Of a stretch of 64,000 nt of DNA, positions 1 to 64,000 are shown piece by piece. The number at the start of each line of letters is the position of its first letter. The first letter of the stretch is position 1. The notes beneath the pieces are model-generated. The model saw only the letters and a list, made by a program, of their open reading frames with translations. It was not told the DNA's origin and searched no databases. The translations under genes were made by a program, and so were the position numbers. Origin of the DNA: Acanthamoeba sp. SK_2022b (lineage: Eukaryota; Discosea; Longamoebia; Acanthamoebidae); the NCBI GenBank assembly GCA_027943245.1, contig JANDJZ010000131.1, forward strand, positions 31,934-95,933, in the 5' to 3' direction.

Positions 1-1251
1 CGAATCCAGATCCTGTATGGCGTTGTGGACCACGGCGTTGAGGGAGTCAGCCGACAGGGAGCGACCGCGGCCGTGGCCCGGGGAAGCCGGCGCCTGGAAG
101 AGGTTCTTGACTCGCGGGAGGGAGAGCTTCGGAACACTTCCGTTGCATCCGCTGTCCGTGCACGGGTTTTCCCCGGCTTCGCCACCGGCAGCGCTCCTCC
201 GTGTGAGGCGGCGCCTCTTGAGCAGTTGATGGTAAAGGTGGTGTTGGCGCGAATACGGCCTCTCCTCGTCTTCGTCGCTTCCTCCGCTGGCCTCGTCGTC
301 GTCGTCGTCGTCGCTGTCGTCGTCGTCGTCATCATCGGCAGCAGGGCGGCGTGAGCCCAGGACAGCCCCGCTCTCGGTGGGCGTTGTCGTTGACGTCGTC
401 GGCAGGCGGAACGGGAGGTTGTTGTGGGCGGTGAACACCGACGAGAGCGGCACCTTGTTCCCTCCTCTGAAGAGCAGCCGCAGCGCTCTCTTGCCGTCTT
501 TCTTGAGCGCCTTCTCCAGCTCGAAGCTCTTGGCGAGGACGAGCGCCTGGGTATATCGGGTCGAGTCCTTGCCGCGCCACACGTACAGGCTATAGGCCAG
601 CGGTTGGGCTTGGTCTTCCTCCTCCTCCGCAGCAGTCGAGCTGTTCCCGGTAACCGCGTCGCCAGCCTCACCATTCTCGTCATCGGGGGGATGTTGATGA
701 TATGAGTCCCCCCTCTCATCCTGGGCTGATGATGATGTTGCCGAGGAAGTGATGAAGGCCTCTTCCAGGCAGGCCGCAAGGCCGCGCGGCGTGAAGGCCT
801 CCACAGAAGAGGCGAGAAGAGATTCGACCGTTGCTCTGCGCGATTCGCCGCCGGCCGCAGTCACGGGGTCGCAGCTGCTGGAGTGGGGGTGGTGGCGGCG
901 GTCGTTTCCATTCGCGATTTTGATGGTGCGCGAAACGGCAACATTTTCCGAATAGATGTGGAGGGCCAGGTAGACCTGTTTCTTGTCGAATGAGGAGAAG
1001 GACTCGTCGAGGCAGACCGCTTCGTTGTGCACCACCTGATCGCCGGGTGCTTCTCCCTCTTGTTGCTGGCTCTCGAAGAACCGCCAGACGTGAAGCGAGC
1101 TGTTGTAGGAGCCTGCCTTTCGCCCGTCATCGCCATTCGCATCATCCCCGACTTCTCTTCTCGGGGCAGGCCAATTCGTCTCATCATCAACTCCCTTGAG
1201 AACAGAAGCCAGGGGAACAGGCCGCCTTTCAATCGCGATTCGGTTACCCAT
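1..1251 (-). CDS. Partial hypothetical protein, weak gelsolin-like repeat
   Basis: An uninterrupted minus-strand reading frame of 417 codons runs from an ATG at 1251 to base 1 with no stop, so the gene continues beyond the left edge. Two segments look like actin-severing gelsolin-type repeats: one near residues 50-95 with LHVWRFFESQ followed by DKKQVYLALHIYSEN, and one near residues 215-260 with YSLYVWRGKDSTRYTQALVL. Between and after them the chain is low complexity, including an acidic Asp-rich run near residue 310 and a basic segment RRRLTRRS. Gelsolin-like repeats also occur in some MAP-kinase phosphatases, so a downstream phosphatase or other catalytic part outside the window is possible. 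The gene is divergent from the next one. The frame is certain; the domain assignment is weak and rests on a few residues. Confidence 0.6.
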   Translation of the reverse strand, partial: MGNRIAIERRPVPLASVLKGVDDETNWPAPRREVGDDANGDDGRKAGSYNSSLHVWRFFESQQQEGEAPGDQVVHNEAVCLDESFSSFDKKQVYLALHIYSENVAVSRTIKIANGNDRRHHPHSSSCDPVTAAGGESRRATVESLLASSVEAFTPRGLAACLEEAFITSSATSSSAQDERGDSYHQHPPDDENGEAGDAVTGNSSTAAEEEEDQAQPLAYSLYVWRGKDSTRYTQALVLAKSFELEKALKKDGKRALRLLFRGGNKVPLSSVFTAHNNLPFRLPTTSTTTPTESGAVLGSRRPAADDDDDDDSDDDDDDEASGGSDEDEERPYSRQHHLYHQLLKRRRLTRRSAAGGEAGENPCTDSGCNGSVPKLSLPRVKNLFQAPASPGHGRGRSLSADSLNAVVHNAIQDLDS

Positions 1252-2034
1252 TCTTCTTCTTCTTCTTCCTCGTGTTAAATATCTCTCGCTATTGCTCTTC
1301 CTGGAGAGATGAACAGATAAAAAGACCACAGTTGAGATCATTAGAAAAGCTCATTCTAAAGAAAGGCCTTCCAACTATATGATACGCCAGTAGAATGAAC
1401 ACCAGCTTAATGATGAACTTGGCGCAAAAGAAAGGGCTCCTTCGAGAAAGATGTAACTAGGCACAGATGAGGCTCGACAAAATAAAAAACGGTCCTCCTT
1501 GCTTACCTTGTTTTTCTTCCGTCTTGATTGTTGTGGTCAGGATTCGTCTCTCTTTTCTTCTTTCCTCAATTCGTCTTTCCCATTGAGGGGTTCTGGAAGA
1601 TGTGATTTGGGGGCGAAGCGGTCGTCTAATGGATATACTCTAATTCCCTCTCCTCTTTCCCACCTCGCGTTTTAGTCTTCTCTTCTCTGTTAATGGTCGT
1701 CGAATCGAGCTGATTCGCTTTGTTTTTGGGTTTGTTCGGTCTGATGCGCGAACCTCCCCTCACCGCTTCTGCCCCGAACGCTTGCCCGGTCTTTTCTCGC
1801 TGTTGCTTACCAAGCGCACCGTTTTACGACCAACGAATTCAAACCTGGTGCGCGAACCGGTATTTTCCCCGGTGTTCGCTCTTTCATGAAATTGCCAGGC
1901 ACCATCTTTGACTGCACAACAACCGCAAAAAACAGTGCAAGGAATGTAAAGCTGGCTGCAATTTTTTTACTCGAATTTATTAATTCAAGGACGCGACCCT
2001 GTGAATCGCGAGCATTTACCAAGGTTGAGGAGAG
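1252..2034. promoter_or_regulatory. Divergent intergenic region
   Basis: 783 bp separate two divergent starts (1251 minus, 2035 plus), so promoters for both genes must lie here. The stretch is richer in A/T and pyrimidine tracts than the flanking exons, with a TTATTAATTC element about 60 bp before the plus-strand ATG. I see no complete ORF of interest, no convincing tRNA and no repeat array. Confidence 0.4.
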
Positions 2035-5000
2035 ATGAAGCGAACGTTCGCCGACCACAGCGCTGCAGACGTGCTAGCGTATGACGACGGCGATGATAAT
2101 AAGACACATGGGGATGCCATGGAAGAACAAAGCAGAGCAGGACGAGGTCGCCCTAAGGCACCGGCAGCACAGAAGTCAGCCAAGCGTCTGCGTACCGTGT
2201 CCCTGCTTTCGCTGGAGCCCTTTGCCTTCCTTGTGCGAGCGCCGCCGGTTGCCTATGCCCAGCACTACTGCCACCTCGCGGACCACATGGAGGGTCTTAT
2301 CAACGAAGACTTCGCAGGCAGTGAGCGCCCGTTCGCTGCCGCTGTGTCAGTTCGTGGAGATGAAGAGGGGCGCACCGCCCAGTTTTGGTGCGCTGCAGAA
2401 GGAGGTGCCGCCTGGCTTGACGAGGACTCTAAGCTTTTCTTTCGAGAGCAATGGAAGGACATCGAAGCCGTTGTCAACGACTCCAACCAAACTCAAGTGC
2501 TCCCCCCCCACTTCCACCAACTGCGCCAGTCCTTCGTGTAAACCATCCCGCGGTCTTGTATGTACACACACCCGCAGGCTGGCTGGCGGAAACTGACGTT
2601 AGTGGACAAAATACTTGGCCTCTATGATTCCGAAGCGTGGAAGAGCACCCAACATCAGGCAACGCTTTGCGCCCAGCCACGCCACAATGTGCAACTGATC
2701 CACATTGCCTTCTGCTCGCTTACGCGTGTATATGTGTCATTACAGACCGACTACATGCCGTTTGAGCGTGAGGTGTGGTGGGTTAAAACAGCACGAGGCT
2801 GGTTCACAAGTGACAATAGTTCTTCCTATAAGGGCTACCTGCGTGTTGCTGCTTCTGCGCTCATTCTGGAGCTCTGGTTTGTCGCCCCTCCTTTCACATT
2901 TTCTCTCGCCCACACATATTGTCCAACGCTCTTCTGTCTGCTCGCCGGACAGGTACCGCTTTGTTTGGGCAGGCCACACCTACCGCGCGTACAGGGACAT
3001 CCAACATCGAAGGAAGGAGGCTTCGCATAGCGGGAATTTTCTGCAAGGCTCGGACCAGCATGCTGAAGCCGAGTCGATGGACGAAGAAAAAGACATCAAG
3101 AACGAGTACGACAGCGAAGAGGTGGTCGATTCACAGACCTTGCACGGCTCGACGGCGCACGGAGACGACGACGGAGATGACGACGAAGAGGAGGAAGCGA
3201 GTAGAGGCAACGAAGAGATAGACCTCGTACCTGCACGTCGGCGTGCACGGAGTTCAGATGTCCCCACCAAGCGAAGAGATATAGACCAGACACATCCTGA
3301 GGACAGTGGAAGCGAAAGCGAAGACACCGACGAGGCGGAAGAAGTCATGTCGTCTTCCGAGGACGCATCCGATGATAAGAACAACGAGTTCATTCCATCG
3401 GTGGTGAGCGTGTTCTTCGCTCACGCGACCATCGTCCGGGCGTTGGACGCAGCCGAAAGCCGTTATTTCGAGCGGCTGGAAGCCGCGGATCGTATGCTGG
3501 CCATTGCCACGCCATCGGCTCCCACTTTCTCACCGTTCGGGTCGTCGGTGCCTCGCTCGAGTGCAGACTCTGTCTCTGTTGAACCTCCGATCGCCCAATA
3601 CGTAAGTGCCCCGGCGCTAGCGGCTTAGTGATCGGAGGCCTTAACTCCTAATTCGCTTCCTTGGTGTGCTGCAGTGGTGTTTTGAGGAGGTCATGGGGGC
3701 GTTTGTGGAGCTTGTTGAAAGGCGAAACAACGACTTCAAGATGATCGATCAGCCGTCGCGCGCAGACATAGCGAGGGATCTCTGCAAACTGTACAGAAAG
3801 AGGTTCGTCCCGTTTCTGCACATGCTGGGCATTGAAGTGGCCGGCGTCACGTCGATTTCGACAGCTTCGGCAGGACAGTTAGGTAGCGATCAAGTATGAA
3901 CCCCCTTTCCCTCATGTGTTCCACCGGCCGTAGTTCAGTTTTCCCCCACACCTATTTGGTCCACACTACACCAGAGCGATCAACTCTTTCGGTGGAGGTG
4001 GCGCCAGGGCATGCCCTCCAGGTTCATAGAGCAGGTGCGTGAGGAGGCAGCCCTTCTCATTAATGTTTGTTTGTTGAGCATTTAAGCGAATGGCACGTGT
4101 GGCAGGTGTATGTGACGTGCATGCGCAACATTACCTGCGATGGCACACTTGCCTGCGGACGACACATCCTGGACCTGCTACCAGAGATCTTCCTACTCGC
4201 TGACTCTCGCCTCGACGCCGTCCTGCCACAGGTAAGCCTCCCTCCTCCCTTAAGTCTGCCGGAGCCACTCGCCATGCCTGACATCGGGCGGTCGCGATTC
4301 CCCAGGCCGCCACGAGACTGGAAGAGGTCCTTAAAACCAAGGGCAAGTTTGATGAAGAGGTGAGCTCTCTGGTCACCATGCTCGATGAGCTGCTCGCTGA
4401 AAAGGTGCGCTTTGTGAAGAAAGTCGAACTCTCTCATGCCCTATTGCCGTTAGCTAACGGCAGTTGCTCACCGTCGCCGCCATTGTGGGCTAACCACCGT
4501 ACAGCAAGCGATTATCCAGAGCCGGCAAGCCCAACGTGCGCTCAAGGGCAACGAAACCGTGAAGCAGCTGATCGGGCAGCGAGTCGAACAGCTTAGAGGT
4601 CGACGCTTGCAGGAGATCGAGGACACCATCCACGTCATCGAGGCCGAACTCAACAAGCTCACCGCCAGTGCCGACCGCATCTCGCCGTCTGCGCTATCCG
4701 TCATACAAAAGCGAGATGCCTTGGCAGGAGGCGATGATGAAGACGAAGCGGCAATGTTTCCGCCCAAACCCAAGAAGCTCAAGAAGAGGCCTGACAGGCT
4801 ACCGCGCACCAAGGAAACCGAGAACGAATACTCGATGTCGCTCGCGACGGCATGCCGTATACTCCATGCAGCGTGCGCCGACTCCAAGTACGTGTGATCC
4901 TCCCCCTCGCCTTTCCTCGATAAAGCCACAGTCCCTTCCGTTGACGCTGAACATCCGTGTCCCTGGCTCTCGCAGCACCGTGCTCATGTCCCTGAGCCCG

Positions 5001-7669
5001 ACCGACGGCACCTTGCAGTTTGCCGCCTCTTCTCTCTTCGGTGTCTTGAGTACTCGTTCGCCTCCTCGCCCTACGTGTTTATTTGTACGAGAAAGCATTC
5101 CTCACCCACCGCTTTCTCCTTAAAGGGTCCCTGAGCTGCTACAATGTAGCGACCAAGAAAGTGGTCCAGACGCGGATCAAGGGCCTGCGCGATCTGAGCC
5201 AGACGCAAATTCGACAAACAGTCGAGCCGATCCTGGCGCGGCTGTGCCCCGAGGTCAAGCGGCGCCGCGGGCGGAGAAAGGCCACAGAGGCCAGCAGCGA
5301 CAACTCTGCCGAAACTCACGAACAGCACACGGATTGGACGTCAGTAGCGGAGGAGCTTGAGCGGGAGGTCGCGCTGCCGCTCGACTTGCCGACCGCCGAG
5401 CAGGCGGGTCAGCTGCCCGAAATGCTCCACACTCTGCAGGCCAGCACGACGGCCAAAGCGCGGGATATGCTAATCACCAAGATCACCAAGTACCTCCAGC
5501 AGCGCGCCGAGGGCAGCCTGTTCTCGTCGAGGATCTACAACAAGGCGACCATGGACCACCTACTCGAGCTCTGCCAGGAGCTGCTGGACGACACCGGTTC
5601 GCCGGGCTCATCTCCCAGGTCGCTCATCGTTGCGCTGTCGGCCAACTCGCTGTGGGGCCTGCGCTTCTCCAAGGACAAGCACAAGCGCGAGGCCTTTCAG
5701 CGGATCATCCACTTGGGCGAGACCCATCCCGCGCGGTATGGAACACCTCTCGTGGCGGCATTGCTTTTGAGAGCTCTCGAAAGACAGGGCTGAACAAAAA
5801 ACAACGTCGACAGGTTCAAGATGGTTGTCTACAACGCGTTGGATCCGCGTGAGTATCTGCAAGACATCCACGGCTTCATTCCCTGGCGGCTTGAAGCCAG
5901 AGGTCGCGTGCATGAACGCGAGCTGGCACCGTCCAGAGAGAGCGGTACCGATTGCGGCCTCGCCTCCCTTCCGCATTTCCGTAAGGAGTCTCATCACCGC
6001 CTTCAATTTCCTCAAACATCGCAGGAACCTCCGAGGAACTGGCTCACATAGATCAGCTCTACATGGGCGTCGTACAGCGCGGGGAGGCCCACGTCGATGC
6101 CTTCGCGAAGGAGCATTTCACCGCGGGATTGATCCGCGACTACTACGTCTTCTACCCCAACTCTCGCGCGCCCATCGGTTCGTATCGCTTCCGAATTACC
6201 CCACTCCGACGGACAAGGCTTGTGGCCGAGGAGCTTTTCTCGTTCGCTCACGCTTTCTGGGCAACACAGCGCCGTTCCACTTTGGCCTTCATGCCCTTCA
6301 CCTGGTGCCCGAAGCTGGCAGCGTGGATCAGCCGGCAAGCTTGGCGCCTGCCGACGATAAGGGCAAGCAGAAGGCAGACAGCAACAGCAATATCATGGAG
6401 GAAGGGAGTAGCGTCGTCGCCCCGCCCTGCCGACCGCTGGCCGAAAGCCGAGCATGGATGTTCTACTGCAAGGGCAATATCGACTACGCCAAGGGCCTGC
6501 GCGGCACGACCGTGCTCGCGCTCTGGGAGCGGAAGCCAGGCGAGGTGGAATCGGGCGATCGGCGCCGATTGTGGGAGCGTGCTCTCCGCGAGTGGGTACT
6601 GACCAAAGGACTCGAAGCTCGACAGGTGGCGCAGCTTCTGGTCGAGAACCTCCTCGACGAGAGCGCCACCGGGCCGTGGGCCGCCCTGCTTCGGGGCTAC
6701 GACGGGCTCTTTCTGGTGACCGATCATCCGGGACGAGCGGCGGTCATCTGCTCTCCTTCCTACACCGGCGGGATTCGCTTCTACACGAGCGACCCGGCGA
6801 ACGCCAGCACGAGGTTGTGGTTTGAGCTCCACCTTCTCCTTTGTCAGGTGTTTGGCGCGTTCTTCAAAATCTGACGTGGGAGACAACAGTTCACCGGTTG
6901 GACAGACCACCACGCAGGCCCAGAGCTCCTCCTGGGAGATGAACTTCCCCTGCCAGCAGTCGACATTGCCCGTTGGGCTCCAACCCAAGTTGGTTGTCAG
7001 AGAGTACCAGCAGTCCGCCCAGGTAAGGGCTAGCGACCTTTCTATTCTTCTTCTACACGTAAAGCATTTAATGAAAAACACCCGTGTCCACGACGGCAGG
7101 GCGCCATGTTCAAGTATGCGCTCCTCGGCAATGAAACGTTCTGGGCATGCGGAGGAGACCCGGCCGACGGTCCGATCAGCAAGCTTCGGCTGATCGTGGA
7201 GGAGCGAATAGAGAGTAGCCCCGACGACTTCGTTGTGGACGCGCAGACCGGCCCTTTGACGCGGAGCGCGCTTGGTGCGCAGCTGGAGCGCGATGCCCTG
7301 CAGACCAGACAACAGGACCGGCTGATATCCAGCGCCGAGCAGTGGGCCAACAGCCACCTTCTCCCCGCGAAGAGCGGCCCCGATCCTCGGGAGGAGGACA
7401 GCGAGGTCGTGTTCGCCGTGCTCATGAACATCAGCCTCGAGGAGCCGGCCAACTGGCGCTATTGGGAGGAGACACTGGAGCTTCCGCGCACCGCCGACGG
7501 CCGACCCGCGGCGCATCCCAACTGGGCCAAGCTCACCTGCCCCGCGTCCGTGCCGCCGGCCTGTCTCCCCGAGCCCGCGCGTCCAGCTGACGGCGCCGAC
7601 CGGGGAATGGAGCTCGAGACCGTCGACGCCGTGCTCGACGCGATGGACCGACCTCTCCTTCGCGAGTGA
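2035..7669 (+). CDS. Large unrecognised multi-exon protein
   Basis: I do not recognise a family. Exons that join in frame are 2035-2535, 2746-2777, 2953-3601, 3675-3893, 3975-4034, 4106-4231, 4306-4404, 4505-4888, 4932-5040, 5126-5735, 5814-5980, then segments to 6812, 6891-7028 and 7101-7669. The start is the first ATG of the opening exon (MKRTFADHSA). Visible parts: a globular N-terminus (about residues 45-190), an acidic Ser/Asp/Glu-rich linker around 3090-3390, an alpha-helical stretch with coiled-coil character at 4500-4700, a basic patch PKPKKLKKRP near 4770, KRRRGRRK near 5265, and a globular C-terminal half. The basic patches suggest a nuclear protein, which is inference. The joint at 5850-6060 has two possible spliced readings, and two adjacent genes splitting near 5.8 kb cannot be excluded. 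Confidence 0.55.
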
Positions 7670-7938
7670 CCGGCGGGGGGGGGGTGGCTTCACGCCGGTC
7701 TCGGGAGAAACGGAAAGGCCAATGACGCTTCGTCGGACTTTGCCGCACAAACACAGAGAGAGTCGTTAGCTGTCGACATATTCCAGAAGCCAAACCGCCA
7801 AGTCTGGCAGGGGCCCCGCAACCGAAGAAGCTTGCTCCTGTAGGTTGATCACAGATCACCGCTTCCTTCGTCTCCATACGACAGGCTTGAGTGGCGAAGC
7901 GAGAGAGAAAAAAGGAGTACACAAGCCAAACACACCTC

Positions 7939-8810
7939 ATGGATAACAAGCAGAAAGATTCTGGGCCTTATGGTGCACCGCCTTCCAGCGCAGCGGGCAG
8001 CGGCAGCGGCACCGCCCCCTCGAGGCCCTCGCAGCCGCCCCCGGGCGCGGCCTCCCCACACGTGCCGCACGGCTCGCCTGCACCTCAGCAGCAGCAGCAG
8101 CAGGGCGGTGGTGGCCGAGGTGGACCTCCGCCCCCGTCGTATCGTGAATACGATGAGCGTCGGCCGTTAAAGCGCGATCTAAGGCGAGAAGAGGAGTATC
8201 AGACCATAGATCACGACTACCCCAACGATGACGATTACGAGGACAAGCCTAAGACGGTGAGCGGAATGCACCGACTCATCTTCATCCTCACCCGACTCTT
8301 CGCCTGGGCCTGCGCGGGCCTCATCATTCTGGTTGGTATCGCCCAGTGGTTCGAGTATCTCTCCATCGACAATCTGCACGTCAGCACCTACGTGGTGGCC
8401 TCCTACTTGATCTTTTTCGGCCTTCTCTTCATGCTGAGTGAGCTCACCGACTGGGGCCTCCGCACCTATTTCGGTCTCCTCTTCTCCTACACCGGCCGCG
8501 GTCTCGCCTACATCTTCGTCGGCAGCCTCTGCTTCGGTACGGGCTCGCCATCAATCTCGCGCTCTCTACCACCCACACTCATTGCCTCTTTGCGCTGCTG
8601 CTGCTGCCGCCATCAGGTATGGCGAACGAGAGGTACTGGCCTCTGGGCTTGGCCGTCGGCTGCTCGCTGCTGGGCGTGGGCGTGGTGCTCATCTTCGTCG
8701 GCTGGGCGTTCTCCGGCCTGCCGCCGCTGGAGCCGTTCTGCCACTCCTCCGTGCGTCACGTTGGTGCTGATGAGGAAGACGAGGAGAGGCGCTACCGCAG
8801 GGACTACTAG
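7939..8810 (+). CDS. COPI-associated (TVP15-like) membrane protein
   Basis: Two exons, 7939-8536 and 8617-8810, joined through a split Gly codon. The first about 110 residues are disordered and Pro/Gly/Gln-rich with a short poly-Gln run, then an acidic Tyr/Asp segment. About four hydrophobic segments follow: HRLIFILTRLFAWACAGLII, a second near STYVVASYLIFFGLLFMLSE, one in the region containing GRGLAYIFVGSLCFG, and the last at LGLAVGCSLLGVGVVLIFVG. The pattern and the YFGLLFSYTGRGLAYIFVGS signature fit the COPI-associated / Golgi TVP15 family of early-secretory membrane proteins. The C-tail is acidic then basic (DEEDEERRYRRDY), exposed to cytosol if the four-helix topology holds. The ATG was chosen because upstream codons in frame lack ATG. 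Family assignment is from recalled motifs. Confidence 0.75.
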
Positions 8811-9172
8811 TGAGGTAAGGCCTGTGCTCCCCTGCCTGCCTCGTTCGCTGAGCATTCGCTGATCACTCCCCTTCCATTTTGCGTACCTGCACACACAGAG
8901 AAAGAGAAAGAATGATGAGGCGTTGAGCGCTCTTTTGTGATCATGTAAAAACAAACACCACTTTAAAAAGGAAGAGAAGAGCTTTACCGAAGGACCCTGT
9001 TATCCCTCCACGTGAAGAATGGGACTAGTGGCCTGTGGTGCCGGTAGCTTTGGCCCACACCACCAGTGCCAGGGAGGAGCGACTCCCTAGCAGCGGCCAA
9101 TTTGAGTTCGTGGTGGCGCCGGGGAGCAACTATTCCTGACAAAGCGGCAACCAAAGTGTTCGCGGCTAAAAC
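8811..9172. other. Intergenic, nothing distinct
   Basis: 362 bp between two plus-strand genes. It presumably holds the 3' UTR of the upstream gene and the promoter of the C2/ankyrin gene. I see no ORF, repeat or RNA gene in it. Confidence 0.4.
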
Positions 9173-11709
9173 ATGGAAGGTGGCAACAGAAAACGACGTG
9201 TATACATCGTTGGTATGTCTTCATTCACAGGCCCGTTTACGTCGTTAGATGAATCATTTTTTGATTTGCTCTTAATTCTTTGATTTGACACTTAATTCTT
9301 TTTGGACGATAATTGGATGGGGGTGCAGCCTCGGAGGCGCGCGGGCTGGGCAGCAAGGCGGCAGCCTATATCGTCATTCGGCTTGATGATGGTGTGACCA
9401 AGGCCAAGGAGCAAAAGGTCTACAAGTCCAAGGTCATCAAGAAGGAATCCGACCCCAATTGGAACGATGGCAGCAAAATCTTGTACGCCGCCACACGCTC
9501 CATTGGCTTGGCTTGGCTTTTCGCCGGACCTGCGACGCTCACTGGCTTTTGTCTGTGTAGTGACGTGAACGAGCAGCACAAGTCGGTTGTGATATCGTTG
9601 CACAGCGAGAAGATGCTGTGGGACGCATCGCTCGGGCAGGTGGTGTTCGACCTGGCCGATGTGAGCGACGGCGTGCCGGTTGACCGGTGGTTCCCGCTGA
9701 CGGGCAAGAAGGGCAAGAAGATGGACGGCGAGCTGCACGTGCAGCTCATGCTCCTTAACGACGACGAGAAGGTGACCGGCGACGAGTTTACGGCGCCCAT
9801 CCAGGCCTTCATACGCAAGCGCCGGGTGAGCATCATCGAGGCCCTGCTGGCTAAGAAGGAGGCCGCCGACTACATCGGCGTCAAGGACAGCGACGGCTTC
9901 TACCCGCTTCATGTCGCCGCCCAGCACAACCTGCCCGACGTTGTACGCCTCCTCATCGAGCACGGCGCCGACATCAACAAGAAGGGCGGCAAGGGCGGTC
10001 TCACGCCCCTGCACGTGGCCTGCTCTACCTCCTCCGAGAGCGTCGCCGTCCTGCTCGAGGTACCGCGCGATCAGCGCTTCCTCTTCCTCCGAAACTGGGA
10101 ACTGTGCCTGACTCTCTCTCTCCTCGGGCGTGTTTTCGATGAGCAGCACAAGGCAAAGGCGTCGGTGGCGGACAAGGAGGGCAATCTGCCCATCCACGTC
10201 GCGGCCAAGAACGATCAGCCCAAGTCGCTCGTCCTCCTGCTCGATTCGGGCGCATCCATCGATGCTCAGAACGCCGACGGCAACACGCCCCTCCACGTGG
10301 CCATCCAGGCCAAGGCCTTCCTCGCCCTCAAGCTGCTCGTCGAGAAGGGCACCAACATCTACGTCAAGAACAAGCAGGGTATACCCCTCTCCTCTCACTC
10401 TCCCTCTGGTTTGCCGGTTGCCTGCAATATGTGCTGTAACGTGCAGCTGTGTTGGTGTAGGCATGACGTGCGGTGAGGCAGCGGCCGATTTGGACGAGCA
10501 AAGCAAGCAGATCTTCATGAAAACGGTGGGCGTGGAAGACTACCAGGAGATCGCTCTCCTCCAGGACTGGACCAACCGCCTGCGCGTCGAGGCCACCGGC
10601 CTGAGCTTCGAATGGCAGCAGAGCCCCCAGATCGCCATCAGCGCCAAGAAGCCCACCCCCGTCCGCATCCTCGTGCATCACCAGGGCGCCGTCGACAATT
10701 CGAGCCTCGGCTACGTCATCATCAAGAGCGTGCGTATGTTCTCCTTGGCCACGTTCTTTTGTGCTGGCCCTTATTGCTCGCTCGTCACTGACCGCCCCCC
10801 CCCCTCACGCGACCACATAGGCGGCGTGCACAAGGAGCCTTCGCTCACCGAGCTGCTGGGCCATGGCGGCGCTACTCCCTACGAGGCCGGTACACACACT
10901 CACTCGCACTGTTCTGGCTCACCTCCCTTACCCCACCCACACGCATGGCCTTGGGTACAGTGATCGACCCGTCGTTCTACACGGTGGTCGTGCCCTACGC
11001 CAAGTCCAAGGGCGTCGACGACCGCATCTCGGTGCTGGTGTTCACCAAGGGCGACGACGAGGTCGAAGTCAAGCAGCTGCGCGAGTGGAAGTACAGCCAA
11101 GTGGTCAAGGTAAGGCGGTTCTTACGGAAATGCGCGTTTGACGCTTCAACCGGTTCGTTCACTCACCAATGCCCCTCCCGCCCTCTCTCCTCCCCCTGTA
11201 CGATCTAGGGTGAGTGGAAGGGCAAGACCGCCGGCGGTTGCCAGAACGAGAAGAAGACGTGGCACAAGAACCCCTTCTTCTCCCTCGTAATTCCCAAGAA
11301 GGAGGGCGTGGAGATGTCGATCGTGCTGACGCAGAAGAAGAACGCCATGGAGGAGATCCTGCCCTACCAGACCCTGCCCTACGACTTCTACATCGGCTAC
11401 TACCTCTACGACGCCGACGTCGAGACCTGCATCGGCCAAGTCCCCAAGTGGAAGAACGCCGTCGAAGGTTCGGGCCACCTCCCCTCCTATTCTTCACGCC
11501 CTACCACGTGGGGGCCGTAGTGCTGACGACTGTCTGTTGGTGTGGGGGGGGGGGCAGTGGTGTGCGACTGGACGCTGGATGGGACGGAGACGAGGCAGTA
11601 CACCATCATCCCGACCACCTTCAAGGCCAAGGAGGAGACCTCGTTCACGCTCTCCGTCTACTCTGACGACAAGAAGGTCGTCCTCAAGGACTTCGAGGAG
11701 GAGGAGTAG
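9173..11709 (+). CDS. C2 / ankyrin / calpain domain III protein
   Basis: Nine exons join in frame: 9173-9212, 9329-9482, 9561-10059, 10147-10378, 10461-10733, 10821-10889, 10961-11109, 11209-11467, 11558-11709. The tiny first exon supplies the first strand of a C2 domain (RRVYIVVASEARGL across the junction), which continues to about residue 150 with SDPNWND and DRWFPLTG. Four to five ankyrin repeats follow (residues about 165-320: GFYPLHVAAQ, GLTPLHVACS, GNLPIHVAAK, GNTPLHVAIQ). The C-terminal 300 residues resemble calpain domain III beta-sandwiches: GEWKGKTAGGCQN, FFSLVIPK, IGYYLYDAD and the closing strand TSFTLSVYSD. No cysteine-protease core is present, so this is a non-proteolytic adaptor, plausibly Ca2+/phospholipid-binding through C2. 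That role is inferred from domains only. Confidence 0.8.
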
Positions 11710-11938
11710 CCTTCTCGAACAAGCATCTCGAGGGTTGCGCTCTTCCGCTTTTCCTCTTCCACTTCTACTCGATCAAGCAATGTACACAACGCATAAGGAG
11801 CGCTCGAGTAGCGCCATCGCCCCATACAACATGACAGCACTTATTTATTCTGAGCTGGTGACGTTGCATCCGAGCAGCTGAGCCAAGAATGGAGAGAAAG
11901 AGACGTGTGTATGTATGTACAAGAAGGTGGAATGAACG

Positions 11939-12465
11939 CTAAAGGGCGAGCAGCTGCGGGTGCTTGATGATGAAGCCAATCACCAAGACGGCCAGCACGA
12001 TGATGGCAATGGTGGCCCCGACGGCGATGCACAAGGTGCACGAACAGCAGCAGCAGCACCTCGTACGCGACGGCGTCACCTTGTGCTTGGCATCGATAAG
12101 TTTCCATCGCACCTTGTCCATCATCGATGCCTCATACTGGTAACCGACCTCGACGTCCCGCCCTGTTGTCCCGCACCGCTCTGGGTCAGAGAGAGCAGGG
12201 GCACGCAACCAATGGTTGGGAGAAGTTGCAGGGGTTGGGTACCTTTGCGTTTAGAAGTACTCCATGGGTTGAGAGCATCCATGCTCCACCCCTGCGATGC
12301 TGGCGTGGTGCCCACTTCATCTTGCTCCTCGGTAGCAGCTGCAGCCTCCTTTTGCTTTCGCTGCTCTCTGCGCTTTTTGGCCCAGGCCAAGGCCTCGTCG
12401 CGCTTTCTCCTTCTTTCCTGTTCTTCAGTCTCGCTTGGAGCGCCGCCTGCTCTGAAGTAATCCAT
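11939..12465 (-). CDS. Small tail-anchored-like membrane protein
   Basis: Two exons, 12243-12465 and 11939-12180, join through AAA-G/AG at a 62-bp intron. The N-terminal half is a charged helix rich in Glu, Arg, Lys and Ala (EEQERRRKRDEALAWAKKRR). A soluble middle part ends in a striking Cys run, RTRCCCCCSCTLC, immediately before one long hydrophobic segment (IAVGATIAIIVLAVLVIGFI) and a nine-residue tail. This layout predicts a C-terminally anchored protein with its bulk in the cytosol; the juxtamembrane cysteines are candidates for S-acylation. No family was recognised. It is divergent from the ADCK1-like gene. Confidence 0.7.
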
Positions 12466-12865
12466 GGCTTGCTTCTGTTTGTTTCTGCTTCTTGTTTGTG
12501 CTCGTGTTCCCCGCAGAACTTTCCTGCGTCTTGAAGTGTTTCTGAAATGATCTCAGAACGCAATTCAAAGCTTTGTGTTTCTCGGTGCGTTTTCCGGGCG
12601 GTTTCTTATCTGCTTAACTGAGAGACAGAGCCGAGGGTGCGATCAGCTACACGCCACGCATACTCACGACGCATCCGCTCATCACGCAGGACTAAAGCCA
12701 ACCTCAGCCTGGGGCTGGGCCACCGTGCGTGAAGAAAGACTCCTTTTCTTTCTGTGTAACCAACAAACCGTTCACAACAAGACCTTCCCCTATCTTCGAG
12801 GTATTGCGCGTGGCGCCGAAAAGCATTCGCCAACTCTTCCCTATACAACCCGCAAGGCCCACAGC
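12466..12865. promoter_or_regulatory. Divergent intergenic region
   Basis: 400 bp between the ATG of the minus-strand membrane protein (12465) and the plus-strand kinase ATG (12866). It must carry both promoters. No repeat or RNA gene is visible. Confidence 0.4.
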
Positions 12866-15485
12866 ATGAGGAGGTTGCGCGCCAGCAGTGGCGTTGTGGG
12901 GAGGGTTGCAGGCAGCTGCACGACGCAGACACAGAGAGCCTGCTACAGCACGTATGCTTCGCCTCCCGTGCCCGAGGGCCGCATACGGTGGGGCAGACTG
13001 GCTGTGCGCACCGGTGCAGCAACGGCTCTGGCAGGAGCGGCGTGGGCCGGCGTTGCCGACACGGAGCGGGAGCCACGATTGCTAAGGCAGGCCCGCTGGA
13101 ATGCCAACGTAGTCGTGCGCAACACGCGCGCCCTCTGCACCATGGCTACAATCGCCGCTGACTACAAGTACACCTGGTACTAGAAATCTCATCTCACTCC
13201 CGATTTAGTGAAATTCTAGAAGCATAAGGTAGAGCAATCTCTGATCTGGCCGTGTCTTTCAGGTGGCGATATAACGCGGAGACTGATCCCGAGCTGTTCA
13301 AGCAAAAGGTACCATTGGATGCATCTTTCCGAGCTAAGCACATTTTACTCACTCTTGGCGGCAACAGTCAGCGGAAGTACACCAGAGATCGGCAGACAGG
13401 ATGCTGTGGCTGTGCTTTCAGAACAAGGGACTGTACATAAAGGTTGGTCAGTACCTTTCCACCCTTCACCACGCCATCCCGCAGGAGTACCTGCAGACCC
13501 TCAAGGTATAAAAGGCCTTCCCCTGTCGCGTGAGGAAGCGTGGTTGTGGCTCATAGCCGTGTGTAACTGGCCGCCTCTTGGATAGGTGCTGCAAGACCAT
13601 GCCCCGACCATGGACTACACGATTGTACAGAAAATCATCGAAGAGGACCTGGGCGCCAAGCCCGAGGAGCTGTTCCTCGAGTTCGACAAGGTGCCTCTCG
13701 CCGCTGCTTCGCTCGCTCAGGTACAAACAAAAATACTTTTTTGCGGTCTGTCATGGGTGCGCCTTTGCTGATCCTCCCTTGCGGCGCAGGTCCACCATGC
13801 TGTGGCGCACGATGGGCGAGAGCTTGCTGTGAAGGTGCAGTACCCGACGCTGCGTGACGAGTTTAGTGGAGACATGTTCACGCACTGGCTGGTCCTCAAC
13901 ATGGCCGACATGCTCTTTGATCGTGCGCGCTCCCTCGCTTTACCACATAGTTGTTCACCAGAAATCAACCGCGCGCCCACCCGTGCTTGTCTTGATCACA
14001 TCAGACTTTGACCTGGCGTGGATGCACGACGAGCTCGAGCAAAACCTCGTCAAGGAGCTCGATTTTGAAAACGAAGCGCGCAACTCTGAGCGATGCGCTC
14101 GTAATTTCAGGTAGCGACTTGCATCCTAATAATGGTCCATTGCGATGGTGGCCCTCGGAACTGAGGTTTTGGGTGTGGTCGTGGCTCGGTAGGGGGAAGA
14201 CCAACATCTACGTGCCAAAGGTGGAGTGGCCTCTCACCACGAAGCGAGTGCTGACGATGGAGTTCATCCACGGACTGAAGATCAACGACACTAGGGGTCT
14301 TAAGAAGCAGGGCATCGACGTGAAGGAGGCTGCTGGCTTGGCCATCGGTACTACGCTTACGTCTTTCCTGCCCGTCGACACGAGTAGCGCTTACTCGCGT
14401 CCATGCATTGCGCTCCTCTCTGCAGAGGCTCTGGCCGAGCAGATCTACCTCCACGGGTTTGTGCACTGCGACCCGCACCCGGGGAACATATTCGTGCGGT
14501 GGGTGGAGCGCGACGTCGAGCACAAGTCGCACGGCGTGTGGGATGCCTTGCGCAGTTTTGTACAGCTGTTTTGGAAGAGGAGCGAGAGGAAGGCCAAGGA
14601 GCTCCAGGTCGTGTTGCTCGACCACGGACTCTACCGCGAGATGGAAGAGGAAGTTCGCCTCAATTACTGCCAGCTGTGGAAGAACCTCATCATTCGCGAC
14701 GACGACAAAGTCAAAGAGGTTCGTGCGCTGTCCACAGAAACAAACAACTCTCCCTTTTTTTACTGAGCAGCCCTCTCACACATTCCTCAACGACAAAACA
14801 AAACAGTATTGTAAAAAGCTAGGCGTGGACGCCGACTGGGACCTGTTTTCCCTGATCGTGCTCATGCGTCCCTACAACCACTCCACACTGCCGGGCGTTC
14901 AAGGTACACCACTCCCTCCGCCTCCGACTCTGAGGAGGCTCGGAGCTCAGACGCGTGGCTGGTACTCGTACCTGCAGGTTTAGCGCAACTTGACCTCGAG
15001 CGGGTGAGAGCCGAATTCCAGGCGAAGATCAAAGTGATGATGAACCTCATGAGGCAGATGCCCAGGGAGCTCCTGCTCGTCTTCCGGTGCTCCTTCTCTC
15101 TCTCGGTAGCCCTTTGCTCCGCGCCGAAGCTTACCCTCATTCGGCTGCACACAACAGCAACCAGAACTACTTGCGGGCGCTGAACAAGGAGCTGGGCGAT
15201 CCGGTGAACCGCTTCACCATCATGGCCCGCGTGGCCGTCAAGGGCATCAGCCACGTACCCGACGCCGTGCACATCCACTCGCCGGCTGAGTTGACCCACG
15301 CGCAGCTCAGGCAGCTCGAGGCGCACGGCCTGCACGAGCAGTGGCTGCTGATCAAGGAACTGCGAAACAAGGTCTCCTTCGAGCTTCACCTGCAGCTCAA
15401 CGAGTGGATCTATTGGCTCGCCAAGGTGTGGTTCCTCCTCTTCGGCGTCTCCGTCGAGGACGAGCTCCTCGACAAGGAGTTCTAA
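12866..15485 (+). CDS. ADCK1: ABC1/UbiB atypical kinase, ADCK1-like
   Basis: A multi-exon member of the ABC1/UbiB family. The Arg/Ser-rich, acid-poor N-terminus ([17 protein letters not shown]) looks like a mitochondrial presequence, followed by a short hydrophobic stretch near residues 50-65. Diagnostic motifs appear in order: the KxGQ motif YIKVGQYLS, the Ala-rich loop [12 protein letters not shown], the ABC1 lysine in ELAVKVQYP, the catalytic loop [14 protein letters not shown], and [10 protein letters not shown], where DHG replaces DFG as is normal for the ADCK1 subgroup. The C-terminal region after 14820 contains further helices and a hydrophobic segment [16 protein letters not shown]. 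The start is the only ATG giving a targeting-like N-terminus. ADCK1 proteins act in mitochondria in lipid or cristae homeostasis; here the location is inferred. No key residue is missing. Confidence 0.85.
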
Positions 15486-15571
15486 TTGTGTGCATTTTTT
15501 TTTCTTTATTTATTGCTACAAATACAAAGAAATAGAAATCTGGGTGTTAAAAAAAACTGTTCCTGTTGGAG

Positions 15572-17495
15572 ATGAAGGCTGCAACTGCCCGGAGTCCTCG
15601 AGAGGAGAGGACGGCAGCGGGAGATAAGAAGGAGCAGGCCAAGGAGGGAGAGGCGGCCGCGGCGCAGCCGGAGGCGCCCTCTTACATACCGGGTCGATTA
15701 TTCGTTGGCGGTCTGCCTCGAGATGTCACCCCTGAGGCCCTCTCCAATCTTCTTGCAGCGTTCGGGGCCAGGGTGGAGCACATCGAGCTAAATACCAAGC
15801 ACGTGCCCATTCTCGGTACGTTCATCTGAACAGATTAAATTCAATCTAAGTAGAGATTTGCATTTAATTCTTACATTAATCACGGTTTGCTTCCTGCAGG
15901 GACCAACTTCGCCTTTGTTGACGTTAGCCCCATAGAAAAGGCTTCTGTTTGTATGTTTTCCTCACCTACGCCGCTCATCTTGCCGCCTGTGGTTGTCCTG
16001 GCTGACCGCGGCACCTTTGCCAGGCGTGGCCAAGCTCAACCGGACCAAGTGGAAGGGCCAGGCGTTACGTGTGGAGCTGGCCAAGCCGTCAAGACTCACC
16101 AAGTGACTACTCACTGACCAGCCCTTTCCCTTTCTCTTGCACGCGCGTGCTCATTGTCTGATCGCCCATCCATCGCGTGGGCGTGCGTGCATACAGAGTG
16201 CTGGCCCAGATTCACGCAGGCGATGAGGAGGAGCCCAAAGAGGAGCCCAAGCCCGAGACCGCCGCGGAGAAGAAGGGCAAGGAGGGCAAGCGTGTGGGCC
16301 CGTGGAAGCGCGGCAAGGCCGGGCGGCTGCTGCCTGTCCTCACCCTCGAGAAGAAGAACGGCCGCGGCGTACGCCACCTCCTTCCCTCCTCGGCCCATGC
16401 GCTGCTCACTTGTCGCTCGCTGTGAGAATGCCTCCCTCACTCGCTGCGGCTGCTGCTGCTGCTGCTATACAGACGTTCATTCACGACCCGGCCAAGATGA
16501 AGCACAACATCACCATCTTCCCATCGGCGACCGTGGCGACGCCCGACGTGCCCCTGTCCCGCCTCACCTACTTCTATGACGAGTCGACCAGGGCCGCAGC
16601 CGCCGCCACGGCCTCAAACGGTGCCAGCACTGCGTCCGCCATCGACGCGAGCACGGCCTCCGCCGCAGAGGGCGCCGCCGACACCGCCGACGCCGAGCCG
16701 CAGATGAGGCCGCCGTCGCCTCGACCGGCAAACGATCGCGTGTCGGCCAAGCTCGACCGGGAGCGCGAGTTCTCGCTCTCCCTCATCGAGTCCCTCGCCT
16801 CGACGCCTCCGGGCTCGCCGGTGGGCTTCGACGACGACAAGGAAGATGACGAGGACGGCTACGACGGCGGGGAGGGCGGCTACGAAGACGAGGAGGAGGC
16901 CCGCGGCCAGCACGACGAGTTCAAGGTCGAGTGGGAGATGCGCAAGAACGCCTGCCCGTGGCAGCGCGGCCCCGAGCGGAAGGCCGCGGACGCGCAGAGG
17001 CGGCCACAGCACGAACAGCCGCCGAAGCCGGCGGCGCAGGCGTCTCAGGAGAAGATCGAGAAGGAGAAGCGGGAGAAGGAGCGCGTCGAGAAGGAGAAGA
17101 AGGCGCGGTTGGAGGCGGAGAAGCTCGAGAAGGAGCGCGTCGAGAAGGCGGAGCTCGAGAAGGAGAAGCGGGAGGAGGAGCGCGTCGAGAAGGAGAAGAG
17201 GGCACGGTTGGAAAAGGAGAAGCGGAAGAAGGCGGCGGCGGCGGCCAAGGAGAAGGAGGAGAAAGAGGAGAGGGAAATGCAGAACGAGACGGAAGAGAAG
17301 GCGGCCAACGATGGCATGGTGGTCGAAGAGCCCCGGGCGACGACGGTTCCAGCGCCCACCACCGGCCGATCGCAACGGCCAAAGGAGCCCAAACAGGCCC
17401 AGGACCGGACACGGCCCAAGTCACACACCTCCGAACAGGTGAGCAACACCGCCCACCGACAATCCCCAAACCCACCATACACGCACGCACGCACG

Positions 17496-17577
<82 letters not shown>

Positions 17578-18435
17578 TGCACGTTCACTGCCACGACCAG
17601 ATGGAGGTGGAAGAGAAGGCCAAGGAAACGGGCCAGAAGGCAGCAGCGGCCAGCGAGGACGCGCAGAACGCGAGTGGCCAGAAGGGAGCGGCCAGCGCCG
17701 GGCCCGAGGACCAGTCGGGCCTCCGTGTGGGCGAGCGGGGCTGGTGGACCTCCATGCTCTCCTCCGCTTCCGCCGCCGTCGCGGCGCCCACGCCCGATGC
17801 CCCCAAGGAGGCCTCCTTCTCTCTCTTCAGCATCCTGCCCTCTCCGCCGCCGGTGCCCGCCCCTTACTCCTTTTCCGGAAATTTTGCGCAACACTGACCG
17901 ATGGCGGTCATGACGACGACGACGATCATACGCGCAGGTGGAGGAGTCGAAGAGGGCCAAGGCGACGTCGGCCAAGGCCGTGGATCCGGCCATCGCGAGC
18001 GCGCTCCGAAGTATGAAGGCCGCGCCCAAGCCCGCCGGTGCGAGCGGGTCTGCGGACGGCAGTGGTGCCGCCCGGAAGCGGCCCGCCCCGGTGGTCGCCC
18101 CCAAGCGCTTCCTTTCCGCCTGGTACGTGCGCGCGCCGCCTGGCCTGTTTGCCCTCTCCTCACTCGCTCGTGGTCGCCCACACAGCCAGGACGATGACTA
18201 CACCGGCCCGGCGTTCATGCGACCGGACAACTGGTGCGTGTGTTCTCATCCCTCCTGACGTTGTGGCACATGTGGTCGTTGTCGTTCGTTGCGCTGAAGG
18301 CCTTCCTCCAAACCCAGGGAACAAGCGGAGGAGGAGTGGGCCAGTTCGCGGCAGGCGCTATCGCACGACTACAAGAGCAAGTTCAAGACGGCGCGAAAGC
18401 GCCAGCGCGCCACTACAGCCGATCCCTCCACATAA
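15572..18435 (+). CDS. NOL8-like nucleolar RNA-binding protein
   Basis: The N-terminus after about 40 charged residues is an RRM: RNP2 is RLFVGGLPRDV and RNP1 is TNFAFVDVS, split over exons at about 15,830, 15,900 and 16,025. The RRM ends in TKWKGQALRVELAKPSR followed by VLAQI, which matches the distinctive end of the NOL8 RRM (KTKWKG...LAKE...LAQ). A long linker follows: Ala/Thr-rich, acidic, then a charged single-helix-like run of about 90 residues rich in EKEKRE (17,040-17,290). The last exon (from 18,319) closes with WASSRQALSHDYKSKFKTAR, similar to the NOL8 C-terminus. NOL8 acts in the nucleolus in ribosome biogenesis. An intron at about 17,438-17,600 carries a CT/CA array. The middle exons are low complexity and their borders are less secure. 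Confidence 0.7.
17495..17574. repeat. (CT)n-(CA)n microsatellite, intronic
   Basis: About 20 bp of CT repeats run directly into 60 bp of perfect CA repeats inside an intron of the NOL8-like gene. Confidence 0.95.
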
Positions 18436-18754
18436 CTCTCTCTCCCCGCACCTGGCCATTCGTTTTGTTGCTCCACTCGCATTTGCAGTGGGTGGGCCCT
18501 TCTTGAACAACAAAAGAGCGTACATCACCTTCACTGCTACTCCCCGTGTCTGCTTCTGACGCTGGTGGTGTATTGACAATATTGCGATGACGTTATTGTC
18601 CTATCTTATAACCCCCCCCCCCGCAGGGGGGGCTGCCCCAAGAACTGCGCCGGCTCCAACGAGAAAGGAAAACGACGGTTCGCAAAGAGAGTCAGGGAGG
18701 GCGCATGCGGCTTTCGTGAGCTGGGCAGCAGCGTTGTTTAAGTACGCCAACAGC

Positions 18755-19541
18755 ATGACCGATAGCGCCGGCACCACCGACTCGCGTTCGCAGGAGCTGG
18801 AGGAGCTTCTGCGGAGGAACCATAGGTTTGCTCATGGTGAGCTGGCCTCTATGCGGGCTGCCCTCGCCAGCGGACAGAAGCCTTTCGCGGCCGTTGTCTG
18901 CTGCTCCGACTCTCGCGTCTCCCCCGAACTCATCTTCGAGTCGGGACTGGGTGAGCTGTTCGTCGTACGGTGAGTACAGGAAAAGGCCGGTTCCTTTCTT
19001 TTTGCGGTACGGCCTCCTCAAACTCAACGCTTTCAACAACAGGACGGCCGGTAACCTCGTGGACGAGATTGCTCTCGGTAGCATCGAGTATGCTGTGGAG
19101 CATCTGGGCGTAAGCCTGTTGTTTATCCTCGGCCACTCCCGCTGTGGCGCCGTTCAAGCCGGTACGTTGAGCTCTCTCTTTCCTCCCCCTCGACCTCACT
19201 CACGTGCACCCGCAGCTGTGAACGCGGCCACGGCTGAGGACCAGGAAGACCACGCCCATCACGACGACAATCACCCGGCCCACCACATAGGCCACCTCGT
19301 GGCCAAGATCATCCCTGTCGTGCGCCGCTCCATGGAGGTGGTCGCCAAGAACGACCCGTCAGGAGCCGTGGACAAGGCTCGTCTCATCGAGGAGGTCATC
19401 AACGAGAACGTGCTGGCCACCGAGCAGGAGATCCTCAATCGCAGCTCCATCGTGCGGTCCTTCGTCGATGACAAGAAGCTCACCGTGCGGTCGGGATGCT
19501 ACTGCCTCCACTCGGGCGTCGTCACCCTCCTTCAGTCGTGA
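18755..19541 (+). CDS. Beta-class carbonic anhydrase
   Basis: Catalyses reversible hydration of CO2. Three exons, 18755-18969, 19043-19161 and 19216-19541, join through CG/G and G/CT codons. The beta-class zinc site is intact: CCSDSR (first Cys ligand plus the Asp-Arg dyad) and HSRCGA (His and second Cys ligands). The ELFVVR-TAGN junction and SIEYAVEHLGV are typical of the fold. A His/Asp-rich loop (DHAHHDDNHPAHHIGH) interrupts the helical region, which is unusual and could bind metal. The frame is open upstream to 18587 with another ATG, so a longer N-terminus (for example a targeting sequence) is possible; the ATG at 18755 fits the usual family length better. Confidence 0.88.
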
Positions 19542-19788
19542 GGCTTCCCCTACACCGCCAAGCCCAACTTGTTGTTGTACCAAACGATATTTGCTTCATC
19601 ACATGTTTACAGTCATGAGGCGTCGACCAGGAGTTGGGCCTCCCTCACACTCGCGCGCACGTGGAACAGGAGGTGTTGACCAGTGGCGGGGTCTCGGTGG
19701 AAAGAAAGAGAGTGGGAGAGGGGAAAGCACACACCGGTGACCACCGACGGAGGGAGTGGAGTGGGAGGGGAAATGGGTAACACGAGGC

Positions 19789-20725
19789 TCACACGCCACC
19801 GTATTTGAGCATGAGACGATCGCCGATCTCGCTGATCGATTCGAGCGCCCGCTCGAGCTGCTCTCGCGTGTGGCCGGCGGATATGCAGAACCGAGCGCGA
19901 GACGCAAGCAGCGACGTGGCCGGGAAGCCCACCACCACTACGGCCACCTGTTGACAAACGAATCGCGGGAAGATGAGTGCGTGCACTGGTGGTGCGGCGT
20001 GTGCGGGCCACGATCGACGACGATGGCGGTGCTCGTACGTTCTCCAACAGGCAAAGACGGGAGAAGCCGGCGATCTTGGCGGGATGGTAGAGCATGAGCG
20101 GAATGACTGGAGAATCCTCGTCTCCGGCCACACGGAAGCCCAGCTCCTTGAGCTTGTTCCTGAAGAAGTTGCTGTTGTCTCTCAACGCCTTGATCCTGTG
20201 TCGTGCGACATCGTCAGCCAGCCAGCCAGCGATACAGCGTTGACGTGCACACGCACGCCCGCAGCAGCAGCAGCAACAGTTTCGCACTTGAGTGTGTGAA
20301 GTGCCCTCCACAAATCCACGCTTACCTCTTCTGGCCCTCGTTGCTGCCATCGGCCCCGGTAATCAAATCGAGCGCTGAGAGGATCATCTGCGCGCAGGGA
20401 ATGGACATGGTCTCCTCGTACATGCTACCATACGACGTCTGCCGCAGGTACCGGATGACATCCTTTGATTGAAGAGGGTGATCACTTCATTGGTCAGAAC
20501 ATGCACACTGGCCAATCATGCCATAAAGACACCCCTATGTGCGCGGAGCGCGCACCTTGTCACCCGCAATGTAGCCGCCGACTGAACCAAACGACTTGGT
20601 GAAGGTGCCCATCAGGATGTCCACTTCCTTGGGGTCGACACCTGCCATTTTGAAAATGGACGGAAGAGTGAGCAGCGCTGGCTAGTCTCCCCTTTGCTAA
20701 CACGCGCGCACAGTAACACACAACA

Positions 20726-20815
<90 letters not shown>

Positions 20816-22242
20816 CGTGTAGGGGAGGCTACCGTAGTAGTCGCACACGCCCTTGGCGTGCGAGCCCAGCGCGCCGATGCTGTGGGCCTCATCGACGTAG
20901 AGGTAGGCCTTGTACTTCTTCTTGATGGCGATGATCTCGGGGAGACGCAGGATTTCGCCTTCCATGCTGTAGATGCCCTCCACCACGATGAGGATCTTCC
21001 TCCAGTGCCTGTGCGTGCGCGGCTGGCCCTCGGCGATCGCCTGCCGGATGACCCTCTCCAAATCCTGGGGATCTGCACGATGCAACACGCGCGCGTGGCA
21101 TTTATGGCAGGCATGTGTGAGGGCGGACACGACTCGTGGAGGGGGCGGGAGGGGCGCACCATTGTGCTTGAAGGTCTTGATCTTGGCTCCCGAAGTGCGG
21201 CAGCCCGTGACGATCGAAGCGTGGTTCAGCGAGTCGCTGATGATCAGTCCACCCTGGGAGACACACAACCGCGTGGGGTGAGATATTGTGTGCGTTGTAA
21301 CATGTTCCGTGTTGGTATTAAAAAAGTGATTTTCTCGTTTTAGGAAAGCACGGTTCCGGCAACATAAGCAAAGTAATAACAACAGAGGATAAAAGAATAG
21401 ACCGGGCGGCGATTGACAGGAGGAGAGGGAGTTACCGGTCCAGCGAGGGCGGGGAGGGAACACGAGTTGGTGGCGTAGCCCATGCCAAACACCACGGCGT
21501 CCTCCTTCCCTACGAAGGTAGCCACTCGCCTCTCCAGTTCCTTGTGCATGTCCATCGTGCCTGTGTGTATGGACCGCTCAGCACCGACAGGCCGGGAGAA
21601 GCGGGGAGGCAAGGGGGTGGCATACCGACTTCAATCTTGCGTCCGGCAGGACCGACACCGTAGGCGTTCACAGCGTCGACAACTTGGTCGATGCATTTGC
21701 CAGCGTTCTCGGCGAAGCCAAGATAGTTGTAGGAGCCGAGGTTGATAGCAGGCACCTTCTCGCCGGTGTAGGTGAAGGTGCCATAGATGCTGTAATCAAA
21801 GATGCGGCCCATAAGCTGAAACACTGGGCCAGGACGGCTGCAAATTGGACGATCCCAGCAATCTCTGATCCTTCCAAACATGTATCGCATGTAGAAGTAC
21901 TCCTTCTCCTTAAGCAGAGGCGCTTCTCCCTGCATAAGACACGCACCACAAAAAGATTAAGATGCTTTGAGATCTAATGCTCACCGCACCGAGGTGGAGA
22001 CCAGGAAGTTGTTCTGATTTGAGGTGGCGAGGGTCGTGTACCGCAGCACTCAAGAAGGCGGGGTCCTCCTTGAGGAAGCCAAGGGCCGTACAAATCCAGA
22101 AGATGAGCCGCCTGAAATGCGCCGTCAAAATGGCGTAGATGAAGCCCCAGTAGGTCCACACAAGGGTCCATAGGGGGATGTCATCTATCGGATTGCCCTT
22201 GTGAGCCCGGCTGTTCTGCCCGCCCTTCACTTCGCCTCCCAT
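19789..22242 (-). CDS. LCB2: Serine palmitoyltransferase subunit 2
   Basis: PLP-dependent enzyme condensing serine with palmitoyl-CoA, first step of sphingolipid synthesis, at the ER. Exons run from the ATG at 22242. An N-terminal membrane segment ([20 protein letters not shown]) is followed by the LCB2 signatures [74 protein letters not shown] and [11 protein letters not shown]. The PLP-lysine motif [16 protein letters not shown] is intact, which separates LCB2 from the lysine-lacking LCB1. The C-terminus ends [16 protein letters not shown]...LMLKYGGV. The intron after CDYYG holds a long dinucleotide array. Length and motif order match the family; no damage is seen. Confidence 0.93.
20727..20813. 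repeat. (CA)n microsatellite, intronic
   Basis: About 86 bp of near-perfect CA repeats (TG on the sense strand) within an intron of LCB2. Confidence 0.95.
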
Positions 22243-22793
22243 GTCGGTCGCTAGCTTCTCGGAATCCGCGAATCACGCACGCGGCCTTTCAAATCTTCTC
22301 CACCTTGCTTGTGCGTTTGTGGGGGCAAGTTGTACGCGCCAAGAAGGGCGTCTGGGCGGTAGCGTAGTCAGCTACTCGCGAACTATTCGAGCTCTGCCCT
22401 TGGGGGGTGTTGAGCGCTTTTTTGCCAACTGTTTGCGCGCGGCGCCTTGTTACGTGTTCCCTCTCTGGCCGAACCGCCGCTGGAAACTTTGTGATGCCCT
22501 AAAAGGTTACGGAATGCGACCCGCATTCCTTGCCCATCTGTGACCTGCGCTGATTGGCCCACCCGCGGACTTGTTTTCCGGAACGCACGGCCGCACCAAT
22601 GGCCGGGGAGAGGCGGTTGTGCTGTGCGATCTATGGAGAACAGTGAACTCAACTCGCCAGGCCTGTACGAATAGTAGTCCATTGGATATAATCATAATAA
22701 ATAATGCCTATGTGCATGTCTGACGCGCTCTCCTCTCCCGCCGCTACCATTAGTTGGGGTGTGTGCGGTAGCACTGTCGGACTAAACGGAGCT
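22243..22793. other. Intergenic, upstream of LCB2
   Basis: 551 bp between the LCB2 start and the stop of the next minus-strand gene. It should hold the LCB2 promoter and the neighbour's 3' UTR. No ORF of substance, repeat or RNA gene is evident. Confidence 0.4.
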
Positions 22794-25152
22794 TCAATCG
22801 TTCTCCCACAGGAACTCGCCCGCGCAGAGGTAGCCCGACGAGGTGCTCACGTAGTCCGTGTAGGTGTCCTTTCGCGCCACCAGTCTGCGGGAGCGCACCA
22901 ACGCGTCAGTTTGGGCAGATGGGGGGGGGGGCAGGGATGGTGGAGACTCACCTTCCGTCGACCTTCATGGGTATGAGCGAGGATCGTGGGAACACCTTCT
23001 GCAGGTAGATGTCGATCGGGACGTTGTCCTTGGTCTCGGGCAGCTTGAGCAGCTTGCGCGCGCTGGGCCCGTTGGTGCTGTGCGTGATAACGCCGTCCTT
23101 GTTCTCGCTGAAGGCCTGCACATGCGCGCAAGCGTTGCGCATGGGTCAGGCCAACTGTCTAGCGATCAACCCACGGGGCAATTCAAGCGAGGGCTTAGGC
23201 GTACGAGCAGCAGCGGCGCCGTTCGACTGAAGCGGATGAGCACGTGGTTGGGGTAGTTCTTCAAAATTTCCTGTCGTGTGCGAAAAACAGGCAAGCGAGA
23301 GGAAGCGGTGAGGATGAGCACGCCGGCACTGGTGAAAGGGACGCGCGCATCGCAGTGCTCACTGATGACTCACCTCGGCTCGAATCCTGTTGATGAGTCC
23401 CAGGAAGCCCGTGCCGATGACGTATCGGTGCAGCGTTCGATAGAACTTGCGGTAAGGTCCAAACAGTCGCGTGAGCGTGTTCCACCTGTGCACGGGACGC
23501 GGACCAATAGGGTCAGTGCTGGTCGGTGCGTTGGCGCGCGGGCGGAGAGGAGTAGCGGTGGATCCAGTGGCATACTTGGCGACAGAGACGGTATCGTCTT
23601 TGGGGAAGTTGAGGAAATACTTCATGTAGCGTTTAAAGTCTTTGTCGGCCAGATCGGTTTCTTGTCGGAGCACGTGCTTGTAGAACGACTTGAAGAGAGA
23701 GAGAGAGAGAGAAAGGGGAAAAGATGATGAGTGACCCCGCACAGAGAGATACCCCGGCCGTGCACGAGCGGGAATTGCTCTCTACCTTGAAGTTACAGAA
23801 GTAGACGTCCTTGCCCACGCTCTCCTCCCACACCTTGCGAGCCTGCATCATCGTCACTCAGCGATTGAGACACCGACACGCGAAAGTGGATTGCATTGGG
23901 GGGGGGGCTACCTTGTCGTCGGTGATTATTCGCGACGGATGGGAGTAAGCGGTGTTGGCCCCGCCGTGAGGCGAAAACATGAGCGTGAAGTCGGAGTAAT
24001 ATCTGTGGTGCGCACCCCCCATCGGCACGAATGAGTTACCGCTACATCGTGGCCTGGGCGGCATGCCTGGGGGACCCTACCGCCGTAAGCTGAGCTCGAT
24101 GATGTCAAAGTTCTCATTCATAGGAAGCTCGCCGCTGATCACTTGAGCCAACACCGAGTGCGTTTCGAGGAGCTGCTTGTCGAGGATGCCTGGGGGGGTC
24201 ACGCAAGGCAGAGAGGAGGTAAGGAATAAAGAGGCCCAACACCGCGAGGTAGGCCCAGGAACGCACCGAGCAGTCGCGTGTACTCGGCCATCGGAACGAG
24301 TTTGCGCTTCTGGAGGAGACCGTTCTGCTTGAAGTAGGTGCGCAGCAGCATGACCGTGGCCTGTAACGAGACGAGGTTGGGTTTGAGTAGACGCGACAAG
24401 GCACGAGCGTGCCGCGAAACTGCTGCGCGGGGAATGACCTTGAGAAACTCTATCCTCGTCCCGCTTCGCAGGAACATGTCGAACTCGATCGACGACTTCT
24501 TGTCCTTCTTCGCCTTCTTCGTTTTCTTTGGCCTCTTCTTGGCCTTTTTCGTGAGCCCTCCATCGCTACAGCTTCCGCTACTTTCGCTGTCGCTACTCTC
24601 GTCGCTCTTGTTGTTCTTCTTTTTCTTTTTCTTCTTGCCGTTTGGTAGCTCCTCCTCCTTGTCGGGCTTCTTTGTCTTCGTCTTCTTCTTCTTGGCTGAG
24701 TTTACCCCGTTCTTGTACTTTTCCTTCTTCCGCTCCTCGAGCTTCTTGAGTCGCTTCCGCTCTTCCTCCTCCATAAGTAGCACGATCTCGATCTGTTCGT
24801 CGATCTTGTCGAGCAGATAGAAGAGCCACAATATGTTCCTCACTCCTTTCTGCTCTAGCAACTCCTTACCCGACCGCTCGCACACATACCGCCTGCACAT
24901 GGACACGCACGAGCCAATGCAAGACCCCAATTGAGAATTGCTAGAAGTGGAGAAGGAGGCAAGCAAAGAGTCGGTTGGCCAAGCGGGAGGACACACCAGA
25001 GAGAGCAAGAGCAGCTGACCATGCACACCGACTTCCAATCGAGGTAGTTGAAAATCTACACACACATTCCAAGAAAGGGGAGAAGAAACAGAAACCGACT
25101 CATTAGCAAGGGGCAAAGTAGAAGTGCACGAAGCTTTAAATTTAGAAGCCAT
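22794..25152 (-). CDS. SH2 protein with STAT/Cbl-like helical-EF-linker core
   Basis: The 3' half is well resolved. The SH2 domain lies at about 23,260-22,800: EILKNYPNHVLIRFSRT carries the phosphotyrosine-binding Arg (LIRFS), then AFSENKDGVITHS and KVDGRLVARK. The final exon ends DYVSTSSGYLCAGEF, giving tyrosines just after the SH2, the place where STATs are phosphorylated. Upstream come an EF-hand-like segment (ARKVWEESVGKDVYFCNF), FKRYMKYFLNFPKDDTVSVAK and WNTLTRLFGPYRKF, an arrangement known from STAT linkers and the Cbl TKB domain. The 5' part has a helical segment (RNILWLFYLLDKIDEQIEI) and a Lys-rich run with poly-Lys blocks (24,460-24,790). N-terminal exon borders are unclear: an ATG at 25152 opens the frame, but small exons near 25,050 and 25,210 could instead link it to the frame at 25360-26148. 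Confidence 0.7.
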
Positions 25153-25359
25153 GCGTTCACGCGTAATAATAACGATAACCGGCCTATTTTGTTGCGTCGA
25201 CACCAGATATTTACTTGAATTCTGGAACGTCGAGGAATGCACTTTCTATTGATAAATAAAAATTAAAAGAAAATAAATTTGTACGTACATCTAGTCATGA
25301 CATAAGCGTGCAATTATTATGGCTGATAAAATGTGTTTTTTTTTTTTTTTTTGATAAAG

Positions 25360-26148
25360 TTAAAAAAAGGATAGAGATTGATAAAACGTGAGAAGGGACA
25401 GGTGGAATCGTACACGCAGGTAAAGCTCTTTGCTTAGGGCAGCAAATGGTGGTGGTTGAGCGTTGGTGCGTGTAGAGAGGGGGAGGGAGCTCCCATTTCG
25501 TCGCACCACCACGCGATTTCGTCCATTATTTGAGAGATGGTGGTTGTACAGGCTGGAAAAGTCGCTGCTACTCCCTCCCTCTTCTTCTGAGACGATGGGA
25601 GCGGAGATGGCTTCGGCAGATGAGGTGAGCACGCGCGGCCGCGTGAAAGGCTTGCTCTTCTCCCTCTTCTTTTTCCTTCGCCCGTTTCGATCGTCATCTT
25701 CAGAATCGCTCTTGCTTTCCGACGAGCTCTCTGATGGGGAACGGGGCGACGAGGGGCCCAGCTGATCAAGATCCAGAGAGTACTCTTTCGCGAAACCCTC
25801 CGGCAAGTCTTCGTCATCACCCCCCATTTCGTGGATGATTATGGAACTACGAGCGGTTGAGGTCGATGTAGATGATGATGCCTGCCGTACGTCTTTTTTC
25901 TTCTTTTTCTCCTTCTTCTTCTTCTTCGATGTGGATGAACTTCTTCTAGATGCTGCCGGCACCGCCATGATCCTCTCGTGGTCGCTCGACATCTGCAGCA
26001 TGACGCTCATCTCTTCTTCTCTTACCCCAACAGCCTGTTGTAGCGCCACCGCTCGCTGTTGCCGCTTCGCTGCTGTGTGGAGTATTCTGCTGCTGCTGCT
26101 TGCCTCGCGAAACTTGGCCTCTCTACTTGCACCAACCATGCAACACAC
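25360..26148 (-). CDS. Low-complexity Lys/Ser-rich protein or 5' exon of SH2 gene
   Basis: A single open frame of 262 codons starting MCCMVGASREA. It contains a helix, a poly-Lys block (STSKKKKKEKKKKKDVR), Ser-rich stretches, an acidic-Ser run (SESSSESKSDSEDDD) and a second basic block, a composition like the Lys/Ser-rich part of the SH2 gene directly downstream on the same strand. The frame ends in a T-rich stretch (17-T run at 25336-25352) that looks intronic, and a donor-like GTGTAC lies near its 3' end with an acceptor ATCAATAG at about 25,245. I therefore think it more likely the 5' exon of the SH2 gene than a separate gene, but the splice is not proven. Confidence 0.45.
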   Translation of the reverse strand: MCCMVGASREAKFREASSSSRILHTAAKRQQRAVALQQAVGVREEEMSVMLQMSSDHERIMAVPAASRRSSSTSKKKKKEKKKKKDVRQASSSTSTSTARSSIIIHEMGGDDEDLPEGFAKEYSLDLDQLGPSSPRSPSESSSESKSDSEDDDRNGRRKKKREKSKPFTRPRVLTSSAEAISAPIVSEEEGGSSSDFSSLYNHHLSNNGRNRVVVRRNGSSLPLSTRTNAQPPPFAALSKELYLRVRFHLSLLTFYQSLSFF

Positions 26149-26606
26149 CAGCAGCTGCTCCAGCGGGGGGCCACCACCAAGACTGACACGAAGACAAGAA
26201 GGCTACGGGGACGAATGTGGCCTGAAAAGAACGAAGAAAGGCGTCGAGGCCCATACCACGACCACACGAGATCGCCCCACACACTCCGCTTCAAGAAATG
26301 AGACCTTGAAACTTGGGTCCGTTGCCCTGTGTTTAGGCCCGGTTATCTGATTCAGCCCGTGCCGTAACTCCGTTTACAGGCGAATTCGCCACCGCGCCCG
26401 CTGGGCCTTTACCCTTCTCGGTCGTTTTTGGTTTCTTTGAGGAGGAAACCAAACCTGGACTCGTGGCTACTAGAGGGTTCAGCTCTCGTGTATATTTGCT
26501 GAGCACCAACACCCAAAGCAGACACTCTACAGCCAGGGTCCCTGGCCCGAGGGAGGGCTCCTCGCAGAGATGGATCGCGAAGAGAAGGGAACGACACTGG
26601 TGGCCT
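26149..26606. other. Intergenic between minus-strand genes
   Basis: 458 bp between the upstream end of the Lys/Ser-rich frame and the stop of the substrate-binding protein gene. No convincing coding frame, repeat or RNA gene is visible. Confidence 0.35.
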
Positions 26607-28623
26607 CTAGCAGGCGTCGTTGGGGAGGATGGCCGAGGGACCGGCACCGTTCTTCCACATGCCCCACTTGGAGTTCCAGCAGTTGAGGAACATGGACCAC
26701 GACGCCTGCGTGGTGTGAGCGCCGGCAAGCGGGTAGGGATCCGGGTTGATGGTGGCGGAGCTAGACGCGACGATGGCGAACTGGCCGTTGGCCTGCACTC
26801 TGCCTGTGACGCTCAAAGTCGCTCTCGTCAGTGGCAGCAACTGATGGGTTGGAGGAAAAGAGAGATCTCGGACATACCGAGGTACCACGACTTGATGGTG
26901 TGCTGGTTGGTGGCCGACACGGACACTTGGCCCATGGGGGATGTGAACGTGACGCTGGGGAGCGCCGCCTTGACCTCGGCGTGGCCGAAGCTGTTGGCCT
27001 TCTTAACGGCGGCAGCCCACAAGTGGACTCCCGTGTAGGCGGCAGCCATCGGATCACCTTGTACGATGGCAATTCAAAGGGTCAGCACGTGAGTCACCAT
27101 TGTCGCACTCTGCAGCGTGTGCGCAGGCGCGCTCGTACCGATCACGGAAGCCTGGCCGTATGTGTCCTTGAACTCGCTCACGAAGGCGGTGTTGGCAGGG
27201 CTCGTGCCGCTCTGGAAGTAGTTCCTGCAGTTGCATCAGACAATGATGTCCGTGAGCCACCACCACGCTGTACTTGGGATAAGCCCCGAACAAGAGTTGC
27301 CGAACCATGAAGCATAAGAGCCGGTCATAGACACGCCGGAGGCCATGATTTGCACCACCTCGGGCTCGGCCACGCTGAAGGAGATCACGGGAGCGTTCAC
27401 GCCCGAAGACGCCAAAGCGTTGAAGAGCAAGAGGTTGGTGTCACCTGCCGAGAAGCGATAGTGCGATTGTGCACGCACCACGGGTCAAAGGGGGATCGCT
27501 CTCCAGAGTACAACTCTACAGACGCGTCGTACCGTTGACGGTGTTGAGGATGACGTCGGGAGCGAACGCCTTGAGGTTGGCGACAGCAGCGTTGACACGG
27601 CCGGGGTCTTCCTCGCCGAGGACAAGGTATTGCTGCCAGACAACGCGTTTAAACAAAGGGAGCGCTAAAGTGAGCTTCATGGTCAAACGACGCTGAGTGA
27701 CGAGGCTCGTCCTACCTCGTTGACCGTGACTCCGCTCATCGTGGAGAGGGCATCCTTCACGATGGCGTTGGCCGTACGGGGGAAGATATAATCAGAGCCG
27801 ATGAGCGCGAACTTCCTGCAGAGAGACAACAGCTGTCAGTGAGCCAACGAATATGGACCGGGACGGGTTCAAGCGCCCATTACCTGTAGCCCTGCTGGCT
27901 GGCCCATTGCACGGCGGGGAGAATCTGCTGGTTGGGCGCAGCGCCTGCGCGTGTGAGAGGTTAGCACACATATGCACAATCGAATAGTGACGTGGGATAG
28001 CTGCAGGGGTAGGAGTACCGGTGTAGACAACGTTGGGATGAGCCTCAATGCCCTCATACTGCACGGGGTAGAACAGCAGGCCGTTGTTGGAGGAGAGCGA
28101 GGAGAGGACGGCCTTCCTGCTGCCGCTGGTCCAGCAGCCGAACACGACGTCGACCTTGTCCTTGGTGAGCATGCGGTCCATCTCGCTTGCGAAGACCTTC
28201 TCGTCGGAGAAGCCGTCTCGCAGGACCACCTTGAGCTGCTGGCCGAGGAGACCGCCGGCATCGTTGATCTCTTGGATGGCCAGAAGGGTGGCGTCAACCA
28301 CGTGCCTCTCGTCGACGGCAAGCGGGCCCGAGAGCGAGTGGAGGACACCCACTTCCTTGTATTTGATCTGAACAGGAGCATCGTCGAAGAGTCCCCAACC
28401 AAGGATGAGACCTGTCCCCCAACAGGAGAATCAGCCAAAGGGGTACTTCCACCGTCTACCAACGTTTACCCTTTTCAAATCAGAACGACATGGTGGCGAA
28501 GGAGGTGGTTAGAAGTGTACCAATGATCACGCCAATCACGAGGGCGACGACGGTAGCGATGACGATGAGATTCCTGCTGGCATCCTTAGGAGGGCCACCG
28601 AGAAGAGGCTGAGTCTCGAGCAT
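26607..28623 (-). CDS. Urea-ABC-type substrate-binding protein (UrtA-like), membrane-anchored
   Basis: A type-I periplasmic-binding-protein fold of the bacterial UrtA / AmiC branch, which binds urea or short amides. Exon 1 (28520-28623) encodes [10 protein letters not shown] and a hydrophobic anchor ([20 protein letters not shown] across the junction). The binding protein then follows exon by exon in UrtA order: [129 protein letters not shown] and the C-terminal NPDPYPL. At least eight GT-AG introns make it a true nuclear gene. No permease or ATPase partner is in the window, so it may serve as a receptor-like sensor or in uptake; that is inference. The C-terminal tail after the fold ([15 protein letters not shown]) is family-atypical. 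Confidence 0.85.
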
Positions 28624-28851
28624 GATGGGAGGTTGCTGGCGGCTACCGGGGAAGAAGAAAAGCGACTGAGGCTGAGCTTCGCGGCTCCCCTTGTCCCCTG
28701 CCGTGGAACATTTGTTCTCCTTTTGGGCGCTTCCTGACCGGTCGCCTGGCTTGTAACCTCCTTGGAATCTGAGGCACGCAACGCTGGGAGCGATGAGGAC
28801 ACGAAGAAATTATACGAGAAATAATAATAATAATAATAAATAAAGAAGACG
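28624..28851. promoter_or_regulatory. Divergent promoter region with (ATA)n tract
   Basis: 228 bp between divergent ATGs (28623 minus, 28852 plus). It includes an ATA/ATAA-repeat tract at about 28,819-28,845 close to the plus-strand start. Both promoters must be within this space. Confidence 0.4.
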
Positions 28852-29521
28852 ATGCATCGTCTGCGCGCCAGGTTCGGGAGCAGGAACCGCCTACCGTGGC
28901 AGTACGCTGGGTTGGTATGTGCACGAGCTGAACGGCCTGCAGAGGGAGTTGCCGCTGCGGCGCTACAGTCCGTGCCCGAGGTGCAGAGGACAGGCCGTAG
29001 CCTGCGGTTCCTCGCCACCAAGGAAGGTGCGGTGAGACAACGAACGTAGGGTCTGTTGGTTCAGCAGATTCATTGGGGGTAGTGGAGACGGTGGGGGGGG
29101 GTAGGACATAAGCAGCTTACCTTGTACTTGACCGGCAGAGCGCGACAGCTTCTTGGCTATGGCCCGAGCAGAGGAAGAAGCCGAGGAGGCCGAGGCGCAG
29201 AGGGCTGCCGAACAGATGAAGAAGGTCCGAAGGCCGCCAAAGCTCAACGGCAAGGAATGGGATGGCGAGGGCGTGTCACGCAAGATCGTGGAGAAGCTGC
29301 GCAAGGAGGGACGCGGCGGTGATGACACCGAACGCTACGAGCGCATGGCTCGTGCGCAGGAGTACAAGCTCAAGCGCCAGATGGAAAAGCAACAGCAGGA
29401 AGAGCGCGACCGAGTTGCCCGCATGGAGAAGCAGCTGCAGGCCGAGCGCGAACGAAGGGAGGCAGAGGAGAAGCAGAAGGAAGAGAACAAGAAAAAGGGC
29501 TGGTTCTCCTCCCTCTTCTGA
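28852..29521 (+). CDS. Small coiled-coil protein, possibly mitochondrial
   Basis: Two exons, 28852-29026 and 29139-29521, join at GAA-G/AG with a 112-bp intron. The N-terminus MHRLRARFGSRNRLPW is Arg-rich without acids, as in a mitochondrial presequence. After RSLRFLATKEERDSFLAMA the rest is a long charged helix (AEEEAEEAEAQRAAEQMKKV ... EKQQQEERDRVARMEKQLQ) with a conserved-looking interruption LNGKEWDGEGVSRKIVEKLR and an aromatic end GWFSSLF. I do not recognise a family. Exon 2 alone also has an ATG (29159), so a shorter product is possible. Confidence 0.6.
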
Positions 29522-29735
29522 CGAGGTGGTCTTTTCATTAGTACCAGTAAACCAATTGACAAATTATTATTTACTGCGTATTTATGTGAGTTTGTATTTG
29601 TGCGCGTTTTTTATTTGTCGAGTTTTTTTTAACAATTTTATTCGTGGGATATCTGTGCTGGGATACCCACAAAAGGGGTGCGGGTAGCAACCAAGCACAT
29701 AAAACATTACCGCTTGGACACCACAGACACACAAG

Positions 29736-30704
29736 ATGGCGGACGCCGAAGAGAAGAAGACGCTGGCCGAGTTGGAGACCGAGTTGGACGAGGGAGGAGA
29801 CGGAAAGGCGCTTGTGCGTGCCACGAGTACTATCTTCGGCGGACGCACCGAGGCGGGTGCTACGAAGAAGTTCCTTAGCAGCAAGAAGCGGATCGAGTTC
29901 TATGTCTGGGCGCGTGATCTTCCCTACGCCCCCGGCACCACCATCCCCATCCAGGGTACTAAACCTGAACTAACAGATCAATTTTGTCAATTACTGGCCA
30001 CGCAGTCAAATAATCAATTCCTTGCAGTTTCGATAAAGAACACATCCGAGAAGCAGGTGCGATCGATCATTGTACGTTTCCAACGTTCATTTTTTTAATA
30101 CCAAAAAAAATGAAACGGTTTCATTGACAATCGAGTTTACTTCTCAACAACAGGCGACTCTGCAGACGAAGGAAGGCGTGCCCGAGAAGGGCAAGAAGCT
30201 GGAGCCCCTGCAGACCGGCAAGCGAGAGGAGTGGTTCCAGGGCTCCCGGTACGCCGCGAGCTCGCTGAGCGGTCGCAATGGAGCCATGTGGCAGGCTTCA
30301 TCATCACCACTTCTAACCCCCTCCCCTCTCCAACCCCTCGAACCTTGCGTGCAGGTTCCCGCTTGATGGCTACACCGACTACGAGGGCAGCGTACGCCGA
30401 GACCCTATCTTGAACGAGTTGGTTCAGAAGGGTTGCTCACCCGCCTCCCCGCTGTGGTTGAATTGGCCGTGACAGGTCTCCTACCAACTGCCCCGCACCC
30501 TGCCCAACTCCTCCGAGAGCATCTCGCACGAGATCCTCTTCCAGTTTGACGTCAAGGGTGCGTTGCGATTCTCCCCCCCCCCCGCACTTTACCCATCGTC
30601 TTCATCGTGCGTACCCACACGTCCCTCTTTCTCCCCACTTGGTAGGCTTCACTGGCTGGACGAAGGTGTTTACTACCTTGATCATCACCGTCAAGAAGAT
30701 CTAA
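29736..30704 (+). CDS. Arrestin-like single-domain protein
   Basis: Exons 29736-29955, 30028-30071, 30154-30248, then short exons near 30355-30400, 30476-30557 and 30646-30704 join in frame. A charged N-terminus of about 50 residues is followed by one Ig-like beta-sandwich: RIEFYVWARDLPYAPGTTIP, VSIKNTSEKQVRSI, ATLQTKEGV, SVSYQLPRTLPNSSESISHE and ILFQFDVKGFTGWTK, ending in TLIITVKKI. The pattern of a PG-containing turn, then N-S/T-x-K-x-V, then a final long strand, resembles an arrestin C-type domain. Only one of the two arrestin lobes is present. Such proteins act as trafficking adaptors; the role here is inferred. Confidence 0.55.
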
Positions 30705-31050
30705 TGTTAGCGTTTAGTTAGGCCTATTCTATACAATATGATGTAACTCATGCTCTCTCATACTTGTGCGCGCTTCAATACATCGCACCTACACACACTA
30801 CCACGTTTCTCTGGGAGCTGGACGAGCCGTCACAAATCGTGCGCGAATCGTTGGCGTGGTGGGTGAAATGGGCTGACGGCCGGAGATGCGGAGCGGCCGG
30901 TCTGCCCGGGCAGACGGTTGCGGACCTCAACTGTGCTGCCGCTCTGACCTCACTCCTTCTCTCGCCGTACAGACAACCGTCGGCTGTTCCCTTCATCGAC
31001 ATCCCTGGCGATTCGAGAAGGAACTCACAACTGCACGAAATAGAGCAAGG
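30705..31050. other. Intergenic, nothing distinct
   Basis: 346 bp between two plus-strand genes, likely 3' UTR plus the promoter of the LRAT-like gene. No repeat or RNA gene seen. Confidence 0.35.
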
Positions 31051-31789
31051 ATGGGGGCAGGACAGTCAGTAGCTACTGTGATGGCCGAAGAGCGAGGATC
31101 CGTGCTTCAGGCCGGCGACCACATCCGCGTTAAGCGTTGGGGCTACTCCCACCACGGCCTCTACATCGGTGCCCCCCCCCCCTCCATCATGACAAGGCAC
31201 TGCAGCCCACTAATGGAGGCTGAGCACGGCGCTATGACGGGCAGGCGACGATGAAGTCGTCCACTTCTCTGGGAGCCCCACGGAGCGGTGGAGCAACGCG
31301 AGAGTCAAGCGGGAGTCAGTGGGCGCCTTCCTCGACGGCGCCAGCAGGCTCGAGGTGTTCATCTACCCTGGCGTCACCCCTCGGTACCTGTTGCCCCTTT
31401 GGAGGCCGCGGAGGCGCTGACGTAGCGAAACTCATGCACGTATGTGCACCAGAGACCGGCGGCGAGCGGTCAAGCGAGCGCTGAACGTGTGGGGGAACGA
31501 GGCCTACGACACCTACAACCTCTTCTTCAACAACTGCGAACACTTTGCCACCTTTTGCGTGCTCGGTACCATCCCCTGGTACTTCGTTTTTCCCCTCCTA
31601 AGAAACGCTTACCGTCCAATGCGTACTGTAGGCGAGGGCAAGAGCGAGCAGGTACAGAGCCCGCTCACGGCCCTCACCACCGTGGTGGCCGCCGGCATTG
31701 CCACGCAGGAGGTCATTCGGCACCTGGTGGCAGAGATACCCTCCTCTCCGCGCGATCGACTTGCCCCTGGCCAGCTCGCCAATGCCTGA
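31051..31789 (+). CDS. LRAT-domain (NlpC/P60-like) acyltransferase-type protein
   Basis: Four exons, 31051-31168, 31245-31383, 31453-31565 and 31632-31789, join in frame. The LRAT domain is clear: LQAGDHIRVKRWGYSHHGLYIG with the first catalytic His, VVHFSG with the second His, and the NNCEHFATFC box with the catalytic Cys. Members of this superfamily are thiol acyltransferases or phospholipases acting on membrane lipids. After the domain come about 50 residues with a moderately hydrophobic stretch (LTALTTVVAAGIATQEVI) that may associate with membranes. The intron after GLYIG contains a run of ten Cs. All three catalytic residues are present, so it is expected to be active. Confidence 0.82.
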
Positions 31790-31904
31790 ACTCCCCCCAA
31801 CTCTTGTGATGGCCAGTGGACAGAAAACGCAATAGACCCAAATGACCAGTCTTTTTGGCATCGACTATATGACATCGTATTGGGGTAACACTAAACTACA
31901 ACGA

Positions 31905-34838
31905 CTATTGGGCAGCTGTGACGGGCAGCACGTAGGAGCCCGGGAAGTAGCCGGTCCTGCCGCTGGACAGCTTGCCGAGCCACCAGCCGTCGCTGCCCTT
32001 CTCCACGAGCGTGATCACGTCGAACCGTGAGAAGGGGAGGACGCCCTCGCGCTGGTCGTCCAGGTAGTCGTACTGGGCCACGTAGAGCTCTACCGGCGGC
32101 ACCATTGGAAGCGGGCGCTCGGGCGCTGGGCGGTCCGGAGGCCTTCGCATGGTGCTCAACCTTGCTGGAGTCACGGCCTTGGGCTGCTGAGCCGTCGCAG
32201 TAGTGTCGTGGTCCCTGTGCGCGGGTGGCTGGTGCGCTGCCTGTGGGGCCTGGGCTGCTGCCTCCTCCTGCAGCAGCGGATGATGGGCACGGCTCAGCGG
32301 TCCCGAGTCGGTGAGCGAGAAGAGAGGCACGGCCGCGCGCACGGCCTCCTGGAACACCGCCTGAACGTTGAGATCGGCCACTGCCGAGCACTCGACGTAG
32401 CGCCACAGCTTCAGCCTCTGTCGCCACTCCTCGCCCTTCTCCGCCGAGATGCACTGCAGCCAGCGATGGGAGCGACGCGTATGGTGAGCTCGTCTGAAGC
32501 ACAACGAGTAGCCCAGAGGGCGCGAGGCAGCTTACCTTGGTGGTCCCTCTCAGATCGATCTTGCTCCCAACAAGGATGATAGGCGCATCGGGACTGATGG
32601 TGCGCAGCTCGTTGGCGATTTTCTCCACCTCTCTGCTCGACGCGTTTGTGCAGTCAGCACACGGTGTGACACCGCCATATCATCAGGGTTGGCAAAGGCA
32701 GTAGTAGTGCGCACTTGAAGGATGTGTGAGTGACCGGCATCACGAGCAGGATGACGTGCATACGCGAGAGGAGGAGCGCGCGATTGTACTCCTCCGAGTC
32801 GAATATCTCGAGGTCGGACCTGACACTGTCGGCCTCGACTTCGCCCTGAGAGTCGCTCCATTGTCATTCACAGTGACCTCATGAGCAACGCCGACACATG
32901 CCAACCTGGTAGTGGTGAGAGGTAACGGCGTCGATGCCAAACAGCTTGCCGATCATGGTCGATCTGCCGCCCCCGGGCGGTCCAGCCATGCCACATCTGC
33001 GTAAGCCCACAATAGAAAGATAGCGCACATAAACACTAAGTCAGCATTGCTGTCCGTGCTTCACTGCCCGATCCCGCCAGGGATTTGGGAGAGGGCGCAA
33101 ACCTGATGTGGACTTGCTTAGGCCGCAGCAGAAACGGCGGGATGACGCACGACACGGCGTATTCGAACAACTCCTCCGGCGTGGCCATGTCCACGTTGGT
33201 CTGCTGATCAGCGTGTATAAGCGTGGATTGTATGAGGTGACCTCTGTCCGAGCACGTTATGATTCGGCGTACCCCCTTCAGGTCCACCGCGGAAGAGATC
33301 AGGAAGGACTTGACCGTCTGGAGCTTCTTGGCACACTCCGCCATCAGGTCTCGTGCCTTGTACTTGGCTTCGTTGCTGGCGTGCTGCGTGTCCAGCTTGG
33401 TCAGCCCGAACAGCCTGACCGCCTTTGGACAGTAGCGCGCTATCTCTTTGTTGATCTACACAGCCACAACCACGGGCATGAGGCATGGTAATCTTCCGAG
33501 GCAGATCGGGAGCAGATGGAGATGGGCACCTCGTCCAGCACCCCGTGGTCGTTGGAGTCAATGGCGAAGAGGATGATCACGATATCGACTCCGGGGTAGG
33601 CGAACGCCCTGTTCATGCCCGAATCTATGATTTCCAGCCGCACCGGCACGCCGTCCAGATTGTAGTGCTTACTGGAGCCCGCGCTCATGTTAGCATGCCA
33701 GTTATTTATGTTAGATGGGGTCGAGGAGAGAGAAAGGCGCACTTGTAGCGGTAGACGCTGCCCACCTCCTCCTTGGTGAGCTGGGCAACCACGGTAGACA
33801 TGCCGCACTGGGCCGGCCCGACGAGTGCGCATCGGATGTGAAGCCGTTTGGGGACGAACAGCAGCCGCAGCCTCTCCTCGAGGGACTCCATCAGGTCGTG
33901 TAGCACGCCGCTTCCCTCTTGTTCGCCTTCGCGAAAGCAACAGCCACGTGCGCACCCACAATCAACGTGTTGCGCTTGTGAGCCAAGACCGCCATTGGAG
34001 GAGGTGTTGTCAAGTGACAGAGTCTCAAACCCTTTTCGAAGAGCGTGGTGAACTCCTGGAGCGTGAGGTGCTTGTCGTGATTTGCATCAGCGGCCTCGAA
34101 CTCTGCCCGCATTCGGTCCTAACCATACAGGAGAAAACAGTGAGCATCCAAACCGGGACGCAGGGTGCAGACAGCACGAGACTCCAGGTGCAGGCACCTC
34201 AAGCGTCGTGTCTTCCTTCGCGTCCTCCAAGGCTGACAGATATGTGCTGGCGAACCTGCGACCGAACGAATGTGTTCAGCTTCGGTGACAAATAGGCGGA
34301 GGCTGGCATACCTCGATACGGAGAACCGCATCTGATTGAACTCCATCAGGCTGATGACGCCATCTCCGTTTTGGTCGCACAGGGAGAACAAGACTGCGGC
34401 CTCTCGTGAGTCAGTGGAACACAACACCACAGGTAGAGTTTAGGGAGTACACTGAATTTTCTCCTGCTTGGAGCCCACGCAAAAGATAGAGGCGCCGAGC
34501 GCGTAGTCGCGGAAGTCTATGAAGCCGCTGCCCTTTGGGTCCAGAGCCTCCCACAGGCGCTGGGCAAACGTGTCGTCGCCCGCAGCGAACACCTTCCCGA
34601 AGTTGGCCCTGTCGATGCGACCCGAGGGGAACTGTCGCTGGATGACTTCGAACAGTGCCGCCAACTCGCCCACCTGGTGCCGGCTCACTGCATGTCGGAC
34701 AAGCACCCTCGTGACGTCAGCCTAAGCGCGTCGGGCAAATGCCCGTGGTGAATATGGGGGGGGGGAGGATGCGAGGCGAGCTTAACGTTCTCGAGACAGG
34801 GAGGGCTCTGTGCTGTGCTTGCCTTGCTTCTGCCCCAT
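31905..34838 (-). CDS. EF-hand / tandem Rho-like pseudoGTPase / SH3 protein
   Basis: The start MGQKQGKHST (34838) splices at CGA-GAA-C/TG into four EF-hand-like segments: a degenerate one (SGRIDRANF), DPKGSGFIDFRD, DQNGDGVISLME and DANHDKHLTLQE, a calcineurin-B-like set. Two Ras/Rho-like domains follow. The first (33.9-33.1 kb) has P-loop GPAQCGMST, IIDSGM at the DxxG position and TKLD as G4. The second (33.0-32.3 kb) has P-loop GPPGGGRST, Rho-like VGSKIDLR and ECSA as G5. Both P-loops lack the invariant Lys (Met and Arg instead), and both DxxG motifs are altered, so these look like pseudoGTPases. A Pro/Gln-rich linker leads to an SH3 domain (YVAQYDYLDD, GWWLGKL, GYFPGSYV) ending at 31905. 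Miro proteins also combine EF-hands with two GTPase domains, but in another order and with no SH3. The RhoGEF gene lies just upstream on the same strand. Confidence 0.82.
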
Positions 34839-35139
34839 GAATATCGGTTCCTAGTTGATTTAAGGCGGCGATGGTTAAACTTTGGCCCTTGTCTCCGTCG
34901 AACTCTTGGTAGTTGTCCTGATATGGGAATATCCCTAACGCGTGCCGCGCACTCGGGTGAAAAATGGGTGAAATTGTTCAACTCCGGAATGCTCCACTGC
35001 AACGAGAAGAACTTCTTTTCTTAATAAAATAAATAAATAACATGGTTGGCTGTTGGTACAGGGACGACCTTTTATGCCCCATTTGTGGAGCGGCGAACGA
35101 CGGTCAGCTAGTTGCGTGATGCCCCAGACAGTAGCCTCC
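34839..35139. other. Intergenic between RhoGEF and pseudoGTPase genes
   Basis: 301 bp between two same-strand (minus) genes. It should hold the 3' UTR of the RhoGEF and the promoter of the EF-hand/GTPase gene. Nothing else is visible. Confidence 0.35.
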
Positions 35140-38100
35140 CTAGGAAAGCACACAGGTGCAGCATCCGCCGTCCTCCATCTCCGGTCGGGAGGCGAGCAGC
35201 GGCTGTCCCTCACTTTGGCGCTCCCCCGCCGTGTGGGCCTGGTAGGCCTTGACTCGCTCCCCCACCGTCCCCTTGGCCATTATGGCTTCCCTGTCGGGGC
35301 CCTGCACAGCCCGGGACCACGATCCGTCGTCACGTGTCAGCCACAGACTGGCTCCTGGAGCGCGGCCGTGGCGCACGTACCTCCTGGCTGGTGGGCGACG
35401 CGGGGGGCGGACTGCTGTTTGACGGCGGCTTGCCCTGGCGACTGCTGGTCACCGGAGATGGTGCTGGCGACGTGTCCGCACTGCCCACAGCCGTGCTGTA
35501 GGTCGTCATCCGCTTCGCGATCTCGGCCGACATCTTGCGCCCCGACTGCGAGTTCCAGCGAGATCATGTGTGGCGCGCGTCAGTTTGATGATCGATGGCG
35601 CTTCAGTTCTTCATGAAGCGGTGCGTGGTTGGCGTACATCGAGCCCGGCGGACCGCGGCGTGCCTCGGGGAGTGCCCCGTGGCGAGTTCTTGGCGTCGTC
35701 CTGCGCCTTCGATACGAGCAGCGCTGTCTCCGAGGGCACCCTGGACGAGCCGGGCGTGCGCTGCCTCGGGCTCTCTGCCGAGCCGCCAGCGCGAGGTCAG
35801 TGCCCCGAGCCATGCGCCGTAGAGAGAAGGGGGGGGGGGATCGGGCGACGTACCAATGGCGAAGGAGTCGCCAGACTCGAAGATGTTGCGGGAGTCCCGA
35901 ACGGTGCCGGCGCGGGTGACCTGCTTGACCTCCTCCTTGCGCTTCTCGATCTCGGCGAGCTGCTGGTCGGAGATGGCCCCGCTGGAGCGCGACACCGCCT
36001 GAAGGTACATCTGCTGTCGCTCCTGCACGTCTGCATCATCGAGCGTGAGCTCTCAACGAATCGAATCGCGGGGCCGGTCTTGGGTCAAGGCAGGAAAGGC
36101 GGCGGGCGTACTTCGCTGAATGAATTGGTATTCCTTCCGCACTTCGGCGTCGTTGAGGAACTTGGACCTGTTCCTCTCCTCCTCGGTCTGCTTCTCCATC
36201 ACGCCCATCTTCACGAGTCGCGCCATCTCATTTCCGCTCAAGCTGCCGTACGTGTCTTCGTCCTCATCGCTATCACGCAGCCCGTTAACACATGTGTCAG
36301 AAATTTCAACGGCGATGGCGGAGGGAGGTGGGGTCGTGTACCGCTTGTTCTTCTGGTCCTTGCCTTGCTGCTGCTCGGACGCGGCCTGGATGATCATCTG
36401 GAGAGCAAAGTTCTTCTTCTCGTCGACCGAGCCCTCGCGGGTTCCCTCTTCAGTGGGAATCACGCCCGCGTCCTGCAGCTCCTTTCGCTTCACTGCTCCG
36501 GAGAGAGGAGGGGGGGGACATCGTGAGGAGATGGACCACTGGTTGCTTTACAGGGAGACGGGCGCACCCTTATCGGCGGGTTGCATGTCGGCAAAGGCCT
36601 TATTGAGTGCGTCGAGCCAGGTCTTCTTGTCCTCGGCCGATGCCGCACAGAAGGTGTACGTCTGCGAGTTGACCGACTTGACCTGGAAGATGTTTTTGAA
36701 CGCTGCACGCACGTGCCAACTCTGGTGAGCCGCTCCGGTTTTCGGCAAAGCACAAACAGATTCGCTGCGGCAAGTGTGCGTGGTTGCGCGTACCGTTGGT
36801 GTCGGGGAGATCGACCACCCAGGTGGAGTGCAGGAGGAAGTGGCCCTTGTAGCGATACGATGTCAAAAGACGGCTGGAGAACACCAGCAGATCGTTGAAG
36901 AGGTAGACCAGCACAAAGCTGCTGAAGAGATTCAGCGCACCGAAGCGCATCGACAGCAGCTTCCCCTCAGTGATCCAGTATCGATGGGGCGCCACGAGCT
37001 GGTCGTGGGGGACGCGTTTCAAGTGAGCCAACGCCACACGCCAGCAGAGGGGGAAAGCGAGCCAAAGGCCGTTACCTGGATTTCGCCTCCGAGGCTGTTC
37101 TGGATGTGCAGCACTTTGGTGAGCGCCGAAGAGGTGGCGATGTCCTTGTTGACAAAGTCGGTGACCGATTGCAACATCTTAAGTGCCTTACAGAGAGACT
37201 CGTAGTCCGGGTGGTGTTCCCAGGTGTGCGCGATCATGTCCTGCACATGTGGTACACCACGCACATGTGGTTGGTTTAGTTGAACACGCTTGGCTCGCAG
37301 CGCAGCAGACGAACCTCAAGCAGAAGGTTGTATCGCGGTATCCTGTGCGATTGATGATTGCGAGAAGTGAGAAAAACGTTTGGGCCACGACGAGTCGGGT
37401 CGAGCACGCAAGGCGAGAAAGAGAGGTACAAACCTTTGGATGGGCATGATGAGGTAGGAGTCGAAGGTAAGCACGTCGGCGCGGCCACCGTAACATCGCT
37501 GTATGAACTGATACAGGATGTCTTTATCGTTGGCCGACTGCTCGAGCATGACCACCGCGCTCTCGTAGTTGTTGGTGTACTGAGTGTACATCTTCATGAA
37601 CGGGCTCTGCGATCACAATATACGCGCCGATTGGTCAAACTGCAACGAGAACAGCGAGGCCCCACCGAGACCGAGAGGTACCATCTTAATGAAGATATCT
37701 CCAATCGTCTGTGTGTTGGACCAGTTGTCCACTCGCTGCTTCAAGTCGGTGAGCAGCGTCGTGTTGAGGTTGATAATGTACTCGGCCTTGGAGGTGATGT
37801 TGTTCAGCTCGGCAACCCTCTGATCGCTCGATCCTCGCGCCAGGGTCTGCAGCGGTTGGACGTACACCTGGTCGCCCACGACGACGGGTCAGCGGAAAGC
37901 TCGACAAGCGAGCGGCAGGGAGCGCTCACCTCCATCATTTTGGTGAGCCCCTTGATGTAGGTCTCCTCGGTGTGGAGAAGCTCCTTCACCACATGGTCTC
38001 TGTGCTTCTTTCTAGACACTGCGCAACGGTAAAGATGAGGAAGAAACACGTTGCAGTGCATTCAAACTTGCAGACCAATAGGGAACTTGAGTTATTGATG

Positions 38101-38307
38101 AATAAATAAATAAATAAATAAATCGGCAAGAAAGAGAGGAGGCAGCTTTCACAACTACGAGTGCAATTTGAATGCTCCGAACTTTAGACTGTGGGTCACC
38201 AGGTAGAGGGGGGCTGTACATAGGCGCTTGTAGCGTTTGCGTGCCAGCCACCGACGCACCAGGGCCTGTAGGCGCGGCAGTTGGGCGGGACTCGCGTGGT
38301 TGTCCAT
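35140..38307 (-). CDS. RhoGEF: IQ motif, DH-PH, C-terminal CAAX
   Basis: Exchange factor for Rho-family GTPases. The N-terminus has an IQ-like calmodulin-binding helix (LQALVRRWLARKRYKRL). The DH domain spans about 38,010-37,070: HVVKELLHTEETYIKGLTKM (CR1), FIQRCYGG, LIMPIQRIPRYNLLLE (CR3, across an intron). The PH domain follows at about 37,000-36,560, ending KKTWLDALNKAFADMQ. A long tail contains helical charged segments and a Ser/Pro-rich stretch (APSPVTSS). The last exon ends CCTCVLS and stop: CVLS is a CAAX prenylation box with neighbouring cysteines for possible acylation. The ATG at 38307 was chosen; an in-frame ATG at 38415 would add 36 residues. An intron near 38,100 carries an (AAAT)n tract. 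Confidence 0.85.
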
Positions 38308-38732
38308 TTTCTTCTGCGCGAGGAGAGTTTGGTGAGGTTGCACTGCCCTCCTCTGTCGATCTTTTTCTTTTCCGCTCCCCGAAACCGAAAGGGTGTTCGC
38401 CTTTCTCAGTTCCAAACTTAAATACTTCTACAACTGTCCACGCTGGAGGAGGTGGCGTACCTCTGCTCGGGGAAGACCGCTACGAAGAACAGCAGGTTGC
38501 CACTGAATTTTGTGCAACAGCTTTAGTGGCCAAACAACAGCTTGCTCCTCGAAATGAAAGGGGAAAAGGTGCAGGAAAAACAGGAATGTAAGGTATTCCG
38601 TTGCCCCAGCAAAAATGTCTGGGGATTTCGGTTTGCTCTTGATTGGAAAAGTCTTCGATCTCACGCGAGAAGAACGCCTGCGCAATCTAGATTCTTGATT
38701 CATCAGTAACTTAGCCTCAGGCGCAAACAACA
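38308..38732. promoter_or_regulatory. Divergent intergenic region
   Basis: 425 bp between the RhoGEF start (or 317 bp if its ATG at 38415 is used) and the PRA1 ATG. Both promoters must lie here. No repeat or RNA gene is visible. Confidence 0.35.
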
Positions 38733-39423
38733 ATGAGCGGCAAGGTCATCATTCGTCCATGGAGCGATTTCCTATCCACGAGCGACGTCTCTGTCCCTAA
38801 GAGGGCTGACGTGCTTTCTGAGAGGATTCGCCTCAATCTTAACCACTGGCTTGGCAACTACCTGTGCATCGTTGCAGCGTTCATCGTGATGGCTGGGTAC
38901 TTGCACCGTTTCCTCAAGCGCAATCGAGCCGCTCGCTAACAGAGCTGCCAGATACTTCTACCCTGGCCTGTTTGTGGCGAGTGTGCTGGCTGGGATCGGC
39001 GGTGCGGCTACCATCTTCACCAAGGATATGCGCCTTGAAATTGGTGGTGTGGCCATCAACGAGCTCCACAAGTATGCCCTTACTGCCGTCCGTAAGTACC
39101 CCTTTCCGTTGTCGCGTTTACCAGCTGCGAAGCATTCCTTGTTTGCTAATGCGTGCCTGCCGTAGTGAGCGTGTTCTCGCTGTACTGGAGCGAGAGCTTC
39201 CAGCCCCTCTTCGTCACAGTCGCTACTGCTGGCATTTGTACGCTGTCCTCCTCTGCGCTCACATAAATCGTGTGGTTTGTATGCTAATCTAATTCTTTGA
39301 CCTCTGTGTTCAGTCGTGCTGGTTCACGCCGCGGGCAAGGACAAGGCGACCTTGAAGACCAGGGTCAAGACCGGCCTCGACTCCATCAAGAGCGACGTCA
39401 AGAACGAGTTGAAGAGCCACTAA
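38733..39423 (+). CDS. PRA1 / prenylated Rab acceptor family protein
   Basis: Four exons, 38733-38896, 38952-39091, 39166-39237 and 39314-39423, join in frame. The N-terminus IIRPWSDFLSTSDVSVPKRA followed by LSERIRLNLNHWLGNYLCIV is the PRA1 signature. Four hydrophobic segments in two hairpins follow (NYLCIVAAFIVMAG, YFYPGLFVASVLAGIGGAAT, the exon-3 region LSVFSLYWSES...LFVTVATAGI, and FVLVHAAG), then a basic helical tail DKATLKTRVKTGLDSIKSDV. PRA1 proteins reside in Golgi/ER membranes and interact with prenylated Rabs. The size of about 160 residues fits the family. Confidence 0.8.
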
Positions 39424-39696
39424 GGCTCTGCCAACTACTCGGCCTTAAAACTTCCCTTTTGTACAGAGCCCCGGTCGGCCACCGTGACCCCTCTTCCACT
39501 CAACATGGTGATCGTTGTCCATTGCAGATCACGGCCAAAGCGAGCACGTGCACGCGAGTGGGTGAACACACTTATTTGTTTACACGCCTGCACACTTACA
39601 GCTGAAGACCTCGAGTCGTGCGTTCCTCTGGCGGTCGTTTCGCGAAACTCAACGGTCGTTCAAACGCAAGCCGCAGCCACTCTCCCTGTGATCGCC

Positions 39697-40491
39697 TTAG
39701 TTCTCCTCTAGGAAGCACACGTAGTCAGTGAGCTGCTGCAACTGGTCGAGCGAAGCGCCCTGCCTCGTCTCAGGGACGATGGGTCTGGGGGCCACCGATC
39801 CTGACGCAGCATCATGTGTCCAGCCGTGCTGCACCGCCACTGCACGCGCACGCCTAGGTGTCAGCGTACACGAAACGCGAGCCGAAGCCCGACACGCGAA
39901 GAGTGAACGCACGCTTGATGGCGTCCTGTTCGCCAAGGCCCAGAAGGATTGCAAGATCGCCAGTCGAGATGTTGGAGTAGGCGTTGGAAATGAGCTTGAA
40001 GGTACGTTCCCTGAACTTCTCCATAAAGGCCTGCACGAAGAGGACGGTGCCAGGGCTCCAGTTGAATGCCTGAGCGCTCTGGTAGATCTCTGTATACTTC
40101 TTGTTCCACACGTTTTGGCCAATGGTCCAGATGGCGTTCAATTCGGGATCAGCCTCCTTGATCTTCTTGGGGATCCTCCGCCACAGAAAGCGCGCGTAGT
40201 GAATTTCGTTTTCGATCAGATAGGTGAGCAGCTGCGCGCCGTAGAGGGGCTGTGCATCCTTTGGATTCTCGGCACACTGGGACGAGGATAAATGTGTTAT
40301 ACACCACTTGCAACTGCGCTGCCTGGTGCACAGCGACCCCCCTCCCTTCCATTGCAGCAAAGATGGATTGGTGAAGAAGGAATACGCACGAAGTACTCGT
40401 AGTCCTCGAGATTTTGCGCTACAAGGGCGAAAGCACCCTTTTGCGCAAGGGCCACCACTTCTTTCTCAAGCTCTTGCCTCTTCTGTGCCAT
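39697..40491 (-). CDS. CSN8: COP9 signalosome subunit 8
   Basis: Smallest PCI-domain subunit of the COP9 signalosome, the cullin deneddylase. It starts MAQKRQELEKEVVALAQKGA at 40491. The PCI region shows YGAQLLTYLIENEIHYARFL, WRRIPKKIKEADPELNAIW, IGQNVWNKKYTEIYQSAQAF and FKLISNAYSNISTGDLAILL, matching CSN8 in order. The last intron (GTGTCGGG...GTGCAG, about 39,845-39,900) restores GWTHDAASGSVAPR, equivalent to the conserved GW...D motif, and the protein ends DQLQQLTDYVCFLEEN, the characteristic CSN8 C-terminus. Other CSN subunits are not in the window. It is convergent with the PRA1 gene. Confidence 0.9.
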
Positions 40492-40609
40492 GCTGCTAGA
40501 TGTTTATGTTGATGCTCAGAGTTTTGTGCTGTTTTCTCTTCCCCTCTTTCAGTTTCACCGAAAAAATGTAAAGGGGTATATATTGAAGCCGCACAGGCTC
40601 GCGCGAGAC

Positions 40610-43402
40610 CTACTCCACCATCATCACAGTCGAGGAGCTCTGGCCAAAGACATCAGGATCGTACATCTCCTCGATCTTGGCCGGTGGTACGATGAAGCGG
40701 CCTGAAAGGATAGAGGAAAGAACACGTGTAAGCCTACACCCAAGCAAAATCGATTTGAGGCCCTGAGGCAAAGTACCGGGCGTGGTCGCACGCGCGGTGT
40801 ACTCGTAGATGTAGGAGGTGGCTTGGAGCTGTGACGCAAAGCACTCTACCCTCTCATCACGCAGGTTTTGCTGCGTTGGGCGATGGACGGTCAGCTAGGG
40901 TTGACTCACTGTGTATAGAAAGGAAAGCGTACATGGTCAAACCAGGTGGGCGTCGTGGTCTCGGCCTTCTGCTTGCCCTTGTTGTCCGTGGACGCGTCGG
41001 GACTGGTGCCTGCCTCATCAGGCTGAGGACAGCTGACCTTGAGCACGGGATTCTCGGCTTCGAGGCCGCCTGGCAGCTTATCGACCAGCGCGATGTTGAA
41101 CCTCGGGAACTTGGTGGTCTGTACCAAGGGAAAGAGAGAGGAAAGACGCAAGGAGTGGAGTAAGCTCCTGAGACTTGGTGGTGGGGAAGGAGTTGAGGCG
41201 TACGATGGTGAGCTTGGTGCGAATGACAGCGCCCTTCTTGACGTGCCACACGCCGTCCGCGTCGCAGGAGACGAACTCGGGATGCTCTTTGTCTTCGGCC
41301 ATGTACTGCCTCTCCACGCTGAAGCCCCGTTGCTTGGCTTCGATCTCCAGCGACTCAGGCGCATAGCTGCAATGACGACGAGCCAGCGATGAGCTCATGG
41401 GGGCAACAGCACGGAGTTGGAGGAGGAGGAGGGCGGCTTCACCTCAATCCCAGCCGGTAGTAGAGGCGACCCTTGCCCTCCTTTTGGATGATCAGGTTGG
41501 CGGTTTCTGGTAGCAACGTCACGATCGCCAGCATGATGCGAGTGTTGGTCACTCATGGATGGGGTATCTCTTGCATGCGTCTAATCTCACACGTACCGTC
41601 TTCCTGCTCAGACTTGCCCGAAGCTGCGCCCTTCTTGCCCTTGGCCTTGCTCTTGCCCTGATCAGCGGCCTGAGTGGGAAAGACACAACATTGATCCAAT
41701 CTGAGTCGATGCGCATGGGAGGGTAGGAGGAGCAATGGGCCTTACCTCGTTCTTGGGGACGTGGGCCGACTTGTGGAGGTCCGTCTGGCCGAAGGAGATA
41801 CCGCCGCCGATGTGGAGCTGCTTGGTCTGGGCGATGGCCTTGGTGAGGAACGGCATGGGGATGTTGATCGTACGCGTCTCGGTGGTGTGGCCCTGGGCCC
41901 AGCCAACCACAATGACAGTAGAGGGCACCGAAGTAGGGTCAGCAAACGTGAAACGGCGAACGGGGTAATCGTCAGTACCTTGAAGATGGTCTCGCCGCAG
42001 TACTGATCGGCGAGCCAGAACCTGACGTTGTAGTCGGGCTTGGTCTTCTCGAACACTGTTGTGGGAGGAAAAAAAAAAAGAGGGTCAGTTGCAGGCCGGC
42101 GACGATCCTTTTCACCCACACTAAACGCACCGGTGAAGTAACGATCGAGGGCGATGAGGGCCCAGCAGTTCTCCTGCGTGTTCTGCCAAATGCCGTTCCT
42201 CCGCATCGACAGCAAGTTCTTGACCAGCTTGCTGATCATCTCGTTCTCCGGGTCGGCGACCACCAACGCCTCCAGCACGATCGCGTCTATGTAGCACCAC
42301 GCGGGTCGAGTTCGTTAAAAAATAAGATAAATAAAGAAAAAATAAACTTGATATCAATGGAAAAAGGATAAAATAGTAAAATAATCAAAATTGTCACTCG
42401 AGCGGGGGCATACCGGCACGGTAGTTGCTGTGGAAGGCTTCGTGGCGAGTGATCTCGTCGTAGAAGGAGGGCACGTGCGCGGTGCCCATCTCGTCGTCAA
42501 CCCTGATGTGGGTGCCCAGGTAGCGGACGAGCTCGTCGGCGTAGGGCGAACGCTTCTGCTTGCCCTCGGCGTCAGCCAGCACGGTGAGGATCAGGCCCAG
42601 CGCCTCGATGGGCAAGCCGTCGGCGGTCTTGCGCACGAAGAAGCTCTCCGTCTCCTTCTTGATGTCGGCCGAGGGCGACAGACGATATCTCGCATACTAC
42701 ACATTCCACGCAGTTAGCGTGTCCATCCAAGTGTGAACTTGGGCGGGGGAAGGTCGAGGTACCAGCGCGTAGGCCATGGTCAGCAGGGTGTAGTCCGAGT
42801 CGGCGTCGTGGCGCTGGTATGGCGAGGAGGTGACGTGCGGCAACACGTCCTTGAGGTACGACGTGAGGTTGCCCTCGAAGAACCACGGCAGACTGTAGCC
42901 CTTGGCCTTGCAGTAGCCCGCACAGTGGGCCACATGGCACGTCAAGAATGGACTATTGCGACGGTGGTCGTCAGTCGCCTCCTTCAAAGCGGTAATGGAA
43001 AGCACTGGCTTCGGCGCAGGGCGTACTCGGTGTAGGAGCGTGCTGTCCACATGCCCATAGCGCCGTCCCTGTGTTGCCTCTTCTTCAAACGCTTGAGATC
43101 GTCGGAGACCAGACTCTTGAGATCCTGCATGGGCAAACAACAATCAGTTAATGGCAAAAACCGCCGTTTGCGGAGAGGGTAAGCCTCCCGTGGTGCTGAT
43201 CACACAGAACCATGAAATGGGAGAGGCGTCGTACGCTCTTCCGAGGCAGCGACGGGCTCTTGAAGATATCCAGCGCATCCCTGAGCGCCACGAGCGCAAG
43301 CAGCTTGGACGATATTTGCTGTACAGGCGCGCGTGTGGTAAAGGAGATAGAGGAACAGCATGAGTCCAAAGGACGGGCCCAGGCCGCCTGAGAAGCACAG
43401 CG

Positions 43403-43470
<68 letters not shown>

Positions 43471-45106
43471 ATACCTCCGAGCACTCATGAGGGTAGCTGT
43501 ACATGTATACAGCTGCGTCTAACAGCCCCTGCAGCATGGTGGAACTGGCCGAGATCTGCGGGGTGTGTGTTTAGAGTCACGCAAGAGCTAGCCAGAGTAG
43601 TACAGCATAGCGGTACCTCGAGGGCGCCGTATTGCGGTATGGCATCGGCAGGCTTGACGATGGTCTGCAGCACGACGTCATCGGGCTGCGAGAGTGTGCC
43701 GTAGAAGGCGAAGGACTCAGTCGTGGCGGGCGGATAGATCGGGAACTCCACGTCGGCCGCATCGCCGTATTTGCCCGCAAAGCAGGTCACCTGCGACCAA
43801 CCCGGCAAGGCGTCAGTGGGGAACGCCCTATGTGCCGCATGCTAGCAAAACAAGAGAGTCGCATGCTGTGCTGCATACCTGGAAGCGTGCCAGACCGGGC
43901 TTGGTGACCTTGATGGGAATGGTGAGCATGCGGCGGCCCTCCTTGGGGATGTGGACCTGGTAGCCCACTTGCCTGCCCAGCTCGTTCTCAAGCACCACTT
44001 CCGAGTGCTCGCTCGTGCGCAGGGCCATCCTGTGTGGAGGTTCGGTTGCGTTAGGTCGCGCGTGTTGTGCCCAGCAGTTTGAAGCACGGAGTCGAGGTCC
44101 GTACATGACGTCGAGAGGTTCGTCGAGCTGGTTTTGGACGATCACGGTGAGCTCGCAACGATCGCCGTAGTTAAGGAAGCGAGGAGGACTGCCGGCGGGC
44201 AACGTTGCGTTTGGGTGAGCTGGCTGATACATCAACAAGCAACACACACAAAACAAAACATATTTACAAACGAGGACGAACCTGCAGCGGACGACCAGGG
44301 GTAGCTGTGCAGTGAGCAGGCTCTCGCCGAGGCCATATCTGAGGCCCTCGTGACTGGCGGCCACAGCCCAGATCCTGTACGGCAATGTCGCGCCAAGTCA
44401 GATTCTTGTGCAACCACAACCGCTTGTCGACACGTCATGGACGACAGAGAAAGAGAAGGAGGTTGCCTGTAGCGAGTGAGGTTATCGGGAATCTTGACGG
44501 CGATCTCTGCGGTGCCGTCTTCGTTGACCTGCACGGCGGGAGTGAAATTGGCCAGCGGATTGAAGTTCGAACGCACGGCGATGAGGGGGGCCGGCTCCTC
44601 GAAGGCCGCTCCTCCATCGTCGTCCTCGTCGTCACACGAATCACACTCCTCCTCGGACCCACGCCTGGCCAAGCTCTCTTTCTCTCTGTAGTCACGCTTC
44701 GCTTCCTTGCGCTCCTCCTTGAGGTTCTTCCTGGGGGCAGCTGCTCTCCTCTTCATCTTCATCTTCATCGAAGATTCATTTTTGGGGCTGTGGGAAAAGG
44801 GTGGTCAGAGTCTAGGGAGAGGCATGGCCTGGCCAGACACGTGTCGTACCTATCGCAAAGCATGTCTCGGGCCATGGGAGCCGGTGCGCTGGAAGATGCC
44901 ATCGCAAAGGAAGACGGTCGGGCGCCGGACGGCGAGGGAGCCATGGACCTCTGCCTGGCAGCGCCACCGCCCCACGAAGGCATGCTGGGGAGCGGGAGGG
45001 CAATGCCGCCCTTCTTCTTCTTCGCCGAATTCTTGAACATTGGTGCAGCCATCTCGCATTCCTGTGAAATAAAACAAACGTTAAGATGAGCTCATCACTG
45101 AATGTG

Positions 45107-45177
<71 letters not shown>

Positions 45178-45791
45178 AGAGGGTACATCGGTACCATCAT
45201 GCACTGACTCTCGTCCTGCTGAGACAGAGAAAAGAGCATGTCCTCGCTTTTGAGGTCCGCCGTGAGTGTATCATTTATCTCCTCCTCGTCGTCTTCATAA
45301 TCGCAGACTTCGCGCGCCTCGTCATTCAGGTCGTCGTCATCCTCCTCGTCCTCGGTCAAGGGCTCACCCTCCCACTCGGCCTCGGGTCCCTCGAGTTCGG
45401 TGCCGTTGTTTTCGTCGTCTGACCACTCGGCCTTGAGTTCGTCGAGGAACAGGACCGGCGGCTGCAGCTGGTGGTTGTCCCATTGCTGTGTTGACAACCC
45501 CCGCCAAACCAAACCGGTAAGGCCCGCAGACAACTAACATGACAGAGCGTCGTGTTGCGTACCTCGACGGCGATCTCCTTACGGTTGGCAAAGCGCTGAG
45601 CGGAGTCCTCGTTGGGGCGCGCGGGGTAAAAGGTGTTGAGCGGGTCCGAGAGGGCGTAACCGGTGAGCGCCAGCACGGACTCGTCGACAACCACAAGACA
45701 CACCTCGGTGCCCACTGCTGGAGCGCCCAAGTGATCCGAGACCTGTGCGTGTGAACATTGTGAGGGCGCGGCGTAGCGTGGCGAATAAAAC

Positions 45792-45866
<75 letters not shown>

Positions 45867-48800
45867 TGTGTGTGTGTGTGTGTGTGTGATAGTCCTCCAA
45901 TCGGAGCACATTTGTGAGGAGCCAACAAACCTTGACGTCGATCGTTGTCTCCCCACCAGGTACGATCTTCTTGGCGCGAGGGGTGACCTCAACGTGGAGC
46001 TTCTTGGTGATCTGAGAAAGGCAACGAACAATGAGAAAATGTACCACGAACACGAGTGGAGTCGTAGAGAGCACAAAGCGGAGTTGTTACCGGAGGGACG
46101 GTGAGGGTGATGCGGGCAGTGCCCAGCGCGGGGCGAGGCGGAGCGCTGCTGTCCCTCTGGCCGTCGACATTGAGCCGCTCAGTAAGGCCGACGACGTCGA
46201 CCTGAATGGCGATGCTGGGCGCGTAGTCCTCGATGATCGGGACGCTGACCTCTGCCGAGTTTAGGGGCGGGGGCAAGTGCATTAGCAGCTCGCTGCACAG
46301 GCCCCAAGGGGGAAAACGCTCGTGGGGGGGGGCAACGCACTCTCTGAGACCGTGTTGATGCGAACAGTGCGCGTCTTGACAATGCCCCGGCAACGGGCCG
46401 TGACCACGGCTGGAGGGAGAGAGGGCGGCGCTGATCAGCAGAGAGCGCCGGTGGAAACAGGAAGGAGGGAGGGCAAATGCGTACCATCGCACGGCGCGAA
46501 CGGGCAGGTGAGTGTCAGCGAAGCTGTGTCGCCGATGCGGTAGGAGGCCTTGTCGGCTACCAGCGTGAGCTTCTCCTCGTCCACACGCTCCAGCTCTTTG
46601 GTAGGCGTCACGACTGTCGCACGCCACACGTACGTCAGCTGAGCCTCCACTCCGGCCCACTCGCACTTGATAGTGACAAGGATAGGCGCGTACGCTGGGG
46701 CGTCAGGAGCAGCAGATCGGTGGGTGGAGGGGCAGTCGGCTCGGCAGTCGGCTCGGCAAACATTTCGCAAGCCGCGTGCTTGCGTCCTTCCGGGTCCTGC
46801 ACAATCGCGTAGAGCTCATACGTCTGCACGGCCAGTGTGGTGCGTGTTGCGTGTGCGGTGTGAGGTCAGCGAGAAGCGAGGGCATCCTCATTGGCGCATG
46901 GATGGGCCTGCTGGGTTGAAAGGGAACGAACAGGAGCGTTGGCAGAAAGGCTGTCAGGGCTGATGACGTAGGGAATGGGCTCCTTCTCGGACTTGATGAC
47001 CTCCAGCTTGAGGACCGTCTTCTGGCCGCTCCACCGCTCGAGGGCGCAGAGCTGGATGGTCACGTCTACCATGTCTACAACGTTACCGTCGTGGTCGGCC
47101 ACGACGATGTCGATCACGTAGGGCTCGTTCAGCACCGGGTTGGGGGCATGCTTGCGAAGGCCCACGTAGTAGAGGCACGGGTGCAGGATGAGCTGCGTGG
47201 TCGTGGTGATCGACTTCCTGTTGATGTCCACGATCTCGATCAGGGCCGCCAGCGACACCGGGCGCGGCGGATCGGGATAGCCCTGTCGATCCACGAAGAG
47301 AGCGAATGAGCCAGAGCGGGTGAATGTGTGGACGACTTCACATGAGATCCGGGACAGCTTCACGCACCTTGAACTGGATGAGGACTTTGTGCTCGCCGGA
47401 TTCGCGGGTCTTGCCCTTGAGCACCCTCTGGCAGGCCAGCTGGGTGGGCTGCGCGAGCACGAGCTGCTTGGCGCAGGTGAAGGTGAAGTCCTGGAAGCCC
47501 GGCGGAGCAAACGTGCCCGAGGTTGAGGAGACCGTCCACGTGACATCTAGAGGTCCATGTGGCCGAGAGATCGATTAGCTGACATTGTTCGTACAAAAGC
47601 TTTGCGGGAAGGGGAGTGCATGCCGGAGTCAGCGAGAGCGCCACCCGCGTAGTAGGAGCCCTTGGCCTTGACCAGCGCCGACGCCTCGAACCAGATGGGC
47701 GCCTTGGTCTCGACCTCGGCTTCGGCAATGAACTCGGGGCGGCGGAACTACACTCGCGTGCTGTTTGTAAGGCTGATTATGGTCGCCGAGTTTGAAAGAG
47801 GAGAGCAGGTTACCTCTTGAACCTGGAAACGGTGGACGTGCTCATACTGCTGCTTTCCTTCGTGCTCCTCGAGGTGGATGTGAACCCCAGCGTCACCCAA
47901 GTTGATCTGAAGGAGGAGCGAACAAATGTTGAATAAACATGAAATAAAACAATCCAACAATGAAAATAAAAGCTATTATTACGAGAAGACGGATAACGCA
48001 TGGAGGGAGGCGCACGTTATCGGGGAGTGTCAGGGCGAAATGGAAGGTGCCGAGCCCCGTGAGGAAGAACTCGCCCTTAGTGATCTCGGCCGACCTCGAA
48101 TCGAGTAGCTTGTAGATGCACTTTTGCATCTTGGGCACCTCCAGCTTCTCAAAGTGCTCCTGAGCCGCTCTCTACAAATGACCCAAGCGCGTCTCACGTC
48201 AGCACCGTTTGATGCGTGTGAACGGCGAGACATGTCGATGCAGCACGTACCTTGAGGAAGCGAACGTAGCCCTTGATATGTACTTCTTCCTTGGGCCGAT
48301 ACATGCTGATGGGAGCCGAAGGCAACGTCAGTCAGTGAGCCCGCAGACGGCAACTGTAGTAGGTTGGTACGTGCCTGCGATCGTCAAAGACGTGCCACAG
48401 CAGGTTCTCCTCGGCGACGAGGGTGGGGAAGGTCCACACGTTGGCGATGAAGGTGCAGTCCTTGCCCTTCTTGGCCACGAGAAGCGATGACCGGCTGGTG
48501 TTGTGAGAGAGCACGGCGACACCGTCCTTGTTGGTCGTCACCGTGTCCGGGGCCTTGCGTTCGAGCGTGCAGTTCTTGATGCTGATCGCACTTACGTCGA
48601 TGTCGCGCGGCGAACGGGGCGAACGCGGGGAGAGCGGGCCGTCGGCCCTGGCAGCTAGGGCCCTCTTCTTCTCGATCTGCTTCTTGTCGGGGAGCAGGAG
48701 CAGCTGTGCGCCCATGATGGACTTGCGCTCGTGCCAGGACACGTGTACGCCCTTCATGTTGCCGCCCTTCACCAGGTGGGTGGCCCACGCGTGGACCGTC

Positions 48801-51502
48801 TGGAGGCTCTGGAACACATCGAGACCTGAACCCAACCAGAACGTTCCATACAGCGTGGGTATGAGTGAACCATGATGGTCTCGCCCCGGGCGTCGAAGGA
48901 GGGAACGCACCGATGTGGGTGCACTGAATCCAAGCCTTGATGATGTCCCGCTGGCGCCATGTATTGGGGTAGTGGCCTGACGACGCACGAGCATCCGCCA
49001 AGGGGTGATGTCAGACGATTGTTACAGGACCAGGAGATTGACATGGGGATAAAGCGGAAAGGAGGCAACGCACTCTTGGAGGTGGGGGTGATGACGACGC
49101 CGACCTGACCGATGTACCTCTTGGCGTCCTTGAGGGCCGGGCTGAGGTCTACCACAAAGTCCACGTACACGTCCTCCTTGAAGTTGGCCACGGGCAGCAC
49201 CTGGTCGTACACGAGCTTGCCAAAGCTGGAGTATAATAAAAGCGCATGCTGTTAGGGAGCGCGCTCTAACAAGCCTGCGGTCCGTGACGCCACGTGTACC
49301 CGAGGTAGTCGTGAGTCTCCGACTTGCTCTCGCTGGCGTCCGTGTGGCTGGGCTCCTTGCCCCATTTGTGGTAGTGCTTGCGAGGGTTGAGCCTGTGCGC
49401 AAGGCGTGATTATGAGACACTAAACTCAACACAGCACGTTGTGGCGAGTTGAAGGCCCGTACTTGTAAAGACACACGCGCAGCTCCTTGTAATTGAACGC
49501 CTTGATGTGGTACGTGGGAGCCTGCTTGGTCGCGGTAACCAGCACTGGGTCGTACACGATGATGCCAGTCTGCGGCGGATTGGACACGGCACGCGAACCA
49601 AGGCGGTCAATGGCTCGATCCAATGGCCCGCGCTGGGGCAGGAATAATAAGGCCGTAGAAACTTACCTGGAAGGCCTTGAGCGCTCGTGGGCGCGGCGGT
49701 TCCCAGACCTTGACCTCCCACTCGATCTTACCGACGGGTTCGGAGCCGTCCTCTGGGATGGGCGCGGCGTCGTTGCCCTTGATCAAACCCAGGCACTGGC
49801 CGTAGTAATCTCGCACTGCCTGATAGTCGATCTCCACCTTGTAGACTGTGTCTCCGAGATGCTGGCTGCTTCTGAAGTGCAACGTCTTGTACGACGTCGT
49901 GATGGTCAAGTCTGTCATAAACAAGTGGTGAGTGTGTCACAATCGTTGGTAGCCGCACGGGACGAAAGAGAGAGAGAGGGCGAAAGGGGAGAAGCTGTAC
50001 CGGCCAGATGAGGAGTGACCTTGATCTTGGAGACGTCAAGCGACTGGGCGTTGACTCTGTTGGAGAAGCGGATGAGCCACTCGGCCTTGGGGTAGATCTT
50101 GGCGTCCTTGTTGCGCGGGTGGTAATTGGCCACCTTGAACTCGGGCACCGTCTTGAAGTTGAACCTGTGGACGTGCGAGTCCTTGAGCGGACCCTCGGCC
50201 GAGGGAATCTGTATGCGTACACGCGCAAAAAGGAGTCACACAGTGTCAGCCGTTGATCGGCTAAGGCGCAAGTGCTCACTTCGAGACATTCTTACCTCGG
50301 GACCGACTTGCACGTAGATGGTCGAGTCCCCGGCGAAATAGTTTACAGGCTTGAACGCCACCCAATAACCCTCATGCCTGTGTGATGTTGAAGTGGTTTG
50401 TGTAAGTCGCGTAGTGGGTCGCTATATGAAAGCGGAGGTCGGTACCTGGGAGTGTTGATGCGCCAGAACGGCGAGGCGTTGACCTCCTCCACGGTCATGA
50501 GGCGGATGACGTAGTGGGTGTTCCACGAGCTCGTGACTTTGATGCTCTGGAGCACTTCCTCAGGGTCCACATACTGATCGAACTTGACGAACATGCCGCA
50601 GTCGCGCTTGCGGCCGCCACCCGGCGGCGGGAACGAGCTCTTGACCTTGATGGTCGGCGTGGTGAACTTGGCCTCGAATTCCTCGGCCAACGAGTCGCCG
50701 TAAGCCGAGTTAGCACCGGCGGGAACCTGAATCAGAGCGACGTTGAGGTTGGGTATACACCCCTCTTCATACACAAGACACCCACCACAACCAATCGATT
50801 GCGGCAAGCATGTTTCTGGTACCTTGACGGTGTATTCGGTCGACTTGCTCCACTTGGGCGACGGGTGATAGACCAACGTCGTCGCATCAGCGAAGCGCCA
50901 CTCACCGCCGTCTTCGGGTTCCGGTTCGACAGTCGGACGCCAATCCTTGTATGCAGATGTGCACACGTCAGCGTAAGGCCAATGAGAGACCCAAATAGCT
51001 GGATAATGAACGTGAAGTTGGTGTGAAGACGTACCAAGTCTTCGACCTTGGGCGGCACCGAGAACACGAGCGGCTGATTGAAGTTGAGCTTGATCGGGTC
51101 CACTATGCCCAGCACGCGCGACTGATACACTGGTGTGGAGAGCAGCAAATGACGACTCGCACTCATAGGAGGCATAGGCACGCGCAAGCCTGGCGAGGTG
51201 GCGGTACCATTCACCGAGAGCGGATGGACAGTGCTGAAGCTGAAGGAGTGTTCGGAGCCCAGGAGGGCGCCCTCGAGCGATGGAATCTTGTCGATCTTGA
51301 CTGTGACATGAGTCTTGGGCGGGAACGGCTCCGAGCATCGGAAGACGAGCCACTGGCCGGGCTTGGCGTCGAGGAACTGGGCGGTGCGGAGTATCGTGGC
51401 GCGCAGGGCATGCACCTCATCATCGCCCAACAGGGTCACCGTGCCCATGCTCTTGAAGCGCCACTGTGAAGCTGACACCTGCAGTGTTGTGTGTGGTGTG
51501 TG

Positions 51503-51568
<66 letters not shown>

Positions 51569-52900
51569 CATGGGTGAGCATTGCGCTACATTACTTGCCC
51601 GAGAAGCACACGTATGTACCTGAATGTGCTTGATGACCTCGGCGGGGTCGATCTTCTGGTCGAAGCACATAGCGATGGCCGGGTCAAGGACCTGCGCCTC
51701 TCCGCTATCGACGGAGGTGCGTTCGACTTGGGGAGCGGCGGACTTGTACTCCTTCTTGAACGGCTCGATGGGCTCGTTGTAGAAAGACACTACGCTTGCC
51801 GGAATCTGCCGGTCCCGAAAAAACATCAACGCCAACCACGCAATTACCACGAGCGATAGGGAGTGTGCGGTACCGTGATAGTGAACCGGGTGGCCTTAGG
51901 CCAATCGCACGGCGGGCGGTAGCAGAGCGTGTGTGCGTCGATCAAGTTCCACCCAGGGGCGATACTCGGCTCCTTGTCAACCACGGGGACCGAGGCATGC
52001 TCCGCTTCGGCCTCAGCCTTCTCCTTACCCTTGTCGGACTCCTTTTCAGGTTTCTCGCGTGGCGATTCCGTGACTTCCGCCTCGGCCTCACCTTCGTTCA
52101 CTTTGTCCTTGTCGCCTCGCGGGGTCTTCTTGCCGCGGGGCGTCTTCTTGCCCTTGTCCCCCTTCTTGGATTTCTTGGCGCTCTTCTTCTTATCCTTGGC
52201 ATCATTGGGCGGATGTGCGAACGGGCTGTCGCCCAGGTTGACCGAGAGGACGCCAGGACAATCCAGCGCAACTGCGAGCGTTCAAGTAAATCCTCCAACG
52301 TAAGCTATTGAGCGATGGAATTGCGTGCTAGAGACCACACGCACCTGTGGGGAAAAGCGGTCCTTCATCTTCTACTAGCTCCTTGGTCGCCACTCGCTCC
52401 CCGTTCTTCGTCCTGCGCACAGTGAGGTGAGTACAACAGCGGCTGCAGAACCTAGTAGTGCCTGCGGCAACTCTGACGGGGAAGATAGGCTACCAGTAGA
52501 GTTGCTGGCGCTCGGCGTCGATGCCCACGCCGATCACGTCTCCTACTCCCCAGGTGGGCTGACCACTCTGCCCCTTATTCGAGTCGTTGTGGAAGACGCA
52601 GCCGTCATCGCTGTGGTAGCCATAGGCGCTGCGAGACACATGGAGTCAGCTCATCCGGGGCACGTGTGGTGTGCACAGTCAACAATGAAGCAATGCAAGA
52701 CAGTGGAGGTCTGGCGGTACTGTGAGGTCCAGCCGACCATCGCGCGCTTGAGTGGCATGTCGCGGCCGGCAGCGCCAACGGAAATGGCACCGTCCTTGTT
52801 GAGTTGGATGACCTGAGCCTCGAAGTAGGACAGCGAGCCGGGTGAAAGCTCCTTCAGAGCTTGAACGGCGTATGACTAGTGAAGGATCAATATCTAGAAG

Positions 52901-52966
<66 letters not shown>

Positions 52967-55900
52967 CTGTTAAGGATATCTGCTCGCTGCCCTTCTTAGT
53001 GGCTTCAGAGGTCCACTTGGCAGTGTAGCTGTTGGAATCGTAATCAAAGTCCACGTTGGTCGTGTCCGTCCTCCACTTGATCAGCATCTGGCACCGCTCG
53101 GGCGGCGGAGTGAGATGTGGCCTCCACTCCTACATACCACAAATCGTACATGTTAGCACTCACGCGTGGCACTGCGAACTGTGTGCTGTAATCACTCTCA
53201 GGTACCAATTGCTCGATCTTAGCAACACCATGCGGAGAGACCAGGGGCTGAGTGAAACGCAGGGTGATTTCGCTCTGGGACCTGAGGGTGAAGTCGGGCG
53301 CGTCTGGACATTGCAGGCCCGCCTCAATCAGAACGAGAGCGGGGATTGCAGCCAGCAAGGGAGGCATGTCGATACCAAAGACACTGAAGCGAGGAACTGT
53401 GCGGAAGTTGTAGCTCTGCGAGCGCGTCGTCGGAAGCGGGCCTTCAGCAGACGGGATCTAGGGGGGAGGTAAGACGAGGCAGAGGGCGCACAAAAGAAAG
53501 TAGAAGTGCGCGTACATTGCCGTCGATCTTGACCGTGACGTTGGAATCGTGCAGGAAGTTCTTGGTGCACCTGAAGGCCATCCAGCAACCGTCCGCAGCC
53601 CCGTGTTGGGCGAGGAACACCTGAAGCAGGGTGTCGCGCTCAACCTCCTCCTTGGAGAGCATTTGCACGGGCGCGTAGGTCTTCTTGGTCAGCTTGCTCA
53701 GGAAGCCCTACACAAGCCAAGCCAAGGCCAGCAACAGAAAGCCATCAAATGAGTGACACGAAACGACTTTGTGCGTCGCGTGATGTGGCCTACCTCCTGG
53801 CTAAGCGCGAGAGAGACGACAGGCAACACTTGATCGGGGTTGACCGCCTGGTTGAAGATGATGGCCATCGGGCAGTCCAAGGCCACCTTACCGCTGGGGT
53901 AGGTATGCAGGATCTCGACGCGAGGGGTGGTAAAGGAGAACTTGTACTTCTTGTGCAGGGGCTCGTCAAAGGCCGACCGCACCCCATCGTCCACCTTGGC
54001 AATTGCCGCAAAGCCACTGTGAGGAGTTTGTGTGCTACATCCCGACAGGATGGCGTGGCAGTACCTTGACTTTGTACTTGGTGGACTTGGCCCACGTTGT
54101 GCCCTTCGCGAGAGTATAGACCAGCGCGTTGGCGGACCTGAGGCTCCATTCACCCTCGGGAGGTATGGGTGAGATGACCGGTCTCCAGGCCTGCACAGGT
54201 TTGCGTTGCGCGATCGGGTCAGCGCCGTAATCGGCCCGTGATCTCAACGGGGCGAGGGAAGCGGTACCAGGTCCTTAATGTCGACGGGATCCGCAAGGGG
54301 ATGGTTGAACGTGATGTCGATCTGCGTGGTCTGATGATCGCTTCCTACCGGCGAGTGGGCTGCTCGCAAGCCGCAATCCCCTTCGTCAGATCCACCATGC
54401 TCATTCCGGAGGGCGAATTTGGGACCCGGGGGGGGGGGCGCACCAGTGGCCGCGAACTTGGGGAGCACTGTGAAGGTGTGCGACGATGTGTACGGCGACA
54501 GCACTGGTCCCTCGGCAGATGGGATCTGATAGGAGGGGTGAGCGCCAGCCAGCATGCCCGCCCTTGGAAGGTCCGTACCTTGGGGCCGATCTTGACGGTG
54601 ACGTTGTCTTCGTAGTTGAACGGCTCGACAGGCTGGACGGCCAGATAGTGATTCTTGGTCTTGTTGTAGTTTCTGGTCTCGGGCATTTCGTCGACCTCCT
54701 CCTCGGTCAGTAGGCGAAGCTCGTGCAGGCCGCCCCACCGCGACGAGGACACATGTATGCAACGGATCACCTCCTGTTCGTACACGCGGTAAGTTATATG
54801 AGTAGGTGCACCTGGGTCCAGTGCGCTGGGTCGGCGCATGAGCGCCAGGGGGCAGCGTGTCTCGTCATCCTTACCTCGGGTTCGATCTCCTGGTCAAAGT
54901 CGACGAGGATGACCGGTTGTCTGGCCACCATATTCTGCATAGCGCGAGGGTACGCGTTCCGCACGGTGATCTGGGCCGAAGTGAAGGAGGACGAGTACTC
55001 CTTGCCCAACGGGTCCTCCCAGAGCGACATGGCCTCAGCCGGGATCTGTGTCGTAGTCCCATCAGGCGCATGCCCACGCATACAACACGCATTGCGTACA
55101 CACGGAAAGGTAGTGCATACTGTGATCGTGTACTGGGTGGAGTGGGTCCAGGTCTTCTTGGGCAGGTAGGCCAGGGTGTGGTCGTTACTCAACTGCCATT
55201 CACCACCTTCCTTGGGCTCGGGTTCGATGGTGGGAACCCAGCCCAGATCTTCTAGGCCGCCTCCGGCAACGACAAGTGGCTGCGTGAAGACAACCGTAAC
55301 AGAGCTCGAATCCTGGCTGCCCAGCTGCTTCTTGTTCTCAGGGCGCACAGCTAGATGTCAACAACACGTATTAGTGAATTCAGATAAGCCGAGTGGCCAC
55401 CATTCAATGATAACCCGCTGGCTCGAAGTGATGAAGTACGTACTGCTAACGGAGAACGGCTTGATCGTGCCGAAGGAAATGGAGTGTTCTTGGTCGTTAA
55501 GGAGCGCCCCCTCGGCCGAAGGTACCTGGGATCGAGCCGCATGGGTGAACACCGCACACACAATGCCGTCGGGATTGGTGAATCGGTACCTTGGGGCCGA
55601 TCGACAGATAGACCGGGCTGTCGTGCGGCAGCAGCTTGGCGCTGGTGAACACCAAACAGTGCTCGCCGCCATGGTACTTCAAGAACTTGTCGAGCTGCGC
55701 ATACTTCTCGCGCCAGCGCTTGGTCTCTGCGTCATCCAGCAGGCGCAAGGCCGCATAGTTGCTCTTGATGATCGACGAAGTAAAGAGCCTGTGACGTTTG
55801 TGTGTGAGTGTGTGAGAGAGAGAGAGAGAGAAGGAGAAAACAGCGTAACCGACGAAGATAAAGTTGATTGATATACCTAATGGTGCTCAAGACTTGCTCT

Positions 55901-58482
55901 TCCTTTCCGGTGATCTTCTGGCGGAAGGCGACGGCCAAAGGTGCCCCCACAGGAACGGCGACGTCGTTGTTTGCAGGCATGGTGGCGCTGACGCTGTTGG
56001 TCGGCGAACAGAACGAGAGCTCTCTGTCGCTGGCCTCCTCCGGCCCAAACATGCCACCCTTTTGCTTGAGCTCGGCGCCGAACAGGCTCGGCGTCGAAGC
56101 GGGCAGCAGGACGTTGTATTCGGTAGCCAGCTGCCAGCTGACGCCCGCCGGCAGCGAGTAGATCAGGTCGCGGTCCGTAGCAATCCAGCTGCCCTCCTCC
56201 GGCGGCGCAGGTGTGATCGTCGGCAGCTCGGTCAAGTATTCGGCGGTGTAGGTGCCGCCAACGGGCATGATGGGCTGGTTGAAGGCAATGGTGCAGCTGC
56301 CTGAGTTGTTGCAGAAAATGCCTGTAAAGCAACCATAGACGGTTTCACATCAGTTCCGCCAGTTCAACTATCATAACAGCGATGATGATGTAATGCGAAG
56401 GGACACATACGGGAGACCTCGAACTGCGGGACCGTCGTGAAGGTGAACACGTACGGCTCGACTGTAGTCAGAGGGCCCTCGGCCGATGGCGTCTGTGGGC
56501 AGCAAAAATGTGAGGAACACACTACTTTACATATCTTGTAGGCGGAGTGCGGATACCTGAGGCCCAATCCTAACCGTGTAGGTGGAAGCGTGCGCGAGGA
56601 GCTTCGTGCAGGAGAAAGCGAGGGCACGACCCTCGACCGCTGGGTCCAGAAAGCCTTCCCTCACGTCTTGGTCGCTGAACGTTCAAGACACGGATGGTGT
56701 GAGAAAACAACCGCCGAGTTTATCACGCGGGGCAGGAGCAGAACATACGCAAGCAGCTCGGCTGAGTCACGCTCGAGGAGTCTCAGCGGCGCGAACGGCG
56801 CGGGAGCCTTCTCCCATTTGATGTTCGTGCCGGCGTAGAGGCCGATGGTCTTCATGACGTCCTCCGGCGTGATGACCTGGTCGAAGATCACGAGAAACAC
56901 CGGATTGAGCGGCCGCCGGTCGCCGTCACTGCGTCTGCCCCCAGGAGAGGGAGGACACGAGGTGATGACCTGTCGAGCGGTCAAGGCGAATTGATCCACA
57001 GGGTAAGAGATCACCTCCACTACCACCACAGCACACATACGGGAGCTGCGTGCCTTCACAGTCGGCGTCTTGAATGTGAAGGAGAAGTCCTCCTTCAGCA
57101 TGGGCTCATCGTCACCGAGGGCCTTGGCTCCTTTCGGTATCTACACAATGGCAAACGAGGTGAGGGCTTCGAACGGGCGCAGCGTCACACACCGGGCGGC
57201 GACGACGACGAGGAGTAGAGGGGCACGCACACTGACTGTGTACTGGGTGGCCTTGGCCCACGCGCGGTCGTCGTCGGGGTTGTCGGTCTGGAAGATGAGC
57301 GTGTTGGCACCATCGAGCCTCCACACGCCCTCCTTCAGAGGCTCAGGCGTGATGAGGGGCCTCCACTCCTGCATGACAATCACAAAGGGGCCTCAGCGTC
57401 AGCCACTGCCAACACATAGCAAGTGCAACTGAACGGTGGCTGGCGTACGAGATGCGTCAGATTGTCGTCTCCCTCGGGAAGGAGCGGGTGGTTGAAGGTG
57501 AGGAAGATCTTGTCGATCTTGTTCGACAGCTGCCACCCCTCGGGCGTGTACTTCTCGACGATCAGCGTGCGCCTCAGCTCGGCCTCCCGTTCAAGCTGGA
57601 GCGCGGCCGCGGCCTTGGCGTCGGCCAACTTGGCCTCGAGCAGCTCGCGCCGCTTATCCTGCTCGGCCGCCCGTTTGGCCTCGCCCTTCTCGAGGGCCTT
57701 GGCCTCCTTCTCGGCCTCCTTGGCGCGCAGCTTCGCTTCCTTCGCCTCCTCCTTGAGCCGCTTCTCGTCGCTCATGAACGCGCGATCGAACTCCTTCTTG
57801 GCCTGCGCCACTTCGCGCTTCCGGCGGGCCCACTCGGCGTCCTGCTGCTCCTTGCGCTCGCGCTGCAGCTCGGCCTCGGTCTTGGGCGCCGACGCGGGCG
57901 GCGGGAACTGGAGCTCCGTGCGCCTGCTCGACGGCAGCTGCCTGCTCTTGTCACGCGGCATGAACGGGTCCTCCTCGTCATCGTCCGTCCCCGCCGTCGC
58001 GTCGATGCTCATGCGTGTCTCCTCGGGCAGCCGCTCGAAGACCTCGTTCACTTTGGCTTGGTCAAGGGGCTCGGGAGGCGGCTGGTCCTTCTGGTCCTTC
58101 TTCCCATCATCCTCGTCCTTCTTCTCAGCCGGAGCGACCTCTTGGTCACCGTCGTCCTTCTCGTCCTGCAATACTCGTGTTAACAACGTACTTTTTAATC
58201 ATTAAAAAAATAAAAACAAATAAAAATAAGAAAATAAAAATAAAAATAATTGTATATCTGGGTGGAGCGTACATAGCTGCTAGCTTCTTCGCCCTCTCCG
58301 GCATCTTCCTCGTCGGCCTGCTCCTTGAGTTCTTTTTGCTCCTCTTCAATGAGCTCTTCTTTGGCCTGAGCTTCTTTTTGAGCTTTCTCCTCTTCCTCTT
58401 TGACTTCCTTCAGCTCGAACTCGAAGTGCGGTGTGGCCTCATACGCCTTCTTACCCTCTGGCCCATCACCCTTCGTATCCAT
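40610..58482 (-). CDS. Giant bacterial-type alpha-2-macroglobulin with SPRY insertion
   Basis: One chain of exons over 17.9 kb, probably 3,500-4,200 residues by rough sum. N-terminus MDTKGDGPEG is charged, coiled-coil, with no signal peptide. Six beta-sandwich modules follow (about 57.5-50.1 kb), each with a W.P..P.P..G.W opening, a FDQ-type strand, an IPSAEGPL hinge and an F.F.TV closing strand. Then the standard bacterial A2M order: WIQCTHIGLDVFQSLQTVHA, RRMYRPKEEVHIKGYVR (about 48.3 kb), VVVDESVLALTGYALSDPLN (45.7 kb), a charged bait-like stretch (44.6-45.5 kb), FNPLANFTPAVQ...KIPDNLTRYR (44.5 kb), the thioester domain with CSEQ (43.48/43.32 kb), and the C-terminal PPAKIEEMYDPDVFGQ, ending at 40610. 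A2Ms trap proteases through a bait-triggered thioester. The start is the only in-frame ATG after a stop, but an undetected upstream exon is possible. Confidence 0.85.
43316..43483 (-). other. Thioester motif CSEQ, split by an intron
   Basis: Codons for Cys (43481-43483), Ser (43478-43480) and Glu (43475-43477) end one exon (YSYPHECSE); Gln (43316-43318) opens the next (QISSKLLALVAL). The Cys and Gln form the internal thioester in this family. The 156-bp intron between them contains a TG/CA array. Both catalytic residues are intact once spliced. Confidence 0.85.
43406..43469. repeat. (TG)n microsatellite in thioester intron
   Basis: 64 bp of perfect TG repeats (CA on the sense strand) starting six bases inside the donor of the intron that splits CSEQ. 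Confidence 0.95.
45108..45174. repeat. (TG)n microsatellite, A2M intron
   Basis: 67 bp of perfect TG repeats between the acidic exon ending near 45,180 and the exon beginning ECEMAAPMFKN. Confidence 0.95.
45793..45888. repeat. (TG)n microsatellite, A2M intron
   Basis: About 95 bp of TG repeats with one GG interruption near 45,859, in the intron before the exon coding VSDHLGAPAVGTEV. Confidence 0.95.
51505..51567. repeat. (TG)n microsatellite, A2M intron
   Basis: 63 bp of perfect TG repeats, preceded by imperfect TG at 51,484-51,504, in the intron before the exon starting VSASQWRFKSMG. Confidence 0.95.
52208..52875 (-). other. SPRY domain inserted in an A2M module
   Basis: Four consecutive exon pieces spell a complete SPRY fold: LSYFEAQVIQLNKDGAISVG, then MVGWTSQ, AYGYHSDDGCVFHND, PTWGVGDVIGVGIDAERQQL joined to YWTKNGERVATKEL, GPLFPTVALDCPGVLSVNLG and DSPF. 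The YGYHSDDG, GDVIGVGID, TKNG and vNLG..PF signatures are diagnostic. It sits between the fifth module's opening (EWRPHLTPPPE) and that module's next strand (GWNLIDAHTLCYRPPCDWPK), with a Lys/Glu-rich linker after it. SPRY domains are protein-interaction domains, mostly of cytosolic proteins. Confidence 0.85.
52902..52965. repeat. (TG)n microsatellite, A2M intron
   Basis: 64 bp of perfect TG repeats in the intron just 5' (sense) of the first SPRY exon. Confidence 0.95.
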
Positions 58483-58741
58483 CTCTCTATTGGCTACTGT
58501 TGAGCCCAAGGTGAAACCTGGGACTGTTGAAACTGGTTGTGTGAGGCAGAGCCTGTTGCGATGACTGAATCCGATGAATGAATTCTCCCTTGGTCGCCAC
58601 CACTCGAACTGAAACCGTTATTTGCACCGAAAGCCTCTGTCTCTGAAATGACAGTTAATTTACAAAACAAGAATAAAATGACAAGAGAAAATACGAAAAG
58701 AAATATTATAACAACAAAAGATCGAGAGGCTATTTTGATAG
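58483..58741. promoter_or_regulatory. Divergent promoter region of A2M and C12orf4 genes
   Basis: 259 bp separate the A2M start (58482, minus) from the C12orf4-like start (58742, plus). The right half is A-rich. Both promoters must lie here, which leaves little room for a hidden signal-peptide exon of the A2M gene. Confidence 0.45.
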
Positions 58742-59354
58742 ATGATGGAGGGACCCCGTAGCACGAGGGCCGGTAGCGGTGGGTCTGTAAATCTGTCGCT
58801 CACTTCCTCACAAACTGCCGCTCCATCCACGGCCTCATCGGTTACTCTGCGATTTGCCGTGGGCGGCCGGTACGCTGTGCTCACCCTGCACGGAGGCGAA
58901 GGGGCCGAGAGCGGCGGGGACGGCATGCTCGAGCGCTGGGCCGAGGAGGACTGCGGGCGCCGTCTCGCCGAGGGCGACGTGCGGCGGCTTCTCGCCCACG
59001 AGGACGTGCCGCCCTACCTAGAGCTGCCCCTCCTCTCCGCCCTCCATTCCCTGCATCGTGAAGAGGTCCCTCTCTCTCTCTCTCTCCCTCCCCTCCCCTG
59101 CTCTGGCTGGTCTCGGCCTTCCTCACGCTCTCCCTTGCGGCACGCTGCGGCCAGGTGGCCGTGTGCCAGAGCCACTGGGTGGAGCCCGTGTTCGACCAGA
59201 AGAAGGCCAGGGACGGCGCGGACGACTGGACGGCCGCGCTCAAGCAGCGCAACGCAACCTACCAAGACTCGGTCGAGCTGACGGAGAAGGAGAAGACCAA
59301 GTTGATCGTGCGTTCTTAATTTCCTATCGCAGTGCGTTGGTGTTGGCGCTCACT

Positions 59355-59434
<80 letters not shown>

Positions 59435-61420
59435 ACACTCAACCAGTTGGCGGAGGCCTACGGGGCGGTGGTGAGCACCCCCAAGGGCTGCGCGGCGATC
59501 GCGCGTATGAACGAAATACACGCGGCCATGCTGGAGGAGGTCATCAACAAGAGCGAAGCCGTTATCAGCGAGCTCCACCAGAAGCAGAGCGAGGAGATGA
59601 ACAAGGCCGCGGGGGTGCGTAGTCCCGTGCGCGTGTGCGCGCTTTGACGGCCACCAACCCTTGTGCTCTCCGCTTATGGGAGGGGCGTGCAGGACGGCGG
59701 CGAGATATCGTCGCTGGTGGCGCGGCACGTGAAGCAGATGGAGCTCACCGAGCGCAAGTGGGGCGCGAAGCTCGAGGAGATGCGGAAGAAGCAGAAGCGC
59801 GCCTACGGCCGCTGCATCATGCGATGGGCCACCGAGGGTCTGCCCAAAAAGAATGTCATCAACGACGTGCTCAACGAGTTCAAGGCTGCGAAGAGGAAAG
59901 GTAGCGCGCGCTGTGTTGTGTTACCGCCGCGGCTCGGGTCTCACTGCAGTTTTGTTCGCAGGCAATGACTCCTTGACGGCGTCCCCGTTGGCGCGAAAGC
60001 GGCCAGACATGCAGCAGGAACAGCGCGGGTCGCCAGGCGGCAGAGAGGACTCGAAGGGCAAGAACAGGTGGTGGAGCAAGAAGAAGGGCGGCGATGCCGG
60101 AGAGTGGTACGCTCGGCACTTGTAGGCACCCGACACCTTTTAGGCGCCTCACAACAACCCACAACGCCACTCCACGCATATGTAAACGCAGGTCTGACTC
60201 CCCGCAAGCGAGGTCGCCGGCCCAACAGCACCTGCAGACGCAGCAGCAACCGCAGATGGCGCAGCAGCAACCGCAGGTGCAATACCAGCTTCCGGCGCTG
60301 GCGAGCGCCCCATCGGGCGACAACAAGTGGGAGCACTTCACGGTGCTACTAGGGCGCAGCAAAGCCCTTCATCACTTTGGCCTCGGTGCGGGAGACATCA
60401 CACAGTTTTGTCGCCTTCGCGCCTCGTCTGAAGGTGCCCACCTCTCTCCCGGTCTTGCGCGCAAGCATGTGGCATGCGCTCATTCCACAACTCTTCTCCC
60501 GCAGTGCGAGCGCAGACCATACGGGACCTGTACTCGCATTCCCTCAACGCGATCGTTCTGGTGGTCGACCGAGGACTCACCTACACCACCAAAGCCAACA
60601 AAGGTGGGGTGGGTGGTGGGTGGTGGGTGGTGGGTGAGAGAGAGACTATTCCCTGCCGATCCCGCACGTCAGAGCTGACTTTGGCGTGGGTGTTCCCGCG
60701 ACCACAGAGTTTGTGCGATGTTGCAGTGCTTCGCCAGAAGCGCACTTTAGCAACTTTCAAAAGCAGTTGCAGCAGGTCAGGGACGAGATGGGACGATCCA
60801 TGCAACCCGGTACGACTGGCTGCGACGCCGACCCTGTCATTGCTGGTTCGCATTGTTCACGTGTCGTGTTTCCCACACTGCAGGCGACGTGTTCATCACG
60901 CGACACTCGAACCTCGAGGCAGCCCACATCGCCTTCCATCTGGTGGGCGATAACGACCCCATCAACAGTACGTTCCACCTGTACCCTTGCTCGCTCGTTG
61001 TAGCTGCCTCTTACCTCTTCGCGGGGCCTGGCAGACTTCACCGTGGATTCGCCGCAGGTGCAGGGCCTGCGCAATATCTTGTCCATCGCTCACGACTACG
61101 ACGTGGCCACCATATCGCTGCCCATCATCCTCAAGGAGCTCCAAAGCGAGGTCGAGTCCTCCAACCGGGTACGCTCACCGAATTCGCAGACGCGCTGGCC
61201 CAGTGTGGCCACTAATGCGTGTCCCCTTCCCGGTCCCCTTCAGCCGGAGGACTGCGCGCGGGCTGCGGAGGTGGTAGTGAAAAGCGTGAAGTCGTTCCTC
61301 AACGACAAGGCAGCCGCCGAGGACGTGTCGCTCAAGGCCGTTCAGTTTCTTTGTGGCCGCGCCCTCTTCGCGACCTACCTCAACACTCTCAACAATGTCT
61401 ATGGCCGGTTCGCCAAATAA
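58742..61420 (+). CDS. C12orf4 (DUF2362) homologue
   Basis: A widely conserved eukaryotic protein of poorly known function. The start is ATG-ATG at 58742. Exons include 58742-59065, 59155-59307 and 59447-59615, and continue to the TAA at 61420. The N-terminal half is Ser/Thr-rich then helical, with a coiled coil (LAEAYGAVV ... NEIHAAMLEEVINKSEAVI). A Gln-rich linker (HLQTQQQPQMAQQQPQVQYQ) precedes the conserved C-terminal domain: LNAIVLVVDRGLTY, GDVFITRHSNLEAAHIAFHL, VQGLRNILSIAHDYDVATIS, VVVKSVKSFLNDKAAAED and VQFLCGRALFATYLNTLN. This block order matches the C-terminal third of human C12orf4 (F.RHSNL, GLRNIL, VKC-VKGF, VQFL). The intron after TKLI holds a TG array. Confidence 0.75.
59357..59433. 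repeat. (TG)n microsatellite, intronic
   Basis: 77 bp of perfect TG repeats in an intron of the C12orf4-like gene, ending about 13 bp before the acceptor. Confidence 0.95.
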
Positions 61421-61661
61421 CATCACTCTGAGAGTGCTTCGTGAGGGTGCTGCCCATAGATTAGCCCTTTTGAACAGCAGTGCTCTTTGTCAACAAGACT
61501 TTTACCCACGTCTCCAAGGGAGTCTTTTGGCGAAAGTCGTCGGCAATGAAGCTGGCCTCAGCCTCAGCCGCTTTACCTCGAACATGCCAACTCCAAGTGC
61601 TTTCACGTTGCCGCGTCGCCGAAGGCACGACCACAAGCCTGAGGCCACACGCGCCGCATGA

Positions 61662-63165
61662 TCATCTTGGCCCTGCAAATGTCCGTATGAACAACTGGCG
61701 ATCACAAAAGAGTGACAGATGAGAGTGCAAAACGCACTCGGGTAGGGTGAACTGTTCTTTGACAAAGCTGGTGAAGCTTGTGTAGCAGATGGGTAGTGAG
61801 CTTGAGTGGGCCCTGACACAGTGGGGAAAGAGTAAGTTGTGAGCGCCACAGTGGCATCGATGTGTGCGTGGTGGTTTGTACCTATTGTAGCGATAGGCGT
61901 GCAACATCCAGCCGACAGGCAGGAGCAAGGTGGCGATAAATATCTTAAGAGCGTCCCCAGCAAGGAAAGGATAGAACCCGCTTTCCCACACTGAGAGCGG
62001 TGCCAACATCACCACATGATCGTCATTCAGTTGCGAAGGAGAAGGCAAGGGCTTACCTGCGGACCAGCCTACGAAGTGAGCCAGCCACGGGATGCCAACC
62101 AGGTAGATGGAAAGGTCGCCCACAATCTGAGTGTGTATGTCAGCAACATCTCTATCAGATTAGCAGGAGTGCCTTGTTTACCATGGCTAGGCAAGCCGAG
62201 ATGAGGCGCCGGTCCCAACCGTGGTTTTCCACCAGATAACCCTGGTCATAGCGGCAATCCAATAGGAGGCCAATCATTGATTGCTTCTTAAAGGGTGAGA
62301 GGCGAGTACCACAACCCAGGCGGCCAGGATGAAGCCCTCAAGGTAGCCACCCGTTGGGCCCAGAAGAGCGGTCCATCCATGACCGGCAGAGGAGAAGAAT
62401 GGCAGACCAATCACGACCCCTTCAATAAGGTAGAGGACTGTGGCCAACACTCCGATGGTCTTCCCTGTTGTGCTGCGTTTGTGAATCTGTTCCTTAAGGT
62501 TTGGCAAGCAACAAGGAGATGCGAGGTACCGAGGAGAACGGCTGTGAACAGCACGCCAAAGGTCTGGCCAGTAACGGGCACGTCGTTGGACCACGGGGGC
62601 AGGAAGGAGATCTGAGCGCAGGCCGCCACAAGCAGGGAACCTTGCGTGGAGTACTTGGTCAGCCAAGAGCATAAACGTCTCGCAACTGGATCGATGCGCC
62701 TCACCGACGAGAGCTGCCAGGAACACGAAGATGAAGCGCGGGAGCTTGGTTTTGTACTGTAACCAATCAGCATAGGTGGGGTATCTGTGCAGACGGGTCA
62801 GATAGTGGGACAGATGACCCTGCTTATCACCACCTAGGGTGGTGTGACCTTTGGAGAACGAGCTTGAGAGTGTTGCCTGCCTCGAGGCCGTAAGAGCGCA
62901 CTTGGCGGTCTCCCTCAAGAGTGTCGCCAGTGCGAGGGTCGACCAGCTCGACGTGAGGAGAGGCGAAGCGTTGGAGAAACGGCTCCTTCTCGAATAGCTT
63001 CATAGGAATGGCTTCCACTGCTTCGCTTTCGTCCACGTCAACGGGCACGCGCTGTCCTTCGAGCGTCTGCACAAAGACTCTGCGGCGCACAAGCACCCGC
63101 GAGGATTGCTCCACGTCCTGTCCCGACTCCCCACTTTCCTCCACCGTGAATAGAACTCGGTCCAT
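61662..63165 (-). CDS. BioY biotin transporter with N-terminal ubiquitin-like domain
   Basis: Exon 1 (62849-63165) codes MDRVLFTVEE and a ubiquitin-like domain: VFVQTLEGQRVPVDVDESEA ... VELVDPRTGDTLEGDRQVRS ... NTLKLVLQR. A GT-AG intron joins AG/A into exon 2 (62705-62784), the first BioY helix PRFIFVFLAALVG. Then follow the BioY signatures VPVTGQTFGVLFTAVLLG, VLYLIEGVVIGLPFFS, LGPTGGYLEGFILAAWVV, LVENHGWDRRLISACLAMI, VGDLSIYLVGIPWLAHFVG and FYPFLAGDALKIFIATLLLP, with about six membrane segments. BioY is the substrate-binding S component of bacterial biotin ECF transporters. Six introns show it is a nuclear gene. The C-terminal end after HAYRYN is uncertain because reading frames beyond that intron have no family match; the stop at 61662 is one option. 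Confidence 0.75.
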
Positions 63166-63513
63166 GGCTGGGGTCAGTCGTGCCGTGTGCTGTGGAGCGT
63201 AGCGAGGTCTGTACGCAGCTCTCCTGGCGCCAGTGTTCGCAAGGCAAGCGGCGCACCACAGCCAATCCGAATTGGCACACGCTCCGGTTGGTTCGGACAC
63301 AATCTCTGGGAAAGGGCCATCTTTCCGACTTGCAACGTGGCAAAGGAAATTGGTGAGGAGAAGTAAGAGAAGTAAGTACACCTATTAAGGTCCAATATAA
63401 CAGCATTTGAAATAATTGAATGCATCTCGAGAAATAGGACATAATAATTATAACCCTAATTAAATAATTACAAAGAGGCGGTAAATCGCCACTCCAAGCG
63501 GCTCGGTAGTCTC
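63166..63513. other. Intergenic between minus-strand genes
   Basis: 348 bp, partly A/T-rich (63,380-63,475). It should contain the BioY gene promoter and the 3' UTR of the PH-domain gene. A leucine-rich frame VYLLLLLLLTNFLCH at about 63,345-63,381 lacks an ATG. Confidence 0.35.
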
Positions 63514-63989
63514 TCACACAGCAATAGAGTTGATGGCCAACTCGATCACGAACTTTTGCTTCACGATTGCGTTGCACCTGTTGGCCCAGAACCAAGGCGT
63601 GTCAGTGTGGACGGTGCGCAAACATTGCGGAGAGAGGAGAAACAGTGGGCGTTGCGTTGCCGTACCACTCGTGCATGACGAGTTCGTTGTCGGCCTGGAG
63701 GACGATGACCACGCTCTTGGAGTGGGTCACCTGGAAGCAGTTCTCCTTGTCCGCATACTCGGTCAACTCTGAATCGTACAGCGGAATCTTCACCGGGCGG
63801 CCCTGGTACTGCTCGCGTGTCACACCGCCATCGCAGCCACCCTCATCAGTGCATGCGTCGGGGCGCCCGAAGAACGAGACGAGGAGGAGAAACCTTTTCG
63901 GTAAAGACGAAGAGAATGCCGTCCTTGAGCACACAGAAGCGCTTCTTGAAGCCCCACAGAGTCTTCTCCGCAAGGTAGCCCTCCTTTTT
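63514..63989 (-). CDS. Partial PH-domain protein (3' end)
   Basis: Three 3' exons of a gene that continues past the right edge; the first visible exon begins after an acceptor at 63990. They encode most of a pleckstrin-homology domain: KKEGYLAEKTLWGFKKRFCV, LKDGILFVFTEK, then YQGRPVKIPLYDSELTEYAD, KENCFQVTHSKSVVIVLQAD and the last helix NELVMHEWCNAIVKQK with the invariant Trp, followed by FVIELAINSIAV and stop at 63514. The PH domain is therefore at the extreme C-terminus. It likely binds phosphoinositides or proteins at a membrane; the rest of the protein is unseen. Confidence 0.75.
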
Positions 63990-64000
63990 CTGTTTTTAAA

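What the first reader, a model, noticed from the sequence alone, without database searches (positions are those of the whole stretch)
40610..58482. Giant thioester alpha-2-macroglobulin of bacterial type in a protist nucleus
Sequence shows the full bacterial-A2M motif order (YRPKEEVHIKGYVR, VVDESVLALTGY, FNPLANF...PDNLTRYR, CSEQ, EEMYDPDVFG) spread over dozens of introns, with six extra N-terminal beta-sandwich modules. Animal A2M/complement proteins lack these FNPLA/PDNLTRYR and MYDP signatures, which belong to the bacterial branch. A bacterial A2M that gained introns and extra modules in a bacterivorous amoeba suggests transfer and remodelling, perhaps as a defence against prey or pathogen proteases (inference).
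Basis: partly seen in the sequence, partly recalled or inferred. Interest (0 to 1): 0.88.

Follow-up and report, generated by a model that had tools for sequence, protein, structure and literature searches.

The report
Intracellular bacterial-type macroglobulin in an amoeba
An amoeba carries a giant, heavily intron-split gene for a bacterial-style protease-trapping protein that appears to have been remodelled to work inside the cell, and a sister gene in the same genome has a ubiquitin domain sitting where the protease bait should be.

Summary
40,610-58,482 (minus strand) fits one gene: 72 predicted exons, about 3,906 aa. It encodes a complete bacterial-type alpha-2-macroglobulin (MG2, A2M_BRD, A2M, CSEQ thioester, bMG10). 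The best relatives are ~2,100-aa Acidobacteriota proteins (33-39% identity); animal A2M is far weaker. The genome looks like Acanthamoeba (profilin).

Dictyostelium CPRas2 (2008) has a Ras GTPase in what appears to be the same slot.

Best reading: intracellular A2M traps whose baits were exchanged for host-type proteins. Transfer from bacteria is likely; donor, date and number are unresolved. Bacterial-type A2M in an amoebozoan was already in print. The SPRY and ubiquitin versions and the decoy idea look new, but only 3 paper searches were answered. Function is inferred only.

The parts
40610..58482 (-). Whole gene: bacterial-type alpha-2-macroglobulin, 72 predicted exons, 3,906 aa
   Evidence: Pfam; alignment with five bacterial relatives
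57596..58482 (-). Charged N-terminus, residues 1-260 (acidic, then Glu/Lys/Ala-rich, coiled-coil-like by eye); no signal peptide-like stretch
   Evidence: Max mean Kyte-Doolittle over 11 residues in the first 70 aa is -0.55; 120 bacterial relatives: median 2.3 (0.04-3.15), 93 of 120 at least 2.0
50125..57589 (-). Six tandem units of ~225 aa (Big_5-type Ig-like), each with PSxEG near its end; units 1-6 at residues 263-513, 514-755, 756-981, 982-1212, 1213-1687, 1688-1907
   Evidence: units 28-37% identical to each other (SPRY insert removed from unit 5); predicted intron just before PSxEG (phase 0) in 5 of 6 units and 25-26 residues after (phase 1) in 5 of 6
51955..53096 (-). 256-aa insert in unit 5: SPRY domain (Pfam match 52,827-52,234) plus Lys-rich linker; both edges lie on exons shared with unit 5
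   Evidence: PF00622 56.5 bits; nearest solved chains RanBP9/RanBP10, 71.6 bits; edges
47823..48394 (-). MG2 domain, residues 2314-2418 (YRPKEEVHIKGYVR)
   Evidence: PF01835 32.6 bits, cut-off 32.8
45665..46569 (-). A2M_BRD, residues 2698-2855, ending VVDESVLAL
   Evidence: PF07703 58.1 bits
44568..45664 (-). Bait region, residues 2856-3110: about 255 aa, strongly charged (65 D/E and 32 K/R in residues 2854-3109), no Pfam domain
   Evidence: VVDESV-to-FxxLA spacing 259 here, 120 in the sister gene, median 111 (97-134) in the 78 of 120 bacterial proteins where both motifs were found
44026..44543 (-). A2M domain, residues 3119-3204 (IPDNLTRYR)
   Evidence: PF00207 47.1 bits
43316..43483 (-). Thioester motif CSEQ (residues 3336-3339); an intron containing a (CA)n tract falls between CSE and Q
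   Evidence: CxEQ pattern in 120 of 120 listed relatives: 115 CSEQ, 4 CTEQ, 1 CAEQ
40652..41326 (-). bMG10 domain, residues 3743-3893, with the C-terminal EEMYDPDVFG
   Evidence: PF17973 109.6 bits

Best explanation
The gene encodes an intracellular alpha-2-macroglobulin of the bacterial Ig-like (COG2373) kind, most likely acquired from bacteria long ago. Shown by sequence: the complete A2M chassis, including bait slot, CSEQ and bMG10; no visible secretion signal; a six-unit arm; a SPRY insert; a 255-aa charged bait. Inferred: the arm grew after intron gain, and the protein works as a suicide trap in the cytosol. A protease cuts the bait, the thioester is released and covalently captures the cutter. 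The SPRY domain and the arm position the trap on a partner or cargo. A second gene of the same family in this genome carries a ubiquitin with an LRLRGG tail in the bait slot, and Dictyostelium CPRas2 carries a Ras-type GTPase in apparently the same slot. This suggests that amoebozoans swap baits for host-like domains that report on particular proteases, such as deubiquitinases in the ubiquitin case.
For: 72-exon open model with A2M, BRD, bMG10 and Big_5 over cut-off and MG2 just under. CSEQ conserved. No hydrophobic N-terminus and no in-frame ATG between MDTKGD and the in-frame stop upstream of it. In the sister gene the AMP-binding-enzyme gene upstream stops about 190 bp before the ATG. SPRY nearest to RanBP9/10 inside the arm. 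Sister gene: ubiquitin at residues 1261-1332, between BRD (1085-1232) and A2M (1355-1442); its terminal GG and the A2M start share one exon, and the frame is open across both joins. The ubiquitin insert is 56 of 75 identical to ubiquitin, and 0 of 15 recalled binding-face and tail residues are among the 19 changed (p = 0.007, face list chosen by me); 21 of 46 ubiquitin-like places listed in the genome are 76-78% identical to it. DdiCPRas2: cpRAS at 2844-3013 between A2M-type blocks 2140-2771 and 3158-end of 3,933 aa.
Against: No RNA, protein, localisation or activity data. Absence of a signal peptide rests on hydropathy alone; the sister protein scores 1.43 near its start (the first strand of its ubiquitin-like domain), below the bacterial median 2.3 but above the bacterial minimum 0.04, and 27 of 120 bacterial relatives also fall below 2.0. 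Host deubiquitinases normally process ubiquitin fusions (recalled), so the ubiquitin bait might be cut all the time. Nothing shows that a thioester forms or survives in the cytosol. The window gene's own bait has no recognisable domain. cpRAS in the bait slot is inferred from published block coordinates, not aligned here. The window gene and its sister are 31.5% identical, less than either is to bacteria (medians 39.4 and 37.9), their arm units likewise (22-27% against 32-35% sister-to-bacteria), and 1 exact shared intron among 41 and 43 (plus 6 within 3 columns) is no more than chance allows (mean 0.34, maximum 4 in 5,000), so they may not be one eukaryotic lineage. The sister gene model was trimmed by hand.
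Confidence: 0.5

Rival explanations
1. A2M-shaped intracellular container or scaffold: the chassis is kept for its shape and for SPRY-mediated binding, and bait cleavage is no longer used, as may be the case for the CAGE assemblies of Tetrahymena and Dictyostelium.
For: CAGE proteins are also large, some of their sandwich domains match A2M best, most bacterial ones are predicted to have signal peptides and eukaryotic ones generally lack them; function unknown (PMC12485934). The window bait is unusually long and charged.
Against: CSEQ and bMG10 are conserved in both amoebal proteins, which a mere container would not need. The CAGE authors found no known PFAM or SCOP domain, whereas this protein has six Pfam families over cut-off.
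Confidence: 0.22
2. The protein is after all secreted or delivered to the phagosome, through an upstream signal exon missed here or by unconventional export, and guards against proteases of prey bacteria.
For: Animal and bacterial A2Ms act outside the cytosol (recalled). The amoeba eats bacteria (recalled). The divergent neighbour that would limit the 5' end is only a weak model (score 208.7, no Pfam match in its first 150 aa).
Against: No hydrophobic N-terminus; no in-frame ATG between MDTKGD and the upstream in-frame stop. In the sister gene the upstream gene stops about 190 bp before the ATG. SPRY and ubiquitin are mostly cytosolic domain types (recalled).
Confidence: 0.13
3. For the sister gene: the ubiquitin insert is a processing site, not a bait. 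Host deubiquitinases cut after LRLRGG as they do in polyubiquitin, giving a mature two-chain protein.
For: LRLRGG followed by Gly is an ordinary ubiquitin-fusion cleavage site (recalled; sequence). The recalled binding-face residues are unchanged.
Against: The insert sits in the bait slot rather than at a terminus, and the total spacing (120) is close to the bacterial bait (median 111). Elsewhere 19 of 75 residues have drifted.
Confidence: 0.1
4. Assembly artefact, bacterial contamination or pseudogene.
For: The assembly does contain a bacterial-looking contig, C309, with an intronless 1,995-aa yfhM-like frame.
Against: 71 predicted introns with GT-AG or GC-AG ends, no internal stop in 3,906 codons, GC3 0.82 in this gene and 0.83 in the sister, and a CSN8/PSMD8/EIF3K-family gene 118 bp downstream.
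Confidence: 0.02

Closest known systems
Bacterial Ig-like (COG2373-type) alpha-2-macroglobulins of Acidobacteriota and Chloroflexota
   Same: Same domain order Big_5 - MG2 - BRD - bait - A2M - CxEQ - bMG10; 33-39% identity over the listed 120, about 40% at best over the core columns
   Different: The 120 listed are 2,107-2,190 aa (the search admitted none shorter), 93 of 120 with a clear hydrophobic leader, 93 of 120 with exactly one PSxEG (21 none, 6 two), bait spacing ~111, and no SPRY in the 5 scanned
Dictyostelium discoideum CPRas2 (EAL60755.1 as printed in PMC2430557), 3,933 aa
   Same: Amoebozoan, similar length, A2M-type blocks of bacterial affinity in the C-terminal half, transfer from prokaryotes proposed in 2008
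   Different: Carries a circularly permuted RAS domain in the apparent bait slot; its N-terminal part was reported without recognisable domains.
YfhM (4ziq, 5a42, 4rtd) and bacterial A2M 4u48, 4u4j (E. coli and Salmonella, species recalled)
   Same: Best solved relatives: 168-174 bits with the family profile
   Different: Periplasmic lipoproteins (recalled) with chains of 1,614-1,647 aa; not the nearest subfamily
Animal A2M (6tav) and TEP1 (2pn5)
   Same: Thioester and bait mechanism (recalled); 37 and 31 bits with the profile
   Different: Much weaker match than bacterial A2M, secreted (recalled), no bMG10 or Big_5 array (recalled)
CAGE complex (AbpF in Dictyostelium)
   Same: Giant protein, some domains most like A2M by fold; most bacterial members with predicted signal peptides, eukaryotic ones generally without
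   Different: No known PFAM/SCOP domain reported for it; the word thioester does not occur in the text

Membership tests
Alpha-2-macroglobulin superfamily, bacterial (COG2373-like) branch | BRD, A2M and bMG10 domains in order | tested here: met
   58.1, 47.1 and 109.6 bits, all over cut-off; MG2 0.2 bits under its cut-off
Alpha-2-macroglobulin superfamily, bacterial (COG2373-like) branch | CxEQ thioester motif in the thioester domain | tested here: met
   CSEQ at 3336; C, E and Q columns invariant in the six-row alignment; CxEQ pattern in 120 of 120 listed relatives. The TED Pfam model itself was not hit in this protein
Alpha-2-macroglobulin superfamily, bacterial (COG2373-like) branch | N-terminal signal peptide or lipobox (secreted or periplasmic) | tested here: not met
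   hydropathy only; no dedicated predictor was available. A difference of compartment; homology stands on the other features
Alpha-2-macroglobulin superfamily, bacterial (COG2373-like) branch | Bait cleavage leads to covalent capture of the protease | not testable with these tools
   Needs biochemistry
Animal A2M / complement / TEP branch | Closer to animal than to bacterial A2M | tested here: not met
   bacterial chains score far above animal ones (in one search some PLL lectins, up to 25 bits, also outrank animal A2M); no animal sequences were in the trees
DdiCPRas2-type A2M | Circularly permuted RAS domain in the bait region | tested here: not met
   No domain found in the bait; orthology to DdiCPRas2 itself not tested
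CAGE family | Sequence or fold match to CAGE/AbpF | not tested
   No CAGE sequence was at hand; none so named among the 15 matches of the PDB profile search at E 0.01, but whether one is in that copy is unknown
Ubiquitin (insert of the sister gene) | Ubiquitin family domain with C-terminal LRLRGG | tested here: met
   PF00240, 135.2 bits for the protein, two stretches, best 1261-1332; 56 of 75 identical to ubiquitin

The most novel reading that the evidence does not exclude
Amoebozoa turned a bacterial periplasmic protease trap into a cytosolic alarm-trap family with 'integrated decoys': the bait slot holds a host-type protein (ubiquitin in Acanthamoeba, a Ras-family GTPase in Dictyostelium), so that an enzyme attacking that host protein cuts the decoy and is covalently caught. 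The window gene is the member with a long generic charged bait and a SPRY-bearing targeting arm. This would be a protein-level analogue of the integrated decoys of plant immune receptors (recalled).
Probability: 0.27. Interest if true: 0.9.

Novelty: new variant of a known kind. Interest (0 to 1): 0.72.

Why it matters
A2M is known as an extracellular or periplasmic trap. A cytosolic, thioester-bearing A2M with eukaryotic domains built in would be a new cellular role for the family. The ubiquitin-in-bait sister gene makes the idea directly testable: one cleavage assay and one labelling assay decide it. It would also bear on how bacteria-eating amoebae defend their cytosol, and on how genes taken from bacteria are rebuilt after introns enter them.

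Tried and rejected
Contamination or pseudogene: rejected (introns, open frame, neighbour gene). Several separate genes: the gene finder kept one gene, but it also merged neighbouring genes elsewhere, so this is weak. Animal-type A2M: rejected. A hidden domain in the window gene's bait: none in Pfam. A third family member in this genome: none found with PF00207, PF17973, PF07703 or two protein segments; all places fell on C209, C309 and C552 except one chance-level place on C433 (E 0.71). These exon-by-exon searches are insensitive: PF00207, PF07703 and Big_5 did not list the window gene itself. Naming the donor: not possible (56 and 22 of the 80 loci used). A clade of window gene plus sister is neither rejected nor shown (p-AU 0.398). 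Shared intron positions as proof of one origin: not found. Relatives in viral contigs: 104 pattern matches, none a relative. NCBIfam gave no family for this protein. A first hand-edited model was replaced by the guided one.

Literature: 3 paper searches were answered (1 paper; 35 papers, 15 listed; none); 8 failed and met the cap. That the SPRY or ubiquitin architecture is unpublished is therefore not established. Papers: PMC2430557 (passages, and the whole Findings section), PMC12485934 (abstract, Introduction, Results, Discussion, passages), PMC4053784 (passages only). A 2004 paper on bacterial A2M could not be opened.
Full report
What is there. The window lies in a 44.9-Mb, 1,129-contig genome. 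The best-scoring of its five profilin places matches the PDB chains profilin II, I and IA best, 251 bits over 125 residues for the first. I recall these as Acanthamoeba castellanii proteins, so I take the organism to be an Acanthamoeba. On the minus strand from 58,482 to 40,610 lies what fits one gene. A splice-and-codon model without homology scoring and one guided by 60 bacterial relatives share the start and nearly all of the body. The guided model has 72 exons and 3,906 codons, with 67 GT-AG and 4 GC-AG introns of median 81 nt.

One gene or more. The gene finder never split the region, but it also merged neighbours on C552 and downstream, so that alone is weak. Unit 6 and the A2M core share an exon, the core matches the bacterial proteins without a break, and units 1-5 are tandem copies joined in frame. 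RNA is needed to settle it.

Domains. Pfam finds Big_5 (144 bits), bMG10, A2M_BRD, SPRY, A2M and Big_10 over their cut-offs and MG2 just under. The thioester reads YPHECSEQISSK and is interrupted by an intron between CSE and Q. The ending EEMYDPDVFG...MMVE matches the bacterial one.

Relatives. The best 120 were listed: 2,107-2,190 aa, best E 2.3e-223, 33-39% identity; those with organism names are Acidobacteriota. The length rule of that search excluded shorter proteins; no eukaryotic entry appeared, which says little, as only the candidates sharing most words were scored. A scan of genome contigs gave 212 relatives among 294 pattern matches; of the 80 kept, most are titled Acidobacteriota or Chloroflexota, with some Myxococcota and others. 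Against solved structures the family profile scores 174 bits with bacterial A2M, 37 with animal A2M and 31 with TEP1. That profile is mostly bacterial; the window segment alone gives 41 bits for YfhM and 18 for animal A2M, with some lectins at up to 25 bits between them.

Compartment. The first 70 residues have no hydrophobic stretch (maximum mean hydropathy -0.55 over 11 residues; sister protein 1.43; bacterial relatives median 2.3, 93 of 120 at least 2.0). No in-frame ATG lies between MDTKGD and the in-frame stop upstream. A divergent gene model begins 263 bp away but is weak (no Pfam match in its first 150 aa). This is a hydropathy argument, not a dedicated predictor.

The arm. Six PSxEG motifs mark six tandem units of about 225 aa, 28-37% identical to each other and 24-34% to the unit of three bacterial proteins. 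A predicted intron directly before PSxEG (phase 0) recurs in 5 of 6 units, and one 25-26 residues after it (phase 1) in 5 of 6. The simplest reading is that introns came first and the units were duplicated afterwards inside the amoeba. Unit 5 is interrupted by 256 residues: a SPRY domain nearest to RanBP9/10 (71.6 bits) and a lysine-rich linker. Both edges of the insert are on exons shared with unit 5.

The sister gene. bMG10 also hits contig C552. The model there, trimmed by hand from a run-on prediction, has 45 exons and 2,202 aa with BRD, A2M, MG2, bMG10 and one Big_5 over cut-off, and CSEQ. Its N-terminus is ubiquitin-like (also seen in six frames, 46% identity) and lacks GG. Between BRD (ends 1232) and A2M (starts 1355) lies a second ubiquitin domain, 1261-1332, ending LRLRGG-GDPSM. 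The final GG and the start of the A2M part are on the same exon, and on the other side the frame continues across a GT-AG intron, so this does not look like a nested separate gene. The gene finder placed these exons without a ubiquitin template. The insert is 56/75 identical to ubiquitin; 21 of the 46 ubiquitin-like places listed in the genome are 76-78% identical to it. None of 15 binding-face and tail residues, listed from memory, is among the 19 changed (p = 0.007). Bait spacing is 120 residues, close to the bacterial 111 (measured in 78 of 120); in the window gene it is 259, highly charged and without a known domain.

Dictyostelium. A 2008 paper describes CPRas2, 3,933 aa, with a circularly permuted RAS domain at 2844-3013 between two blocks (2140-2771 and 3158-end) similar to bacterial COG2373 proteins. 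It notes a second Dictyostelium COG2373-like protein without GTPase and proposes transfer from prokaryotes (PMC2430557). The distance from the start of the second block to the C-terminus (776) resembles that from bait to C-terminus here (about 805), so the RAS domain appears to sit in the bait slot. The parts I read do not call it a bait.

Origin. The window gene and its sister are two very long branches. In the 59-row quick tree a 99% branch sets them, L070 and the outgroup apart from the other 55 rows, with a long-branch warning. In the 24-row careful tree without that outgroup (end branches 3.57 and 4.25) no well-supported set holds either. Holding them together is not rejected (p-AU 0.398). 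They are 31.5% identical to each other over 1,193 columns, while their medians to 22 bacterial rows are 39.4% and 37.9%. One exact shared intron position among 41 and 43, and six within three columns, is within chance. One or two old transfers from bacteria, or a deeper eukaryotic presence, all remain possible. Intronisation of laterally acquired genes is known in A. castellanii (PMC4053784, passages; the word macroglobulin does not occur in that main text).

How it probably works. Shown: the A2M chassis with bait slot and CSEQ, no visible signal peptide, eukaryotic inserts. From established knowledge of A2M (recalled): bait cleavage triggers a conformational change that exposes the thioester, which binds the protease covalently. 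Inferred: the same happens in the amoebal cytosol. The ubiquitin of the sister gene would make deubiquitinases the trigger; the charged bait of the window gene would respond to many proteases; SPRY and the long arm would aim it. The main doubts are that host deubiquitinases might cut the ubiquitin insert routinely and that no experiment exists. CAGE assemblies, whose eukaryotic members likewise generally lack the signal peptide most bacterial ones have (PMC12485934), show that a role other than protease trapping is possible.

Verdict. It missed that the protein is probably intracellular, that it carries SPRY, and that a sister gene has ubiquitin in the bait slot. Bacterial-type A2M in an amoebozoan is not new; this architecture appears to be a new variant, with a testable mechanism.

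Noticed in passing
G000:C552:20838-31427 minus (L091, L092): Second intron-rich A2M gene with a ubiquitin domain in the bait slot and a ubiquitin-like N-terminus; the gene just upstream is an AMP-binding (CoA-ligase-like) enzyme.
   Followed up: yes
G000:C309 (433 kb; L001): Contig with an intronless 1,995-aa yfhM-like bacterial A2M frame; looks like a bacterial contaminant or associate in the assembly. A 16S check failed because the tool was busy.
   Followed up: partly
G000:C36:10980-11300 (L007): Big_5 match in a 1,291-aa open frame; bacterial contaminant or another transferred gene, not examined.
   Followed up: no
window 43.4, 45.1, 45.9, 51.5, 52.9 and 59.4 kb: Long (CA)n tracts, five of them in predicted introns of this gene; one lies in the intron that splits the thioester codons.
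   Followed up: no
window 40,491 minus: CSN8/PSMD8/EIF3K-family gene (PF10075, 99.5 bits for its first 150 aa) starts 118 bp after the A2M stop codon, same strand.
   Followed up: partly
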